Shown here: positions 1-64,000 of the stretch, one piece after another
Layout: every line of letters begins with the position of its first letter
How positions within the stretch are numbered: the first letter of the stretch is position 1
From: Pseudanabaena sp. lw0831
GTDB taxonomy: Bacteria > Cyanobacteriota > Cyanobacteriia > Pseudanabaenales > Pseudanabaenaceae
Length of the DNA: 64,000 bases
Reading direction: 5' to 3'
NCBI RefSeq assembly: GCF_016584665.1
Contig: NZ_BBJB01000021.1
Coordinates: 1 to 64,000 of the forward strand
The notes under the pieces: generated by a model
The model's input: only the letters and a program-made list of their open reading frames with translations
Told to the model about the DNA's origin: nothing
Database searches by the model: none
Program-made: the position numbers and the translations under genes

Positions 1-251
1 CCCCACCAATTCTGGTTTTATATTTGGTACTTTATTTATTCACTTGTCCCTTACTTGTCTAGGACTACCTTGATATTTTTTGTAAGGAACAAAATGCTAT
101 ACAACATATTCTAAATCAAAGGTTATTTTTAGTTATATTTAGTTACATTTTTGGGCAGTATCTGGGCTAAGGCGCATAACGATAAGTAAATACATCTACA
201 TGCTATGAGGATGAAATTAAGTACAAGAAATCATTGACAGGAGATCGCTTC

Positions 252-3191
252 ATGTTCCAGAAAATCTCGGAAAAGCAGATGCATTACGTTCGATGGCTAC
301 TCGCGATCGGATGGCTAATTCTCATCTTTTCGATGTTTTATGACCCCATCTCCTACCATTTGACCGATCCCAACGATCCAAATATGTTATTTAGTCCATT
401 TCGGATCAAAAAAGAGTTGGGATGCGTGCAATTTCAGGGTACTTGCGATAATCTCGAACCTTACGCTATGGGGGCAAGATTTTTTTGGGGCATAATTGTC
501 CCGCTTATTATTTGTATAGTTTTAGTATTCGGACATGAGGCATGGAGGCGGATCTGTCCGTTAATGTTTATTACACAAATTCCTAGAGCCTTAGGATGGC
601 AACGCCGTCGTCGTGTTGTTGATCCGCTAACTAATACTGTCCGCTCCGAACCTGTAACGATCGCTAAAAATTCATGGCTGGGGCGCAATTCTCTATATGT
701 GCAGTTTGGGCTGTTATTTCTTGGCTTGAATGTGCGCTTACTATTCGTTAACTCCGATCGCCTTGCCCTCGGCATCTTTTTGTGTCTGACCATCCTAGCG
801 GCTTTGACTATAGGATTTCTCTATGGCGGCAAATCTTGGTGTCATTATTTTTGTCCGATGGCTCCAGTCCAAGTAATATACACGGGACCGCGCGGCTTAC
901 TGGCAAGCGAAGCTCACCAAAATCAAGAATCTGGGATTACCCAATCGATGTGTCGCACTGTCGATCAAGTAGGCAAAGAAAAAAGTGCCTGTGTAAGCTG
1001 CCAGTCACCTTGCTTTGATATTGATGCCGAGCGATCCTATTGGGATGGCATCAATCGTAGCGATCGCAAATTGCTCTATTATGGCTATCTCGGCTTAGTG
1101 ATTGGGTTTTACGCTTACTTCACTTTATATTCTGGCAATCCCAACTTCTTAGCTGGCGGCGTATGGGACGAAACCAATCAATTTGCCATGCTTTTTCAGC
1201 CAGGTTTTTATATCTCAGGGCAGGCAATTCCCATACCCAAAATTTTTGCAGTTCCTTTAACCTTGACGACTTCAACCCTAATTACCTATGTAATTGGAAG
1301 ACGATTAGAACGCGCTTACAAACGTTATAGCAAGTACCGCAACCTTGTCTTAACTGCCTCTCAAATCCAACACCGCGCCTTTACACTATGCGCGTTTATT
1401 TCCTTTAATCTGCTGTTTTGGATGGGAGTAAACCCCACATTAGGCTGGCTACCAGCCTTTGAACAACAGTTTATTGGCTGGATGGCTGTGATTGCTTCGA
1501 CCATGTGGTTTTATAGAACCTTTGGGCGCACTTCGCAGATGTATGCTCGCGAGAGTTTGGCTACAAGTTTACGCCGCCAACTCAGCAAGTTAGCCTTTGA
1601 TTTTTCTAAAGTTTTAGAAGGGCGATCGCTTAAAGATCTTAAACCAGATGAAGTCTATGTCTTGGCGAAAACCCTACCCGAACTCACCCATGAAAAACGG
1701 GTACAAATGTATAAAGATGTCCTCAAAGAGTCTCTGAGTGCAGGCAATATGAATTCCTCCAGCAGGCTGGAAGTATTCGACCTAATGCGACAGCAGTTAG
1801 ATATTAATGAGGAAGAGCACAATCAGATTCTTGGAGATATGGGAATTAACGATGCTCAAATGCTCAGTACTTCCAGACAAATTATCCAAGAAAATGAATC
1901 TCGACTGGGTAAGTATCGCCGCTCCTTAGAACTGATGTTGCGAGAGTTCGTTGAGAGTAATTTACCTTTAAACAAATTGATGCAACTTAAAGAGGAACAA
2001 ATTTTAGTTTTTCGGCAAGAATATACTGTCACGGTGCAAGAAGAGACGGCAATTTTAGCTAGTATTTGTGAGCAAGGAAGTCTTTTAGACTCAATTGCAA
2101 AAGATGCCTATCAAAAGCTTAAGACGCTCGCTCGCTACGCGCATATTCTGCAAAGAGCACCTAATTTACCAACAGATGTAATTAGTTTGCTGGTTTTCAA
2201 ATTTCAACAACAGCAGCGATCGCTAGTCATTAAGCTCCTACGTATTCTCGAAATTTTCGGTGATGCGCCTGAAGCCTATAAAATTGCTAACGATCTCGCA
2301 TCTCTTACCCATAAAGGTCTAGCAGCAAATATTTTGCTCGATTTACTCCAAGACGAAACTGAGAATCCCCCTTGGCACGATCGACTACCGCCTAAAGCGA
2401 TCAAAATTTTTAACTCGATCAAGGCTCTTACGGAATTTCACTTACCTCCAATAAGTAGAGAATCAGTCTTTACTGTATTAGTTCAATTAATGGAAGATCC
2501 TGATACTTTAGTGAAAGCGGGTAGTCTGTATGCTTTAAAGCAAATTGATATACTGAAAGCGACAGAAGAAGCCCAGCATATTTTGAGAGATCCCCATTCT
2601 CATGCATTGTTATCTGAAGAAGCAAAAACCTTTGTTACTATTAGACAACCTGCTTCTAAAAGTAAATCACAAAATATATCCAACAAAATATCAAGCGATA
2701 ACTTAGCAACCAATTTATTAAGCTCTGAGGATAATCAAGTTCTCGATACCTTTGACAAGCTATTGCTATTATTCCGTAACAGTCTATTTCGTCCTCTCCA
2801 AACCGATGCCCTTGCAGAAATAGCGAGACAATCAGAGATCAGGATTTATAACACTGGTGATGCGATCTATCAAACGGGCGATTTACCTAAGACAATCTGG
2901 GCGATAGTCGATGGTTCCATCGAGATTCGTTCTACGGGTGGCGATCGCCGTCAGTTCTTCAAAAAAATTACGTCCAATCAAACGATTGGACAATTGGAAG
3001 TACTAACCCAAACTCCCTTTGCAAATTTAGCGATCGCCACATCACCCCATACCTTGCTCTTAGTGATTAATGCCAAAGTGTTTATGCAAGCACTAAGTGA
3101 AGATCCACTATATACAAAACATTTACTAATTTCTGTCAGTACTTCCCTCCAAAGTATGCTTTCGTCACAAATGTCTGTAAATCGACAATAA
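252..3191 (+). CDS. Membrane Fe-S (polyferredoxin/NosR-NapH-like) protein with C-terminal cyclic-nucleotide-binding domain
   Basis: Predicted inner-membrane redox protein of 979 residues. The N-terminal ~430 residues hold about eight hydrophobic segments and two cysteine groups: a CHYFCP motif near residue 197 and a C-x12-C-x2-C-x3-C cluster near 234-254, as in NapH/NosR/CcoG-type 4Fe-4S membrane proteins. Residues ~450-820 are soluble and helical, HEAT-like in the last third. Residues ~840-970 form a cyclic-nucleotide-binding-type beta roll (IYNTGDAIYQTGD, then GQLEVL). The ATG at 252 is chosen because AGGAG lies at 238-242; an in-frame TTG at 234 has no ribosome-binding site. The FHA-reductase-ferredoxin gene follows 111 bp downstream on the same strand. 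I infer that the protein passes electrons across or along the membrane under control of a small ligand. Its partner and substrate are unknown. Confidence 0.75.
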   Translation: MFQKISEKQMHYVRWLLAIGWLILIFSMFYDPISYHLTDPNDPNMLFSPFRIKKELGCVQFQGTCDNLEPYAMGARFFWGIIVPLIICIVLVFGHEAWRRICPLMFITQIPRALGWQRRRRVVDPLTNTVRSEPVTIAKNSWLGRNSLYVQFGLLFLGLNVRLLFVNSDRLALGIFLCLTILAALTIGFLYGGKSWCHYFCPMAPVQVIYTGPRGLLASEAHQNQESGITQSMCRTVDQVGKEKSACVSCQSPCFDIDAERSYWDGINRSDRKLLYYGYLGLVIGFYAYFTLYSGNPNFLAGGVWDETNQFAMLFQPGFYISGQAIPIPKIFAVPLTLTTSTLITYVIGRRLERAYKRYSKYRNLVLTASQIQHRAFTLCAFISFNLLFWMGVNPTLGWLPAFEQQFIGWMAVIASTMWFYRTFGRTSQMYARESLATSLRRQLSKLAFDFSKVLEGRSLKDLKPDEVYVLAKTLPELTHEKRVQMYKDVLKESLSAGNMNSSSRLEVFDLMRQQLDINEEEHNQILGDMGINDAQMLSTSRQIIQENESRLGKYRRSLELMLREFVESNLPLNKLMQLKEEQILVFRQEYTVTVQEETAILASICEQGSLLDSIAKDAYQKLKTLARYAHILQRAPNLPTDVISLLVFKFQQQQRSLVIKLLRILEIFGDAPEAYKIANDLASLTHKGLAANILLDLLQDETENPPWHDRLPPKAIKIFNSIKALTEFHLPPISRESVFTVLVQLMEDPDTLVKAGSLYALKQIDILKATEEAQHILRDPHSHALLSEEAKTFVTIRQPASKSKSQNISNKISSDNLATNLLSSEDNQVLDTFDKLLLLFRNSLFRPLQTDALAEIARQSEIRIYNTGDAIYQTGDLPKTIWAIVDGSIEIRSTGGDRRQFFKKITSNQTIGQLEVLTQTPFANLAIATSPHTLLLVINAKVFMQALSEDPLYTKHLLISVSTSLQSMLSSQMSVNRQ

Positions 3192-3202
3192 CGATCATTT
3201 CC

Positions 3203-3257
3203 GCTCTAGAAGTTCGGATGTTTAGCGCAAAGTGCCAAACATCCGAACTTCTAGAGC
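3203..3257. terminator. Long hairpin between the two redox genes
   Basis: Perfect 21-bp inverted repeat, 3203-3223 with 3237-3257. The 13-nt loop contains GCGCAAAGTGC. No strong T run follows, so termination is uncertain. Confidence 0.5.
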
Positions 3258-3302
3258 ATCACCTTATTACTTGGTTTAAAGATTATTGTTTCAGGAACCT
3301 TC

Positions 3303-4982
3303 ATGCTAAAACTTAGAATTTTCAATGTGCGAATTCCTCAAGAACTAGAACCAATTCACCTATCAACTGAAATCAGTAAAAAAAATGATTTTCTAGTTGG
3401 TCGTGCGCCTTATTGTGATGTAATCCTCGATAATGCGACCGTTAGCCGCGAACATGGCAAAATTTCTTTTGAAGCACATCAATATCACTTTATCGATCTG
3501 AACAGTACTAATGGAGTGCAAATCAACGATCTACAAATCAAACCGTTGCATGCTATTCAACTCTCAGCGACAGATACTATTCAACTAGGCGACTTTGCGA
3601 TTCTAATCGAAGAAATTGCACCCCCTTATTTGCTAACAAAATCTTCAGAAGAGGAAGAAGATCCCACCGAGTCATCGGTTGCCCACTTAAATAGCCCAGT
3701 TAACGCAGACAAAGATCGCGATCTTGCAGAGATTGCTAAAGCACCAGCAGAACCAAGTCAATATATGCCACTTGCCACGCTTGACCCCAGCCAAATCGCT
3801 CGCTGGACAAAGGGAACTCTCACCTTGGAATGCTTCAAAATCATTGAAGAAACCGCCGATGTGAAGACCTTTTGCTTTGGCACTACTCCTCCCCATCTCT
3901 TTACCTACAAAGCGGGACAGTTTATTACACTGGAACTAGAAATCGATGGTGTAGAAGTATTGCGTTCCTATTCCATCTCGTCATCACCGTCCCGCCCCCA
4001 TTCCCTAGAAATTACCGTAAAGCGAGTTCCTTCTGCTAATCCTGAAGATCCCGCTATTCCTGCGGGGCTGGCTTCTAATTGGCTGCATGACAATCTAAAA
4101 ATTGGTAGTCAGATTCAAGCAAGTGGGGCATTTGGCAAGTTCTCTTGTTTTGAGTATCCTTCTCAAAAGTTATTGTTTCTCTCGGCTGGCAGTGGCATTA
4201 CCCCAATGATGTCGATGTCACGTTGGATTTATGACACACACTCAGACTGTGATGTGGTATTTTTTCATTGTTCGCGAAGTCCCGAAGATATTATCTATCG
4301 CCAAGAATTAGAAATGATGGCAGTGCGATCGCCTAAGTTTCATCTAGCCGTAACGATTACTCGCTCCACTCCTCAACAATCGTGGATGGGAATGCGTGGC
4401 AGACTGACACCAGCCATGCTGGAAATGATTGCCCCCGATTGGCGCGATCGCACTGTATTTGTCTGTGGGCCCGAAAGCTTCATGCAAAGCACGAAATCTT
4501 TGTTAGAAGGAATCGGCTTTCCGATGCAGCAATATCATGAAGAGAGTTTTGGCGGTGCGAAAAAGTCACCAAAATCAGCTAAAGATGAACCCTTAGCAAG
4601 CGAACCTTCTCCTGCTTTTGGAATCAAGGCTTGGCTTGGCAAGTTACAAACACCTCAAGAAATAAGTCCCGCCGCTAGTCGCTCGCCAAACACTCCTAAA
4701 GCCAGTAAAACTTCAGTTGCCACAGTGATTTTTACTAAATCAGGGAAAGAAATCCCCAGTGATGGCGAAGAATCGATCCTAGAAATTGCCGAGCAAGCAG
4801 GGGTCAAAATCCGTAATAGTTGCCGTGTTGGTAGTTGTGGTAGTTGTAAGAAAGTTAAGCTAGAGGGAGAAGTCAAAATGGAAGGTTACGATCCAGAAGC
4901 CCTCGAACCGTCAGAAGTAGATGCAGGTTATATCCTCTGCTGTGTCGCTTTTCCCAAAGGCAAAGTTGCGATCGATGTTTAA
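3303..4982 (+). CDS. FHA domain - ferredoxin reductase (FAD/NAD) - 2Fe-2S ferredoxin fusion
   Basis: A 559-residue protein in three parts. Residues ~1-105 are an FHA domain, a phosphothreonine-binding fold (GR at 33-34, SREH at 48-51, NSTNG at 67-71). Residues ~165-410 are an FNR-like reductase with the flavin motif RSYSISSSPS and the nucleotide-binding stretch SAGSGITPMMS followed by a VCGPESF motif. Residues ~470-559 are a plant-type 2Fe-2S ferredoxin with C507, C512, C515 and a fourth ligand in the CC pair at 546-547. Reductase plus C-terminal ferredoxin resembles Hcr/HmpX-type enzymes. The added FHA domain suggests recruitment to a phosphorylated partner. It follows the membrane Fe-S protein and could be its electron donor; that link is inference. 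Confidence 0.85.
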   Translation: MLKLRIFNVRIPQELEPIHLSTEISKKNDFLVGRAPYCDVILDNATVSREHGKISFEAHQYHFIDLNSTNGVQINDLQIKPLHAIQLSATDTIQLGDFAILIEEIAPPYLLTKSSEEEEDPTESSVAHLNSPVNADKDRDLAEIAKAPAEPSQYMPLATLDPSQIARWTKGTLTLECFKIIEETADVKTFCFGTTPPHLFTYKAGQFITLELEIDGVEVLRSYSISSSPSRPHSLEITVKRVPSANPEDPAIPAGLASNWLHDNLKIGSQIQASGAFGKFSCFEYPSQKLLFLSAGSGITPMMSMSRWIYDTHSDCDVVFFHCSRSPEDIIYRQELEMMAVRSPKFHLAVTITRSTPQQSWMGMRGRLTPAMLEMIAPDWRDRTVFVCGPESFMQSTKSLLEGIGFPMQQYHEESFGGAKKSPKSAKDEPLASEPSPAFGIKAWLGKLQTPQEISPAASRSPNTPKASKTSVATVIFTKSGKEIPSDGEESILEIAEQAGVKIRNSCRVGSCGSCKKVKLEGEVKMEGYDPEALEPSEVDAGYILCCVAFPKGKVAIDV

Positions 4983-5113
4983 TAGACCTGTAGGTTAATA
5001 AGGTAGTATAAAATCAATGGCAAAGGCGTAGATCAAAAATCTAGTCAAGTGACCTGATGGGAGCATTTATATATAAGGGCTATCAAACATAAAATTTCTA
5101 GTAGCAAAAACTT

Positions 5114-6373
5114 ATGACTAGCCTCAAAAATGTCCTTGAGGAAATCGTTGTCCTAGAAGTACAAGAACAACTCAAGCACCTCAGCCAACCCGCTCGCGAA
5201 GCAATTAACCTTAGCGAGGTAGCTGCGTTTGCGCTAAATCGATTGCCAGTACTTTATGCAAGTACAAGCCGAGGATGGTTGCAGCAACGTAAACGCGCTC
5301 ACAATGAACTCCAGCAGCAGACTGTCAGCTCTGTTCAGCAGGCTTTATTAGGAGTGAATCGCGATCCATTGCGAAAATCGACCAGAATTGCAGCTAGTAA
5401 AGTCGAGACACCTGCTCATATTCTGACTAGATTACAAAAACTTTTTAGCAAACCTACTTTGCAATGGCATCAAGTGCCACAGGCTTTTCAGGAAGCACTC
5501 ACTCTAGTCAGTCATACACCAGAATATGTAAGTTTGAGCATTAACGATCGCAATCGATTACGAGAAATAAAAGGTTATTTACATCGTAAAGACGTTCATC
5601 AGCATGAGCATCGAGATTGGCATAACAACGTTGAGTTACCGAATCCTGAACTTAACTCCTATATCCTTTCGGCTTCTTATTTCCTGACCAATGTTTTAGA
5701 AGATTTAGCGAAACAAGAAGTAAAAAATCAATTGATTCATATGGCAAATGTTTTACCGCGTAAAGTTGGTGTTGATGATGTATGTGCATATGTACTGAAT
5801 CGCCTACCTGCATTGTATGCCACCACTGAACAAGGCGTGATCTGGCAAACTCAAAAAGCAAAAGAGCAGCTATCCAGTCAGATAGAATCAACTGTAATTC
5901 AATCACTGATGACCTTGGGCAAAACACCACGTCGTTTAGTCGATCCGATTCCATTACTCAAATTTGAAGGAGAATGTGAACAAGCTATTAGCGAGCTACG
6001 CCTAATTTTTCAGAGAGAAGATATTACTTGGCAGAATATTGCAACCCTAGCTGAATATGCGATCGACCATGAGAGGCAAGGGATGACTTATTGGCGGCAG
6101 CAGTGGCGAATGCTGGGACAAATTTATAGTGAAATGTACTTAAAGCCTGGAGATGCTGAGCTATCTCTTAGCCATACCGCAGACGGGGAAGTCTTGACTG
6201 TGCGAGCGCATACTAAAGAAGCTTTCGGTTGGCTAGCGGATAATCCTAAAAATTTAGGCATCAGTACCTTGCGTCTTTTTCCTGCGGTTGCTGAGATTGA
6301 GCTTTACGGCTTTTTCTTAGATTTTTCCATTAACTACACACGCGAAGAAATGGCAGCCGATGGGATTATATAA
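5114..6373 (+). CDS. Tandem ComFB-domain protein
   Basis: The 419-residue protein contains two copies of the ComFB fold. Each begins with NVLEEI/NVLEDL and reaches an AALNRLPxLYA-like motif (LNRLPVLYAST near residue 49, LNRLPALYATT near 228), separated by ~100 residues of helical linker. ComFB proteins take part in competence or motility-related processes, and cyanobacterial members have been reported to bind cyclic dinucleotides. The C-terminal ~100 residues match nothing I recognise. The classic CxxC zinc motif of single-domain ComFB proteins is not visible in either copy. The gene lies 131 bp after the FHA-reductase gene and is probably a separate unit. Confidence 0.75.
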   Translation: MTSLKNVLEEIVVLEVQEQLKHLSQPAREAINLSEVAAFALNRLPVLYASTSRGWLQQRKRAHNELQQQTVSSVQQALLGVNRDPLRKSTRIAASKVETPAHILTRLQKLFSKPTLQWHQVPQAFQEALTLVSHTPEYVSLSINDRNRLREIKGYLHRKDVHQHEHRDWHNNVELPNPELNSYILSASYFLTNVLEDLAKQEVKNQLIHMANVLPRKVGVDDVCAYVLNRLPALYATTEQGVIWQTQKAKEQLSSQIESTVIQSLMTLGKTPRRLVDPIPLLKFEGECEQAISELRLIFQREDITWQNIATLAEYAIDHERQGMTYWRQQWRMLGQIYSEMYLKPGDAELSLSHTADGEVLTVRAHTKEAFGWLADNPKNLGISTLRLFPAVAEIELYGFFLDFSINYTREEMAADGII

Positions 6374-6384
6374 TCACACACAAA

Positions 6385-6462
6385 TTTTTAGAAAATCTTG
6401 CTGAGGCAGTTTTGGATTTTGAGAGTTTGGCTGATTTAGAAGCTTGGTTAAATAAGAAATAG
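6385..6462 (+). pseudogene. C-terminal remnant of a DUF4351 (Rpn/PD-(D/E)XK family) protein
   Basis: A short open frame ending in TAG at 6460-6462 encodes LENLAEAVLDFESLADLEAW and four further residues. This is the typical tail of DUF4351-containing Rpn/transposase-like nucleases of cyanobacteria. No start codon or upstream homologous sequence remains, so it is a deletion relic. Confidence 0.55.
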
Positions 6463-6522
6463 GTTTTTGTAGGTTCTAAATGCCACAATAAATTTAATAG
6501 TAATTGGTAGCAGCAAAAATTC

Positions 6523-6897
6523 ATGACTCAAGATGCTGGTTTCGAGATGATTACGATCGCAGTGGAGCCTTATGAGGATCAAACTCAGACGGGTAGCTCT
6601 GTTGCTAATCCGAGAGGTTGGGGCGGTGAGGCTCAATCCAGCAAGAATATCAAGCAAGAAAAGACCTTGACTGTTGCTGAACTCGAACAAAAGATGTCGG
6701 GCTTTTTGCAGATGGTGGGGCGGGTTTTTAGTAGCGCGGAGAAGGAGGCGAAGAAGACTGCGGGAATGTGCCTCGATGAAATTGAGCTGTCGGTGGAGAT
6801 TGGGGCTGAGGGCGAAATTCGGTTGATCGGTAGTGGCGCTAAGGCTAGTGGCAAGAGTGCGATCAAGCTCAAGTTTAAACGGGTGACGGAAGATTAG
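6523..6897 (+). CDS. Small Pepco-like protein of a caspase conflict module
   Basis: A 124-residue protein. Its C-terminal half (CLDEIELSVEIGAEGEIRLI ... AIKLKFKR) has the alternating beta pattern and GKxxIKLKFKR ending of small domains that travel with caspase-like and trypsin-like peptidases in bacterial conflict systems (Pepco/Trypco type; family naming from memory). The N-terminal 50 residues are polar and Gly-rich. It ends five bases before the caspase gene, so the two form one operon. The neighbour is broken, so this gene may be an orphaned partner. No clear Shine-Dalgarno sequence precedes the ATG. Confidence 0.55.
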   Translation: MTQDAGFEMITIAVEPYEDQTQTGSSVANPRGWGGEAQSSKNIKQEKTLTVAELEQKMSGFLQMVGRVFSSAEKEAKKTAGMCLDEIELSVEIGAEGEIRLIGSGAKASGKSAIKLKFKRVTED

Positions 6898-6902
6898 AGT
6901 TT

Positions 6903-7594
6903 ATGGCGAATTTGGCGATAGCGATCGGGGTAAATCAATATGATTTTTTGCATCCTTTAAAGTATGCGAAAAATGACGCGCTGCATATTTGTCAGTTTTT
7001 AGGAAATGAGGCAAAGTTTGATCGCATTTTCTGTTTTTCCGATGATTCGCCCGATCTGGATGGCAAGACTACCAAGCCTTTTCGCAACAATTTGCTGAAG
7101 GTATTTAAGGAGCTTTTTGCTCAGCCATTTCTCCATGAAAGCGATAACTTTTGGTTCTTTTTTGCGGGACATGGCATTTTATGCGATGGGATCGATTATC
7201 TGATGCCGAGCGATGGCGATCCCGAACCTATGCGGGAAGCAATAATCTTGATGAAGTTGGCTGGTATGACAATAATAGTGGCAATGTAACTCATCCAGTG
7301 GGGCAGAAAAAGGCTAATGAGCTTGGTATTTATGACATGAGTGGCAATGTCTGGGAATGGTGCTTAGATGAGTGGCACGATAGTTATGCCGATAAACCAG
7401 AAAATCTTAAAAAACAGGGAAATCAAGCATGGGGCGATCTCAATTTAGATGATAATCGTTATCGTCTGCTGCGCGGTGATTCTTGGAGCAGCTACGGTGA
7501 TGGGAACTGTCGCTCGGCGGGTCGCTACTGGTACATCGCTAGTGAACTGAGCAGCCTCGTTGGTTTTCGCCTGCTTATCGTTTCTTCTTCGTGA
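6903..7594 (+). pseudogene. Collapsed orthocaspase - formylglycine-generating-enzyme fusion
   Basis: The first frame (6903-7289) begins as a caspase/peptidase C14 domain: AIGVNQYDFLHPLKYAKNDA and the catalytic-histidine motif FFFAGHG, reaching DYLMPSDGDPE. The second frame, ending at 7594, carries the C-terminal half of an FGE-sulfatase (SUMF1-type) domain: SNNLDEVGWYDNNSG, PVGQKKANELGIYDMSGNVW, RLLRGDSWSS, CRSAGRYW and GFRLL. The junction lies near 7220-7235. The caspase cysteine segment and the N-terminal half of the FGE domain are missing and the reading frame shifts. Cyanobacterial orthocaspases with FGE-type domains are known, so one internal deletion explains everything. The remaining caspase fragment cannot be an active protease. 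Confidence 0.75.
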
Positions 7595-7710
7595 GGGCTT
7601 CATTTCCCCTTTGTTCATTTCCCCTCTTGCCCTTTGCATTCCCCCTTTCGCCTTTGGCGATCGAATTTTTTGCAATATACTTGAAATCATCAAACGAGAG
7701 ATGCAATAAG

Positions 7711-7893
7711 ATGACAATTAAAGAAAAAGTTCTAAATGCAGTCACCGAACTTCCTCAAAATGTTGACTTTGAGGAGATATTAGAGCGTCTTTATTTTCTC
7801 TACAAAGTAGAGACAGGATTGCAACAAGTTCAGGCAGGAGACACACTTACCCACTCACAAGCCATGCTCAGTCTAAAAACATGGCACAAATAA
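7711..7893 (+). CDS. Antitoxin of a ParE/RelE-type module
   Basis: The ATG at 7711 gives a 60-residue acidic protein (MTIKEKVLNAVTELPQNVDF...). It resembles the small helical antitoxins found before cyanobacterial ParE-like toxins. It overlaps the toxin gene by 13 bp, the usual toxin-antitoxin coupling. An upstream extension of the frame to 7591 is low-complexity and unlikely to be translated. Confidence 0.65.
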   Translation: MTIKEKVLNAVTELPQNVDFEEILERLYFLYKVETGLQQVQAGDTLTHSQAMLSLKTWHK

Positions 7894-8183
7894 ACTGGAC
7901 AAAACAAGCACTCGGAGATTTAGAAGCGATCGGCGATTATATTGCTCGCGACTCACCTGCAATTGCCCAAGTATTCGTAAATCGCATAATTAATTCCATA
8001 GTTCAACTAGAAACCTTTCCCCTTTCTGGTCGAATCGTACCAGAATCAGGACGCGAATCCATTCGCGAAATAATTTTTCGCAATTACCGCATTGTCTATT
8101 CTTTAGAGAATGACACAATCTATATTCTGACAATATTTCACGCTTCAAAATCGCTAACAAATTTAACCGATGACATCAATTGA
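7881..8183 (+). CDS. ParE/RelE-family toxin
   Basis: A 100-residue protein with the ParE pattern: INWTKQALGDLEAIGDYIAR, then PLSGRIVPE, IREIIFRNYRIVY and a C-terminal beta strand ending IFHASKS. ParE/RelE folds act on gyrase or on ribosome-bound mRNA; sequence alone does not say which. All core elements are present, so it is probably intact. It is translationally coupled to the overlapping antitoxin. Confidence 0.8.
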   Translation: MAQINWTKQALGDLEAIGDYIARDSPAIAQVFVNRIINSIVQLETFPLSGRIVPESGRESIREIIFRNYRIVYSLENDTIYILTIFHASKSLTNLTDDIN

Positions 8184-8242
8184 TAAATGAAGACAAAATT
8201 CGTAGCTCATTGATCTGCAAATGCTAAACCCTCTTCGCTTTC

Positions 8243-8384
8243 ACCGATAAATTGTCCCTGCGTTGTGAGGTGTTGGGCAGTGCATTCCCAAATCAAAGGA
8301 ATCTGAGAATTTATAAATTGTTGCGGGAATGCACTGCCCCTACACGATTTTGATTTTACCGATAAATTGTCCCTGCGTTGTGAG
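8243..8384. repeat. Composite repeat: 27-bp direct repeats flanking a 15-bp inverted repeat
   Basis: An identical 27-base unit starting ACCGATAAATTGTCCCTGCG occurs at 8243-8269 and 8358-8384. Between the copies, GGGCAGTGCATTCCC (8275-8289) is inverted at 8325-8339. No ORF is inside. The organisation resembles a small non-autonomous or dispersed repeat element. Confidence 0.6.
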
Positions 8385-8398
8385 ATTGAGGGCAGAGC

Positions 8399-9106
8399 CT
8401 ATTCGTCTATCTCTACCCCTAGTTGACGTAATTTTTCAGCAAGGCGATTAGCTCTCTGGCTCTCCTGCTCAGCTCTTTGACTCTCCTGCTCAGCTCTCTG
8501 CTCTGCTTCTTGAATGGCTGTATCTAACTCTTCAAGGGTTCGCAGCTTTGCACCATTATCGAGACGATAGAAACTAATTAGATATTCATCAGCCTCTAAT
8601 CTCAGTTGCAGTACCTGACTGCAATGGTCGGTAATTGGCTCATATATACCTGCTGCATTGAGACGATAACCACGCAGTTGTTCAGTTATCCATTCACCAT
8701 AGGGGTCAAGTAGCCAATATTTCGTGACACCTAGTTGCTCATAGAGGGTTTTCTTGAAGTTGAGATCGGTATCCTTGGTTCCTGCGGATGTCACTTCGAT
8801 GATAATTGCTGGGTTTTGCATCCCTTCCCAGATCTTGTAATTGCCATAAAGTTTCTTAGTGATGTCAAAGACTACCATCACATCAGGGGCAACTCTTGCC
8901 TTAGGATTCCCTTCTATATAGTAGAGAAATTGATCGGCAAAGACGACCGCTTGCTGATTTTGTAAATATAGACGCAACAATCCGAAGGTGAAGAGGATTG
9001 CTGAAACATGCTGTTGGGTTTCCGCCAATGGTTCTCCATCTGAACTGGGATAGATGATTTCTGGGGTAGTGCTAGACAGCGATCGCTCTTCGGTGATGGC
9101 TACCAT
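8399..9106 (-). CDS. Uma2-family (DUF820) putative PD-(D/E)XK endonuclease
   Basis: A 235-residue protein. The core matches the Uma2 family, very abundant in cyanobacteria: RVAPDVMVVFD, then NPAIIIEVTSAGTKDTDLNF-K, LYEQLGVTKYWLLDP and GYRL. The acidic residues and the ExxS/K pattern of the nuclease-like site are preserved. The C-terminal ~40 residues form a coiled coil with a duplicated AEQESQR unit. The biological role of the family is not settled. It is a single gene facing the toxin-antitoxin pair. Confidence 0.8.
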   Translation of the reverse strand: MVAITEERSLSSTTPEIIYPSSDGEPLAETQQHVSAILFTFGLLRLYLQNQQAVVFADQFLYYIEGNPKARVAPDVMVVFDITKKLYGNYKIWEGMQNPAIIIEVTSAGTKDTDLNFKKTLYEQLGVTKYWLLDPYGEWITEQLRGYRLNAAGIYEPITDHCSQVLQLRLEADEYLISFYRLDNGAKLRTLEELDTAIQEAEQRAEQESQRAEQESQRANRLAEKLRQLGVEIDE

Positions 9107-9235
9107 AGTTAACTCTTGGCTAAGGGTTTATATAGAATTATAGACTAACAGCTAATAGCCTCTAGCTATTTTAATTAAATCGCTTCCATTCTCTGATTGC
9201 TATAATCACCTTGTCGCGCTGCCTAGGAAAACATC

Positions 9236-9369
9236 ATGACTCAAGCGATCGCACCTCCCAATCTCTAAATGGAGTTCTCAAATTAGAAATGACTCTATTT
9301 GTTAGTGATACTCTTACTTCACCATTATTACCAGAATTTGCCTGTCCTTTAGTCCAGATTTTTGAATAA
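9236..9369 (+). pseudogene. Degraded Uma2-like gene remnant
   Basis: The ATG at 9236 opens MTQAIAPPNL, a start often seen in Uma2-family proteins, and stops after ten codons. In a shifted frame, 9268-9369 encodes LEMTLFVSDTLTSPLLPEF, CPLVQIFE and a stop, resembling a family C-terminus. The middle is missing. The family assignment is moderate. Confidence 0.4.
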
Positions 9370-9382
9370 GTTTGCTTGAGGA

Positions 9383-9414
9383 GTTTGCAGATGAGCATAT
9401 GCTCGTTTGCAAAC
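9383..9414. promoter_or_regulatory. Nested dyad upstream of malQ
   Basis: GTTTGC at 9383-9388 pairs with GCAAAC at 9409-9414 around an inner GAGCATATGCTC palindrome (9393-9404). It lies 50 bp before the malQ start. It could be an operator or a 5'-leader hairpin. Confidence 0.35.
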
Positions 9415-9463
9415 TTTTCTACACAAGGCGGTAAAGTAAAGCTAGATCTAAAAATTTGTGTTT

Positions 9464-10993
9464 ATGGCTTTTCAACGTTCTAGTGGAATTTTGTTACATC
9501 CAACCTCACTACCCAGTAAATTTGGGATTGGGGATTTAGGAGAGACGGCTTATCAGTTCATTGAGTTTTTATCGCGCAGTGGTCAAAAGCTATGGCAAGT
9601 GCTGCCCCTTGGCCCCACAGGATACGGTAACTCTCCCTATATGAGCTTTAGCGCGATCTCAGGTAGTCTTTATCTGATCAGCCCCGAACTTTTAGCAAAG
9701 CAATATTTACTTAAAGAAGAGGATTGGGCAGATATCCCTGAATTTAATCAAGATCGCGTTGATTTTGAGGCTGTGATGCCATATAAGCGAAAATTGCTTG
9801 AGATAGCCTTCATTCGCTTCAAACAAGGATACGTCGATCAAGATCTCAAGAATCATCACGATCTGTATCTATTGCAAGAGCAGTTCAAAAAGTTTTGCCA
9901 CGAAGAAGCCGATTGGCTCGAAGACTACGTGCTATTCATGGCTTTGCATGAACAAAATCCTAAAATCCTTTGGAATAATTGGGAACCTGCGATCGCCAGA
10001 CGGGAACCCCAAGCATTAAAACAAAAGCGCGAAGAATTGCACGACCAAATTGAGTTCCAACGATTTGTGCAATTCATCTTTTTTGATCAATGGTTGAAGC
10101 TCAAGCAATATGCCAATATGCGAAACATTCAAATTATTGGCGATATTCCCATCTATGTATCGCACAATAGCTCTGATGTCTGGGCTAATCCTAAAAACTT
10201 TGTCCTCGATCCTGAAACCTATGAAGTCGCCCAAATGGCAGGAGTCCCACCCGACTACTTCAGCGCCACAGGTCAACTATGGGGCAATCCAGTCTATAAC
10301 TGGGAATATCTCCAAGAAACTCACTTTGCATGGTGGATCGATCGCTTCAGATTTTTAAATCGTTATGTAGATATTATTCGCATCGATCACTTTCGAGGCT
10401 TTGAAGCTTTTTGGCAAGTCCCCGCAGGTGAGGAAACTGCCATCAATGGCGAATGGGAAACAGCCCCAGGAACTGAGCTATTTACAAAGCTGAATGAGGT
10501 GATGGGTGAGTTACCAATTCTTGCCGAAGATTTGGGTGTAATCACTCCTGAAGTTGATAAGTTGCGCGATGATTTTGGGTTTCCTGGGATGCGCGTCCTC
10601 ATGTTTGCATTTGGTGGTGGCTCTGACAATTTCCATTTGCCCCACAACTATGTCCGCAATTGTGCAGTTTATACAGGAACCCATGACAATGATACGGCTG
10701 TGGGCTGGTGGCAGCGAGCAAGTAGATCCGAAAAAGAATTGTTCTACAAATATATAGTAGGTTTTGCCGCAGGTGAGCCGATTAACTGGGTGCTAATCCG
10801 TATGGCGATGGCAGCAGTATCGGTAATTGCTATCGTGCCTTTACAAGATATCCTTGGCTTAGATAACAGTGGACGCATGAATACCCCAGGGACAGCCACA
10901 GGAAATTGGGGTTGGCGCTATAGCGATCCCAATTTACTCAATCAAGATCTTAGCGATCGCCTACTCGAAATTACCCAACTCTATAGCCGCTAG
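9464..10993 (+). CDS. malQ: 4-alpha-glucanotransferase (amylomaltase)
   Basis: A 509-residue GH77 enzyme that transfers alpha-1,4-glucan segments in cytoplasmic glycogen and maltodextrin metabolism. Visible family signatures are GILLHPTSLPSKFGIGDLG at the N-terminus, LPLGPTGYGNSPY, IGDIPIYVSHNSSDVW, the nucleophile region IIRIDHFRGFEAFW, LAEDLGVITP and TGTHDNDT, in family order and at normal length. I take ATG 9464 rather than GTG 9458, because MAFQRSSGILLHP matches the family start. A hairpin follows the stop codon. Confidence 0.95.
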   Translation: MAFQRSSGILLHPTSLPSKFGIGDLGETAYQFIEFLSRSGQKLWQVLPLGPTGYGNSPYMSFSAISGSLYLISPELLAKQYLLKEEDWADIPEFNQDRVDFEAVMPYKRKLLEIAFIRFKQGYVDQDLKNHHDLYLLQEQFKKFCHEEADWLEDYVLFMALHEQNPKILWNNWEPAIARREPQALKQKREELHDQIEFQRFVQFIFFDQWLKLKQYANMRNIQIIGDIPIYVSHNSSDVWANPKNFVLDPETYEVAQMAGVPPDYFSATGQLWGNPVYNWEYLQETHFAWWIDRFRFLNRYVDIIRIDHFRGFEAFWQVPAGEETAINGEWETAPGTELFTKLNEVMGELPILAEDLGVITPEVDKLRDDFGFPGMRVLMFAFGGGSDNFHLPHNYVRNCAVYTGTHDNDTAVGWWQRASRSEKELFYKYIVGFAAGEPINWVLIRMAMAAVSVIAIVPLQDILGLDNSGRMNTPGTATGNWGWRYSDPNLLNQDLSDRLLEITQLYSR

Positions 10994-11037
10994 AAAAAAG
11001 GGTTTTGCAGCGCCTACGGCGCTAAGTAGATTCCTTA

Positions 11038-11090
11038 AAGCCCAGAAGTGTGAGTCGCCCGCGTAGCGGGCGACTCACACTTCTGGGCTT
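11038..11090. terminator. 25-bp perfect hairpin after malQ
   Basis: Arms 11038-11062 and 11066-11090 with a GTA loop in a CCGC-GTA-GCGG centre. A smaller AGCGCC-TAC-GGCGCT hairpin precedes it at 11009-11023. Confidence 0.55.
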
Positions 11091-11263
11091 GGGTTTTAAT
11101 TATGCTGAGCTACTTACAAAATCCGAAATTGGTTGTGAAATTAGAATTTTTGACCTTTATTATTAGTCTTAAGAAACTTGACACAAAATTTGGTATGAGA
11201 ATATATATCTAGTATTAATAAATTTCACAAACGATTCCTATAAAGTCGTTCTGCCCCAAAACA

Positions 11264-12610
11264 ATGTCTTCCGTCGCTTCTGAAGCTTTACTCATCATTT
11301 TACTAATTCTTGTCAATGGTGTTTTTTCGATGTCCGAGCTAGCGATCGTATCTGCTCGCAAAGTGCGCCTAGAGCAATGGGCAAAGGAAGGAAATGCGAA
11401 AGCCAGAGCAGCTTTAAGACTGATCGCTTCACCCACAAATTTCTTGTCAACCGTTCAGATTGGGATTACCTTAATCGGAATTTTAAGCGGTGCATTGGGT
11501 GGTGCAACCGTAGCCCAAACCTTGCAGCAGTCTTTCGAGACGGTTCCTTTGCTCCAACCCTATAGCAAAACCCTCAGCTTTGCGATCGTGGTCGGTATCA
11601 TTACTTACCTGTCTCTAGTAGTTGGCGAGCTTGTCCCTAAGCGCCTAGCGATGAGCAATGCCGAACGGATTGCCTGTGCAGTTGCCCCGCCTATGCGATT
11701 TCTTGCCAATATTGGTACTCCAGTTGTTTATTTGCTCAGCATTTCAACCGAAGCTTTACTTGGCATATTAGGAATACAGGTAATTGAAGAGTCGCAAGTT
11801 ACAGAAGAAGAGATCAAGGTGATGATTGCTCAGGGAGCCGAGTCGGGCATGTTTGAGGAGGCAGAACATGACATGGTTGAGCGTGTATTTCGTTTAGGCG
11901 ATCGCCCGATTAAATCTCTGATGACTCCACGCACAGAAATCGACTGGCTCGATGTTGATGCACCTTTTGAAGAAACTCTGCGTGAAGTTTTAGAAAGTGG
12001 TCACTCAAGATTTCCTGTAGCGAGAGAAAACCTTGATGATTGTGTTGGCATTGTCGAGATCAAAGCGTTTCTTAATGCCAGTCTGCATGGCAATCCGCTC
12101 GATTTAGTCAAAGTCAGTAGTCCTCCTTTATATGTTGCTGAGACTGCCAGTGCTTTGAGTGTCTTGGAGCAGTTTAAACAATCTGGCGATCGCGTAGCAA
12201 TGGTGACTGATGAGTATGGTGGTGTTGAGGGGCTCGTAACCCTTACGGATCTACTCGAAGCGATTGTGGGGGATCTGCCATCGAATGATCGTCAAGGTGA
12301 TCCCGATGCTATGCAAAGAGAAGATGGTTCTTGGCTAATCGATGGCATGATTTCTAGCGATCGTCTCAAAGAGATTCTCGAAGTCGAAGAGCTACCCTAT
12401 GAAAAAGAGCATAACTACCATACTCTTGGCGGGCTGATGATGACTTATCTCCGACATATTCCCCTAGTTGGCGAACACTTCACTTGGGATCGAATGCGCT
12501 TTGAAGTCGTGGATATGGACGGCAACCGCGTAGATAAAGTGCTAGTTAATTTATCGCCGCCAATAGTACCCACCGACGAAGAACCAAGAAGTAATTCTAA
12601 ACGAACATAA
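11264..12610 (+). CDS. CNNM/CorC-type membrane protein with CBS pair (hemolysin-family label)
   Basis: A 448-residue protein. The N-terminal ~190 residues are a DUF21/CNNM membrane domain with about four helices (LLIILLILVNGVFSMSELAI; GELVPKRLAMSNAE). Residues ~215-345 are a CBS pair (LMTPRTEIDWLDVD; SGHSRFPVA; VTDEYGGVEGLVTLTDLLEA). Residues ~355-440 are a CorC_HlyC domain (SWLIDGMISSDRL; YHTLGGLMM). Homologues are linked to Mg2+/Co2+ efflux or homeostasis; haemolysin is a historical name. Length and domain order are normal. A strong terminator follows. Confidence 0.9.
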   Translation: MSSVASEALLIILLILVNGVFSMSELAIVSARKVRLEQWAKEGNAKARAALRLIASPTNFLSTVQIGITLIGILSGALGGATVAQTLQQSFETVPLLQPYSKTLSFAIVVGIITYLSLVVGELVPKRLAMSNAERIACAVAPPMRFLANIGTPVVYLLSISTEALLGILGIQVIEESQVTEEEIKVMIAQGAESGMFEEAEHDMVERVFRLGDRPIKSLMTPRTEIDWLDVDAPFEETLREVLESGHSRFPVARENLDDCVGIVEIKAFLNASLHGNPLDLVKVSSPPLYVAETASALSVLEQFKQSGDRVAMVTDEYGGVEGLVTLTDLLEAIVGDLPSNDRQGDPDAMQREDGSWLIDGMISSDRLKEILEVEELPYEKEHNYHTLGGLMMTYLRHIPLVGEHFTWDRMRFEVVDMDGNRVDKVLVNLSPPIVPTDEEPRSNSKRT

Positions 12611-12620
12611 AAAATACCTG

Positions 12621-12655
12621 CAAAGAAAAGACATGCATTGCATGTCTTTTCTTTG
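12621..12655. terminator. Terminator after the CBS protein
   Basis: Perfect 17-bp inverted repeat (12621-12637 with 12639-12655) centred on TGCATTGCA, with A-rich and T-rich flanks. It probably works in both directions with the convergent CadD-like gene. Confidence 0.65.
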
Positions 12656-12703
12656 TTTATAGACTGCTTACTCCCTTCCCAGTGAAGAATAAAGGGTGAG
12701 GTC

Positions 12704-13363
12704 TTATACAGGAATTATTAAACGGTAGGATTCATTCTTGACAATAATTGATAGCCCTAGCCAAATTAGGACAAATGGAGCGATTTTACGTCCATAGCGA
12801 GCGATGAGAACAGAAATACCAGGGAAACGGGTGAGATTATAAGAACAGAAACACCAGAAACCGATAGTCATATAACACATGGTCAAAATTACACCGAGAC
12901 TAGGTAGGCTGCTACTGGCAAATAGGGGAATATAGACAGCGACATTGTTGCCACCATTAGAGACATGGACGGCGGTGACTCGATGGGTTTTGGGATCGCG
13001 GATTGTAGACCATAAAGATTGCTTAATCCGAGGTCTACCAACTTCTGTATGGATTTTTTCTACTTCTTCAATTACATCGCTATTGTCATCATCTTCTTTA
13101 CTCATTAATTGATGAATTCCAATCATGATTGGCAATACACCAAGTAAACCAACCCACATATCAGAAACTATCATCCCCATAAAAAAGCCAACCAGACTAA
13201 CGCTGATTAGAATTGTCAATCCAAGGAATTCGCCAACTACGACATGGCGAGGGCGAAAAGTACGACTGACTCTTCCAAAAAAGGAAGTGAGGTATATATT
13301 GTCATCAAAGGTAGTTGCTAAGGCTACTGCTGCTCCTGTGGCGATCGCACTCTCTAAATTCAT
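12704..13363 (-). CDS. CadD-like cation transporter, divergent paralogue
   Basis: A 219-residue membrane protein with about six helices, of the CadD/cadmium-resistance-transporter family, paralogous to the genes at 13662 and 16693. Shared signatures are FRPRHVVVGEFLGL, a membrane segment GLLGVLPIMIG and VSNGGNNVAVYIPLFA near 150. The ATNxDD motif of the other two is ATTFDDN here, and FANGGDN is SNGGNN, so an acidic residue in the conserved loop is lost. Substrate preference may differ. CadD-like proteins act in cadmium or other divalent-cation efflux; the physiological substrate here is unproved. Confidence 0.75.
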   Translation of the reverse strand: MNLESAIATGAAVALATTFDDNIYLTSFFGRVSRTFRPRHVVVGEFLGLTILISVSLVGFFMGMIVSDMWVGLLGVLPIMIGIHQLMSKEDDDNSDVIEEVEKIHTEVGRPRIKQSLWSTIRDPKTHRVTAVHVSNGGNNVAVYIPLFASSSLPSLGVILTMCYMTIGFWCFCSYNLTRFPGISVLIARYGRKIAPFVLIWLGLSIIVKNESYRLIIPV

Positions 13364-13471
13364 ATGTCTCTCTACAACTGATTTATTTCTTTGAGTTCAT
13401 CGTATCGATTCCTTCTCATAGAAACAAATATTGTTTCTTGTTAAAACGATAACTACAGATTATGACCAAAA

Positions 13472-13510
13472 ACTTAACTAAGGTGGCGCGTTGCACCACC
13501 TTAGTTAAGT
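13472..13510. repeat. Hairpin in the divergent CadD intergenic region
   Basis: A 15-bp perfect inverted repeat (13472-13486 with 13496-13510) with loop CGCGTTGCA. It lies between divergently transcribed genes, where no terminator is expected. Confidence 0.5.
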
Positions 13511-13661
13511 GTAGCTATTTGATTACTTCAAGTTATCGGTTTGAAAAGAAAGAATATTTGATTTTATTGATGGCGATCGCTATATTCAGTTCATTCCCAA
13601 TAAAAACTGCAAATCAAATAGATTCCATCATTTTAACGCGAGAATTCCGTTAATTAGCAAT

Positions 13662-14396
13662 ATGAACGCAATACTAACTTCCATCCCCACTGCTCTAACA
13701 GCTTTTATCGCCACAAACCTCGATGATGTACTTATTCTGTTGCTATTCTTCTCCCAAGTAAGTACCACATTTCGCAAACGGCATATTGTGCTTGGGCAGT
13801 ATCTCGGTTTTGGAGCGCTGGTGGTGGCGAGTTTGTCAGGTTATTTTGGTGGACTATTGATGCCTCGCGACTGGATTGGCATGTTAGGGATTTTGCCGAT
13901 CGCCATTGGATTAAATCGCCTATTTATTCCTGAAAATGAAGAAACCGAATCAGAAGAGAATCAACTAGAACCAACAAATTCTTGGTTTTCTAATCTACTT
14001 TCCCCGCAAGTTTATAGCGTCGCCGCAGTCACTTTTGCTAATGGTGGTGACAATGTGGGAATTTATGTTCCTCTTTTTGCCAGCGCGACATGGGAAAGCT
14101 TGATTGTAATCCTGAGCGTATTTTTCTCAATGGTGGGCGTATGGTGTTACACCGCCTATCGATTAATCCAAGTCCCTACGATCGCTGATGCCCTCAGCCG
14201 CTATGGAAATTTACTGGTTCCTTTTGTATTAATTAGCTTAGGTATCCTCATCATGATCGATAGCCACACCCTCGAAAATCGAGGTTTAGCAGTCCTCAGT
14301 TTGCTCATTGGCGGATTGGTTGTCTTGAATCTCGGTCGAAATATTGCTGAACTGAACGCGCTAAATGCCGAAGAGCCACTTTCTCCTCAATCCTAG
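13662..14396 (+). CDS. CadD-like cation transporter
   Basis: A 244-residue inner-membrane protein of the CadD cadmium-resistance family. Signatures are ATNLDDVLILLLFFSQV, RHIVLGQYLGFGALV, GMLGILPIAIGLNRLF and VTFANGGDNVGIYVPLFA, in two half-repeats of three helices. The ATNLDD and GGDN acidic residues, likely metal ligands, are intact. A ~25-residue extra C-terminal helix is absent from the paralogues. The secreted-protein gene follows only 46 bp downstream. Confidence 0.8.
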   Translation: MNAILTSIPTALTAFIATNLDDVLILLLFFSQVSTTFRKRHIVLGQYLGFGALVVASLSGYFGGLLMPRDWIGMLGILPIAIGLNRLFIPENEETESEENQLEPTNSWFSNLLSPQVYSVAAVTFANGGDNVGIYVPLFASATWESLIVILSVFFSMVGVWCYTAYRLIQVPTIADALSRYGNLLVPFVLISLGILIMIDSHTLENRGLAVLSLLIGGLVVLNLGRNIAELNALNAEEPLSPQS

Positions 14397-14442
14397 CTTT
14401 TGTCCAGAAAAATCCCAAAATAAGAAATATCAAGAGAAAACT

Positions 14443-15003
14443 ATGAAAATGATTCAAACCCTTATTGTTGCTTTAGTAATGCTGCTTAATTTAGCGATCG
14501 CCCAACCATCTTTCGCAGATAAGCCACCTGTAACTAGCAATCCTGACTATATCTCTATTACTGAAGAACTTGCCAAGGCAACCGATCCCACGGAAATTGC
14601 TAAGCTCCAATTTGAGAAATACATCATCGAGACAGGCGAATCTTTTGCTGAATGCCGCAATCTCACTGCTAACAAACTAGTGGTTTATGGAAAGAAATCA
14701 AAACTCGATCAGTCCACCTTTGACAATGCGCTCTATGTATTGCCTAGCGGCAAAACTACTAATGAAGATTGGAACTGTCAAGGAATTTACTTGCCAACTG
14801 GCTTAAATAATGATGGCTTACCTGTGGCAGTAAAACTGGTAACTGGCACTCAATTAGTCGCAAAGTCTAATCCTGAAACTGGTGCTGTGGAAATCAATAT
14901 TCCTGCTGCTAAAGTTTTCAAAGCTGGTGAAGTAAATTGGGCTATTCCTGACAATGCTGAAGCAATTGCAGCGATGCAACTACCTCAAGCACCCTTAGAT
15001 TAA
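14443..15003 (+). CDS. Exported protein of unknown function
   Basis: ATG 14443 follows an AAGAGA ribosome-binding-like sequence and gives 186 residues. The N-terminus is a Sec signal peptide (MIQTLIVALVMLLNLAIA, likely cleavage after SFA). The mature part is mixed alpha/beta with two cysteines (ECRNL near 70, NCQG near 105) that could form a disulphide. I do not recognise the family. The upstream frame to 14365 only overlaps the previous gene. Close spacing behind the CadD-like gene suggests a shared operon and a periplasmic job linked to cation stress; this is inference. Confidence 0.7.
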   Translation: MKMIQTLIVALVMLLNLAIAQPSFADKPPVTSNPDYISITEELAKATDPTEIAKLQFEKYIIETGESFAECRNLTANKLVVYGKKSKLDQSTFDNALYVLPSGKTTNEDWNCQGIYLPTGLNNDGLPVAVKLVTGTQLVAKSNPETGAVEINIPAAKVFKAGEVNWAIPDNAEAIAAMQLPQAPLD

Positions 15004-15148
15004 TTTCACGCTTTCAAACCGTAATTTAAATCGAGCAAATCTCCTGTATGAAAGGATTTTAACCCTTTTATATGGGAGATTTTTGCTATATAATTCAGAG
15101 GGTACATTCTTGCTAAACAAAACATATCGTAGATCCCAAAATTCAATA

Positions 15149-15577
15149 ATGCAGCTATTATTTAAACCCAAGCAAGATCTAGAAGAAACAGCCTTGTTAG
15201 GAAAGAAAAATCCTAACCGCGTGCGCGATCATTTAGCAAACGAAAGAACTTATTTGTCATGGATGCGAATGGCGATCGCCCTACTAGGTGTCGGTGTGAT
15301 CGTTGTTCGTCTTCGCATTTTGCGTCCACCAATGCAATCTTCTCCGGGTAATGGTTGGAAATTAGGATTAGCCTTTGCCATCATTGGAATGCTGACTGTG
15401 TGGTTATCAACTCACCATTATTTTGCTGTACGTCACGATATCGATGCCGATACATTCGAGCCACCCGATCGCTGGGTTGTGTTGTTTAGTCTAGCGATTA
15501 CGCTCATCGGTGCAGGGGTGATCTATTATGTGTTTGCCGCGCCTTTAGAACAAATGGGGGTACTCATTCCTGATTAG
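15149..15577 (+). CDS. DUF202 (YidH-like) membrane protein
   Basis: A 142-residue protein. RVRDHLANERTYLSWMRMAI is the DUF202 hallmark, followed by three transmembrane helices (IALLGVGVIVVRL; LGLAFAIIGMLTVWLS; VVLFSLAITLIGAGVIYYV). The function of the family is unknown. ATG 15149 is preferred over 15083, since the family starts shortly before the LANERT motif. It is next to the unknown exported protein and upstream of the convergent LysR gene. Confidence 0.8.
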   Translation: MQLLFKPKQDLEETALLGKKNPNRVRDHLANERTYLSWMRMAIALLGVGVIVVRLRILRPPMQSSPGNGWKLGLAFAIIGMLTVWLSTHHYFAVRHDIDADTFEPPDRWVVLFSLAITLIGAGVIYYVFAAPLEQMGVLIPD

Positions 15578-15600
15578 CGATCTCTCTAGCTTATTGATGA

Positions 15601-16512
15601 TTACTGGCGTAAAATCTCACCGAACACTTTTGATATACGAGTTTGAAAGCGTTGGTTATGTTGGAGTTTTAGGAATGGACGGGTGATCTCCAAAGGCTGA
15701 AGGCGATCGCGATCTAAAACTTTGACAGGACGTAAAGTTCCTAATTGAAACTCTTTTTGTACCATCAGTTCTGAAATTGCCGCCGCCCGCACACTGCTTT
15801 CCAGCGCTGCTTTCACCATTTCGCCACTACTTAGCACTAACATAATTTCCAGATCTGCTAGATTTACTTCCCAACTCACCAAAGCTTGTTCAAATACCTG
15901 TTGCGTCCCCGAACCTGATTCACGCATTATCCATGCAGTTTGACTGAGTTCATCAACTGTGACTTCGGCGATCTCGTACCAAGGATGTGCTTGACCAACT
16001 ACGATCAACAGGCGATCGCTACCAATTTCTTCTTGTTCTAAAGTTTTCTGTAATGAAGATTTGACATCGGCTTCAATCAAGCCTAGATCGAATAAACCTG
16101 CTGCGGTTCCATCACAAATTTCTTCAGTATTAGCAAGCGTACATTTGATTTTGATATTCGGGTACTGCTCCTGAAATTGGCTGATTTTTGCGGGTAGCCA
16201 ATAATTGCCGATAGTTAAACTTGTACCGAGCTTGAGTTCGCCACGCTGCAAGTCATTTAACTCACGCAAGCCACGCTCCATTAATTTAATGCGATCTAGA
16301 ATATCCTTGGCTTCTGTTTGCAATAATATTCCTGCTTCGGTGATTTCAATATGGCGACCGATACGATGAAACAGTTTTACGCCATACCACGCCTCTAGAC
16401 TCTGAACAGCAGCACTGACAGCAGGTTGGGTGATATATAGTTCTTCGGAAGCGCGAGTGAAATGTAAATGTTCGGCAACTGCTAAAAAAATGCGTAATTG
16501 TTCGAGCGTCAT
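15601..16512 (-). CDS. LysR-family transcriptional regulator
   Basis: A 303-residue regulator: a winged HTH at 1-60 (LEQLRIFLAVAEHLHFTRAS; YITQPAVSAAVQSLE) and a LysR substrate-binding domain from ~90 (GTSLTIGNYWLPAKISQFQE; RESGSGTQQVFEQ). It is closest in style to CysB/CbbR-like regulators. It is divergent from the CadD-like gene at 16693 with a 180-bp gap, the classic LysR arrangement, so that transporter is its likely target. The inducer is unknown. Confidence 0.9.
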   Translation of the reverse strand: MTLEQLRIFLAVAEHLHFTRASEELYITQPAVSAAVQSLEAWYGVKLFHRIGRHIEITEAGILLQTEAKDILDRIKLMERGLRELNDLQRGELKLGTSLTIGNYWLPAKISQFQEQYPNIKIKCTLANTEEICDGTAAGLFDLGLIEADVKSSLQKTLEQEEIGSDRLLIVVGQAHPWYEIAEVTVDELSQTAWIMRESGSGTQQVFEQALVSWEVNLADLEIMLVLSSGEMVKAALESSVRAAAISELMVQKEFQLGTLRPVKVLDRDRLQPLEITRPFLKLQHNQRFQTRISKVFGEILRQ

Positions 16513-16692
16513 TCAGCTCCTAAAATCATGGATAGATCGATGAAAATCAATCTTACATCACTCTTAAACAACGCAAATTCACCGTAATTTATTGCCAAGA
16601 AGGTGTTAGCAGCACTAGCACTTTCTCTATTTTGGCAAACTGGCGATAAAATGGATTTCAATTCTTATTATCGATTTGTCTGAGGTAAAAAT

Positions 16693-17322
16693 ATGGAATG
16701 GTTTGTCGGTACTGTGGCGATCGCAATTACCGCGTTCACCGCCACTAATATCGATGACATTCTAATTTTGACGATTTTTTTTGCACAGGTTGACAATAAA
16801 TTTCGTCCACGTCACATTCTCATCGGGCAATATCTTGGCTTTGCACTGGTGATTCTGGCGAGTTTACCTGGGTATTTCGGCGGTTTAATTATTGACCACA
16901 AATGGATTGGTTTATTAGGGCTATTACCGATCTCGATTGGAGTTAAGGATCTGTTCCAGAAGCAGGAAGAGATAATGGTACAAAGTTGCGCTGTTCCTGA
17001 ACAAGGGAAATCGTCTTTGATTGCACCGCAGACCTATCATGTGGCGGCAGTTACTTTCGCTAATGGAGGCGATAATATTGGCATTTATATTCCTTTGTTT
17101 GCCAGTAGTAATGCAGTTTCGCTCTCGATCACGATTGCTACTTTTTTGATTTTGATCGCGGTTTGGTGCTATACCGCCTATCAATTTAGTACGCATCCTG
17201 TGATCGCCAAATTCCTTACACAATACAGTGATGCGATCGTGCCTTTTGTCTTAATTGCACTAGGTATTTACATCCTCTACGAAAGCAAAACGTACCAATT
17301 ACTTCCTTTTGTTAAATTATGA
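16693..17322 (+). CDS. CadD-like cation transporter
   Basis: The third CadD-family paralogue in this window, 209 residues with about six helices. ATNIDDILILTIFFAQV, RPRHILIGQYLGFALVI, GLLGLLPISIGVKDLF and VTFANGGDNIGIYIPLFA are intact. GAGG at 16681-16684 serves as ribosome-binding site. It is the shortest and most canonical copy, divergent from the LysR regulator. Confidence 0.8.
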   Translation: MEWFVGTVAIAITAFTATNIDDILILTIFFAQVDNKFRPRHILIGQYLGFALVILASLPGYFGGLIIDHKWIGLLGLLPISIGVKDLFQKQEEIMVQSCAVPEQGKSSLIAPQTYHVAAVTFANGGDNIGIYIPLFASSNAVSLSITIATFLILIAVWCYTAYQFSTHPVIAKFLTQYSDAIVPFVLIALGIYILYESKTYQLLPFVKL

Positions 17323-17458
17323 TTCTTTAGGAATTACAATTTTTCACTTTTGTAAGTTCGCAGATAAAGGCTTTTAAGCTGGGATTTTCTGGGGAAAGCT
17401 TTAACAATTGTATTGGCATATTCCATCTGTTTAGCGTAATATTAATGAGCCTCTTGCT

Positions 17459-18370
17459 CTAGCAACTCTCATCTTCGGATTTGCGAACAGCATCTTCTTC
17501 TGGTAACCCGATAAATTTATTTAAATTGTTAACAAATTCCAAGGCTGTCTGGTGATCTTTAATATCGCCTAAGATATACTCATCTTCATAGTTTACTGTG
17601 AGTCTGGGAACAAAAGATATGCTGCTATTTTTATCAAGTGAATTAGGTAAAAGATCGACTTTAGTAATATCTGTAAATGCATACTGTTTAACTTTTACAT
17701 CAAAAAGTGCCCTGTTTGTGTAGGTAAGCTGCATTTCTAATTTATTCAATAATAATTTCTCATAATAAAAAGGAAGTGATATAGCTATAATCAAATTCCA
17801 TAATCCAAATAGAAGAAGAAATACAAACAAAAAAAATAAAAAATTGTTGTAAAAACTATTGTCATAGCTATAGCGATCATAAGAGTTACTGAAAGATACT
17901 TTCTTTGAATACAAAAAATTATTTATGGATTCAAAAGTGCTTTTGCACTCATCTTGATAGTCAAAATTATATGTAAATAAATCATCTTTCTGAAATGATT
18001 TAATAACAGTAAATACAACCTTAAATGAGTTTAAGTTTTTAGTCGTACTTACATACAAATCAGCCTTCAAGATTCCTTTAATTTTAACTGAGTTATTTTG
18101 TGAAAATTTGGAAGCCCCCGATCTAAGAATCTTGCAATTAACTTCTGTGTTTTTTAAACGATCACAATCAATTTTAATAACTCCAATCTTAGAAAAATAC
18201 CTAAAAGAAAATGTAGACAGACTTAAGGCTATCATTCCAATCCCCAAGAAACCTGTGAGCAAAGAATATTTAAACTTATTCCATAAGTTTAGTGATGAAA
18301 AAAGTATCTTTGCATCGCTCTGTTTTTTTAAAACTAAAATATTTTCGTTTATTTGCTTATTAACTTGCAT
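17459..18370 (-). CDS. Unknown membrane protein, AT-rich gene
   Basis: A 303-residue protein I do not recognise. Two hydrophobic segments (YSLLTGFLGIGMIALSLSTF near 35-55 and FLFFLFVFLLLFGLWNLIIA near 175-195) flank a ~120-residue extracytoplasmic loop rich in Lys, Ser and Phe with three cysteines. The C-terminal ~100 residues look beta-rich and PH-like. Base composition is clearly more AT-rich than neighbours and HIP1 sites are scarce, which hints at acquisition or relaxed selection. The frame is long and uninterrupted. Confidence 0.6.
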   Translation of the reverse strand: MQVNKQINENILVLKKQSDAKILFSSLNLWNKFKYSLLTGFLGIGMIALSLSTFSFRYFSKIGVIKIDCDRLKNTEVNCKILRSGASKFSQNNSVKIKGILKADLYVSTTKNLNSFKVVFTVIKSFQKDDLFTYNFDYQDECKSTFESINNFLYSKKVSFSNSYDRYSYDNSFYNNFLFFLFVFLLLFGLWNLIIAISLPFYYEKLLLNKLEMQLTYTNRALFDVKVKQYAFTDITKVDLLPNSLDKNSSISFVPRLTVNYEDEYILGDIKDHQTALEFVNNLNKFIGLPEEDAVRKSEDESC

Positions 18371-18617
18371 TGTTATGTCTTTATGCTATTTTCATTTACG
18401 ATTTATAGTAAAGATAAAAAAAATGCAAATACAAATCAAATGCTGCATTTCCGAGAGGTGATAGCTAGGGGAATGATCCGCTAAAACGTGATCACTGTAT
18501 TTGCATTTTTTTGTCGGCATGAAATGTGCATTTCAGCACCCATCCCTAATTGAGTTCTCGGGTTGAACTTTGGTAAACATAGGGTTGAAAATTATCTGAG
18601 AAACGTGCCTAGTCTAC

Positions 18618-18812
18618 CTATAGCTTAACATTCACCTTGGTTAAGTAACCACCAGCGATCGCCCAAAAGATTGCCAATAAATAGCCACCGAGAATATCAC
18701 TGGGATAATGCACACCCAAGTATAGACTTGTCCAAGTGATCTCGATCGCCAACATCACACCACAAAACAAAAATAGCGATTGCCAATGACATAGATTAAA
18801 AAACTGGTTCAA
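18618..18812 (-). pseudogene. C-terminal fragment of a PAP2-type phosphatase
   Basis: The 64-codon frame carries the last PAP2 motif, SLYLGVHYPSDILGGYLLA, and the final helix only. The first two phosphatase motifs are absent and no upstream frame supplies them. The arginine that usually precedes YLGVHYPSD is also lost. It abuts the TauE gene; the 5' part was probably deleted. Confidence 0.6.
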
Positions 18813-18822
18813 AAATCAGGCA

Positions 18823-19617
18823 CTAAGCAGCATGGATTAATTTCCAGCTAACTGTAAGTAAAATCGCGAAAATCAGATAGCGTAAAGCTCTTTGTGGCGC
18901 TAGTTGGCAGAGTTTAGAACCTAACAACACCCCAGGGACAGAACCAATCCAAATTGGAATGACAATATGCCAAGCCACCGTACCGAGGCTGAGATGTCCT
19001 AAGGATGTAAAACCTAGCAAAATTGCCGCTTGAGTAATGTCTGTACCAACTAGTTTACGCGAATCTAGTTTAAAGAATGTCATCAACACCAAAGCAAACA
19101 ATGAACCAGAGGAAACACTGGTCAAGCCAACCATGCAACCTAAAACCAAACCGATGATGACCGTCTTAATTTTGCCATTGGTAGTTTCTAAATCAAAGTT
19201 AGGAAACGATAGCAGAGATAGATTTGGCGCAAAAGTCGCCAGTCCTAATTGAATTAAACCTGCGATCGTCACGAATAAAATCATTGTGCCGATGGAAGGT
19301 AACAAAAATGAATCCAAGCTCCATCCATAGGACTGAATTAAATGGAGAATCATTACTCCTAACAATGCCCCTGGGACACTACCAAAGGCTAACCATTTCA
19401 CTACCCGAAAATCAAGGGTTCCTTGTTTCCAATGACTGATGCTTGCCACTGCCTTCATCATCGTAGCCGCCACAATATCCGAACCCACCGCGATCGCCGC
19501 AGGAACATTAAACACAAAAATCAACATTGGTGTAATTAAGGAAGCACCGCCAATCCCCGTTAAACCAACTACTGTACCAACGATAAAACTAAAGCCAGTG
19601 AGCAAAAAGTAATTCAT
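18823..19617 (-). CDS. TauE/SafE-family anion exporter
   Basis: A 264-residue protein with about eight helices. Signatures are GTVVGLTGIGGASLITPMLI, AVGSDIVAATMMKAVASISH, a glycine-rich repeat of the first motif in the second half (GCMVGLTSVSSGSLFALVLM) and LVGTDITQAAILLGF. The family exports sulfite, sulfoacetate or related anions. Its position 61 bp after an unknown membrane protein at the edge of the sulfur island supports a sulfite or organosulfur substrate. Confidence 0.85.
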   Translation of the reverse strand: MNYFLLTGFSFIVGTVVGLTGIGGASLITPMLIFVFNVPAAIAVGSDIVAATMMKAVASISHWKQGTLDFRVVKWLAFGSVPGALLGVMILHLIQSYGWSLDSFLLPSIGTMILFVTIAGLIQLGLATFAPNLSLLSFPNFDLETTNGKIKTVIIGLVLGCMVGLTSVSSGSLFALVLMTFFKLDSRKLVGTDITQAAILLGFTSLGHLSLGTVAWHIVIPIWIGSVPGVLLGSKLCQLAPQRALRYLIFAILLTVSWKLIHAA

Positions 19618-19678
19618 AAAATAGAAGTCTTTAAATTTTTGATTTTTTATAAAAATGCTTTCAATTTTTGAGCCAGAT

Positions 19679-20173
19679 TTAGTTTTGAGGATTCATAAAG
19701 GCAAGACTAAATTTCTCGTCAATCGGTAAAATCGCACTGAGATCTAGAACATGAAAATAAACTAGCGCCACAATTACGACTGTGTAAGCTGTGGAAGTAA
19801 GTACTCCAGAAAAAATTTCCTGCTTGAAACTACGATTCTTTACCGTACTTTGCAGCATATTCTTTGCCCCCATCTGCATCAGTATGATCCCGACTAGATT
19901 TGATAGCCAATAACCCGCGATCGCCGCAGGGAAAAACCACTCAGAATGCCAAAAACTAATTACATAGCCAAATCCATAGGCGATCGGGAGATTAATAATC
20001 AAGTCATTCCACCAGCAAAGCGGCGACAGCAAATAACCCACCGTCAGCAAAACTCCACCTTTGATTTTCTGCAAAATGCTTACAGAAAAGGGATTTGTAG
20101 AATTTAACTCTGGCGATATGGCGATCTCTAGACTTTTCGGAGAAACGATTTCGAGATTTTGTAAGTCTTGCAT
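19679..20173 (-). CDS. Unknown membrane protein of the sulfur island
   Basis: A 164-residue protein with a ~35-residue polar N-terminus and about four hydrophobic segments (GVLLTVGYLLSPLCWWNDLI; LPIAYGFGYVISF; AAIAGYWLSNLVGIILMQMG; STAYTVVIVALVYFHVL). No family is recognised. It probably shares a transcript with the TauE-like exporter downstream. A TACGATA-N12-TACCGTA dyad (20179-20204) lies immediately before its start, putting it in the same presumptive regulon as cysA and the sulfate-binding-protein gene. I infer a helper role in sulfur-compound transport. Confidence 0.65.
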   Translation of the reverse strand: MQDLQNLEIVSPKSLEIAISPELNSTNPFSVSILQKIKGGVLLTVGYLLSPLCWWNDLIINLPIAYGFGYVISFWHSEWFFPAAIAGYWLSNLVGIILMQMGAKNMLQSTVKNRSFKQEIFSGVLTSTAYTVVIVALVYFHVLDLSAILPIDEKFSLAFMNPQN

Positions 20174-20178
20174 AAATC

Positions 20179-20204
20179 TACGATAATTACATGTACTTAC
20201 CGTA
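20179..20204. promoter_or_regulatory. Putative sulfur-regulon dyad, site 1
   Basis: TACGATA (20179-20185), 12-bp spacer, TACCGTA (20198-20204). It lies 5 bp before the start codon of the unknown membrane protein on the minus strand. Confidence 0.55.
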
Positions 20205-20299
20205 TTTTATACTGGCGGTGACAGCTTTTGTCTAAAATAAAAAATAAGGATGACGCTATGCGCCACCCTTATTCATAAAGATTTAAAGATTTATTGAAA

Positions 20300-21274
20300 C
20301 TAGGCAGGACGTTCTGCGCCAGTTTCTACAGGTAGATCCGATTGGCTATACTCTGTCCATGAGCCTTCATAAATGCGGACTTTCGGATAACCAAGCAGAT
20401 GCTTCAGCACCACATATTGCAACGAAGCTTCTCTTCCAGTGGTGCATGTAACGATAATATCCTTGGATTTATCAATTTTCTTGTCAGCCAAAATCTTTTC
20501 GATTTCGCTCAAAGGCTTTAGTTTATGGGGATTCTGAGGATCGGTAAAGGTCGGCCAAGGAATATTACGTGCCCCAGGAATATGTCCATTGCGAACAAAA
20601 TATTTCTCTTCTCCAGCAAAGGCTTTAGGAGGTCTAGGATCGATGAAAACTGCTGCTTTTTTATCGAGTAAATCCTTTACTTGAGCAAGGTTAACACGAA
20701 TATTTTTATTGTCGCTGACGCTTAATTTTCCAGTCTTATATTTTGGGAAAGCTTGAGTTAATTCGGCATTTGTCTGTTTATAGCCACTCAAGCCACCATC
20801 AAGTACCGCAACAGAATTTTTAAATCCAATCCGTTCCAATGCATAGGCGATTTGACTAGATCCCAATACATCCCGACCATCGGAATAAATGAGTACTTTG
20901 CTTTTATCAGTTACACCCGCTTTGGAGAGATAACCCGCTAATTTATCGGAATCAACTAGCTGCACTGGTAGACCATCTTTGGGCTGACGCACTAGATTAT
21001 CGGCAATATGAACGGCATTAGGCAGGTGTCCCGTGAAATAGTCAATGGGACTCCAACGGACATCAAGGATACGTAAGTCAGGATCATTCGCATTGGCGCT
21101 TACCCAGCTAGGTGAGACAAACTCGATCTTAGTCTGGGAATTTTGGGCGGCAAGAGGGCTTAGGTAGAAAAAGGCGATCGCCACAACCATAGACATGATG
21201 GCGGCGATAAAAGCGAGAGGTTTAAACCCAAATCTAAGCGACTTTGCTCTAGAGGTTTTGCGGATTATAGTCAT
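20300..21274 (-). CDS. Exported two-domain rhodanese (thiosulfate/3-mercaptopyruvate sulfurtransferase type)
   Basis: A 324-residue protein. An N-terminal hydrophobic segment (FIAAIMSMVVAIAFFYLSPL, residues ~22-41) is a signal peptide or anchor. Two rhodanese domains follow: the first (~50-170) has LDVRWSPIDYFTGHLPNAVH and lacks the catalytic cysteine. The second (~195-315) has FIDPRPPKAF, GHIPGARNIPW and the active loop VTCTTGREAS, with Cys near 275. It moves sulfane sulfur from thiosulfate or mercaptopyruvate to thiophilic acceptors, here probably in the periplasm. A regulatory dyad lies 48 bp upstream. Confidence 0.9.
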   Translation of the reverse strand: MTIIRKTSRAKSLRFGFKPLAFIAAIMSMVVAIAFFYLSPLAAQNSQTKIEFVSPSWVSANANDPDLRILDVRWSPIDYFTGHLPNAVHIADNLVRQPKDGLPVQLVDSDKLAGYLSKAGVTDKSKVLIYSDGRDVLGSSQIAYALERIGFKNSVAVLDGGLSGYKQTNAELTQAFPKYKTGKLSVSDNKNIRVNLAQVKDLLDKKAAVFIDPRPPKAFAGEEKYFVRNGHIPGARNIPWPTFTDPQNPHKLKPLSEIEKILADKKIDKSKDIIVTCTTGREASLQYVVLKHLLGYPKVRIYEGSWTEYSQSDLPVETGAERPA

Positions 21275-21322
21275 GGCATTTAAGTTATAAGGAATGACAA
21301 AAGCTCGATACGGCTTTTAATC

Positions 21323-21348
21323 TACTGCAATATCATGTAGATACCGTA
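21323..21348. promoter_or_regulatory. Putative sulfur-regulon dyad, site 2
   Basis: TACTGCA (21323-21329), 12-bp spacer, TACCGTA (21342-21348), before the rhodanese gene. Confidence 0.5.
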
Positions 21349-21457
21349 ATTTATATGCTAACATCCTAAACGAAAATAAAAACAATAAACTTATGAGAAA
21401 ATATTTTTAGCTTTTACCAAAGTTGAAAACAGTCATTCTATCCCTACACAAAAATAT

Positions 21458-22360
21458 TTACGGAATATTTTTTTCAATCAAGCGATTGATATCTAATACT
21501 TTTGAAGTGCTTTCACCAACAACTAAAGGTAAATTGCCATTCCATTTATCGATCGCTTGTTTTTGCAATAATTCAGGCGATAGAGTTTCGCGTAAGATTC
21601 TTTGAGCTTCACCTTCACCCCGCGCTAAATTTACTCTCGCTTCCGCCTCTTTAATCGCTTTGAGGGCAACAAAATCCGCCCGTTTAGCATCCTGTTCCGC
21701 AATTTGCTTAGCTTCCACCGCATCGCTGAATCGTTTAGAAAAATGCACATGCACCAGAGAAATATCATCGACCGCAATGTGATAATCCGATAGCCTTGAA
21801 GTCAAAAGCGTATCCACCTGATTTTTGACATTTCCCCGTTTGGTAATGATTTCTTCGGCTGTATATTCTGCCATCACCGCCTTTAACACTTCTTCTACAG
21901 CAGGATCGATGATGCGATCGATAATCGCGACTTTATCACCGATTTCTTGAAAGATCACATTCGCCTGAGCAGGAATAATATGCCAATTCAACGCCACATC
22001 CGTAAATACTTCTTGTAAATCCTTAGAAGAAGCCTCGGCTGATATTTCTTGTTTCTGGACGCGGACACTCAATTTTTTCACAGTTTGGGCGATCGGGATA
22101 ATCGGATGAAGCCCTTCATCCAGAATTTGCGATTGCACTTGACCAAATTGCATCAGTACACCACGTTCGCCAGCATTTACGATCGTAAAAAAGCAGCACA
22201 CCAAAGCGGTGAATATCATCAAGGCAGCAACTAGCTGAAACATCGCAAAGTCAGCATTTTTGCGATCGCTTTTCTTAACACTTTGCCGATTAATTTGGCT
22301 ATTTATTTGATTATCAGGCGATCTCAGATCGCTCATAGCATCGCTCTCAGGTACTTTCAT
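21458..22360 (-). CDS. SPFH/prohibitin-family membrane protein
   Basis: A 300-residue prohibitin/HflC-like protein. One N-terminal helix (FAMFQLVAALMIFTALVCCF) is followed by the SPFH signature VNAGERGVLMQFGQV, a band-7 domain and a charged coiled coil (EAKQIAEQDAKRADFVALKA; EARVNLARGEGEAQRI). Such proteins form large membrane-bound ring assemblies, often with proteases. ATG 22360 is preferred to an upstream TTG at 22375. The gene is divergent from cysA across a shared dyad, so it appears to belong to the sulfur regulon, an unusual association for a prohibitin homologue. Confidence 0.85.
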   Translation of the reverse strand: MKVPESDAMSDLRSPDNQINSQINRQSVKKSDRKNADFAMFQLVAALMIFTALVCCFFTIVNAGERGVLMQFGQVQSQILDEGLHPIIPIAQTVKKLSVRVQKQEISAEASSKDLQEVFTDVALNWHIIPAQANVIFQEIGDKVAIIDRIIDPAVEEVLKAVMAEYTAEEIITKRGNVKNQVDTLLTSRLSDYHIAVDDISLVHVHFSKRFSDAVEAKQIAEQDAKRADFVALKAIKEAEARVNLARGEGEAQRILRETLSPELLQKQAIDKWNGNLPLVVGESTSKVLDINRLIEKNIP

Positions 22361-22404
22361 TTGTGTGCTAATCAAATTAATTTACTGTAGTCTACCGTAT
22401 AATC

Positions 22405-22430
22405 TACGGTAACTACATAGACATAACGTA
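22405..22430. promoter_or_regulatory. Putative sulfur-regulon dyad, site 3 (divergent promoter)
   Basis: TACGGTA (22405-22411), 12-bp spacer, TAACGTA (22424-22430). An extra TACCGTA half-site at 22393-22399 forms a second, tighter palindrome TACCGTA-TAATC-TACGGTA. The site lies between the SPFH gene and cysA. Confidence 0.65.
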
Positions 22431-22483
22431 TTTTTAATGCTAGAAATATTTTAAGTTACTCAATTTTGATCATGTGAGGCACA

Positions 22484-23491
22484 ATGAGCATTCTGGTTCA
22501 AGATATTTCTAAGAATTTTGGTGATTTTCAGGCAGTCGATCGCGTTAGTTTAGAAGTGGAAAGCGATTCATTGGTGGCGCTGCTTGGCCCTTCAGGTTCA
22601 GGGAAATCAACGCTATTGCGGATTATGGCGGGTTTAGAAACGCCCGATCGCGGTCAGGTATGGATCGAAAATGAAGATGCTACTTTCCATTCAGTGCAAG
22701 ATCGTCAGATTGGATTTGTGTTTCAGCACTATGCCTTGTTTAAGCATTTGACGATTCGCCAAAATATTGGGTTTGGGTTGAATATTCGTAAAGTTTCCAA
22801 ATCTCAAACCAAACAGAAGGTTGACGAACTTCTCGAACTGATTCAACTTAAGGGATTAGGCGATCGCTATCCATCCCAACTATCAGGCGGTCAGCGTCAA
22901 AGAGTTGCATTGGCGCGATCTCTAGCTGCCCAACCCAAAACTCTATTATTAGATGAACCATTCGGCGCTTTGGATGCCAAAGTTCGCAAAGAACTTCGCA
23001 CATGGCTTAGAGATCTCCACGATCAAGTCCATGTGACTACAATATTTGTTACCCATGACCAAGAAGAAGCTATGGAAATTGCCGATCGCGTGGTGATTAT
23101 GAACAAAGGCAAAGTCGAGCAGATTGGTACTCCAGCCGAAATTTATGACAATCCTGCTACCGAATTTGTGATGCGCTTCATCGGAGAAACCAATATTATC
23201 TCTAGTGCACGTCGCCACTTCCCCCATCTAGGAATTGAAGATCATCACCAAGTATTTCTCCGTCCCCACGATCTTGCGATTAAATCCGAACCAGAAGAAA
23301 CCTTTGCTCCTGCAACTGTCAGCTATGCTTTCAATCTCGGTTGGGAAGGTCAAGCGGAATTAGTGTTGCCAGACAACCAAAAATTGATTGTCAAATTGGA
23401 TCGAGATCGCTTTGATCATCTGGGTTTACATCCCCAAAAAGAAGTCTACGTCAAGCCTCTAAAAACTAGAGTATTCTCTGAAGTTGCTTGA
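22484..23491 (+). CDS. cysA: Sulfate/thiosulfate ABC transporter ATPase
   Basis: A 335-residue cytoplasmic ATPase that powers CysTW sulfate uptake. Walker A is GPSGSGKST (~35-43), Q-loop [12 protein letters not shown] signature [16 protein letters not shown], Walker [12 protein letters not shown] and H-loop VTHDQEEA. The C-terminal ~90 residues are a TOBE-like regulatory region. TGAGG just before the ATG serves as ribosome-binding site. It is separated from cysTW by the regulators and cysK, an atypical order. A strong terminator follows. Confidence 0.92.
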
Positions 23492-23506
23492 TTTCGATTC
23501 TAGAAA

Positions 23507-23538
23507 AATAAAAAGCACCCGTAAGGGTGCTTTTTATT
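23507..23538. terminator. Bidirectional terminator between cysA and the Crp-type regulator
   Basis: 14-bp perfect stem (23507-23520 with 23525-23538), GC-rich centre GCACCC-GTAA-GGGTGC, A- and T-runs on both sides. It reaches the stop codon of the convergent gene. Confidence 0.85.
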
Positions 23539-24106
23539 AAATTTCATAATGCCATTGGTCAGCACTCTCAGCAAGAAATAGTAACTTACGCCCTTTTCGG
23601 GATATAAAACCAACCTTTTCTAAATCATTAATAATGCGTGTCACCGTCACACGAGTTGAACCAATTAAATCCGCAAGTTCTTGATGTGTTAACTGTAACC
23701 CAATTAATCTACCGTGGCGATCGTCTTCACCGAAACGATAAGTTAACCAACCTAGTAATTGTCGCAACGCATCATCCTTTGCACGGCAGTGGGAAATCTT
23801 TAATAAAAATTCCTTAGTCTGACTATGACGAATAATTTCATCCACATAGTCGCCCCACTGCGATCGCGGAACGTCAGTTAATTGCACATCAGTTAAACAC
23901 TCCATTTCGTAGGGACGTAAGTTGGTTAGTTCGCTACCAATCACATCGCCATTTGCCCACAACCCAGAGCAAATAACCTGTCCATCCTCTGTCCAAGTAA
24001 GCGATCGCACCACACCTGACTCAATTTTCCAGATAAAGCTGTCGCGACGAGGTAGCATTTCACGGCGCTTGTAAACACGAGAAGTTGTTGTTTCGAGATA
24101 AATCAT
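23537..24106 (-). CDS. Crp/Fnr-family regulator, CysR-like
   Basis: A 189-residue protein. A short cyclic-nucleotide-binding-type domain (FIWKIESGVVRSLTWTEDG; ICSGLWANGDVIG) precedes a C-terminal winged HTH (LTHQELADLIGSTRVTVTRI). The start MIYLETTT at 24106 is chosen; the longer frame would run through the regulatory dyad. Cyanobacterial CysR is a Crp-type activator of sulfur-starvation genes, and divergence from cysK in a sulfur island fits that role. The orthology is inference. The cAMP-binding residues of true Crp are not clearly conserved. Confidence 0.8.
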   Translation of the reverse strand: MIYLETTTSRVYKRREMLPRRDSFIWKIESGVVRSLTWTEDGQVICSGLWANGDVIGSELTNLRPYEMECLTDVQLTDVPRSQWGDYVDEIIRHSQTKEFLLKISHCRAKDDALRQLLGWLTYRFGEDDRHGRLIGLQLTHQELADLIGSTRVTVTRIINDLEKVGFISRKGRKLLFLAESADQWHYEI

Positions 24107-24121
24107 CACATACCCAGTCGG

Positions 24122-24199
24122 AAAACCGTAGATTTTATTTGTATTAGGTTGAAAAGTATTGTATCTTATTAAGTACGGTATTCCCATCAAGATACCGTA
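24122..24199. promoter_or_regulatory. Duplicated sulfur promoter block A with dyad site 4
   Basis: The 78-bp block between the Crp-type gene and cysK is about 80% identical by eye to 25753-25831. Shared pieces are AACCGTAGATTTTATTTGTA, AAGTATTGTAT and the dyad TACGGTA (24174-24180), 12-bp spacer, TACCGTA (24193-24199). Both neighbouring genes could be controlled from it. Confidence 0.7.
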
Positions 24200-24238
24200 C
24201 TTTTTATTTTTCTTGATTTTCTTTATACCTAACCCACT

Positions 24239-25210
24239 ATGAAAATTGCTCAAAGTATTACCCAGTTGATTGGCGGTACTCCTCTCGTTGCACTGAATAA
24301 AATTCCGCAAAGAGATGGATCTCTAGCCAAAATTGTCGTCAAATTAGAAAGCCTAAATCCCACTTCTTCGGTGAAGGATCGAATCGGACTAGCGATGATC
24401 GAAGATGCAGAAGAAAAGGGGTTAATTAGTCACGCTAAAACGATTTTGGTAGAACCAACTTCTGGTAATACAGGAATTGCTTTAGCGATGGTGGCTGCCG
24501 CTAAGGGCTATCGTTTGATTTTAACAATGCCCGAAACAATGAGTTTAGAGCGTCGTGCCATGCTGCGAGCTTTTGGTGCTGAGCTAGAGTTAACGCCCGC
24601 AAGTGAAGGAATGCGTGGCGCTATTCGCAGAGCAGGAGAAATTACGGCTTCTACTTCTAATGCCTACATGTTGCAACAGTTTAACAATCCTGCAAATCCT
24701 GCAGTCCATCGCCGCACTACGGCTGAGGAAATTTGGAATGATACTGATGGGCAGGTGGATATTGTGATTGCTGGCGTAGGCACTGGCGGAACGATTACGG
24801 GTGTCGCTGAGGTGATTAAGCAACGTAAACCTAGCTTTAAGGCGATCGCAGTTGAACCTTTGAATAGTCCCGTTCTCGCTGGCGGTGTCCCAGGCGCTCA
24901 TAAGATTCAGGGTATTGGTGCAGGATTTGTCCCTGAAATTTTGCGAACAGATTTGATTGATGAAGTAATTGGCATCTCCGATGAACAGTCCATGATCTAT
25001 GCTCGTCGTCTTGCCCGTGAAGAAGGTTTGCTATCAGGAATTTCTTCGGGTGCAGCATTGGCGGCGGCGATCGCAGTTGGTAAACGAGAAGAAAATCGTG
25101 ATCGCCTAATTGTTGTGATCTTGCCAAGTTTTGGAGAGAGATATCTCAGTACAGCACTCTTTCAGAATCCTGATTTTGTCGCTACAGCAACAGCTTCAAC
25201 TATTCACTAA
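24239..25210 (+). CDS. cysK: Cysteine synthase (O-acetylserine sulfhydrylase A)
   Basis: A 323-residue PLP enzyme making cysteine from O-acetylserine and sulfide in the cytoplasm. The PLP lysine is K46 in [11 protein letters not shown]. The substrate loop [13 protein letters not shown] (~74) and phosphate loop [10 protein letters not shown] (~180) are intact, and length is normal. The start lies 39 bp after the regulatory dyad. An Rrf2-type regulator follows 67 bp downstream. In Firmicutes, CysK binds and modulates the Rrf2 regulator CymR, so this pairing is suggestive. Confidence 0.95.
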
Positions 25211-25277
25211 AGCGCAGGACGGGCAGAGCAAAGCCCTGCCAATCTACAACAACAAATTCTGTAATTTTTTAAATTCT

Positions 25278-25712
25278 ATGGAACTATCCTGTAAGGTTGA
25301 CTACGCCTGTATTGCCCTGCTGGAACTAGCAACTCGTCACAAACTGGGCAAACCAACCTCTGTTAGTGAAATTGCAATCAGTCAACACATTCCCATTCGC
25401 TATCTCGATCAAGTCATGGCAATGCTGAGGCGATCGGGACTTATTAAGAGTCAACGCGGCGCAAAAGGAGGCTATCATCTTGCCCGTGAACCTTGGCAAA
25501 TCAAGCTTACAGATGTCGTTGCCGCTTTGGATGGTGAACCGATTCAAGAGCAACAAAATCCTGAATCTCTCACAGCCGAAAAAGCCGCAGTTATTGATAT
25601 GTGGGAAATTGCCAAGGTTGCTTCTTTCGATATTTTGCATAAACATACCCTTGAGGATTTGTTAAGAAAATGTGAGGTAAAACGACAAGCAGATGTCATG
25701 TTTTACATCTAG
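25278..25712 (+). CDS. Rrf2-family transcriptional regulator (CymR-like)
   Basis: ATG 25278 gives 144 residues with the family start MELSCKVDYACIALLELA. The winged HTH (SEIAISQHIPIRYLDQVMAM; GLIKSQRGAKGGYHLAR) and dimerisation helix follow. The Fe-S-type cysteines of IscR are absent: only C5 and C12 occur early, plus one near 135, so it is not an obvious Fe-S sensor. The position after cysK and before the sulfate-binding-protein gene suggests a CymR-type control of sulfur genes. Rrf2 proteins bind ~26-bp dyads, the length of the repeated site here. Confidence 0.85.
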   Translation: MELSCKVDYACIALLELATRHKLGKPTSVSEIAISQHIPIRYLDQVMAMLRRSGLIKSQRGAKGGYHLAREPWQIKLTDVVAALDGEPIQEQQNPESLTAEKAAVIDMWEIAKVASFDILHKHTLEDLLRKCEVKRQADVMFYI

Positions 25713-25752
25713 GTCTAAATGCCTCCCTTATAATCTACTAATACCCAACAGA

Positions 25753-25831
25753 TAAACCGTAGATTTTATTTGTATCTTACGAAAAAGTATTGTATGGTAT
25801 TTAAATACGGTAATCCCACCAAGATATCGTA
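25753..25831. promoter_or_regulatory. Duplicated sulfur promoter block B with dyad site 5
   Basis: Counterpart of the block at 24122-24199. The dyad is TACGGTA (25806-25812), 12-bp spacer, TATCGTA (25825-25831). It lies 27 bp before the sulfate-binding-protein start. Confidence 0.7.
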
Positions 25832-25858
25832 GATTAATTTTTTTGGAGATATAAGCTC

Positions 25859-27022
25859 ATGAGTTCAAGACAACATTCTTTAAGCACTTCCAAATCAGCG
25901 TTCAAGGCGATCGCCAGCCTATTTAGCAGTATATTCAGTCATAAATGGGGACGTAAATTTGTCTCTTTCTTCTTAGCAGGTGCATTAATCAGCGTCACGA
26001 TGGCATCTTGCACAGCAACTACCGACAAACCCACAGCAGCCACTAGCCCAGCCGCTCAAACTAAACCAGCAGGCGAGCCCAAAAAGGATGTTGAACTAAC
26101 CCTTGTTTCCTTTGCTGTAACTAAGCAGGCGCATGAAGCAATCATTCCGAAGTTTGTCGAAAAGTGGCAAAAAGAACAAAATCAAAAAGTTACTTTTAAA
26201 CAAAGTTATGGTGGTTCGGGTTCTCAAACCCGTGCAGTTATCGATGGTTTAGAAGCTGATGTCGTCCACCTCGCCCTTGCTGCGGATACCAGCAAAATTG
26301 AAAAAGCAGGATTGATCGATAAAGGTTGGGAACAGGAATATCCTAACGATGGAATTGTCTCTAAATCTATTCCAGTACTAGTGACCCGCGATGGCAACCC
26401 TAAAGGTATTAAGGACTGGTCGGATTTAGAAAAGAATGGCATTAGCTTAATCACCGCCGATCCTAAAACTTCAGGTGTAGCGCGTTGGAACTTCCTCGCT
26501 TTGTGGAATGCCGCAGTCAAAAAAGGCGGTAGCGATGAAAAAGCTCTAGAAGCATTGACAAAAGTATATACAAATGTGCCAATTTTGACCAAAGATGCCA
26601 GAGAAGCAACCGATGCTTTCTTTAAGCAAGGGCAAGGCGATGCATTGATCAACTATGAAAACGAGATCGTTCTTGCATCGCAAAAAGGTCAGAAGGTCAA
26701 CTACGTAATTCCTGATGTCAATTTTTCCATCGACAATCCGATCGCTATTGTTGACAAGAACGTGGCAAAGCACGGCACAAAAGAAGTTGCGGAAGCTTTT
26801 GTAAAGTTCCTCTATTCTCCTGAAGCCCAAACTGAATTTGCTAAGGTCGGTTTCCGTCCAGTAGATGAGACTGTCGCTAAAGAAAAACAATTTGTCGAGC
26901 TTTACCCTAAAGTAAAAGATCTTTCAACTGTTAAAGATCTTGGTGGCTGGGATGCAATTAACAAGAAATTTTTTGCTGATGGTGCAGCTTTTGACCAAAT
27001 TCAATCAAAAATCAAGCGTTAG
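25859..27022 (+). CDS. sbpA: Sulfate/thiosulfate ABC transporter binding protein
   Basis: A 387-residue exported binding protein. The N-terminus is an unusually long (~50) signal region ending SVTMASC, a plausible lipobox with the lipidated Cys at 51. A Thr/Pro/Ala linker follows. The mature domain matches Sbp/CysP: LTLVSFAVTKQAHEAIIPKF, QSYGGSGSQTRAVIDGL, ADVVHLALAADTSKI, DPKTSGVARWNFLALW and NYENEI. GGAGA precedes the ATG. It delivers sulfate to CysT-CysW. A dyad lies upstream. Confidence 0.92.
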   Translation: MSSRQHSLSTSKSAFKAIASLFSSIFSHKWGRKFVSFFLAGALISVTMASCTATTDKPTAATSPAAQTKPAGEPKKDVELTLVSFAVTKQAHEAIIPKFVEKWQKEQNQKVTFKQSYGGSGSQTRAVIDGLEADVVHLALAADTSKIEKAGLIDKGWEQEYPNDGIVSKSIPVLVTRDGNPKGIKDWSDLEKNGISLITADPKTSGVARWNFLALWNAAVKKGGSDEKALEALTKVYTNVPILTKDAREATDAFFKQGQGDALINYENEIVLASQKGQKVNYVIPDVNFSIDNPIAIVDKNVAKHGTKEVAEAFVKFLYSPEAQTEFAKVGFRPVDETVAKEKQFVELYPKVKDLSTVKDLGGWDAINKKFFADGAAFDQIQSKIKR

Positions 27023-27212
27023 AGATTAAATTAATTTCACATTGATTTCACATAGACAAGAGGCTTACAGCAATTTGTTTTCAAACCCACCACAAATAAA
27101 AATATAAAACCCATTGCGGGGCTTCGCCCTGCGACCCTTTTTGTAGCAGGTTTGATCGACAACTACTGTAAGCTCCTTGCTTAATACAAGCTTTTTCAAA
27201 ATTAAAGACAAC

Positions 27213-28073
27213 ATGGTAACGACACCTTCTTCTCTACCTGAAAGAAAGCAAAAAGCTAATCCTATTCTGAATTTCCTTGGCAAAATACCTTGGGCATGGG
27301 TAATTACTTTTACTTATCTTGCATTTTTGCTGATTTTACCGATCGCCGCGTTGCTTACAAAAGCTGCCAGCGAACCATTCGAGAGCTTCTGGAAAACTGC
27401 CACTAGTCCACTCGCTCTATCTAGCTATGAGATTACCTTCGTAACCGCCTTTGCCGCCGCCGCCGTTAATGGTATCTTCGGAACTTTGATTGCGTGGGTT
27501 TTAGTGCGTTACGATTTCTTTGGCAAAAGGTTTCTAGAAGCTGTAGTTGATTTACCCTTTGCGCTACCAACCGCAGTCGCTGGTTTGACCTTAGCTACTG
27601 TCTATAGTGAAAAAGGCTGGATTGGCTCACTAGTTGCCCCATTCGGCATCAAAATTTCCTTCACTCGTTTGGGCGTTTGGATTGCGATGATGTTTATATC
27701 CCTCCCTTTCATCGTGCGAACTGTTCAACCCGTCCTCACCGAATTAGAAAAAGAAATTGAAGAAGCAGCATGGTCATTGGGAGCTACCAAATTCCAAACC
27801 TTTGTACAGGTAATTCTGCCGCCACTAACACCTGCGATCTTGACAGGGGTTGCCCTCGGATTCTCCCGTGCGGTTGGTGAATATGGTTCTACTGTAATTA
27901 TTGCTTCTAACACTCCATTTAAAGATCTGATTACCCCAATTTTGATCTTTCAACGCCTCGAACAATATGATTATGTGGGCGCAACGGTTATTGGGGTAGT
28001 GATGTTGGGTATTTCCTTTGTCAGTTTACTTGCCATTAACCTATTACAAGCATGGAGCAAACGTTATGGCTAA
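27213..28073 (+). CDS. cysT: Sulfate ABC transporter permease CysT
   Basis: A 286-residue inner-membrane permease with six helices and the EAA loop that docks on the ATPase (EEAAWSLGATKFQTFVQVIL). ATG 27213 is used, since the frame upstream begins with a TTG that has no ribosome-binding site. The upstream gap of 190 bp holds a short GGGGCTTCGCCC hairpin. cysW overlaps its 3' end by 8 bp. Confidence 0.92.
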   Translation: MVTTPSSLPERKQKANPILNFLGKIPWAWVITFTYLAFLLILPIAALLTKAASEPFESFWKTATSPLALSSYEITFVTAFAAAAVNGIFGTLIAWVLVRYDFFGKRFLEAVVDLPFALPTAVAGLTLATVYSEKGWIGSLVAPFGIKISFTRLGVWIAMMFISLPFIVRTVQPVLTELEKEIEEAAWSLGATKFQTFVQVILPPLTPAILTGVALGFSRAVGEYGSTVIIASNTPFKDLITPILIFQRLEQYDYVGATVIGVVMLGISFVSLLAINLLQAWSKRYG

Positions 28074-28947
28074 TTTAAATTCTGCTCTTGGCGATCGCCC
28101 AAGCAATTTACCCGAACCAATCAAAATCACTCAAAAGAAAAGTTGGGTTCCGACTATCTTAATTGTGATCGCTTTTATTTATCTGACCCTAGTACTATTT
28201 TTACCTGCCGCGAATGTTTTTGTGACCGCTTTCAGTAAAGGTTTTGAGCCAATATTAAAAGCTATGGGTCGTTCTGATTTCCAAAACGCAATCAAATTAA
28301 CAGTTAGTTTAGCGGTGATTGCCTTACCTCTAAATACGATTTTTGGATTAAGTGCAGCTTGGGCGATCGCCCGCAACAAATTCCCTGGGAAGGCTTTCTT
28401 ACTGAGTATCATCGATTTGCCATTCTCGATATCACCTGTAGTTGCGGGTTTGATGATTGTCCTGCTCTATGGAAGATTGGGCTGGTTCGGATCGTGGCTA
28501 GAATCCCATGACATCAAAATCATATTTGCATTCCCTGGGATGCTACTCGCCACCATATTCGTAAGTATGCCTTTTATTGCTCGTGAAGTAATTCCTGTGC
28601 TTGAAGAAATGGGTACTGACCAAGAAGAAGCAGCACGTACCCTTGGCGCAAACGATTGGCAAATCTTTTGGCGAGTGGTTGTCCCAAATATTCGTTGGGG
28701 CTTACTTTATGGTTTGGTTTTAACCAATGCCAGAGCCATGGGCGAATTTGGGGCAGTATCTGTAGTTTCAGGAAATATCGCTAGTAAGACTCAGAGCTTA
28801 CCTTTATTTGTTGAAGAATCTTACAAGCAATATGAAACCGAAGTAGCATATTCTGCCGCCGTACTACTAGCATTGTTAGCAGTCGTAACCCTTGTACTGA
28901 AAGAGATTTTGGAACGCAGAACTCATAATTCTAATTCTCGTGAATAA
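28066..28947 (+). CDS. cysW: Sulfate ABC transporter permease CysW
   Basis: A 293-residue permease, the partner of CysT. The EAA loop is EEAARTLGANDWQIFWRVVV, and GRLGWFGSWLESHDIKIIFA is typical of CysW. The ATG at 28066 overlaps cysT, indicating translational coupling. A terminator follows and then the NIL-domain gene. Confidence 0.92.
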   Translation: MANLNSALGDRPSNLPEPIKITQKKSWVPTILIVIAFIYLTLVLFLPAANVFVTAFSKGFEPILKAMGRSDFQNAIKLTVSLAVIALPLNTIFGLSAAWAIARNKFPGKAFLLSIIDLPFSISPVVAGLMIVLLYGRLGWFGSWLESHDIKIIFAFPGMLLATIFVSMPFIAREVIPVLEEMGTDQEEAARTLGANDWQIFWRVVVPNIRWGLLYGLVLTNARAMGEFGAVSVVSGNIASKTQSLPLFVEESYKQYETEVAYSAAVLLALLAVVTLVLKEILERRTHNSNSRE

Positions 28948-28952
28948 TAGCA

Positions 28953-28983
28953 ATTTAAAGAATGGCATTGCCATTCTTTAAAT
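28953..28983. terminator. Hairpin after cysW
   Basis: 15-bp perfect stem (28953-28967 with 28969-28983) centred on GGCATTGCC. It is AT-rich outside and may only attenuate expression of the downstream NIL gene. Confidence 0.55.
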
Positions 28984-29022
28984 CTCAAAAAGATTAAACA
29001 TTAATAAAAAGGAGGTTTGATG

Positions 29023-29292
29023 ATGACTGTCGATACACGTTCTATAACACTGGATATCAAGATTCGTATTCCCGAAGAATTGCACAGCGAACCCGTGATT
29101 TCAAACTTAATTTTGCAACATGGGGTAACGGCAAACATTGTTTCCGCAACTCTGGGTATAAATGCTGGCAGTGGTTGGTTTCACCTCAGTCTTAGAGGTA
29201 ATCAAGCCCAAATCCAAACCGCGATTACCTATCTCAACGATCTAGATATTGAGATTTGGCAAGATCGTACTGATACAAATACATCCCTTTAA
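29023..29292 (+). CDS. Stand-alone NIL-domain protein
   Basis: An ~89-residue protein with the NIL (ferredoxin-like) fold otherwise found at the C-terminus of MetN methionine transporters: LDIKIRIPEELHSEPVISNL, VTANIVSATLGINAGSGWF, LSLRGNQAQIQTAITYLND. In MetN this domain binds methionine and inhibits transport. AAGGAGG at 29009-29015 points to ATG 29023 rather than the TTG or ATG just before it. The position at the end of the sulfate operon suggests a sensor or modulator of CysA or sulfur flux; this is inference. Confidence 0.8.
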   Translation: MTVDTRSITLDIKIRIPEELHSEPVISNLILQHGVTANIVSATLGINAGSGWFHLSLRGNQAQIQTAITYLNDLDIEIWQDRTDTNTSL

Positions 29293-29315
29293 TTTGATGC
29301 AGAATCTTTGCTAAG

Positions 29316-29354
29316 AAGTGATTAGTTGCAAATAAAATTTGCAACTAATCACTT
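29316..29354. terminator. Terminator after the NIL gene
   Basis: 18-bp perfect stem (29316-29333 with 29337-29354), loop AAA. Its right arm overlaps the probable -35 box of the tRNA promoter. Confidence 0.65.
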
Positions 29355-29368
29355 TAGTTTGTTATAAT
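29339..29368 (+). promoter_or_regulatory. Promoter of tRNA-Cys
   Basis: TTGCAA (29339-29344), 18-bp spacer, TATAAT (29363-29368), 12 bp before the mature tRNA 5' end. Confidence 0.6.
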
Positions 29369-29380
29369 CGTTCTCCGTTC

Positions 29381-29451
<71 letters not shown>

Positions 29452-29456
29452 TTTCC

Positions 29457-29491
29457 AAAAAAGATTGATTGCTAGGCAATCAATCTTTTTT
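29457..29491. terminator. Bidirectional terminator after tRNA-Cys
   Basis: 16-bp perfect stem (29457-29472 with 29476-29491), loop TAG, six-base A and T runs. It is shared with the convergent LysR gene. Confidence 0.85.
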
Positions 29492-29494
29492 TTA

Positions 29495-30439
29495 TTACCA
29501 AGTAGTAGCTTCGGCAATTTGTTTGCCCTCGGTTTGTAAATATTCTAAGAAGGCTTGCGCGACTACCGATAGCTGCTTACCAGCAAGATGAATGACATAC
29601 CAGTTGCAAGGAATTGGAAAATTCTCCACATCTAAAATCGCAATCTGACCAGAAGCCCCCTCTAGCGCGATCGTATGTCGCGACAAAACTGAGATTCCTA
29701 AACCACCTGCGATCGCCTGTTTAATTGCCTCATTGCTAGAAAGCTCCATTTTGACTTTCGGAGTAATTTTGTGTTCATCAAACAACTTCTTAACATATCC
29801 CCTTGTCCCAGAGCCAGACTCCCGCGTGATAAACGGCTCATCAGCTAACTTTTGAATGGGAATATTTTTTTCGTTCGCCAAAGGGTGATCGTGATTTGCA
29901 AGAACGACTAATGGGTTTGACAAAAACTGATGAGACTTTACATCAGGTTCATCGGGAACTTGACTAAGTATATATAAATCATCTTTATTTTCAGCTAGCC
30001 TTTCTAGAATGCCGCTATGGTTAGTTACCTTCAACGATATTTCTACCCCCGGATAACGCTGACAAAAAGGTCCGAGTAACCGCGGGATAACATATTTTGC
30101 AGTTGTGACTACTGTAATCTTTAAATATCCCTGTTTTAGTCCCTTCATATCGGCAACACTCATCTCAAATTGGGATATGCGACCGAAAATCTCTTGGCAA
30201 GTTGCAAACAACTCCTTGCCAGCCTGAGTTAAAAAAAGTTTTTTGCCAACCTGCTCAAACAAAGGCATTCCAATTGCCTTTGTCAAATGCTTAATCTGCA
30301 TCGAAACAGTGGGTTGTGTTAGAAATAGCTCCTCAGCCGCACGGGTATAGCTGCCGTGTCGAGCTGCCACTTCAAAGACCTGCAACTGATGCAAGGTGAT
30401 ATGAGTAGCTAATTGAGCATCAGATAAGCGGTAACTCAT
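29495..30439 (-). CDS. cmpR: LysR-family regulator, CmpR-like
   Basis: A 314-residue regulator. The N-terminal winged HTH (THITLHQLQVFEVAARHGSY; LFLTQPTVSMQIKHLTKAIG) and TTAKYVIPRLLGPFCQRYPG strongly resemble cyanobacterial CmpR, the activator of bicarbonate transport under low CO2. RESGSGTRGYVKKLF is the ligand-pocket strand. No cmp operon is in the window, so the target is not visible. A 46-bp dyad abuts its start codon and suggests autoregulation. NdhR is the main alternative assignment. Confidence 0.8.
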   Translation of the reverse strand: MSYRLSDAQLATHITLHQLQVFEVAARHGSYTRAAEELFLTQPTVSMQIKHLTKAIGMPLFEQVGKKLFLTQAGKELFATCQEIFGRISQFEMSVADMKGLKQGYLKITVVTTAKYVIPRLLGPFCQRYPGVEISLKVTNHSGILERLAENKDDLYILSQVPDEPDVKSHQFLSNPLVVLANHDHPLANEKNIPIQKLADEPFITRESGSGTRGYVKKLFDEHKITPKVKMELSSNEAIKQAIAGGLGISVLSRHTIALEGASGQIAILDVENFPIPCNWYVIHLAGKQLSVVAQAFLEYLQTEGKQIAEATTW

Positions 30440-30485
30440 ATGAGTGATAAAAGCATAGATTATGTTCTATGATTTTATCACTCAT
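30440..30485. promoter_or_regulatory. 46-bp dyad at the LysR gene start
   Basis: ATGAGTGATAAAA (30440-30452) is the exact inverse of 30473-30485, with a nested CATAG/CTATG pair inside. It touches the start codon of the LysR gene, so it covers its leader and ribosome-binding region. Confidence 0.55.
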
Positions 30486-30555
30486 GTATACTTTTAGTCT
30501 ATGCATTTAATCTATATAATCTTTGCTATAGCAATTACGTGGTGTGGATATAGCA

Positions 30556-31029
30556 ATGAGATTAAGGCAACAAGTTACAAATTTATTTCGCTTTTTGGCG
30601 ATCGCCTTTACAGATGAAAGCTTTTTAAAAGCAATTAGAAGAGTCGAAAATATTGTTTCTAAAATAATGGCGATCGCCTTAGTGTTCATTATTTTTATTG
30701 CCCTATTCGACTTGTTGCGCCTATTAACCTTTGATCTATTTGTTATTGAACCAAAGGGAACATTCACCGTTCCTTTACTCAAAATATTTGGAATGTTTCT
30801 GAATGTGCTAATTGCGCTCGAACTCATGGAAAATGTGACAGCCTACCTACGTCACCATACGATCCAATTAGAGCTAGTAATTGTCACCGCCTTGACTGCG
30901 GTTGCTCGTAAAGTAGTTATCTTTGATAGCAAAGCTGATGGTGAAATTGCAGGGCTAGCGATCGCAGTGCTTTCTCTATCAATCAGCTACTGGATCGTCC
31001 GTAGCCAAAGCAAAATTCACAAACATTAA
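30556..31029 (+). CDS. PsiE-family membrane protein
   Basis: A 157-residue protein with four helices of the phosphate-starvation-inducible PsiE family (IFIALFDLLRLL; LKIFGMFLNVLIALELMENV; TVAYLRHH-like histidine pair; TALTAVARKVVIFD). Function is unknown. ATG 30556 is preferred to GTG 30544. It is divergent from the CmpR-like gene, so it could be a regulatory target. Confidence 0.75.
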   Translation: MRLRQQVTNLFRFLAIAFTDESFLKAIRRVENIVSKIMAIALVFIIFIALFDLLRLLTFDLFVIEPKGTFTVPLLKIFGMFLNVLIALELMENVTAYLRHHTIQLELVIVTALTAVARKVVIFDSKADGEIAGLAIAVLSLSISYWIVRSQSKIHKH

Positions 31030-31042
31030 TGGCACTCCAAAT

Positions 31043-31095
31043 AAAAACCAAAAATGTGGTGGCGGGCGTAGCCCGCCACCACATTTTTGGTTTTT
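31043..31095. terminator. 25-bp perfect hairpin after the PsiE gene
   Basis: Arms 31043-31067 and 31071-31095, loop GTA within CGGGC-GTA-GCCCG, A-run and T-run at the ends. Confidence 0.7.
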
Positions 31096-31182
31096 AATGC
31101 GAAAAGCTGACTCCATAGCTTTTTAAGCTAAAATTATGTTAAGAATTTAATTTGTATATCAAAACTTTACCTACATATCTAT

Positions 31183-31302
31183 ATGACACAATCATTAACT
31201 AATTTTCTAGGCAGCCTTGTCGCAGGTGGCGTAGTTCTTGGTCTGATCTTCGCAGCAGTGTTGCTCGTTAGCCAAAAGGATCGCATCATCCGCCGAGGTT
31301 AA
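31183..31302 (+). CDS. psbX: Photosystem II protein PsbX
   Basis: A 39-residue single-helix thylakoid protein beginning MTQSLTNFLGSLVAGGVVLG and ending KDRIIRRG. The pattern and length match PsbX, a peripheral PSII subunit near cytochrome b559 that affects quinone turnover. It is too short for routine ORF lists. It is followed by ycf66, a common cyanobacterial arrangement. Confidence 0.93.
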   Translation: MTQSLTNFLGSLVAGGVVLGLIFAAVLLVSQKDRIIRRG

Positions 31303-31310
31303 TCAAAACC

Positions 31311-31353
31311 CAAAAGACAAGAGGCGGCGCTTTGCGTTGCCTCTTGTCTTTTG
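31311..31353. terminator. Hairpin after psbX
   Basis: 15-bp perfect stem (31311-31325 with 31339-31353), loop GGCGCTTTGCGTT, nine bases after the psbX stop. Confidence 0.65.
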
Positions 31354-31495
31354 AGTTTAAATTAGATAAATTTGCGCTAGGGCAAAGCGCTGTATTGTTA
31401 TACTGAATGACGTAGATAGACTGAAAGCACTGGACTATTTATACATTCAGTGTTCGGGTCAAAAAATGCAGGTACTTTAGGAGAAATATAGAGCC

Positions 31496-32245
31496 ATGAT
31501 CAACATCGGTGGCAACCCGCTAATGATTCTTTTGGCAATTGTTGCCGCTTTAGGAGGCGTGGGTTTATATTTTGTGCGGAACTTTCGCCCTGAACTAGCC
31601 CGCGACCACGACATTTTCTTCTCAGCGATCGCCTTAGTCTATGGCATCATCTTGCTAGCTTTTAATTTTCGGATGGAAATTACCACACAGCTAGCGCAAG
31701 TCCTAGTTGTCGGTTTTGCTGGTTGGTTTGCCGTAGAGTCCTTAGTACTACGCCAAGCTCTAGCCAATCAAGCCCGCAGAGCACCTTCCAGTCCTCTTGT
31801 TGATGATGATGAACCCATAGGTTCTGATTATCGAGTTGAGATTGATCCCACACGTGAAATTGCGCCTCGCCGCGATCGCGATCCTTCGCGTAGGATGCGC
31901 GGTTCTATTTCTAACAGTGCTGAAGCAAGCGAGCTTCGTGGGGACACCACCGATACTCGACGTTCACGCCGCCCAAAACGCAGTAGTGCTGACTCCAATG
32001 GCAATGACTCAGTGATTGATATTGACGAAAGTGATATCCGTCCTGTTAGCCCCAAGCGTCGCCCACGACCTAGCGATGATAATATAGGTGGAGAACGTCC
32101 CAGAAATCGTAATGGCGAATCTGAGAACTTTGGTAATAGTGAATCTGGCAAAGACAGTGCTGCTGCATCTGGACGCAGACGAAGACCATCAGGTCGTACT
32201 TCCCCATATGCCAATAGCGATGGAACAAATACTGACGATTTTTAG
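31496..32245 (+). CDS. ycf66: Ycf66-family protein
   Basis: A 249-residue protein. The first ~85 residues hold three membrane segments with the family sequence GGVGLYFVRNFRPELARDHD and a SAIALVYGIILL helix. The remaining ~160 residues are disordered and rich in Arg, Ser, Asp and Pro, unlike the conserved head. Ycf66 is kept in cyanobacteria and some plastids; its function is unknown. GGAGA precedes the ATG. Confidence 0.9.
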   Translation: MINIGGNPLMILLAIVAALGGVGLYFVRNFRPELARDHDIFFSAIALVYGIILLAFNFRMEITTQLAQVLVVGFAGWFAVESLVLRQALANQARRAPSSPLVDDDEPIGSDYRVEIDPTREIAPRRDRDPSRRMRGSISNSAEASELRGDTTDTRRSRRPKRSSADSNGNDSVIDIDESDIRPVSPKRRPRPSDDNIGGERPRNRNGESENFGNSESGKDSAAASGRRRRPSGRTSPYANSDGTNTDDF

Positions 32246-32490
32246 ATTTATTTGCTAGAGTTAATCACAAATATACTTTTGATATTTATCCAGATACACT
32301 TAAATTAAAGTTTCCTAAATAACTTAACAAGAGTTGCAATCTTTCGATGCAACTCATGCAAGTTTCAAAAAATCTCCAGAATTTTTGAAATTGATATAAG
32401 CTATGAGTCTCCGTAGGTCAGTCACATATTAAACTGTTACTATCCCTACAACTTGATTTGATCAACCATCACTTGGGCTTTCGATCAACC

Positions 32491-34119
32491 GTGAGTTATT
32501 GCGTTAATCCGAACTGTGCTAATCCGAATAATGAACCATTTGCCATTAATTGCGCTGCTTGTGGTTCTAATTTAAAGCTGCGAAATCGTTACCGAGCTAG
32601 TCGTCCACTAGGTAAAGGTGGATTTGGAGCAACATTTTTGGCTGCTGATGAGGGTCTTCCTGGATTCCCATCTTGCGTAGTTAAGCAATTGCGCCCTAAC
32701 ACACAATCCGCCAGTGTGATGAAAATGGCGCGAGAATTATTTGAGAGGGAAGCTTTTACCCTTGGCAAAATCGGTAGTCATCCGCAAATTCCGCGCTTAC
32801 TAGATTATTTTGAAGAAGATAGTAATTTTTATCTGGTTCAAGAATTTGTCGATGGGGAAACTTTAAAGCAAGAATTTGAGCGGCGGGGTGCATTCAATGA
32901 AATTGAAATCCGAAAAATATTAGCAGAAATATTTCCAGCCCTTGGGTTTATGCATGAAAACGGTGTTATCCACCGTGATATTAAGCCTGCTAACATCATG
33001 CGTCGCAAACAAGATGGACAGTTGGTATTAATTGATTTTGGTGCAGTTTCTAGCCAAGTTAATAAGCCATCGGCAGATGATGATCCCAGTGGTTTATTAA
33101 CTAACTTTGCGATCGGAACACCAGGATTTGCGCCACCAGAACAGATGGCAATGCGTCCTGTTTACTCTAGCGACCTATATGCTACGGCGATGAGTTGTCT
33201 GTATCTGATGACTGGACGATCGCCTAAAGATTTACCCCACGATCCTTATACAGGTGAAATTAATTGGAAATCGCAGGTTAAGCTAAGCGATCGACTCAGA
33301 GTAGTTTTTGAGAAGCTACTCCAGCAATCAGTTTCCCAACGATTTCGCTCAGCAGAAGAAGCTTTGCGTGCCTTAGAGTCTGGTGGCATTTCTGAAGAAC
33401 CACCGAAAGCGACTACTCCAGCAACAAACTATACACCTCCTAGTGCGCCTTCTTCTGTGACCGTGAGACCTGCCACACAGATACCCAACTCACGTATTCA
33501 ATCACAGAAACATGGCAATGGTCAGGGTGCACAATTTGATAATAGTGGCATGTTGACATCAGGTAGTACCAGGACAGGTAGTCGGATTGGAACTGGTGAG
33601 CTTAAAGGTGGGCGAAGAGTTATTGTTGAATACAACCAAGGCAAGCGTAACTTTGCCAACCAAGATTACTCAAAAGCTGCATTTGGTAGTGCAACGCTTT
33701 CGGGCATTGTGATGAGTCGCTCTAGGTTAGTTGAGGCAGACTTTTGTCATAGTGACTTAACTGGTGCTAGCTTCCAAGGTTCAAATTTATCTCAAGCTAA
33801 GTTAAATAGTGCCAATTTGCGTGAAGCGAAAATGCAACGCGCTATCTTAGTCAAATCTGATCTTGGTAGTGCTTCGATGATTTTGGCTGATTTACGTGAG
33901 GCAAATCTTCAGTCGGCTTATATGAGTAAGGCTGATTTGTCTGGGGCTAATTTAAGCGGGGCTAATTTAAAAGGAGCTTATTTAAGTCAAGCAAATTTAA
34001 ATGGCACAAATCTTTGCGGTGCAGATTTGAAGGGAGCTAAGATTTCTGACGATCAATTAGCTCAAGCCAAAACTAATTGGGGCACGATTCGCCCTGATGG
34101 TAGTAAACGCTTATTTTAA
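32491..34119 (+). CDS. Serine/threonine protein kinase with zinc ribbon and pentapeptide repeats (SpkB-like)
   Basis: GTG 32491 gives 542 residues beginning MSYCVNPNC, the usual start of this cyanobacterial family. An N-terminal C-x4-C...C-x2-C ribbon is followed by a complete kinase (~30-300): GKGGFGATF, lysine in VVKQL, HRDIKPANIM, LIDFGAV, GFAPPEQ. A Ser/Pro/Thr-rich linker leads to ~110 residues of A(D/N)LxxA pentapeptide repeats. Synechocystis SpkB, linked to oxidative stress and motility, has the same layout. All catalytic residues are present. Confidence 0.9.
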   Translation: MSYCVNPNCANPNNEPFAINCAACGSNLKLRNRYRASRPLGKGGFGATFLAADEGLPGFPSCVVKQLRPNTQSASVMKMARELFEREAFTLGKIGSHPQIPRLLDYFEEDSNFYLVQEFVDGETLKQEFERRGAFNEIEIRKILAEIFPALGFMHENGVIHRDIKPANIMRRKQDGQLVLIDFGAVSSQVNKPSADDDPSGLLTNFAIGTPGFAPPEQMAMRPVYSSDLYATAMSCLYLMTGRSPKDLPHDPYTGEINWKSQVKLSDRLRVVFEKLLQQSVSQRFRSAEEALRALESGGISEEPPKATTPATNYTPPSAPSSVTVRPATQIPNSRIQSQKHGNGQGAQFDNSGMLTSGSTRTGSRIGTGELKGGRRVIVEYNQGKRNFANQDYSKAAFGSATLSGIVMSRSRLVEADFCHSDLTGASFQGSNLSQAKLNSANLREAKMQRAILVKSDLGSASMILADLREANLQSAYMSKADLSGANLSGANLKGAYLSQANLNGTNLCGADLKGAKISDDQLAQAKTNWGTIRPDGSKRLF

Positions 34120-34185
34120 AAATTTAGATATCGGGGCAGAACTTCGTGCTGCCCTAAATAGCATGTATGTACGGACATTAATTTT

Positions 34186-35571
34186 GTGAGACTTACTGAT
34201 AATCAACTGATCGCATTATTTACTGACTTGCTTGGAGTCGATAATGTTGTTTTATTCGATCGCTTAATACCAAATTTGCACGATCGCATTGTGATTAGCC
34301 TTATACCTGATAGCCTATCGCCAGTCTGTGTGCTTTATCCCCAGACGATCGCCGAATTATCATCTGCGATCGCATTAGCATCTGAACATCGATTACGAGT
34401 TCTAACCTGTGGTAATGCTACCAAGTTAGATTGGGGTGGATTGGTGAGCCGAGCGGATCTGGTGATCAGTACATCGAAGTTAAATCGGGTGATTGAGCAT
34501 TGTATTGGCGATCTCACGGTCACTGTTGAGGCAGGGGTAAAATATCAGGATTTGCAAACTGTCTTAGCAAAAGAAGGGCAGTTTTTAGCGATCGATCCGC
34601 CGTATAGAGCCAATGCGACGATTGGCGGGATTTTAGCTACAGGTAGCGCAGGTTCGTTGCGACATCGTTATAACAGTGTGCGGGACATGTGCTTGGGTAT
34701 TGAGTTTGTGCGAGCCGACGGTGAAGTGGTCAAGGCGGGTGGGCGTGTAGTCAAAAATGTGGCTGGCTATGACTTGATGAAATTATTAACAGGTTCTTAT
34801 GGAACTTTAGGAATTGCTTCTAGGATTACTTTTCGGCTCTATCCTTTGCCTGAGTATACGCAAATAGTGGTGGTTACTGGTGCTGCCGAGGCGATCGCCC
34901 AAGCACAGCAAAAAATTATTACCTCGGTACTTACACCCACTGCTTGCGATTTACTATCGGCAACTATGATCGCAGATCTTGGATTGGGGCAAGGCATCGG
35001 CTTAGTTTTACAATTTGCTAGTCTTAAGGCTAGTGTGATCGAACAATGCGATCGCATTGCTGCATTGGCGAAAGAATTAAATTTAGAAGTCCAAATGCTC
35101 GGCGCGGCTGAAGAATTCTGGGAATTGGTACAGATGATGATCTGGCAGGATGAGCTGCGTAATTCGGATCAACCTGAAGACGATGCTCCTGTGGTTTGTA
35201 AGTTGGCAGTATTGCAATCAGCTAGTGTGTCATTCTTACAAGAATGCGAACAAATTTTTGATGAGCAATCTTATTATTTGCAAATACATGCTGGTAGTGG
35301 TTTAGGGGTTTTGCGTTTAGAGGATGTGGAGGATTTAGGTACGATCGCCGATCAGATCGCTAAAGTGAGAAGCATTACTGAATCCCACAGTGGATTTTTG
35401 ACTATTATTGAAGCGCCCCATGAATTGAAGTTTAAAAAGAATGTTTGGGGATATATAGGTAATGCAAGCGACGTGATGGATAAAATTCGCCAACAATTTG
35501 ATGCGCGTGGCTTACTAAGTCCGAACCGAATGTTTTCTGACAGCGCTTTGCGCTCAAGCCCAAACAAATAA
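34186..35571 (+). CDS. glcE: Glycolate dehydrogenase FAD subunit GlcE
   Basis: A 461-residue FAD-binding protein with a GTG start. FAD-binding features are VLTCGNATKLDWGG, the ATIGGILATGSAGSLRHRYN loop and GGRVVKNVAGYDLMKLLTGS. GlcE oxidises glycolate to glyoxylate with GlcD and GlcF in photorespiration. glcF follows 95 bp downstream, but no glcD lies in the window, so the catalytic partner is encoded elsewhere. Its stop lies inside the left arm of a perfect hairpin. Confidence 0.85.
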   Translation: MRLTDNQLIALFTDLLGVDNVVLFDRLIPNLHDRIVISLIPDSLSPVCVLYPQTIAELSSAIALASEHRLRVLTCGNATKLDWGGLVSRADLVISTSKLNRVIEHCIGDLTVTVEAGVKYQDLQTVLAKEGQFLAIDPPYRANATIGGILATGSAGSLRHRYNSVRDMCLGIEFVRADGEVVKAGGRVVKNVAGYDLMKLLTGSYGTLGIASRITFRLYPLPEYTQIVVVTGAAEAIAQAQQKIITSVLTPTACDLLSATMIADLGLGQGIGLVLQFASLKASVIEQCDRIAALAKELNLEVQMLGAAEEFWELVQMMIWQDELRNSDQPEDDAPVVCKLAVLQSASVSFLQECEQIFDEQSYYLQIHAGSGLGVLRLEDVEDLGTIADQIAKVRSITESHSGFLTIIEAPHELKFKKNVWGYIGNASDVMDKIRQQFDARGLLSPNRMFSDSALRSSPNK

Positions 35572-35616
35572 ACCAATTAAAAGTGTTGCTTTGCAACACT
35601 TTTAATTGGTTTATTT
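35566..35616. terminator. 24-bp perfect hairpin at the glcE stop
   Basis: Arms 35566-35589 and 35593-35616, loop TTT in GTTGC-TTT-GCAAC. It overlaps the stop codon of glcE and precedes glcF, so it may reduce readthrough inside the operon. Confidence 0.65.
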
Positions 35617-35666
35617 CTGTAAATGATTCTTTTTTTTCGTAGATTAAGTTAAGAAATCAAGTAAAT

Positions 35667-37055
35667 ATGCAAGTTTCTGATAAGCCCAACTCTGAAAACC
35701 CAACTCCAAGTTTGATTGCGCCAGACTCTCAAATCTTCTTACAAACCTTTGATGCTAAGAATCCACCAAATCCACAACTAATTGATGCTTGTGTACATTG
35801 TGGATTTTGTCTATCGACTTGTCCTAGTTATCGTGTCATAGGCAAAGAGACAGATTCGCCACGCGGACGAATTTATTTAATGGATGGAATCAATGAAGGG
35901 GATATTCCTTTGTCTCCTGCGATCGCGCAGCACTTTGATACTTGTTTAGGATGTCTTGCCTGTGTGACCACTTGCCCTTCGGGTGTGCAGTATGACCAAC
36001 TCATTGAATCAACTCGCGCTCAAGTTGAAAGAAATCATCCTCGATCGCTACCTGAGAAGCTATTACGCCAATTTATCTTCTCAACTTTCCCCTATCCCAA
36101 TCGTCTGAGGATTTTACTTGCACCTCTATTAGCCTATCAAAAATTAGGCTTACAAAAATTAGTGGGATCGACAGGATGGCTGGAAAAGTTTCTGCCCAAG
36201 CAAATAGCAGCGATGGAATCGGTACTACCCGAACTAACTCCTCAATCTTTTCAGGACATTCTGCCTGAAGTGATTCCTGCAAAGGGAGAAAAGCGCTATC
36301 GAGTGGGAATGCTCTTAGGCTGCGTGCAACGTGTCTTTTTGCCAGAGGTGAATAATGCGACAGTGCGCGTATTGACGGCAAATGGTTGCGAAGTCGTAGT
36401 TCCTAAATTGCAGGGCTGTTGCGGAGCTTTATCGCATCATCAAGGGCAGGAGGCACAAACTCTGGAACTAGCCAAGCAAACTATCGATACTTTTGCTAAC
36501 TTAAATCTTGATGCAGTGCTGGTTAATGCTTCGGGCTGTGGACATACATTGAAAGAATATGGTCATATTTTGAAGGATGATCCAAACTATGCCGAGAAAG
36601 CTAAGCTCTTCTCTCAAAAAGTAAAGGATGTTCAAGAATTTCTTGATCATGTGGGATTGACTGCAAAACTCTCTCCTTTGCAAGATCAACCTTTAGCGAT
36701 CGCCTATCAAGATGCTTGCCATATGCTCCATGGACAAAAGATCAGCCTCGAACCACGTCGCTTATTGCGTCAAATTCCTAATGTACAACTAAGGGAATCG
36801 GTTGATGCTTCTTTATGCTGCGGTAGTGCAGGAATTTATAACATTTTGCAACCAGAAGTTGGACATGAATTGGGAGAGATGAAGGTAACTAATCTCACGG
36901 ATACTGGCGCTCAAGTAATAGCTTCGGCGAATGTTGGCTGCATTACCCAAATTCGCAAGCATTTGAAATTGCAAAATAAAAATATTCTCCTTAAACACCC
37001 AATGGAGCTATTAGATTATTCCATTCGCGGAAAAAAACTGGACAAGCAACCATAG
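35667..37055 (+). CDS. glcF: Glycolate dehydrogenase iron-sulfur subunit GlcF
   Basis: A 462-residue protein. Two 4Fe-4S motifs occur early (ACVHCGFCLSTCPSYR and DTCLGCLACVTTCPSG). Two CCG domains follow (GCCGALSHHQ; SLCCGSAGIYN), as in GlcF and heterodisulfide-reductase-type subunits. It passes electrons from the flavin subunits toward quinone. Length and motif order are normal. Confidence 0.9.
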   Translation: MQVSDKPNSENPTPSLIAPDSQIFLQTFDAKNPPNPQLIDACVHCGFCLSTCPSYRVIGKETDSPRGRIYLMDGINEGDIPLSPAIAQHFDTCLGCLACVTTCPSGVQYDQLIESTRAQVERNHPRSLPEKLLRQFIFSTFPYPNRLRILLAPLLAYQKLGLQKLVGSTGWLEKFLPKQIAAMESVLPELTPQSFQDILPEVIPAKGEKRYRVGMLLGCVQRVFLPEVNNATVRVLTANGCEVVVPKLQGCCGALSHHQGQEAQTLELAKQTIDTFANLNLDAVLVNASGCGHTLKEYGHILKDDPNYAEKAKLFSQKVKDVQEFLDHVGLTAKLSPLQDQPLAIAYQDACHMLHGQKISLEPRRLLRQIPNVQLRESVDASLCCGSAGIYNILQPEVGHELGEMKVTNLTDTGAQVIASANVGCITQIRKHLKLQNKNILLKHPMELLDYSIRGKKLDKQP

Positions 37056-37123
37056 TTTTAGAAAGACTTAACCAAATTTGTGACCGATTCCTCGCCTAAG
37101 TAGATGGGCAGAATAACTTACCC

Positions 37124-37169
37124 AAAACCGTAAGATCGTGCCCCATACGGGGCGTAGCCTTACGGTTTT
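37124..37169. terminator. Compound hairpin after glcF
   Basis: Outer 11-bp arms (37124-37134, 37159-37169) around an inner GCCCC-ATAC-GGGGC stem (37140-37153). Confidence 0.5.
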
Positions 37170-37240
37170 AGGTGATTATCAACGATTTGAGTGGATCGTG
37201 ATTATAGTGGTCAAGCTTTCATTTTATGACAAAATCCACA

Positions 37241-37285
37241 CCCAAAAGAGAGTGGTGGCGCTTTTCGCCGCCACTCTCTTTTGGG
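37241..37285. terminator. Hairpin between glcF and the convergent kinase
   Basis: 20-bp stem with one G-T wobble (37241-37260 with 37266-37285), centre GGCG-CTTTT-CGCC. Confidence 0.65.
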
Positions 37286-37307
37286 TTTAGCTATAGTTGG
37301 GAAAATG

Positions 37308-39611
37308 TCAAGCAAACTGGCAAGTATCATCATCACTGCTACGAGAGAGCACACTTGGTTGTGTAAAGTCAGTATCTTCAGATGCGGCTTGTTTTCCTTC
37401 CGCAGGGTGTAGCATTGATTTAGATTCAAGCTGATCGTATAGAGTCTTGACTACTTGGAGAATATAACTAGCTGCCTGATCGTAGGCGCTGGGTTCACTT
37501 AGCGATCGCGCTATTTGCCAGATCGATTTTTCGACCTTCTCAAAGGAAGGATAGGCATAAAATAATTGCCGTAGCAATCCATCTAGACGATGCGATCCTA
37601 AGTCATGCCAATTATCGCGATCGGGGTCAAAGGGATAGTAAAGTACAGAAAACAGGAGTATTTTCGCTCGCATAGAACTCGTAAATCGCATTAGTTCTAA
37701 TCGCAAGTCAAATAAATCGATGGCAATGCGTGGATCAAAAGGAATTTTGCTGCGACTTTGATTGTTTAAGGGAAGGCTGTATTGATTGATAATTGGTACG
37801 ATCGGTGGCACGATCGCTTCTAGATTGTTCTCTTCATTGCGATCGGGATAAAGAGGCTCTAACTTAGTGAGTAGCAAATTGCCGATCGCAATATATTCCG
37901 CAGGTTTTGAAACTCTTTGAACTGCTTCTTGCAGTAAAGCTTGCAATTGCAGAAAAGTGGGCATAAACGAGACTAGTTCTCTTAATAGACTTGCCCAGTC
38001 AATACTGTTTAATTGACGCAGATCGCTTTCCCAAACATCTTGATAGGTATAAAACAAGAGCTTTTTTAGGCGCATTTGTTGAGCATCTATATCAATGTTA
38101 TGAGCGACCCATGCATAAATATCAGAGTTATCGTCTAGATAGGGGTCGTCGAAAAGTGATAATTCATCTTCTTTAAAACTAGACTGTTGCTCCGATGGCA
38201 ATTCTGCATCCAAAGATTCGTTTAGTGGTTCATCTACTAAGCTATTTTGAGAAGTATTGAGAGGAGCAATTAGTTGCGCTGAACCTGCATTAATTACTAG
38301 ATGGCTTACTGAATAAGAAAGTGGTTGACTAAATTTTTGAGAATTTGAATTAAATTGAGAAGAAGTTATCGGCTCGGCAATGACTGATACTGGTGATTTT
38401 TGATAGAATTTGGAGGCTGCATTAAAAACTATTTTGGCAACAATCAAATATTGGCGCTGTTTTTGGACAGAGATGGTTTTGACGGACTTTACCAAGTTCT
38501 CTTTGAGAGCTTCAATAGTTGGATATTGTTGATATAAATCTTCCAGTAGTTCCACAAAACTGAAGTTGTTTAAACGATTGAGATCGTTTTCTAAAATACC
38601 CGTACATACTAAACACACTAGTTTCTTCGCCCGAACAGGGTCTTCACTCATCTCAAGATCGTCTGAGATTTCATCGATAAGCTTTGCCTGAGGACTCTTA
38701 GTATTCTCCTCAGGAGGATTAATCGGTGGCAACTCGCCAAGGTTTAGCGGGTTAAGTTCGCTAAAAATAGTCTGCGCTTGAGATTGCATTAGTAGAGGTT
38801 GCAGTGCGTCCAATACTTCATTAGCTGATTGATAGCGTTGTCGAAAATCAAAGCGCACCATTTTATCAATCACATCGGCAAATCTTGGCGTGACTTTAGC
38901 GCGATCGCGCCAGCAAAACTCACTAGTAATTGGATCTTCGGGAATCTGGTTTGGCAATATTCCCGTTAGGGCTTGGATGGCAATCACCCCGATCGCATAG
39001 ATATCACTAGCAAACATGGTCTTGCCGCTATATTGCTCGTTCGGCATATATCCAGGTGAGCCAATCACCAAGCTTGAAGTATGTCCTAACTGACTAATCG
39101 GCTGAGTGCTAACTTCTTTGACTGCACCAAAATCAATCAAGACAATTTTTTTGTCACTAGCGCGACGAATCAAATTGCTAGGCTTAATATCGCGATGAAT
39201 TACTTGCTGGCGATGTACAAAATCGAGGGTGTGCAAAATATCTGTGAGAAAATCAATCGTGTACTGCTCTCCCAAACATTCACCACGCTTAATTTCTTGA
39301 GTCAATACATCGCCTTCAATCAATTCCTGAGCCAGAAAAAACTCTTCATCTTCTTCAAAGTGAGCCAACAAGCTGGGAATACATTCATGTCTGCCTAATC
39401 GATAAAGTACCTTTGCCTCGTTATCGAATAGTTCGCGTGAGATTTTTAAAATTTCTGCTTGCGATGACGCAGGCTTAAGCTGCTTAATCACGCAGGTAGG
39501 GCGATCGGGCAGATATCCATCTTCGGCAATAAAGGTTTGGCTAAAGCCGCCGCCCCCAAGTTGTTTGACGATTTTATAGCGCCCAGTCAGGGTTTTACCG
39601 AGCATAGTCAT
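37308..39611 (-). CDS. Serine/threonine protein kinase with three C-terminal helical repeats
   Basis: A 767-residue kinase. The catalytic domain (~10-275) has GGGGFSQTF, lysine in CVIKQLKP, HRDIKPSNLI, LIDFGAV and GYMPNEQ. The C-terminal ~450 residues contain three related ~85-residue helical units separated by acidic linkers. They start near AKKLVCLVCTGILENDLNRL, MRLKKLLFYTYQDVWESDLR and RAKILLFSVLYYPFDPDRDN and share an L-x5-DxxxLxxL core and a final KxLY helix. I do not know this repeat. It may be a signalling or substrate-docking module. There is no membrane segment. Confidence 0.85.
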   Translation of the reverse strand: MTMLGKTLTGRYKIVKQLGGGGFSQTFIAEDGYLPDRPTCVIKQLKPASSQAEILKISRELFDNEAKVLYRLGRHECIPSLLAHFEEDEEFFLAQELIEGDVLTQEIKRGECLGEQYTIDFLTDILHTLDFVHRQQVIHRDIKPSNLIRRASDKKIVLIDFGAVKEVSTQPISQLGHTSSLVIGSPGYMPNEQYSGKTMFASDIYAIGVIAIQALTGILPNQIPEDPITSEFCWRDRAKVTPRFADVIDKMVRFDFRQRYQSANEVLDALQPLLMQSQAQTIFSELNPLNLGELPPINPPEENTKSPQAKLIDEISDDLEMSEDPVRAKKLVCLVCTGILENDLNRLNNFSFVELLEDLYQQYPTIEALKENLVKSVKTISVQKQRQYLIVAKIVFNAASKFYQKSPVSVIAEPITSSQFNSNSQKFSQPLSYSVSHLVINAGSAQLIAPLNTSQNSLVDEPLNESLDAELPSEQQSSFKEDELSLFDDPYLDDNSDIYAWVAHNIDIDAQQMRLKKLLFYTYQDVWESDLRQLNSIDWASLLRELVSFMPTFLQLQALLQEAVQRVSKPAEYIAIGNLLLTKLEPLYPDRNEENNLEAIVPPIVPIINQYSLPLNNQSRSKIPFDPRIAIDLFDLRLELMRFTSSMRAKILLFSVLYYPFDPDRDNWHDLGSHRLDGLLRQLFYAYPSFEKVEKSIWQIARSLSEPSAYDQAASYILQVVKTLYDQLESKSMLHPAEGKQAASEDTDFTQPSVLSRSSDDDTCQFA

Positions 39612-39727
39612 TTCAGCCAGTACTAACTTGAATATTTTGGCATTTCCTTAACATCCTAGCAAGTTAATTTTCGCAAGTGCTTACAAAATATTTAGAATTA
39701 TGGATCTAATTATTATAGCGATCGCCA

Positions 39728-39764
39728 TAGCGTAGTTCTATGGCTACGCACTAGAACTACGCTA
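39728..39764. terminator. Hairpin after the methylglyoxal synthase/lipid kinase gene
   Basis: 13-bp perfect stem (39728-39740 with 39752-39764), 11-nt loop. It lies 45 bp beyond the minus-strand stop. Confidence 0.5.
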
Positions 39765-39808
39765 CGACAGAAATTTCTTCTACGTAACATTGCCTTTTTG
39801 GCTTTAAT

Positions 39809-41161
39809 CTAGTTACTTAATTCAACTGCTTTTCTTACTGGAATCAGACTGTTAACCAATGGAGCAAAAAGTGTCAATCCGTCTGGGATACATACTATTT
39901 CTACTGGAGTTGTCCCAATTATCTCGCCATCCACTACTACTTTTTGGGGCGGGGTTGCCGTAACCTTGATTTTATTAGTTCTAAAGCAGACTAAGACTTC
40001 GTTCTCGATGGGGGTTTTTACTAACGCAGAAGTAAACAGCTTGCCGATTACATCGATCGCTAATAGGCGATCGGAAAGGTTGAGACTCTCATTCTTGGAA
40101 ATGGCGATCGTCACGTCAAGTAACCCATCGTTGGGAATTACCTCTCCAAATCCTTGAGCCAGCACTGAAGTCGGAGGCGCAGCATTGGCAATAGTCATCG
40201 CCCCACAGTGAAATTGAGTGATAGAGCCATCAATCTCAACTTCGACAGCAAAGAGCTTCTGTTCTAAAAGTTGCTGGGCTCCCGCGATCAGATAAGCAAA
40301 AGCTCCCAAAAGATTCTTCATGTCTCGATCGGCTCGTTGGACAGTTTCTGCTTCAAATCCAATACCAGCAAGCAAAATCATCGGGAAATCATTACAACGA
40401 GCTGCATCGACAATGCAAGTATTGCCAGTGAGAATGTTCTCACAAGCTGGCTTAAGTCCTGTCGGAATTCCCAATGCTACAGAGAACGCATTGGCAGTGC
40501 CTCTGGGAATAATACCAAGGGGAATGTCCGTACCAATCAGAGCATTTGCAACTGCGGAAATTGTGCCATCGCCACCAGATGCGATAATGAAATCAGTGTC
40601 AGGGGATGTCGATTTACGCGCCTGAATTGCCGCGATCGCAGCTTTTGCTTGGTCAGCAGGATTAACATCGGGCTTTGTAAAAATAACCTTCAGTTGAATC
40701 TGAGGCTCCAAAGTTTGACGAATCATGGCAAGATCCCAATCGGGATTTCCTTGTCCTGCCACTGGATTAAATATCAGATGGGCGACAAGGCGTTTACCTA
40801 GGGATTGCAGTACAGCATCTGCTGTTGCTATGTTAGTAGCTAGAGGAACGTTATAGATTTTGCATACTCGCAGCAAGGGTAGAAGATTAGAACCAAGCAA
40901 TTGAGTATGATCTGGATCGAAGAGCCAAATAACACCAGCAACTTCTCCCTCAATTACACGAGCAGCAATTTCAATATCCCCACCGTCATGCTGCGATCGC
41001 ATTAGCTCAATCTGAATCCCTGTCGAGGCTTGAATCTGCTTACCTGTATTGGCTGTTGCAATGGAATGATAACGAGACAATGTTGCTTGGTGTTTTTGCG
41101 CCAAAGTAACTATGTCTGCTTTTTGGGTGTCATGGGCAATGAAGGCAATAGAGATTGACAT
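39809..41161 (-). CDS. Methylglyoxal synthase - diacylglycerol/lipid kinase fusion
   Basis: A 450-residue protein. Residues ~1-120 match methylglyoxal synthase: IAFIAHDTQKADIV, IATANTGKQI, GGDIEIAARV, WLFDPD, PLATNIATAD. Residues ~130-440 are a DAGK/YegS-type lipid kinase: HLIFNPVAGQGNPDWDL, IIASGGDGTISAVANAL, GIIPRGTANAFS, DAARCNDFPMILLAGIGFEA, DGLLDVTI, VVVDGEI. The first domain would turn dihydroxyacetone phosphate into methylglyoxal, the second would phosphorylate a lipid or related substrate. Whether both halves are active is not visible. Such fusions occur in some bacteria. Confidence 0.85.
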   Translation of the reverse strand: MSISIAFIAHDTQKADIVTLAQKHQATLSRYHSIATANTGKQIQASTGIQIELMRSQHDGGDIEIAARVIEGEVAGVIWLFDPDHTQLLGSNLLPLLRVCKIYNVPLATNIATADAVLQSLGKRLVAHLIFNPVAGQGNPDWDLAMIRQTLEPQIQLKVIFTKPDVNPADQAKAAIAAIQARKSTSPDTDFIIASGGDGTISAVANALIGTDIPLGIIPRGTANAFSVALGIPTGLKPACENILTGNTCIVDAARCNDFPMILLAGIGFEAETVQRADRDMKNLLGAFAYLIAGAQQLLEQKLFAVEVEIDGSITQFHCGAMTIANAAPPTSVLAQGFGEVIPNDGLLDVTIAISKNESLNLSDRLLAIDVIGKLFTSALVKTPIENEVLVCFRTNKIKVTATPPQKVVVDGEIIGTTPVEIVCIPDGLTLFAPLVNSLIPVRKAVELSN

Positions 41162-41200
41162 GTTATTGTTCTTTACAGCAATTTTTGATCAAAGGAACCA

Positions 41201-41251
41201 CAAGAAAATTTTTTAAAACGTTGCAAAGCAACGTTTTAAAAAATTTTCTTG
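41201..41251. terminator. 24-bp perfect hairpin after the HTH-GrpE gene
   Basis: Arms 41201-41224 and 41228-41251, loop AAA in CGTTGC-AAA-GCAACG. Confidence 0.65.
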
Positions 41252-41275
41252 GTTTGGGTTTGAGCGCAAAGCGCT

Positions 41276-41911
41276 TTAAATTGCGATAGAAACCCTAGCC
41301 CGATACAACAACTTTTCACCTTGCATATAACCAACATATCGCACGATCGCGACATCTCCTTCTTTGATCTCATAACTTCCTTCCATTAATTGATGTTTAT
41401 GGGAATCGTAAGCAACTTCTTTACCAACAGAATCGATCGCAGTAATCCCCCATTTTTGCAAAAGTATGTCCAAAGGACGTAAGAGAGGCAGAATATTTTT
41501 CGCTAGCATATTTGGATTTTGCTGAGCCGCATGAGCTGCCGATGGTAATTGCAAAATTAGAGACTCTAATTGTTGAATAGTTTCTCGTTCAAATTGCGAT
41601 CGCAACTCAAGTTTTTGCTGCTCAAGTTTTTGCTGCAATCTTTGATATTCTTCGCGTAAGGCAGAGATCGCTAAACTTGGAGATTCTGGATTGTTTGAAT
41701 CGCCGATAAACTTAGCAATCACTTCTGTTACTTCAATTTGGAGTACTTCCGCTAACTTCGTTAAATCAGCATATCTTAGAGTCGCCGCATTACCTTTGCG
41801 AAGCGTGTCGAAAGCTCGCCGTGATATACCTGTGCGATCGCTTAGTATTTGAAAGCTAGATATACCGACTTGCTTCATGAGCTGACGTAATATTTCCGTG
41901 CGATCGTCCAT
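41276..41911 (-). CDS. HTH - GrpE-like protein
   Basis: A 211-residue protein from ATG 41911. Residues ~10-65 form an XRE-like helix-turn-helix (FQILSDRTGISRRAFDTLRK; YADLTKLAEVLQIE). Residues ~80-135 are a long coiled coil (EEYQRLQQKLEQQKLELRSQ). The C-terminal ~60 residues resemble the beta domain of GrpE (LQKWGITAIDSVGKEVAYD; IVRYVGYMQGEKLLYRARV). GrpE is the nucleotide exchange factor of DnaK. A DNA-binding head on this fold suggests coupling of chaperone state to transcription. No dnaK is nearby. Confidence 0.75.
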   Translation of the reverse strand: MDDRTEILRQLMKQVGISSFQILSDRTGISRRAFDTLRKGNAATLRYADLTKLAEVLQIEVTEVIAKFIGDSNNPESPSLAISALREEYQRLQQKLEQQKLELRSQFERETIQQLESLILQLPSAAHAAQQNPNMLAKNILPLLRPLDILLQKWGITAIDSVGKEVAYDSHKHQLMEGSYEIKEGDVAIVRYVGYMQGEKLLYRARVSIAI

Positions 41912-42016
41912 GGTCTGATTTGATAAATTAGTAAAGAAGATGCTTGTTCTCAGCATCGCAGATCTATGCTGACTATTGTACTATCATCATTTTCTTAGCT
42001 TTTTGAATAATTATCT

Positions 42017-42676
42017 ATGCCTAATAATCTTGGATTCTGGTTAATTTGGATTTTATTTGTGGTTTATGCATTCATTTTTGCTCCACCAGATCGCCCTGAC
42101 ACCATAACCCTGATCCAGAAACTGATTGCAGGTGATTGGCAAGGTACTAATGCTTATATTGTGGCGCTTTTTAATTTGATGGGTGTTTTTCCTTGCATTT
42201 ATGCTTGTATGCTGGCTAGCGATGGACAAGGACAGAAAATACCAGCTTGGCCGTTTGCAGGACTGTCATTCTTTTTAGGTGCATTTGCACTGTTGCCTTA
42301 CTTTGCTTTGCGGGAGCCAAATCCTACATTTGTCGGCAAAAAAAGCTGGAATGTGAAGATTTTAGATTCACGCTTTGCAGGAATCGCGATTAGCGCGATC
42401 GCCATTTATTTTTTGGTGTACGGATTTGCGAATGGTAATTGGGCTGATTTTATCCAGCAATGGCAAACCAGTCGATTTATCCATGTGATGAGTTTAGATT
42501 TTTGCATGTTGTCGCTGATGTTTCCTTGGTTGCTTAGTGACGACATGGATCGGCGTGGCATGACTGATGATCGATTCTTTTCATTTATCGCCCTCATCCC
42601 TTTAGTTGGCGCATTAATTTATCTCTGTTTGCGATCGCCTTTGATCGAGAACGAGCAAGAGTTAAAACCTCAATAA
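42017..42676 (+). CDS. Conserved membrane protein of unknown function
   Basis: A 219-residue protein with about six helices (LGFWLIWILFVVYAFIF; ALFNLMGVFPCIYACML; AGLSFFLGAFALLPYFAL; FAGIAISAIAIYFLVYGF; SLDFCMLSLMFPWLL; FFSFIALIPLVGALIYL). Acidic loops such as LLSDDMDRRGM occur late. It resembles cyanobacterial and plastid-targeted membrane proteins without assigned function. The 3' end is separated from the convergent kinase by one shared terminator. Confidence 0.7.
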   Translation: MPNNLGFWLIWILFVVYAFIFAPPDRPDTITLIQKLIAGDWQGTNAYIVALFNLMGVFPCIYACMLASDGQGQKIPAWPFAGLSFFLGAFALLPYFALREPNPTFVGKKSWNVKILDSRFAGIAISAIAIYFLVYGFANGNWADFIQQWQTSRFIHVMSLDFCMLSLMFPWLLSDDMDRRGMTDDRFFSFIALIPLVGALIYLCLRSPLIENEQELKPQ

Positions 42677-42704
42677 AAAAGGGCGCAAAGCGCCCTTTTT
42701 TATT
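42672..42704. terminator. Bidirectional terminator
   Basis: 15-bp perfect stem (42672-42686 with 42690-42704), GGGCGC-AAA-GCGCCC with A- and T-runs. It covers the stop codons of both convergent genes. Confidence 0.85.
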
Positions 42705-43557
42705 TGCAAATAGTCTCAATCATGCGATTAGCTTGAGAGCCATAGCCGCCGCCAAAGAGATGGAAATGATTGAGAATGTGATAGAGATTGTAAAGAGTTT
42801 TACGTTGTTGATAGCCTGAGTCTAGAGGATATGCATCCTGATAAGCGCGATAAAACTGCGATGGGAATCCGCCAAATAATTCGGTCATAGCAAGATCAAC
42901 TTCGCGATCGCCAAAATACAGAGCAGGGTCAAAAATCACAGGTTCGCCATCCACAAATGCGGCATTTCCACCCCAAAGATCGCCATGTACCATTGAAGGC
43001 TGTGGTTGGTAATTATCAAAAAATCTTGACAAGGACTTATAAATTTTTTCTTCAGGAATATTGGATTGCCACCCCTTTCGTCTGGCTAAACGGAACTGAA
43101 AGCCTAGCCGATATTCGATCCAGAAATCTAGCCAACTATTTGTCCAATTATTAATCTGCGGCGTTGAGCCGATCGCATTATTTTGATCCCAACCAAATCC
43201 GCGATCGCTATTTACCCGATGTATCGCCGCTAGATTTCGTCCCATCGCTTCCCAGTCTTGTCTGCCGCCTAATTCGAGATTTTCCATCACCAAGTAAGCT
43301 GCATCATTAGCTATTCCCCAACAGATCGGCTGTGGTACGCGGATTGTATGGGTAGTATACATTTGCTTTAAGGCGATCGCTTCAGCGACAAACATATCTA
43401 AACTGCTGGCAATATTAGTTTTAACAAAAAATTGGCGCTGACTATCGGATATTCGAGTTGTCTGATTGATGCAGCCGCCAGACTGCGCTTGGCGGAGATC
43501 GCAGGTAAACCGTTCTCCCGTTGCTTGTGAAATAGCGATCGCAATTTCATCCCACAT
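42700..43557 (-). CDS. Fructosamine/ketosamine kinase family protein
   Basis: A 285-residue aminoglycoside-phosphotransferase-fold kinase. Signatures are SGGCINQTTRI, FFVKTN lysine, YLVMENLELG, the catalytic loop MVHGDLWGGNAAF and metal-binding IFDPALYFGDREVDLAMTEL. The family phosphorylates sugar-lysine adducts on proteins as a deglycation step. It lies one gene away from a methylglyoxal synthase fusion, and both touch glycation chemistry; that connection is speculative. Confidence 0.88.
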   Translation of the reverse strand: MWDEIAIAISQATGERFTCDLRQAQSGGCINQTTRISDSQRQFFVKTNIASSLDMFVAEAIALKQMYTTHTIRVPQPICWGIANDAAYLVMENLELGGRQDWEAMGRNLAAIHRVNSDRGFGWDQNNAIGSTPQINNWTNSWLDFWIEYRLGFQFRLARRKGWQSNIPEEKIYKSLSRFFDNYQPQPSMVHGDLWGGNAAFVDGEPVIFDPALYFGDREVDLAMTELFGGFPSQFYRAYQDAYPLDSGYQQRKTLYNLYHILNHFHLFGGGYGSQANRMIETICK

Positions 43558-43892
43558 AATTACTTCCTGCCAAGTGAATAATTAGTGTTGCGCAGCGAAG
43601 CCGTGCACCACTAATTATTCACTTTACAACACCCATTCTTTCGGTGGAAAGGGAGTAATTAACCAAAATTGATAAGGGATTCAGTTAGCTTTCTCAATAA
43701 AACGTAACCCTAAAATTTAAGTACGGTTCGTATACTGAGAGCTAAGGGTCTAACATTAAAATAAAGAACCAGTTTTTTTATGGCGCGGCGAAGCCGCGCC
43801 ATAAAAAAACTGGTTCTTTATTAAATTGCAGAACCCTAACAAAATAAATTGATTAATTAAAAAACTTTAAAAATCATCCTGATAGGTGGAAT
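43558..43892. other. Divergent intergenic region with two hairpins
   Basis: This 335-bp gap between divergent genes has no ORF. It holds a 16-bp inverted repeat (43572-43587 with 43609-43624; loop contains GCGCAGCGAAGCCGTGC) and a perfect 30-bp one (43760-43789 with 43793-43822). No convincing promoter was identified. Confidence 0.6.
43760..43822. repeat. Perfect 30-bp hairpin in a divergent promoter region
   Basis: The longest hairpin in the window. The centre is GGCGCGGC-GAA-GCCGCGCC and the outer arm AATAAAGAACCAGTTTTTTT is matched exactly. It is 71 bp before the next start codon, so it is not an ordinary terminator. Confidence 0.75.
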
Positions 43893-44198
43893 ATGATGAA
43901 TGACATTGGTAAATACCGCTTTGTTTGTACCCTTACCCTCAGCGATATTTTGGGTCAGGTAATTGTCTGGTTAGGTGTAATTTTTCTAGCTCTAGCATCA
44001 GCTCTTTCGCTAATGAGTAAGCCGATTTATTCCTTTGGTGCAGTGGGTTTGATCGTGGTAACTTCTCTGCCTTTTTTACTATTCACCTTCGTCACAACAT
44101 TATTTAATCACATTGATATTGTGCCTCTGACCGAAGAAGAGATTAAGCACAATAATTCCAAAATATCAGGTGTTCGTAAAACTGCGATCAAAGCTTAA
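43893..44198 (+). CDS. Small membrane protein of unknown function
   Basis: A 101-residue protein with two adjacent helices (VIVWLGVIFLALASALSL; AVGLIVVTSLPFLLFTFV) and a polar C-terminus. It resembles small conserved cyanobacterial membrane proteins, but I cannot name the family. A G-T-wobble hairpin terminator follows. Confidence 0.65.
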   Translation: MMNDIGKYRFVCTLTLSDILGQVIVWLGVIFLALASALSLMSKPIYSFGAVGLIVVTSLPFLLFTFVTTLFNHIDIVPLTEEEIKHNNSKISGVRKTAIKA

Positions 44199-44220
44199 GT
44201 TAGTGAAACTCACTTTACAA

Positions 44221-44258
44221 AAAAAGGGGAGTGGACGCTTTGCGCCACTCTCCTTTTT
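44221..44258. terminator. Terminator after the small membrane protein
   Basis: 14-bp stem with one wobble pair (44221-44234 with 44245-44258), loop ACGCTTTGCG, T-run at the end. Confidence 0.7.
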
Positions 44259-44326
44259 ACTGTAGACATTATGAACATTGTTTGATAAACCATTAGCTAA
44301 GAATTTAGAAATGAGGTCTAACTACT

Positions 44327-44674
44327 ATGCGCCAGCTTAATTTTGTTGTCTTTTTTATCGTTGCTCTTGCATTAGTATTGTTTTCCTTGCAAAATACTTC
44401 CCCAGCCTCCATCCAAATTATCCCGCAGATTAAAGTTGCTGCCCCAATCTCGGTCGAACTGATTTTGGCAATGGGCTTAGGTGCGGTTTTAGCTTGGATA
44501 TTTAGTGTCTGGTCTGGATTACAAAAATCCATTGACATGCGTAATAAAAATGTTCAGATCCAGAATTTGCAAGAAACTGTCCAGAATTTAAGCGTTGAGA
44601 TTGAGGAGCGCAAACGCTTAGTTTCTGCCTCAGCGATCGATGTTGAGATCGACGAAGACAAGTCTAAAAACTAA
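44327..44674 (+). CDS. LapA-domain (DUF1049) membrane protein
   Basis: A 115-residue protein with two N-terminal helices (VVFFIVALALVLFSLQNT and ELILAMGLGAVLAWIFSVWS), the LapA/DUF1049 layout, including the FSLQNTSPASI segment between them. A ~45-residue coiled coil (LQETVQNLSVEIEERKRLV) follows. Enteric LapA homologues help assemble lipopolysaccharide; the cyanobacterial role is untested. Confidence 0.8.
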   Translation: MRQLNFVVFFIVALALVLFSLQNTSPASIQIIPQIKVAAPISVELILAMGLGAVLAWIFSVWSGLQKSIDMRNKNVQIQNLQETVQNLSVEIEERKRLVSASAIDVEIDEDKSKN

Positions 44675-44706
44675 AATAAAAGGCGCAAATGCGCCATTTA
44701 TTTTAT
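44672..44706. terminator. Terminator after the LapA gene
   Basis: GGCGC-AAAT-GCGCC stem extended by AT pairs with one mismatch. It starts at the stop codon. Confidence 0.65.
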
Positions 44707-44776
44707 CCAAATCAAATTTTCCGACTATTTCACCGCAATCGATGATATTTTTAAACATCCGCTTCTCGTAAGCTCC

Positions 44777-45598
44777 ATGACCTTATCGATCGCCGAATCA
44801 GTTACCAAAGATGCCATTGCTCTCCTGATCGATCTTGCAGAACGCGGCGAGATTGATCCTTGGGATGTGCAGGTGATCGATGTCGTCGATCGCTTTTTGT
44901 CGCGGTTAATTGTTAGCGATCGGCGCGATTTATATGATTCTGGGCAGGCGATGCTCTACGCATCAATGTTGGTATTACTCAAAGCAAACTCATTATCAGA
45001 CAGTCAAGCTGTCTATGAGCAAGAATCCGTTGATGATGAACTGGGGGAAGAATCTGAGGTTGTCGCCGATGCGATGCGCTTACCAACTGACTTTGATAAA
45101 CGGTTGCGCCGCTTGCCTGTGGCTTTGCCCCCTAAAGCGCGACGGATAACCCTAGAAGAGTTAATTGCACAGATCGAGGCGATCGCAGAAGTAGTCGATC
45201 GCAAGACTAGTAAGCCAGCCAAGCGTCCTAGCCAAGGCAAAATGGCTCGTAAAGCAGCGATGAAAGCGATCGCCCAGTTAGCTCACAAAGAAAATTTATC
45301 GGAGATGGTCGAAGAAATTGAGCGCTATTTTTTACTCCATCCCGACGAGGAGATTGAGATATCTGACTTAGCAGCAGTATTTAACGATCGCGTGGGCGTA
45401 TTTTGGGGCTTATTACTAATGTCTTCACAATCAAAAGTGGAATTATTCCAAGAAGAGTTTTATGGCAAAATTCAAATTGTTCCAACTATTAAACCTCCAT
45501 TAATCAAAGAATTACCATTTCCTAATAGCTTAGCTAATTCCACAGTAGAATCTAGTCAGTTACAATTGAAATTCGGCGAATTAAAAGAAGTTTCGTGA
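44777..45598 (+). CDS. scpA: Segregation and condensation protein A
   Basis: A 273-residue kleisin. The N-terminus has LLIDLAERGEIDPWDVQVID, the family hallmark, and the C-terminus a winged helix with EIEISDLAAVFNDRVGVFW. ScpA bridges the SMC head domains in the chromosome-segregation condensin. No scpB is adjacent. An acidic insert lies near residues 75-95. The next gene follows immediately, with the stop codon overlapping a GTG. Confidence 0.88.
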   Translation: MTLSIAESVTKDAIALLIDLAERGEIDPWDVQVIDVVDRFLSRLIVSDRRDLYDSGQAMLYASMLVLLKANSLSDSQAVYEQESVDDELGEESEVVADAMRLPTDFDKRLRRLPVALPPKARRITLEELIAQIEAIAEVVDRKTSKPAKRPSQGKMARKAAMKAIAQLAHKENLSEMVEEIERYFLLHPDEEIEISDLAAVFNDRVGVFWGLLLMSSQSKVELFQEEFYGKIQIVPTIKPPLIKELPFPNSLANSTVESSQLQLKFGELKEVS

Positions 45599-45648
45599 AG
45601 TACCTAATCTTGTTTGACTATCATCACTCTGAATACTTACAGCAAACC

Positions 45649-46164
45649 ATGAACAATCGAAGCATTAAACTTTTTGTAATAGCCTTGCGAAGCAAGGCTA
45701 TTACAAAAAGTTTAGCTTTAGTTTTATTGAAATTTGCTGCGGGAGTAGGTGCGATCGCGATCGGTTTAGCTACTTTTGCGCCTTTGTCATTAGCACAGGT
45801 GCGTACATCCATCTATAAACCAACCGCGATCGCTAGTGGTGTAGATGTTAACGATATTCTCACTGATAAAGATATTCCGACAGGGCAGAAAGGGTTTGCG
45901 CGTGACTATGCAATTAATGTTCAAAAAGATGAGCGTTTGGAAATTTCGGTAAGTGCTGGAGGCTTTGATACAGTCTTAAGCCTGTTAGATAGTGCTGGTG
46001 AGGTTGTTGCTGAAAATGATGATTCTGTTGGCGATAATACCAATTCCCTCATCTTTTTTAAAGTGCGTCAATCAGGCAATTACATTGTGAGGGTTTCGTC
46101 ATTTGGTGGTAGCAGTGGTGGTAAATTCACACTGAGAGTCAACAAACTCCAAGTTGTAAAATAA
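45649..46164 (+). CDS. Exported PPC-domain protein with a palindrome in its signal peptide
   Basis: From ATG 45649 the protein has 171 residues: a ~48-residue signal peptide (hydrophobic LKFAAGVGAIAIGLATFAP, cleavage likely after SLA) and one pre-peptidase C-terminal (PPC) beta-sandwich (DYAINVQKDERLEISVSAGG; FDTVLSLLDSAGEVVAENDD; SGNYIVRVSSFGG). PPC domains are usually appended to secreted enzymes; here it stands alone. A GTG at 45595 overlapping the scpA stop is an alternative start. Codons ~7-22 derive from a 49-bp hairpin, making an unusually long n-region. Confidence 0.75.
   Translation: MNNRSIKLFVIALRSKAITKSLALVLLKFAAGVGAIAIGLATFAPLSLAQVRTSIYKPTAIASGVDVNDILTDKDIPTGQKGFARDYAINVQKDERLEISVSAGGFDTVLSLLDSAGEVVAENDDSVGDNTNSLIFFKVRQSGNYIVRVSSFGGSSGGKFTLRVNKLQVVK
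45666..45714. repeat. 23-bp perfect palindrome inside a coding sequence
   Basis: Arms 45666-45688 and 45692-45714, loop GAA in CCTTGC-GAA-GCAAGG. It has the same architecture as the intergenic hairpins, but here it is translated as LFVIALRSKAITKSL. Confidence 0.85.
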
Positions 46165-46216
46165 AAAACAAAAATCGTTGCAAAAGGCTTCACCTTTCGC
46201 AACGATTTTTGTTTTT
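46164..46216. terminator. Bidirectional terminator
   Basis: 18-bp perfect arms (46164-46181 with 46199-46216) with A- and T-runs and a small inner AAGG/CCTT stem. It lies between convergent genes. Confidence 0.75.
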
Positions 46217-46227
46217 ATTACAGTGCT

Positions 46228-47280
46228 TTAAGCTTCATCATTGTCCATGAAAGGTTTTTCATGGGCAGGTTTAATACTTCGCCAAATATAGTCGCTGTAA
46301 TCTTTCCCATCTAGAAGAGAGAATAAAATCGTGTGATTTTGGCAAGTTAAGATATGTTTTGCCATTTCTTTGCGATCGCTGCGATCTACAACAGCGATAA
46401 TCCGCTCAAAGTTAGCCTTGGCAGTATCTTCAATTTGTTGATATTGAGCAATGAGATTAGCCTTCGTCTCTTTTACCCAATTGTAAAACTCGTCGGGAAC
46501 CCGCTCTAAAATATCCTCAAAAGGAGTTTGATCGCGCAACATCTCCCAAATTACTTTGCTAGTGACTTGAGTGAGCACACGATGCAATTTCACATAATCA
46601 GCAAACTTAAATTTAAGTCTCAGTCCACTCGCAAAGCGGATTACAAAGCCCTCTTGATTCTGCTCATTGAGATTGCTAATTGATTCTAGATCTTTTAATC
46701 CATCATATTTTTTAGCGATCGGGAATCCCAAATGTGTAAACGACTCAATTTCATGTTCTCTTCCCGATTCTGTTTCAATTACTGCCAATAATACCAAACC
46801 TTCAAACTCCCCATAATCAACAACAATACGATTCGCAGGATAGACAATTTCAAATAAATAGGTTAGCGATCGCTCCAGCAATGGAATTGATTCGGGATAA
46901 ATTGATGTCAAGATTTGATTAGCTTTAACTGCTTGATCGGAGTTAAAGCTCCCTCTAGAAGCGATATAAGGCTGATCTTGATGCCAATACATAATCCCTA
47001 GAGAACCATCAAGCTTTTCATAAACATCAAAAGGTTCTGAGGGAAGAGCTTCTTTATGTTCTTGGAGGTTAAAGAATTTTGCTAAAGGGCGAGCCACGAT
47101 CGCCCCATCGCAATCAAGAATTAAACCTCGACATTGAATTGTTTCAGGAGTCCATAGGCGATCGTACTGAGCTTTGGCAGTGTAGTTATAAATAAATAAA
47201 TCACCGCTAGAATGAGGGCGTTTGGTGATGTATCCTTCACTAATTAGTTGATCGATTTTCTCCAAATTGATAGCACTCAT
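46228..47280 (-). CDS. RNA ligase (T4 Rnl1/RnlA-like nucleotidyltransferase)
   Basis: A 350-residue ATP-dependent ligase of the covalent nucleotidyltransferase superfamily. Motif I is YEKLDGSLG with the AMP-accepting K89. RGLILD upstream, a motif III-like YLFEIVYPANRIVVDYG, motif IV EGFVIRF and motif V LKFKFADYVKLH are all present. Homologues seal broken RNA, for example tRNA cut during stress or phage attack. The C-terminal ~100 residues are helical, as in Rnl1. No partner phosphatase or kinase lies nearby. Confidence 0.88.
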   Translation of the reverse strand: MSAINLEKIDQLISEGYITKRPHSSGDLFIYNYTAKAQYDRLWTPETIQCRGLILDCDGAIVARPLAKFFNLQEHKEALPSEPFDVYEKLDGSLGIMYWHQDQPYIASRGSFNSDQAVKANQILTSIYPESIPLLERSLTYLFEIVYPANRIVVDYGEFEGLVLLAVIETESGREHEIESFTHLGFPIAKKYDGLKDLESISNLNEQNQEGFVIRFASGLRLKFKFADYVKLHRVLTQVTSKVIWEMLRDQTPFEDILERVPDEFYNWVKETKANLIAQYQQIEDTAKANFERIIAVVDRSDRKEMAKHILTCQNHTILFSLLDGKDYSDYIWRSIKPAHEKPFMDNDEA

Positions 47281-47324
47281 TCCATGTTCCTTGGTAATTT
47301 TAAATCATCGCAATCATTCCGATG

Positions 47325-47360
47325 AAGAGAAGTAGGCGCTTCGCGCCCCCCACTTCTCTT
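47325..47360. repeat. Hairpin between divergent genes
   Basis: AAGAGAAGT (47325-47333) with ACTTCTCTT (47352-47360) around GGCGC-TTC-GCGCC. An unequal bulge interrupts it. It lies in the divergent promoter region of the RNA ligase and response-regulator genes. Confidence 0.55.
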
Positions 47361-47410
47361 TTTACTATATAATCAACTCAATCAAACTAAATTTAGAGAA
47401 ATTTAGAATT

Positions 47411-48067
47411 ATGACTGTTGCTACAGCATCGAAATCTTTAAAAGTCCTAATTGTTGAGGACGATCCACTCATCCAACTCGGACTAGAGCAATCCCTCTCT
47501 CAACAGCCAAATATCACTGTAATTGGCATCGCAGAAGATGGTTATATCGGTGTAAAAATGGCTCAGGAATTACGCCCTGACATTATTGTGATGGATATTG
47601 GATTGCCAAGGCTGGATGGAATTTCGGCAACCCAAAGAATTAAGGCGGCTTCACCTAATGTTCATATTGTGATGCTTAGCTCCCATACCGATGATACAGA
47701 AATTATTGCTGCACTATCAAGTGGAGCCGATGCCTACTGTGTCAAAGGGACATCTACCGAAAGTCTTTTGGCAGCTTTTACGGCAGCTATGGATGGTGCT
47801 ACTTATCTCGATCCTCAAGTTGCTCGCAAAGTGATGGATCATCTCAAGCCACCAAGGCAACCTGAAAATACCTCACACCTATCGCAACGAGAATTAGAGG
47901 TGCTGAAATTGATTGTTGAAGGCAAAAGTAATCCCGAAATTGCCAAAGTGCTATATCTTAGCCCAAACACGATTAAAACTCATGTGCGGGGCATCATGAA
48001 CAAATTATCTGTTGACGATCGCGTACAAGCAGCAGTTATAGCTTTACGATCGGGTTTAGTAAATTGA
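47411..48067 (+). CDS. NarL/LuxR-type response regulator
   Basis: A 218-residue regulator. The receiver (~10-130) has the acidic pair ED, the phosphoacceptor aspartate in IIVMDIGLPRLDG, the switch residue in MLSSHTD and the conserved lysine in YCVKG. The C-terminal LuxR-type HTH is LSQRELEVLKLIVEGKSNPE and SPNTIKTHVRGIMNKL. No sensor kinase is adjacent, so the input is unknown. Confidence 0.92.
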   Translation: MTVATASKSLKVLIVEDDPLIQLGLEQSLSQQPNITVIGIAEDGYIGVKMAQELRPDIIVMDIGLPRLDGISATQRIKAASPNVHIVMLSSHTDDTEIIAALSSGADAYCVKGTSTESLLAAFTAAMDGATYLDPQVARKVMDHLKPPRQPENTSHLSQRELEVLKLIVEGKSNPEIAKVLYLSPNTIKTHVRGIMNKLSVDDRVQAAVIALRSGLVN

Positions 48068-48097
48068 GCAAGGTCATCGCAAGGCGATGACCTTGCT
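48067..48097. terminator. Terminator after the response regulator
   Basis: 14-bp perfect stem (48067-48080 with 48084-48097), ATCGC-AAG-GCGAT centre followed by TTTTG. It overlaps the stop codon. Confidence 0.75.
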
Positions 48098-48179
48098 TTT
48101 GGGATCATATTGGGATTGGTAATAACGCTATATAATTAAGATTGAATCTGCTGAGCAACAAAACAGAGCGACAAAAATT

Positions 48180-48632
48180 GTGGCGCATACCTTTTTAGTG
48201 CAACCTGGGAAATGGACTCTCGAAGGCAATTGGATAGATCGAGATTCCATGCCAACTCAAGTCAAGGGTAGAACATTGGTAGGTTGGTCAAGGGATAATT
48301 TTTGGTTCACGATGGTCACAAAGTTGACTTTCCCCGATAGCGATCGCGAAGAATTAACCATGGCTTATAAAGGTCGAATTGACTCAGATGAGCGCCGTTT
48401 TACTTTTGTTGTTGACGATAGTTCTTTGGGTAAAGTTGAGGGTGAAGGCATAATTGGACCAGATTCAATTATTCAGCGTTACTGGGTAATGGGTGACAAA
48501 AAAATGCGAACAGGCTTTCAGACTCTTTACCGTCGGGATAATAATATTTACGCTTTAGCTAGTGGCATTCTTACAGGTCAAAATCTCGAAAGCACTATGG
48601 AAGCAGTACTAACACGCCATATGGATTCCTAG
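48180..48632 (+). CDS. Conserved protein of unknown function, probably beta-rich
   Basis: A 150-residue protein with a GTG start. Alternating beta-type segments (GKWTLEGNWIDRDSMPTQVK; FWFTMVTKLTFPD; RFTFVVDDSSLGKVEGEG; IIQRYWVMGDKKM) suggest a small barrel like a lipocalin or fatty-acid-binding fold. There is no signal peptide, so it is cytoplasmic. I cannot assign a family. Confidence 0.65.
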   Translation: MAHTFLVQPGKWTLEGNWIDRDSMPTQVKGRTLVGWSRDNFWFTMVTKLTFPDSDREELTMAYKGRIDSDERRFTFVVDDSSLGKVEGEGIIGPDSIIQRYWVMGDKKMRTGFQTLYRRDNNIYALASGILTGQNLESTMEAVLTRHMDS

Positions 48633-48633
48633 T

Positions 48634-48713
48634 AAAAAAGGCGAACTTTGTCCGCCTTTTTTAAAACTTAAAAATAGTGCGGTGGGCGTAGCCCACCGCA
48701 CTATTTTTAAGTT
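48634..48713. terminator. Two consecutive hairpins between convergent genes
   Basis: First AAAAAAGGCG (48634-48643) with CGCCTTTTTT (48653-48662). Then a 23-bp perfect repeat (48665-48687 with 48691-48713) with GTA loop in GGTGGGC-GTA-GCCCACC. Confidence 0.8.
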
Positions 48714-48764
48714 CGATTATTCTGTGTAAGCTTCTACAGGGCTTTGCGCTGCAAGATATATCCT

Positions 48765-50030
48765 TTAGCGGGAGCTTACACTTTTAATCTCAGCCGATAA
48801 AATATCGATCGCTTTGGCAAACTGTGGGTCAGAGATTGTGCCAACTAGATCGCGATTTTTATTCAACTTTTCAAGATCTTCTTTGGTTAGTTCGACTACA
48901 CGGTCAGGAATGATACCCAAATGATTGATATCGCGTCCGCTGGGGGTGTAATACTTAGCGATCGTTACTGCCATGCCCGAACCATCACTTAGGGAATGCA
49001 CTGACTGGACTAGTCCTTTACCAAAGGTTTTAGTACCGACAATCACAGCACGTTTATTATCTTGCAAAGCACCAGATAGGATCTCACTAGCACTTGCCGA
49101 ACCACCATCGACTAAAACCACGAGAGGTTTATTGGTGATAGCTTGACGATTAGCCGTTAGGCGCTCACTTTCACCCTTACGATCAATTGTGGAAACAATG
49201 GTGGCGTTATCGAGCCACATCCGCGCAATTTCAGCACTGGAATATAGCAACCCACCAGGGTTTGAGCGCAAATCTAATACAAATCCAACCGCGCCTTTAC
49301 TTACATGGTCTTGGATTGCTTTACGCATGTCACTTGCTGCATTGGCATTGAACTGACGCAAGCTGATGTAGCCAACCTTGCCTATATTGGTATCACGAAG
49401 CTCAGCTTTGACTGGATGGATCTCAATCTTGGCGCGTTCTAGCTCAATGTCAAACTGCTTATCGCCACGCTTGATCCCCAATTTAACTTTTGTGCCAGCA
49501 GGACCACGAATTAAAGCTACGGCTTGGTTGATATCCATGCCTTCAGTAGACTTATTGGCGATCGAAGTAATTATGTCTTTAGTCAACACGCCAGCACGAG
49601 ACGCTGGTGAATCTTCAATTGGGGCAACAACAGTCAGTTGTTTGGTTGCATCATCCATTCCAAGCTGAATACCAACCCCTGTGAGTTCCCCCGAAGTATC
49701 AATTTGCATACTCTTAAACTGCTCAGGGTCCATAAAGCGAGTATATGGATCGTCGAGTAGCTTAAGCATTTCCCGAACTGAACGATAGGCTTCAGCCTTA
49801 GAAGAATAATCGCGATTTTCAACATATTGTCGTCTGACTTGCCGCCAGTCAACTTTATTGAACGCCCCATCGACATATTCTCGGTTTATAAGCTGCCAAG
49901 CTTCATCAACGATTTCTTTGGGGCTATCCCGAAATGCGGCGATGCTAGGGTTTGCTAGCTGAAAACCAACAACTGCCACAGCCGCAGCCAATGCTGCTGT
50001 TGTACCAAGTACAAATCCGCCTTTTGCCAT
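48765..50030 (-). CDS. Carboxyl-terminal processing protease (S41, CtpA family)
   Basis: A 421-residue exported protease. N-terminal membrane segment (FVLGTTAALAAAVAVVGFQL), a helical domain, a PDZ domain (~105-190; GELTGVGIQLGMDDATKQLT; SPASRAGVLTKDIITSI) and the S41 catalytic domain with GGSASASEILSGALQD (Ser) and GTKTFGKGLVQS (Lys). In cyanobacteria one paralogue, CtpA, trims the D1 precursor of photosystem II in the lumen. Which paralogue this is cannot be decided here. Confidence 0.9.
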   Translation of the reverse strand: MAKGGFVLGTTAALAAAVAVVGFQLANPSIAAFRDSPKEIVDEAWQLINREYVDGAFNKVDWRQVRRQYVENRDYSSKAEAYRSVREMLKLLDDPYTRFMDPEQFKSMQIDTSGELTGVGIQLGMDDATKQLTVVAPIEDSPASRAGVLTKDIITSIANKSTEGMDINQAVALIRGPAGTKVKLGIKRGDKQFDIELERAKIEIHPVKAELRDTNIGKVGYISLRQFNANAASDMRKAIQDHVSKGAVGFVLDLRSNPGGLLYSSAEIARMWLDNATIVSTIDRKGESERLTANRQAITNKPLVVLVDGGSASASEILSGALQDNKRAVIVGTKTFGKGLVQSVHSLSDGSGMAVTIAKYYTPSGRDINHLGIIPDRVVELTKEDLEKLNKNRDLVGTISDPQFAKAIDILSAEIKSVSSR

Positions 50031-50568
50031 GTCAACTTCCTGAAAAGTGAGGTGTGTGAGGAATATATCTAAAAGTACACCAACTCTAGCACAGCCGCTT
50101 TTAAGCTTGTGATCGAATTAGCAAAAGATAGAGTGAAGTCATCCTTTCGGGTTCAGCATTAATACTTAAAGTTACTGAATATTCTAATTTTTGCTACTAA
50201 ATTTCAGCTTTTATCTTGCGTTCATAGTTTTAGTAATTACCTTGGCGTAATTTAAAGTCCAGAGGCATAGCCTGTGATGTCTACGCAGTAGGTGGTACAG
50301 GCTTTTAGAGTTCATATTTAATTGCGCATAATTACTTACCAGTATTGATAATCTTGTTGTCTCCAAAATCAGAAATGTGATTTCTAATACAGATTGATGA
50401 CTTATAACTTGATGAAATCATTCTTGAATAATTTCTCTATGGTAACTATAAAAATGAGCATGTGAGCGCTATAAGAGATTAGCTTTTTAGAGCTATTTAA
50501 AAGCTGCTTAACTAAACTCATGTCGCCTTATTCTGATGACAAGAAAAATTTGTGAAAGGATAGAGTCT
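50031..50568. other. Divergent intergenic region before the first ammonium transporter
   Basis: A 538-bp AT-rich stretch with no convincing ORF. A 7-bp inverted pair AGCCTGT (50269-50275) / ACAGGCT (50297-50303) is visible. A GTG-N8-TAC sequence near 50375 recalls an NtcA site but lacks the exact GTA and a well-spaced -10 box. Confidence 0.5.
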
Positions 50569-52134
50569 GTGATCAAAAAATTTCTACTGAGTTCGTTGCT
50601 AGTTCTGTGGTTGGTGAGTTTTCCTTTTACAGGTCAGACTTGGGCGCAAGCAACTACTTCTCCTTCTCCAACAGCTAGCCCAACAACAACCTCCCCTGCG
50701 GCTACAGCGAGTCCTTCTCCCAGTGTTGCTCCTTCCCCGACATCCGCTCCAGCAAGTGGTGACGTTGTAACTCTAACAAAAGAGCAAAAGGAAGCACTGG
50801 ACAAATTACTAGCACCTGCTCCTGCGGCTTCGCCAATTAATTCTGGTGATACTGCATTTGTACTAATTGCTGCGGCTTTAGTATTGCTAATGACACCAGG
50901 CTTAGCATTTTTCTACGGCGGCTTAGTAAGAACCCGCAACGTTCTGAACACGATGATGATGAGCTTATTGCTTATGGCAGTTGTCGGTGTAACTTGGGTG
51001 TTATGGGGTTATAGCTTAGCCTTTGATGTATCCGTCAAAGTTCCAGAATTTGGTCAAGGGATCGAAAAGTTTATTGGTGGGCTTGATTGGGCTTTTCTCA
51101 ATGGAGTTAAGTTTACTGAGCCTGACCCTGTTGGCTATGCAGGTACGATTCCCCATGCTGTGTTCATGGTCTATCAAATGATGTTTGCGATCATTACCCC
51201 TGCTCTGATTTCTGGGGCGATCGTTGAGCGGATGAGCTTTAAGGCTTATTTCTGGTTTATTTTGCTTTGGTCTACCTTGGTTTATCCTCCTCTCGCCCAC
51301 ATGGTGTGGGGACGTGGATGGTTGCAAGAACTTGGATCGTTAGACTTTGCTGGCGGTACGGTTGTACATATCAGTTCTGGTGTTGCCGCAGTAGTTGCGG
51401 TTTTGATGATCGGATCGCGTAAAGACTTCGCAACTAGACCACATACTCCGCACAACGTTCCTTATGTCCTATTGGGAATTGGAATACTATGGTTTGGTTG
51501 GTTTGGATTCAATGGAGGTAGCGCTCTTGCTGCTGGACCTCTTGCGGCAGTTGCAATTGTGGCAACGACAGTTTCGACTTCGGCAGGTGGCTTGACATGG
51601 CTATTGGTTGAGTGGGTTCTGCGTGGTAAGCCAACGGCCGTTGGAATTGCCAGTGGATTTCTGGCTGGACTAGTGGGCATTACACCTGCGGCTGGCTTTG
51701 TCATGCCAATTGGCGCGATTTTGATTGGTTCGATTACAGCAGTATGCTGTTTCATTGCCGTTAGTTTGCGAGCTAAGTTCAAGTTTGACGATTCGCTTGA
51801 TACTTTCTCTGTACATGGTGTGGGCGGGACTGTCGGCGCAATGTTGACGGGCGTATTTGCTACTAAAGTTGCCTTTGGAGGAGATGCTCCACTTGGCCTT
51901 TTAGATGGAAATCCCATCCTGATTTGGAAACAGTTTGAGGGCGTTGCCATAACCTATGTATTTGCTGGTGTAGCTACATTTATCATTCTTTTCGTCCTTA
52001 AGTTGTTTATGGACTTGAGAGTTCCTCAATCCGTTGAAGAACAAGGTATAGACTTACCTGTTCATGGTGAAGAGGGTTATGGTAGCGAGTTTGGCTCTGG
52101 TGTATTTATCAGTCAAAGTTCAACTGAAGGTTAA
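50569..52134 (+). CDS. amt: Ammonium transporter (Amt/MEP/Rh family)
   Basis: The GTG at 50569 has AAAGGA before it and gives a clean signal peptide (LSSLLVLWLVSFPFTGQTWA), so it is preferred to the ATG at 50536. A ~45-residue Ser/Thr/Pro/Ala linker follows. The channel has about 11 helices: TAFVLIAAALVLLMTPGLAF, FYGGLVRTRNVLNTMMMS, the twin-histidine regions VVHISSGVAAVVAV and FSVHGVGGTVGAML. It conducts ammonium or ammonia across the plasma membrane. A second amt follows 311 bp downstream. Confidence 0.93.
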   Translation: MIKKFLLSSLLVLWLVSFPFTGQTWAQATTSPSPTASPTTTSPAATASPSPSVAPSPTSAPASGDVVTLTKEQKEALDKLLAPAPAASPINSGDTAFVLIAAALVLLMTPGLAFFYGGLVRTRNVLNTMMMSLLLMAVVGVTWVLWGYSLAFDVSVKVPEFGQGIEKFIGGLDWAFLNGVKFTEPDPVGYAGTIPHAVFMVYQMMFAIITPALISGAIVERMSFKAYFWFILLWSTLVYPPLAHMVWGRGWLQELGSLDFAGGTVVHISSGVAAVVAVLMIGSRKDFATRPHTPHNVPYVLLGIGILWFGWFGFNGGSALAAGPLAAVAIVATTVSTSAGGLTWLLVEWVLRGKPTAVGIASGFLAGLVGITPAAGFVMPIGAILIGSITAVCCFIAVSLRAKFKFDDSLDTFSVHGVGGTVGAMLTGVFATKVAFGGDAPLGLLDGNPILIWKQFEGVAITYVFAGVATFIILFVLKLFMDLRVPQSVEEQGIDLPVHGEEGYGSEFGSGVFISQSSTEG

Positions 52135-52445
52135 AATCTCAAAATAATCTCAGACTCAATATCATGGACGGCGCTTTGCGTCGTCTTTTTTATAGATGTA
52201 ATATCAAGATTTTGACATGGGCTTAGAAAACCTTAAAACCCCAATAAGACTGCTCGCTAATCAATCGCGTAGTTATCCCTCTGCAATTTTTAATTGATAT
52301 TCCTTATGAAAAATAAGAGCAGCTTATAAAAACTGTATAAAGTTACACAAAACCTAGGTGCTTGAATCTGTTGTTATGAACATAATTAATCCTTGCATTC
52401 TTAGTATTTGCATTGGTATGTTACTTCGCTGAGGAGAATTTAAAG
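52135..52445. other. Intergenic region between the two amt genes
   Basis: This 311-bp region contains a weak GACG...CGTC hairpin with loop GCGCTTTG and a T-run (52167-52191), a plausible terminator for the first amt. No ORF and no perfect GTA-N8-TAC NtcA site was seen. Confidence 0.5.
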
Positions 52446-53978
52446 GTGTTGGTCTATAAGTCAAATCAAAAGAGGAGACTCAAGAGTTCAGTAAACTGGA
52501 CTGCTTGTATTCCCCTAGCGGCAATTATCGGTGTTTTTTGGGTGTATGCAGCCACTGCTCAAACTGCTACCCCTACTCCTGAACCTCTAACTGCTGACAA
52601 GGTTCAGGCAAACGTTGCTGCTCTCAAAGTTGGATTAGATACTCTTTGGGTAGTAATAGCTGCATTTCTAGTATTTTTCATGAATGCAGGCTTCGCTCTG
52701 GTGGAGTCTGGATTTTGTCGCCGCAAAAATGCGGTTAACATTCTCACCAAAAACTTAATCGTATTTGCGATCGCTACCATTGCTTACTGGGCGATCGGTT
52801 TTGGTTTTATGTATGGCGATAGTAGCGGGAATATGTTTATTGGCTTGAAAGGATTTTTCCTTAATGGCGCAGATAACAGTCCTGCTACTCTTGCGGATTA
52901 CAAGGGCGACTTCCCTGGGCTTAGTTGGACAGGCGTACCCCTAGAAGCTAAGTTTTTGTTCCAATTAGTATTTGCAGGAACTGCTGCAACGATTGTTTCA
53001 GGTGCAGTCGCTGAGCGGATTAAGTTTGTTTCGTTCTTGCTGTTTAGCTTTGTTTTGGTTGGTGTTGCCTATGCGATCACAGGTCATTGGATCTGGGGTG
53101 GTGGCTGGTTAGCCAACATAGCCAAGGACGCTTCAGGTGCAACTACGGGTAGTTTCTTTGATTTTGCTGGTTCTACAGTCGTTCACTCTGTAGGTGGTTG
53201 GGCAGCTCTTATTGGCGCAGCCGTACTTGGTCCACGCATTGGACGATATGGCGAAGATGGCAAAAATCGTGCTATTCCTGGACATAACATGGGTCTTGCG
53301 ACTTTGGGTTGTTTGATTCTATGGTTAGGCTGGTTCGGATTCAACCCAGGTTCTACCATGGCTGCTGACGGTCGTTTGATTTCTCACATTGCCTTGACGA
53401 CTAACATGGGTGCTTCCGCAGGTGGCATTGCTGCAACTATTGTGGCTTGGCTATATCTTGGTAAGCCTGACCTCTCGATGATTGTTAACGGTATCTTGGC
53501 TGGATTAGTCTCTGTAACTGCTTCTTGTGCTTGGATCACCCTACCTAGCTCGATTATCATTGGGGCGATCGGTGGCGCAATAGTTGTGTTTGCAGTTGGC
53601 TTCTTCGATAATCTAAAAATTGACGATCCTGTAGGTGCGACTTCAGTTCACCTATGTTGCGGTATTTGGGGGACTCTGGCTGTCGGCTTATTTGCTGTTG
53701 GGCAAAAAACAGACGTTGGTGGCGGTTACATCTTACAAGCTGGAGCTGGACCTAAGGCTGGTCTATTCTTCGGCGGTGGATTTGACCAACTCCTTTATCA
53801 ATTGATCGGTGTCGCTGCGGTTGGTGGTTTTACTGTTGCTTTTAGCTTTATCGCTTGGTACGCAATTTCTCTGATTTCTGGTGGTATTCGCGTCGAGCCT
53901 GAAGAAGAGTTCAAGGGACTTGATATTTCTGAACATGGCATGGAAGCTTACGCTGGTTTTGCTAAGGAAAGCGAATAA
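52446..53978 (+). CDS. amt: Ammonium transporter (Amt/MEP/Rh family), second copy
   Basis: GTG 52446 is chosen because GAGGAG lies at 52431-52436. It gives 510 residues with a signal-like segment ([20 protein letters not shown]). Channel motifs are [53 protein letters not shown] and [16 protein letters not shown]. It is clearly a different subtype from the first copy: it has the VESGFCR motif, which the upstream protein replaces with YGGLVRTRN. Tandem amt genes probably provide different affinity or regulation. Confidence 0.93.
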
Positions 53979-53990
53979 GGTTTTCTAAAC

Positions 53991-54031
53991 CAAAAAGAAA
54001 AGGCAGTCCAATGGACTGCCTTTTCTTTTTG
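53991..54031. terminator. Terminator after the second amt
   Basis: 20-bp perfect arms (53991-54010 with 54012-54031) centred on AGTCCAATGGACT, with A-rich and T-rich ends. Confidence 0.8.
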
Positions 54032-54066
54032 TAAAGTTCATCTTAATTCCGATGGGGTTATCGGGG

Positions 54067-54072
54067 TATAAT
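54067..54072 (+). promoter_or_regulatory. Probable -10 box of sir
   Basis: A consensus TATAAT lies 47 bp before the sulfite reductase start codon. The -35 region is weak. Confidence 0.4.
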
Positions 54073-54119
54073 GGTGGGGCAAATAAGTTAAAAATATACG
54101 AAATTTCGATAGTTGAACC

Positions 54120-56045
54120 ATGACAAACACTTTGACAAATCCTGTAAAAGTATCAAAGGTTGAAGTCCTTAAGCAAAAAAGTAACTTTTTGCGAGGTCCT
54201 ATCAACACTGAGCTAACTGATGGCAATCCTTTTTTCAGTCAGGATGGTATTCAAATCCTGAAGTTTCATGGTTCCTATCAACAAAAAGAGCGCGATTTTG
54301 AAAAGAACAAGATTAAAGGCGAAGAAGCGCAATACAGCATGATGTTGCGTACCCGTAGCCCAGGTGGGGTGATTCCTTGGCAGTTGTATTTGGCTCTGGA
54401 TAAGCTATGTGATAAGTATGGCAACCATACTCTGCGAGCGACAACGCGGCAAGGTTTTCAGATTCATGGCATTCTCAAAGAAAATCTGAAGACAGTCATT
54501 GCTGATATCACTAGAAACATGGGATCAACGGTAGGCGCTTGCGGCGACATCAACCGTAACGTGATGGCTCCATCGGCTCCCTTTAAAAACAAGCCTGAAT
54601 ATGTCTATGCCCGCGAATATGCTTTTAAAATTGCGGATTTACTCGCTCCGCAGGCTGGGGCTTATTACGATATTTGGCTAGATGGAGAAGTGGCCGTGAC
54701 TTCGACCGAAGCCACAGAGGTGACTGAAGCTCGTAATCGTCAGGGGACGGGGACGGCTAAAACCAATATCAGTGATGTCGAGCCGATCTATGGTGTGCAG
54801 TATTTGCCACGCAAGTTTAAGATTGCGATCGCAGTTGCTGGTGATAACTCAGTTGATCTCTATACCAACGATTTGGCGTTGGTGGTAATTACAAATGCTC
54901 AGAAAGAGCTAGAAGGCTTTAATGTCTATGTCGGTGGTGGCTTGGGACGCGCCCATAATAATGATGCAACCATTGTCAGAATGGCGGACAGCATCGGCTT
55001 TGTGCCAGTTGACAAAATCTATGATGTGATTAAGGCGATCGTTTCCTTACAACGAGACTATGGCGATCGCCACAATCGTCGTCATTCTCGCTTCAAACAT
55101 ATTTTGCATGAGTGGGGCGTGGAAAAATTTAAGCAAGTTTTGTTGGATTATTATCCAACAAAACTTGAAGATTCTCGTGAATTGCCAGATTTCAAATATC
55201 AGGATTATTTGGGCTGGCATGAACAGGGCGATGGCAAATATTTCGTGGGGGTCTCGATTGAAAATGGTCGAGTTAGCGATCGCGAGGATTTGCAACTAAA
55301 AACGGCTTTACGCGAGATCAGCGAAAAGTTTCATCATGATTTTGTGCTGACTCCAAACCACAATTTGCTGATTACAGAAATCGCCGCCGATGAAAAAGAA
55401 GAGATTCAGAAGATTCTCGATCGCTGTGGGGTACTTGCTCCTGACAAAATCGACTCTCTAGTGCGTTACTCCATGGCTTGCCCCGCTTTCCCCACTTGCG
55501 GACTAGCGATCGCTGAGTCCGAACGAGTCTTACCAAGTGTATTAGCGAGAATCCGTAGGCTATTAGTCCGTTTGGGCTTAGATCGGGAAACCTTCGTCAC
55601 CCGCATGACAGGTTGCCCCAATGGTTGTGCCCGTCCTTATATGGCTGAACTTGCCTTCGTCGGTAGTGCCGTTGATGAATATCAAATTTGGTTGGGGGGT
55701 AATTTTGCCTCAACTCGGTTGGCTCAACCCTATGTGCAACGTTTGCATATTAATAATTTGGAAAAAGGTTTAGAGCCGCTATTTGTTTATTTCAAAAATG
55801 AACGCATAGATGGCGAAGGGTTTGGTGATTTTTGCGATCGCAAAGGCAATGAAGATTTACGAAAGTTCGCTGAAGCCTATGTCCCAGAGATCGATGAGAA
55901 CGACCTCAAAGGCAAACGTAAAGATGTCCGCCATCGAGTCACCCTTTCAGCGAAGTCCTTTGATCTGCTCAAAAAAGCTGTTGAAGAAAAGGGTGCTTCG
56001 ATGAAAGATATTGTCGAAATCGCTTTGGAGAAGTATTTGGAATAA
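54120..56045 (+). CDS. sir: Ferredoxin-sulfite reductase
   Basis: A 641-residue cytoplasmic enzyme that reduces sulfite to sulfide with six ferredoxin electrons. Sirohaem/4Fe-4S ligands lie in CPAFPTCGLAIAESER and RMTGCPNGCARPYMAE. Substrate-binding arginines are in MLRTRSPGG and LRATTRQGFQIHG. Length and sequence fit sulfite rather than nitrite reductase. It supplies sulfide to CysK, encoded 30 kb away, and has no copy of the island dyad before it. A 15-bp inverted repeat (55134-55148 with 55153-55167) lies inside the gene without changing expected length. Confidence 0.93.
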   Translation: MTNTLTNPVKVSKVEVLKQKSNFLRGPINTELTDGNPFFSQDGIQILKFHGSYQQKERDFEKNKIKGEEAQYSMMLRTRSPGGVIPWQLYLALDKLCDKYGNHTLRATTRQGFQIHGILKENLKTVIADITRNMGSTVGACGDINRNVMAPSAPFKNKPEYVYAREYAFKIADLLAPQAGAYYDIWLDGEVAVTSTEATEVTEARNRQGTGTAKTNISDVEPIYGVQYLPRKFKIAIAVAGDNSVDLYTNDLALVVITNAQKELEGFNVYVGGGLGRAHNNDATIVRMADSIGFVPVDKIYDVIKAIVSLQRDYGDRHNRRHSRFKHILHEWGVEKFKQVLLDYYPTKLEDSRELPDFKYQDYLGWHEQGDGKYFVGVSIENGRVSDREDLQLKTALREISEKFHHDFVLTPNHNLLITEIAADEKEEIQKILDRCGVLAPDKIDSLVRYSMACPAFPTCGLAIAESERVLPSVLARIRRLLVRLGLDRETFVTRMTGCPNGCARPYMAELAFVGSAVDEYQIWLGGNFASTRLAQPYVQRLHINNLEKGLEPLFVYFKNERIDGEGFGDFCDRKGNEDLRKFAEAYVPEIDENDLKGKRKDVRHRVTLSAKSFDLLKKAVEEKGASMKDIVEIALEKYLE

Positions 56046-56142
56046 GGAGATTTCTTGTAAAAAATCTTCCATCTTCTAGACATAAGTCGGACTTACCCCC
56101 TTTAATTCTTCCTTGTAAAGGGGGAAAACTAGAAATCTTGTT

Positions 56143-56165
56143 CCCTCCCCTTTGCAAGGGGAGGG
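56143..56165. repeat. Palindromic intergenic repeat
   Basis: CCCTCCCCTT-TGC-AAGGGGAGGG followed by a GGCTAGGGTGGGG tail. Similar CCCCTTTGCAAGGGG blocks are scattered in many cyanobacterial genomes. Confidence 0.6.
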
Positions 56166-56202
56166 CTAGGGTGGGGTAAATTTTAAATCACCTAAGTAGG
56201 CT

Positions 56203-57621
56203 TTGAATCAAGATTTTTCTCCATTATTAGAAGCGGCGCGGCGATATTTAGATATCGATGACGCACCGTTTTATATGCCAGGACATAAACGCGGTCAGGG
56301 TATTGATCGCGAATTTATGTCAATCATGGGTGAGAATATTTTTCGCCTCGATTTGCCTGAATTACCCGATCTCGAAGAACCGATCGCTGAAGCCGAAGTT
56401 CTAGCTGCCGATGCTTATGGCAGCGATCGCGCATGGTTCTTGACCAATGGCTCTACCTGCGGTGTGCAAGCGATGCTATTGGCAACTTGCCAGCAGGAAG
56501 ACAAGATTTTAATTGGGCGTAACTGTCATAAAGCCACGATCGCAGGACTAGTTATTAATGGAGCTACTCCTGTTTATTTGCCAACTGACTATTTACCAGA
56601 ATTTGATTTAGACTTGGGCGTGAGTCCTAAGACCTTAGAATTATTTCTGAACCTGCATCCTGATGCGAAAGCGGTAATGCTAGTTAGCCCTAATTATTTT
56701 GGAGTTTGTGGCGAACTGGCAAAAATGGTAGCGATCGCCCATTCTTTTAATGTTCCCCTATTAGTTGATGCTGCTCACGGAGCGCACCAAGGATTTCATC
56801 CCGATCTACCGATTTCAGCTCTGCAAGCAGGAGCCGACTTAGTTGTGCAATCCACTCACAAAGTTGCAGGTAGCCTCACCCAGTCTTCGATTTTGCATTT
56901 ACAAGGCGATCGCATTGCTGTTGAACAAGTTGATCGTGCTTTGCAAATATTGCGATCAAGTAGTCCCAATTTATTACTAATGATTTCTCTGGATGTGGCG
57001 CGGCGACAAATGGCAGTTAATGGCAAACAACTCTTAACTTACACATTGGGATTAGCTAAAGCAGCGCGATCGCAATTAAATCAAATTCCTAAGTTGCGAA
57101 CCTTTAGTCAGGTAGAAGTTCCCAATCTTGACGATACTCGCCTCACGGTAATGACTGATTGCTTAGATATTACAGGCTTTGAAGCTGATGAATATTTGCA
57201 TTCTCAATTAGACGTGATGGCAGAAATGCCCACCAGATCGCAATTAGTATTTAGTCTCAGCTTTGGTAATACTCAAGCTGATATTGATCGGCTAGTGAGT
57301 GGATTGCAACAACTTTCTCAGGAAACCAATGATTGTTGGTCGGCGACTGCCGACCAACAATCATTGGTTTCCATTCCAAAATCTAGACTTACTCCTCGTG
57401 AGGCATATTTTGCAAAATGCGATCGCATTTCTATCGATAACGCGATCGGGAGAATTAGTGCTGAATCTCTTTGTCCTTATCCTCCAGGGATTCCTCTAGT
57501 TTGTATTGGTGAAGAAATCACGTTTGAGGTCGTGGAAATGTTGCAAGCTATTTTGCGATCGGGCGGTGTTATTAATGGGGCAAGTGATGACAGCCTCAAA
57601 ACAATTTTAGTTGTACAGTAA
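56203..57621 (+). CDS. PLP-dependent Orn/Lys/Arg decarboxylase family protein
   Basis: A 472-residue protein with a TTG start; the family begins just before FYMPGHKRGQG, which supports it. Fold-type I motifs are WFLTNGSTCGVQAMLLA, VDAAHGAHQGFHPDLPISAL and the PLP lysine in QSTHKVAGSLTQSS. The C-terminal domain has SRLTPREAYFAKCDRIS and SAESLCPYPPGIPLV. It decarboxylates a basic amino acid in polyamine synthesis; arginine, lysine or ornithine cannot be told apart here. Codons ~373-390 are made of a 24-bp palindrome. Confidence 0.85.
   Translation: MNQDFSPLLEAARRYLDIDDAPFYMPGHKRGQGIDREFMSIMGENIFRLDLPELPDLEEPIAEAEVLAADAYGSDRAWFLTNGSTCGVQAMLLATCQQEDKILIGRNCHKATIAGLVINGATPVYLPTDYLPEFDLDLGVSPKTLELFLNLHPDAKAVMLVSPNYFGVCGELAKMVAIAHSFNVPLLVDAAHGAHQGFHPDLPISALQAGADLVVQSTHKVAGSLTQSSILHLQGDRIAVEQVDRALQILRSSSPNLLLMISLDVARRQMAVNGKQLLTYTLGLAKAARSQLNQIPKLRTFSQVEVPNLDDTRLTVMTDCLDITGFEADEYLHSQLDVMAEMPTRSQLVFSLSFGNTQADIDRLVSGLQQLSQETNDCWSATADQQSLVSIPKSRLTPREAYFAKCDRISIDNAIGRISAESLCPYPPGIPLVCIGEEITFEVVEMLQAILRSGGVINGASDDSLKTILVVQ
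57321..57372. repeat. 24-bp perfect palindrome inside the decarboxylase gene
   Basis: Arms 57321-57344 and 57349-57372, loop GACT. It is translated as ETNDCWSATADQQSLVS in a variable linker between the main and C-terminal domains. Confidence 0.85.
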
Positions 57622-57629
57622 TGCAACTT

Positions 57630-57681
57630 AACCAAAAAAGAGAAAGGTGGCGCTTTGCGCCGCCTTTCTCTTTTTTTGGTT
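57630..57681. terminator. Terminator after the decarboxylase
   Basis: ~24-bp stem with one wobble and one bulge (57630-57653 with 57657-57681), GGTGGCGC-TTT-GCGCCGCC centre. Confidence 0.75.
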
Positions 57682-57703
57682 TATGTCCTACAATGATGAG
57701 ACT

Positions 57704-57827
57704 ATCGATCGGTTCCAACGGGTAACAGCCTTTGGAGGAAACGGGGAAAGTTTGGTGTAAACCCAGCGCTGTCCCGCAACTGTGATGAGATGCATCAATC
57801 TCTAAGTCAGGATGCCCGCCGATCGCA
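57704..57827 (+). promoter_or_regulatory. Cobalamin (B12) riboswitch
   Basis: Aptamer hallmarks occur in order: GGTTCC, GGGAAAGTTTGGTG with TAAACCC, the B12 box GCTGTCCCGCAACTGTGATG and AGTCAGGATGCCCGCC. A P1 stem CGATCGG (57706-57712) pairs with CCGATCG (57819-57825). An expression platform is plausible: ATCAATCTCTA in the aptamer (57794-57804) can pair in 10 of 11 positions with TAGAGATTCAT downstream (57840-57850). It would sense adenosyl- or another cobalamin and control the genes that follow. Confidence 0.9.
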
Positions 57828-57881
57828 AATGGTCTCTTTTAGAGATTCATCAACCTACACTTTTTCATCTGCGAGGTATAG

Positions 57882-57998
57882 ATGATGTTTAGTTTAAAAT
57901 TTTTAGAAATTTTACAATTGCTCCCGATTGGACAAAAACTGCCCCAAGGCGATCGCATCAAGCAGACAAATAGGAAGTCCAATGCTGCGAGATCATAA
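57882..57998 (+). CDS. Small ORF directly downstream of the B12 riboswitch
   Basis: A GAGG at 57873-57876 precedes tandem ATGs (57882, 57885). The frame encodes 37-38 residues, starting MFSLKFLEILQLLPIGQKL, with an amphipathic first half and a basic tail. It overlaps the next gene's start by 17 bp. It could be a real microprotein or a leader ORF for coupling. No family is recognised. Confidence 0.45.
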   Translation: MMFSLKFLEILQLLPIGQKLPQGDRIKQTNRKSNAARS

Positions 57999-58449
57999 AG
58001 AACGTCAGGACATCTGCCATTCTTGGCAACCTCAGTTTATTAAAGATAATTTTTTACTAATTGGATATCATGCCCTGAGGGGTGTTGTAACATCAGGGAA
58101 AGGGATTACAGTTTGTATTGTCGGGCAACCTGCTGCTGATTTTAAGCCGAGTTTTCACCTTTGGCAATTTAGAACTCAGTTTATAGCAGCGGAATTTGCT
58201 GCACCCTATTTACTGGAAATGGGTATCGGTTCAAGACAGATTCCGTCATTAATGCAGGCGATCGCCAACTATGATGCTCAACAAGAGATCATTCTGGCAA
58301 TGAATATCGATCAACAGATCGAAATTTACTGTCTCCAAAACCTGAAGATTTCTCCCTCAGAATGCTACAAACAAGTATGCGATCGCTGGGATGAATTCAT
58401 GCCACACGGGTTCCCGCCCGAATCATCACATCGTTTTATTAGAATCTAG
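57982..58449 (+). CDS. Unknown protein under a B12 riboswitch
   Basis: ATG 57982, preceded by AGGAAG, gives 155 residues. It is soluble, with a beta/alpha-like start (DNFLLIGYHALRGVVTSGKG, then ITVCIVGQPAADF), then helices and a Cys/His-containing tail (ECYKQVCDRWDEFMPHGF). I recognise no domain, and it is not a known cobalamin biosynthesis enzyme, transporter or MetE. The riboswitch argues for B12-linked regulation. The frame upstream of 57982 overlaps the small ORF and is unlikely to be coding. Confidence 0.65.
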   Translation: MLRDHKERQDICHSWQPQFIKDNFLLIGYHALRGVVTSGKGITVCIVGQPAADFKPSFHLWQFRTQFIAAEFAAPYLLEMGIGSRQIPSLMQAIANYDAQQEIILAMNIDQQIEIYCLQNLKISPSECYKQVCDRWDEFMPHGFPPESSHRFIRI

Positions 58450-58480
58450 GATGGGCGGCGCAACGCACCACCCATCCTAG
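58447..58480. terminator. Hairpin after the riboswitch-controlled gene
   Basis: 13-bp stem with one wobble (58447-58459 with 58468-58480), loop CGCAACGCA, overlapping the stop codon. Confidence 0.6.
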
Positions 58481-58518
58481 CCATACTGCTAGAGTTATTT
58501 ACAAGAGTATTTTATTGA

Positions 58519-59685
58519 GTGGAAAATATAATTAAAAAATCAGACTTTGTTCTCACTCCTTACATGAAGAGCAACGATCTCTTGGCAACTTATCAAATCC
58601 TGAATACCGTTGTTCCCTATATAGTTTTATGGTTTTTGGCAGTTAAAGCAGCAGCAGTTTCTCTTTGGTTTCTGCCTCCGATCATCATTTTGATGACTCT
58701 CTTTTCATTGCGATGCTTCTCGTTAATGCATGATTGCGGACATTATTCGCTCTTTACTTCCAAAAAAGTTAACAGAGTTGTTGGCTTCTTTTTGGGTGTG
58801 ATTAATGCCATACCCCAATATCCTTGGTCAAAAGGTCATGCCTACCACCACAAAACCAATGGTGATTGGGAACGATATCGTGGTGTCGCAGCATTCCTCT
58901 CTACTGAAGAATTTTCTAAGCTCAATGATTCCGATCAAAAGCTTTATGCCGTAATGAGACATCCATTAATGTCTTTCTTGGGAGGTTTTTTCTACCTTGC
59001 AATCAGACCAAGATATGCACTAATTGCAGGAAGCTATGATTTTATTGGTCATATATTTTCCAGTTTAAGGAAAGACCCTCGCATGGGTTTAGCGGCGATT
59101 ATCTCTTCTCACAAATCTAGAAATTGGTATACGGGAGCGGAATTTATAGATTTGCTGCTCAATAATATTTGCGTAATCGGCAGTTGGATTTTTCTCAGCC
59201 ATTTGCTTGGAGCAGGCTTCTTTTTCAGTGTTTACTCAATCAGTTTAACTTTTTCAGCAGCGATCTTTATCTGCGTGTTCTTTGTCCAGCATAACTTTGA
59301 AGACTCCTATGCCCACAAGACGGAAGGTTGGGACTATCTGCTTGGAGCGCTTGATGGTAGCAGTTATCTAGAGTTGCCAACAATTTTGAAGTGGTTTTCC
59401 GCAGATATCGGTTTTCATAATATCCATCACCTTTCGGAAAGAATCCCGAACTACAATCTCGAAGCTTGTCATAACGCAAATATTCATCTTCTCTCAAAGG
59501 TCAAAACGCTGAGGCTCGGAGATATGCTTGGCTGCGCCAAGTTTGTGTTATGGGATTCTGAGGCTTGTAAATTAATCTCGATCGCTGAGTTTCACAAGGC
59601 TAAATTTACAGCTCCAGATATAGAGCAAAGTCTTATTAATCAAAATAAGCTGGAAGACCTACTTGTCAAAAATGGTAAGGCTTAA
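58519..59685 (+). CDS. Membrane fatty-acid-desaturase family protein
   Basis: A 388-residue di-iron membrane enzyme with a GTG start. The three histidine boxes are intact: HDCGH (71-75), HAYHH (107-111) and HNIHH (~298). About four to six hydrophobic segments surround them, including FLAVKAAAVSLWFLPPIIIL. The family introduces double bonds or hydroxyls into acyl chains or carotenoids; the substrate is not clear. It ends five bases before the quinol methyltransferase, so the two are co-transcribed. Confidence 0.85.
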   Translation: MENIIKKSDFVLTPYMKSNDLLATYQILNTVVPYIVLWFLAVKAAAVSLWFLPPIIILMTLFSLRCFSLMHDCGHYSLFTSKKVNRVVGFFLGVINAIPQYPWSKGHAYHHKTNGDWERYRGVAAFLSTEEFSKLNDSDQKLYAVMRHPLMSFLGGFFYLAIRPRYALIAGSYDFIGHIFSSLRKDPRMGLAAIISSHKSRNWYTGAEFIDLLLNNICVIGSWIFLSHLLGAGFFFSVYSISLTFSAAIFICVFFVQHNFEDSYAHKTEGWDYLLGALDGSSYLELPTILKWFSADIGFHNIHHLSERIPNYNLEACHNANIHLLSKVKTLRLGDMLGCAKFVLWDSEACKLISIAEFHKAKFTAPDIEQSLINQNKLEDLLVKNGKA

Positions 59686-59690
59686 TCTTA

Positions 59691-60638
59691 ATGAATTTAT
59701 TTGTTACTACGTTGGAAGCTGTCTTGGCAGTTGCGATCGCAGGAATTGGCGTTTATCTAGCTACAGCACGTCGCTATCAATCTACTGATTCTGTTGCTAA
59801 CTCCTATGATCAATGGACAGAAGATGGAATTTTAGAGTTCTACTGGGGCGAACATATTCATCTAGGTCATTACGGTTCGCCACCGCGTTCAAAAGACTTC
59901 TTGACCGCTAAATCTGATTTTGTTCATGAAATGGTGCGTTGGGGTGGCTTAGATAAGCTCCCTGCTGGAACGACTGTCCTTGATGTGGGCTGTGGTATTG
60001 GTGGCAGTAGCCGCATTTTGGCAAAAGAATATGGCTTCTCGGTAACAGCAATTACGATTAGTCCTGAGCAGGTCAAACGTGCTCAGGAGTTAACCCCAAA
60101 GGAGCTTGACCTAAAATTTCAGGTTGATGATGCGATGGCGATGTCATTTCCTGATGCAAGCTTTGATGTGGTTTGGTCGGTCGAAGCGGGGCCACATATG
60201 CCCGACAAAGCTATTTTTGCAAAAGAGTTGATGCGCGTACTCAAGCCCAATGGTTTGCTGGTACTTGCGGATTGGAATCAGCGAGACGATCGCCAAGTGC
60301 CTCTAAACATTTGGGAGAAGCCTGTGATGAAGCAACTCCTCGATCAATGGTCACATCCTGAGTTCTCAAGCATTGAAGGCTTTTCTGAGCTTTTGGAGGC
60401 GACAGGACTGGTCGATGGCAAGGTAACAACTTCTGATTGGACAGCAGAAACTCTTCCTTCATGGCTAGATTCAATCTGGCAAGGTGTAGCGCGACCAAAG
60501 GGATTGGTGAGTTTTGGGATATCTGGATTTATTAAATCAGTAAGGGAAATACCAACGATTTTACTAATGCGTCTAGCCTTTGGAGTGGGGCTTTGTCGAT
60601 TTGGCATGTTTAAAGCAGTGCGATCGCCTGATATATAA
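59691..60638 (+). CDS. 2-methyl-6-phytyl-1,4-benzoquinol methyltransferase (Sll0418-like)
   Basis: A 315-residue SAM-dependent methyltransferase with an N-terminal membrane anchor. LDVGCGIGGSSRILAKEYGF is the SAM-binding loop. SVANSYDQWTEDGILEFYWG, HIHLGHYGSPP, SVEAGPHMPDKAIFAKEL and the C-terminal SVREIPTILLMRLAFGVGLC agree closely with Synechocystis Sll0418 as I remember it. That enzyme methylates the tocopherol and plastoquinone precursors MPBQ and MSBQ. It forms a two-gene operon with the desaturase. Confidence 0.9.
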   Translation: MNLFVTTLEAVLAVAIAGIGVYLATARRYQSTDSVANSYDQWTEDGILEFYWGEHIHLGHYGSPPRSKDFLTAKSDFVHEMVRWGGLDKLPAGTTVLDVGCGIGGSSRILAKEYGFSVTAITISPEQVKRAQELTPKELDLKFQVDDAMAMSFPDASFDVVWSVEAGPHMPDKAIFAKELMRVLKPNGLLVLADWNQRDDRQVPLNIWEKPVMKQLLDQWSHPEFSSIEGFSELLEATGLVDGKVTTSDWTAETLPSWLDSIWQGVARPKGLVSFGISGFIKSVREIPTILLMRLAFGVGLCRFGMFKAVRSPDI

Positions 60639-60651
60639 TCACTTTGTTAAG

Positions 60652-62392
<1,741 letters not shown>

Positions 62393-62393
<1 letters not shown>

Positions 62394-62433
62394 GAAAATA
62401 GTAAGGTGGGCAATGCCCACCTTACTATTTTCT
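62393..62433. terminator. Terminator after pyrG
   Basis: 20-bp perfect arms (62393-62412 with 62414-62433), centre GGTGGGCAATGCCCACC, from the stop codon onward. Confidence 0.7.
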
Positions 62434-62459
62434 TACTTCTTATTTCGAGGATCTTAAAT

Positions 62460-63518
62460 ATGGATGCAGCACTTACTTCTCAAGATATTTTGCGCCGCTA
62501 TGCAAAAGGGGATCGCGACTTTAGTGGGCTTAATCTCAATGGCATCAAACTCAGTGGGGCGAACCTCAGTCGCACGGATTGGCTGGATGTTAATCTCTCC
62601 AAAGCCTATCTCAATAGTACCGTCTTGACCTTTTCTTGTTTGACAAGGGCAAATATGCGCGGAGCATTAATGGTTGGTGCGAATCTCTGTGGTGCGAATC
62701 TCAATCAAGCGAGCATGAGTAATGTCAATCTATCCAATGCTGATTTGCATGGAGCCAGTCTGCAAGGAGCAACTCTCTTTGGTGCAAATCTTAGTCTTGC
62801 GAATTTGATGGATGCTAACTTAATTGACGCAGATATGCGCACGGTTAACTTGAGTGGGGCGAACCTTGTCGGAGCCTGCATGAAAGGCGCAAATCTCAGA
62901 CAAGAACGAGCTGTCGGCGATCAACATGAAATTGATGCTGGCAAAAAGAAGCGCAGCACAGCTAGTCTAACAGGCGCAAATTTATCTGGTGCTGACCTGC
63001 GTGGCGCAAATCTATCTGGTGCGGATCTACACAAAGCCGACCTACGCGGCGCAAATTTACAAGAAGCAACTCTCAGTGGTGCAAACCTTAGTGAGGCAAA
63101 GTTAAATAATGCCAATATGCAAGGCGTATTTCTCTCTGAAGCTAATCTCAGCTGCGCAACGCTCTCAGGTGCAATTTTAAATAATGCCAAACTGGAAAGA
63201 GCAATTTTAATCGATGCAGATTTTAATGGAGTTTCACTGCGAAGCGCGATTATGGCGGATGTTAAGGCGAGTCGGGTGAAGATGCAAGGTACAGATCTCA
63301 CAGATGTCAAATTGACTCGTGCCGATCTCAGTCGAGCTAATCTCAGTGGGGCAATTATGATCCGCTCTAACCTGATCGAAGCCTATCTTGCTCGGACTAA
63401 TCTAGCCAATGCCGATTTGACCGATGCAATTCTCAACCGTGCTGAGTTAAGTAGTGCCAATCTTGTCGGCGCAATTCTCAAAGGAGCCACGCTTCCCGAT
63501 GGCAAAGTCCACAACTGA
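62460..63518 (+). CDS. Pentapeptide-repeat protein
   Basis: ATG 62460, with GAGG before it, gives 352 residues. After a ~20-residue cap (ILRRYAKGDRDFSGLNLNGI) nearly everything is A(D/N)LxxA-type repeats, expected to form a right-handed quadrilateral beta helix. A charged ~20-residue interruption (RQERAVGDQHEIDAGKKKRS) splits the helix near residue 150. There is no signal peptide or second domain. Functions in the family range from DNA mimicry to scaffolding; none can be assigned. Its stop lies inside a hairpin arm. Confidence 0.88.
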   Translation: MDAALTSQDILRRYAKGDRDFSGLNLNGIKLSGANLSRTDWLDVNLSKAYLNSTVLTFSCLTRANMRGALMVGANLCGANLNQASMSNVNLSNADLHGASLQGATLFGANLSLANLMDANLIDADMRTVNLSGANLVGACMKGANLRQERAVGDQHEIDAGKKKRSTASLTGANLSGADLRGANLSGADLHKADLRGANLQEATLSGANLSEAKLNNANMQGVFLSEANLSCATLSGAILNNAKLERAILIDADFNGVSLRSAIMADVKASRVKMQGTDLTDVKLTRADLSRANLSGAIMIRSNLIEAYLARTNLANADLTDAILNRAELSSANLVGAILKGATLPDGKVHN

Positions 63519-63560
63519 ACCACTATGCACTTCCAGTGCATAGTGGTTCAGTTGTGGACT
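63506..63560. terminator. 26-bp perfect hairpin at the end of the pentapeptide gene
   Basis: Arms 63506-63531 and 63535-63560, loop TCC. The left arm codes for the last residues and the stop. Confidence 0.65.
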
Positions 63561-63747
63561 GAAAGTCCTAAATCTGTAGCTTCATCCAAACTATATTTAG
63601 TTTTCCTATTTTAGTAATGTGACTGTGATGATAATGCAGGTTTTACTCACGCTAAAGTTCTGTAAAGAAATCATAGTAACTGCTTTAAAGGTTGTCAGCT
63701 AAAGCCTTGCACTGAAAGTGCATAGTTTTGGACTAGCGTGTTGGGAC

Positions 63748-63784
63748 AATAAAAAAAGCCTCGCACTGCGAGGCTTTTTTTATT
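63748..63784. terminator. Strong terminator of the M23 peptidase gene
   Basis: 18-bp perfect arms (63748-63765 with 63767-63784), GCCTCGCA-C-TGCGAGGC core with seven-base A and T runs. Confidence 0.85.
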
Positions 63785-64000
63785 TAGGCTTTATTTCCTG
63801 ATTTCGGTGATTGTGCGAGATATTTTTGTAATTGCTCCATAGCAAGTATCAACTGCGGTGTGGGATCGATCGCTACCAGTCCCTCTTGCATCTTTTGCCA
63901 AATCTCGAAATGCAGATGTGGTCCAGTAGCCATACCCGTACTGCCAACTAAACCGATCACATTACCCTGTTTAATCTCTTGACCGGGCTTAACTAAGACC
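63784..64000 (-). CDS. M23-family metallopeptidase, C-terminal part
   Basis: The gene enters from beyond the right edge; 72 codons are visible. They encode [20 protein letters not shown] followed by [11 protein letters not shown], with the HxH zinc-binding motif of lysostaphin/NlpD-type peptidoglycan endopeptidases. A ~40-residue tail follows. It acts on cell-wall cross-links or activates amidases. The N-terminal part is outside the window. Confidence 0.88.

Follow-up and report, generated by a model that had tools for sequence, protein, structure and literature searches.

Organisation of the locus

What does a cobalamin riboswitch control when the genes behind it belong to no named family? 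The question is raised by a 64,000-nt stretch of the Pseudanabaena sp. lw0831 genome (contig NZ_BBJB01000021.1; hereafter the window), in which such a riboswitch precedes a 38-codon ORF and a gene for a 155-aa protein. The locus comprises the following features.

56203-57618, + strand: Orn/Lys/Arg decarboxylase gene (lysine/ornithine-type; Pfam OKR_DC_1)
57634-57676, + strand: intrinsic terminator of this decarboxylase gene, a 20-pair stem with a T tail, just 5' of the riboswitch
57693-57837, + strand: cobalamin riboswitch aptamer (RF00174, 60.7 bits, E 1.4e-12, complete model)
57866-57884, + strand: expression-platform hairpin CATCT-GCGAGGTAT-AGATG, with the Shine-Dalgarno (SD) sequence in the loop and the start codon in the 3' strand (from five-genome invariance and RNA folding)
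57873-57876, + strand: SD GAGG of the 38-codon ORF, in the hairpin loop, 5 nt before the AUG
57882-57998, + strand: 38-codon leader ORF (uORF) MMFSLKFLEILQLLPIGQKLPQGDRIKQTNRKSNAARS, open in five of five genomes and free of indels
57972-57977, + strand: AGGAAG within the uORF, read from the sequence as the 155-aa gene's own SD (AGGRAG in five genomes)
57982-58449, + strand: gene for the 155-aa CcmS-like protein, group A of its family (from homologues, AlphaFold2, Foldseek, VIA and hhalign)
58519-59685, + strand: gene for a fatty-acid-desaturase-like membrane enzyme (Pfam FA_desaturase, 4.5e-22), probable third gene of the operon
59691-60638, + strand: gene for a SAM-dependent methyltransferase (Pfam Methyltransf_11, 1.5e-23), probable fourth gene of the operon

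The complete B12 aptamer, the well-placed ribosome-binding site (RBS) and the two ORFs with a 17-nt overlap described in the initial annotation are all present, and five genomes of the genus share the overlap. The desaturase gene directly follows the family gene at five of five orthologous loci of the genus and in metE operons of other families. The methyltransferase gene comes next at four of the five and in several metE operons. Both genes are probably on the same transcript as the 155-aa gene. A long inverted repeat without a T tail, TAGGATGGG..CCCATCCTA (58446-58481), lies immediately 3' of the 155-aa gene and is possibly a mobile palindrome or a processing site. The same genome carries a second cobalamin riboswitch, 5' of a classical cobalt/B12 set of hupE/ureJ-like, cobW-like and cobG-like genes (named by inspecting their translations).

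The riboswitch appears to act on translation

With the RF00174 covariance model the aptamer scores 60.7 bits (gathering threshold 31.5), and the match spans the full model (1-189) and includes the B12 box. A near-identical aptamer occurs in four other genomes of the genus, where the RBS hairpin and both ORFs are also kept, so the arrangement is more than chance. The antiterminator pairing proposed in the initial annotation found no support, as a terminator scan detected neither a + strand terminator-like site nor an antiterminator between the aptamer and the ORFs. The strong + strand terminator at 57634-57676 lies 5' of the aptamer and none lies 3' of it, so the expression platform looks translational.

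Behind the aptamer, CATCTGCGAGGTATAGATGATG places the SD in a loop and the start codon in the 3' strand, and is invariant in the five genus genomes. It folds as drawn in RNA fold predictions, not significantly better than shuffled sequences. A hairpin of the form CATCTGCGAGGTA..GATG / CATCTGCGAGGTAcgGATGATG, with SD and AUG in the same positions, is nearly invariant behind cyanobacterial cobalamin aptamers: the strict pattern follows 68 of 95 B12 boxes, and a variant follows nearly all others. Its AUG can be the start codon of hupE, DUF1636, cobW or the family gene itself, and at other loci that of a short leader ORF. These leader ORFs are of an "MM.." type, with the hairpin seen at loci L083, L094, L210 and others. 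We looked for L5-L13 covariation as a sign that L5 forms a kissing loop with the RBS hairpin and found none. The anatomy of the locus suggests that the riboswitch shuts off translation and that a uORF is coupled to it. Together with the established behaviour of this riboswitch class, this makes regulation by B12 through a translational switch likely.

The 38-codon ORF as a probable leader

The initial annotation placed two genes under riboswitch control. The peptide of the 38-codon ORF shows no purifying selection across the five genus genomes (pN/pS 0.55-1.9), and the ORF is therefore more likely a leader controlled by the riboswitch than another effector gene. An open frame with an unconstrained peptide would be expected if translation matters and its product does not.

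With plentiful cobalamin, the bound aptamer would hide the SD in the hairpin at 57866-57884 and the uORF would go untranslated. With scarce cobalamin, ribosomes would translate the 38 codons, terminate within the first codons of the 155-aa gene and re-initiate at that point, and the desaturase and methyltransferase genes would then follow.

Alternatively, the uORF may never be translated, with the 155-aa gene initiated only from its own SD and the hairpin acting via RNA stability or Rho access. The lack of purifying selection and the good spacing of AGGAAG before the 155-aa gene would fit this reading. We consider it unlikely, since all five genomes retain the open frame, the SD hairpin provides the start of real genes at other loci (hupE, DUF1636, cobW and the family gene), and shortened metE ORFs at related loci, described below, stay in frame up to the overlap. 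Translation of the uORF with re-initiation at the 155-aa gene is the reading we carry forward.

The family is linked to cobalamin riboswitches across cyanobacteria

Searches of Pfam, NCBIfam and PHROGs returned nothing credible for the 155-aa protein, and a match to s48_45 (E 0.03) was rejected as chance. Of 38 genomes in the order, 16 have homologues; for the class the count is 106 of 390, with members in Trichodesmium, Crocosphaera and Arthrospira. The related-locus scan used the group B alignment as its sole query. Some cyanobacteria carry more than one family copy in separate contexts on the same contig (L121, L124, L138, L134).

A cobalamin riboswitch lies close upstream at 17 of 17 other loci of the genus. 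More widely, a same-strand cobalamin riboswitch occurs within 4.5 kb upstream of at least 104 of 122 family genes (97 genomes), and at least 83 of the 97 genomes have a riboswitch-linked family gene. Multi-megabase genomes with two to five riboswitches each would yield well under one such linked gene by chance. A complete lack of association between homologues and B12 genes or riboswitches would have spoken against the initial annotation; what we find is the upstream linkage just given, against five of the 122 genes with a riboswitch downstream or on the opposite strand, among the matches listed. This linkage, together with the ties to metE and metH set out below, bears out the suggestion of a cobalamin-related or cobalamin-replaced function.

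The protein resembles the carboxysome chaperone CcmS

An AlphaFold2 model of the 155-aa protein, made with 40 homologues, reached a pLDDT of 84 and a pTM of 0.77. Foldseek returned two PDB chains below E 0.001, both of them CcmS (Slr1911, NF049993), a beta-carboxysome assembly chaperone (E 4.3e-5). VIA gave Z scores of 9.6 and 9.4 against CcmS over 117 residues, the next best being 4.8. In hhalign, a mixed alignment of the family matched CcmS with E 1.5e-8 (probability 95.5) and group B alone with E 5.9e-9, while unrelated controls gave E 0.12 and 0.26; the CcmS-like fold of group B is putative and derives from this profile comparison. The family proteins have a nearly invariant cysteine in their C-terminal part that is common to CcmS. 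We consider the CcmS-like fold and homology of the family highly probable.

The family is nevertheless distinct from CcmS. Of 40 members, 11 match the CcmS model weakly (best E 1.8e-4), and the 155-aa protein has no match to NF049993 up to E 1, where the cut-off is 125 bits. In a quick tree built from few columns, CcmS and the family separate fully, with the window protein in group A. Scores below the CcmS cut-off and the separation in the tree mark a distant sister family, not CcmS itself. The chaperone CcmS forms a dimer and binds the C-terminal tail of CcmK1 (PMC11635287). In the hhalign alignment, a distant one read by hand, Phe58 of CcmS has a counterpart in the family, unlike Asp51 and Tyr60 of the CcmK1-tail site. 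As most CcmS contact residues are unmatched in this alignment, the CcmS binding mode is not transferable to the family, and its partner is probably a different one.

These results bear on the idea that the 155-aa protein is a low-B12 CcmS isoform that adjusts carboxysome shell assembly. The fold and profile would suit this role, and a genome search found no genuine CcmS in the window's order (53 of 390 genomes have one above the cut-off), so the protein could stand in for it. We regard the idea as very improbable: ten genomes carry both CcmS and the family, Asp51 and Tyr60 are unmatched in the distant alignment, and no carboxysome gene occurs among the annotated neighbours of the family gene in the window or in other genomes (in Nostoc 7120, CcmS lies near such genes). 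Our literature search found no paper on CcmS homologues or paralogues outside carboxysomes.

Methionine synthase genes are recurrent neighbours

MetE is the B12-independent methionine synthase. A recurrent upstream neighbour of the family gene is metE (Meth_synt_1 and Meth_synt_2), the 3' end of which overlaps the family gene, and metE operons often contain a second, diverged family copy in tandem (groups A and B). The family is a usual operon partner of metE, contrary to the initial view that the target is unlike MetE-type genes. Full-length metE is encoded in 36 of 390 genomes, and the family occurs in 22 of these 36 versus 84 of the 354 others (Fisher p 7e-6, a statistic that ignores phylogeny). 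In one such operon (L080 6180-8306, likewise L075), two genes lie between the two family genes: one encodes a 464-aa protein that partially matches the barrel domain of the B12-dependent ribonucleotide reductase NrdJ, and the other a 238-aa protein of no Pfam or NCBIfam family.

A strongly supported group B clade sits behind metH at 15 loci (gaps mostly 85-540 nt) in Crocosphaera, Okeania, Hydrocoleum, Symploca, Calothrix and Trichodesmium. No riboswitch was found in the three metH-linked loci searched. In the genus of the window, MetE is present in 0 of 26 genomes and MetH in 25 of 26. As nearly every cyanobacterial genome has MetH (73 of 75), its presence carries little weight and cannot discriminate. 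The order of the window, riboswitch-38-codon ORF-family gene-desaturase-methyltransferase, is that of metE operons in Phormidium LEGE 05292, Arthrospira PCC 9108 and others, with the uORF in metE's place.

Genes for a desaturase (F4, F7), a methyltransferase (F1), CMAS or DUF1636/CobW lie directly downstream in many family operons. The family could therefore be a CcmS-like chaperone for other low-B12 enzymes (desaturases, cyclopropane synthases, SAM methyltransferases), tied to methionine synthase by shared regulation only. The window, from a genus that lacks metE, suits this account, and its desaturase and methyltransferase could be the real clients. We find it doubtful, since the downstream genes differ between genomes while metE recurs directly upstream in distant families, and since a whole clade sits behind metH with no riboswitch in the three loci searched. 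Several B12-riboswitch operons (L107 1122-7829, also L086, L108 and L122) encode a desaturase, a SAM methyltransferase, a UbiH-type FAD hydroxylase, a second desaturase and a cyclopropane-fatty-acid synthase; these form an uncharacterised lipid- or quinone-modifying module that B12 probably controls.

The linkage to cobalamin riboswitches, metE, metH, DUF1636 and CobW genes would also be compatible with a regulator or cofactor handler, for example one that senses or delivers a corrinoid or metal for MetE/MetH, and the nearly invariant cysteine could serve such a protein. The same cysteine occurs in CcmS, however, the family has no known ligand- or metal-binding signature, and its sole clear fold match is a peptide-binding dimer. 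This role seems quite unlikely to us, and a chaperone for methionine synthase remains the preferred reading.

metE has shrunk repeatedly between the riboswitch and the family gene

At nine or more loci, spread over several families (some of them the same genome via two collections), a mini-metE lies between the riboswitch and the family gene:

L101 5718-6032: mini-metE
L078 5721-6041: mini-metE
L202 693-974: mini-metE
L201 805-1008: mini-metE
L162 531-692: mini-metE
L208 1192-1317: mini-metE
L205 610-735: mini-metE
L110 5441-5566: mini-metE
L124 about 1054-1240, minus strand: mini-metE

These ORFs of 106, 104, 93, 67, 58, 53 and 41 codons join the first MetE residues in frame to the last ones through internal deletions. 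Every one ends 17 nt inside the family gene, so that both ends of MetE are retained along with the overlap. The series of lengths indicates that metE was lost repeatedly while the riboswitch, the ribosome path and the family gene were kept. Retention of the family gene after metE loss implies that MetE is not its only client.

The mini-ORFs match the MetE profile. By eye, the similarity of the window uORF to the MetE ends does not go beyond what the overlap forces. Its sequence gives no evidence of a derivation from metE: the tail "NA" is forced by the overlapping start codon, and the 17-nt overlap is set in part by codons 5-6 of the family gene, where that frame meets a stop also at loci that have no uORF (L094). 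The window uORF may plausibly descend from metE.

A possible chaperone for methionine synthase under B12 limitation

Most family genes lie behind a B12 switch and many neighbour the gene of a methionine-producing enzyme, a pattern that hints at a specialised helper for living without B12. We propose that the 155-aa protein is a CcmS-fold, probably dimeric, chaperone or assembly factor dedicated to methionine synthase under B12 limitation. Its client would be MetE where present and MetH, perhaps in its cofactor-free form, in genomes without metE such as that of the window. For the whole model, from B12 switch through uORF coupling to chaperone, we judge the chances about even; the client itself, a guess from gene neighbourhood, falls slightly short of that. 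More tentative is the general scenario in which CcmS-fold chaperones for methionine synthase are widespread in cyanobacteria, are induced by B12 scarcity and have outlived metE, which repeatedly shrank to a leader peptide that only carries ribosomes to the chaperone gene.

The analysis provides a function lead for an unnamed family found in about a quarter of the sampled cyanobacterial genomes and places the CcmS fold in a setting other than carboxysomes. The results suggest that cells short of B12 produce a protein partner for methionine synthase. The locus type, in which a gene has dwindled to a short riboswitch-controlled leader beside a retained neighbour, is directly testable.

Comparison with known systems

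The family shares with CcmS the fold over 117 residues, a similar length, the profile match and the C-terminal region around the conserved cysteine. It differs in sequence (~13% identity), in the dimer and CcmK1-tail residues, which are mostly unmatched in a distant alignment, and in its B12-riboswitch, metE and metH contexts, which replace carboxysome clusters. Compared with riboswitch-controlled metE operons, the window has the B12 riboswitch and the same succession of family gene, desaturase and methyltransferase, but it lacks metE and has the 38-codon ORF there.

The regulatory arrangement is reminiscent of ppe2 in M. tuberculosis, where the SD of a uORF is masked by a B12 riboswitch and termination-reinitiation is the main route to expression of the overlapping gene (PMC11260477). 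Translation of the ppe2 uORF has been shown, and its riboswitch was proposed as a Class IIb variant with an AUGA overlap (PMC11260477). In both systems a cobalamin riboswitch is followed by a hairpin that holds the SD of a short uORF, and this uORF overlaps the next gene, which suggests termination-reinitiation. The window differs in that its aptamer fits the full RF00174 model, its overlap is 17 nt, its downstream gene is unrelated, and translation of its uORF is predicted.
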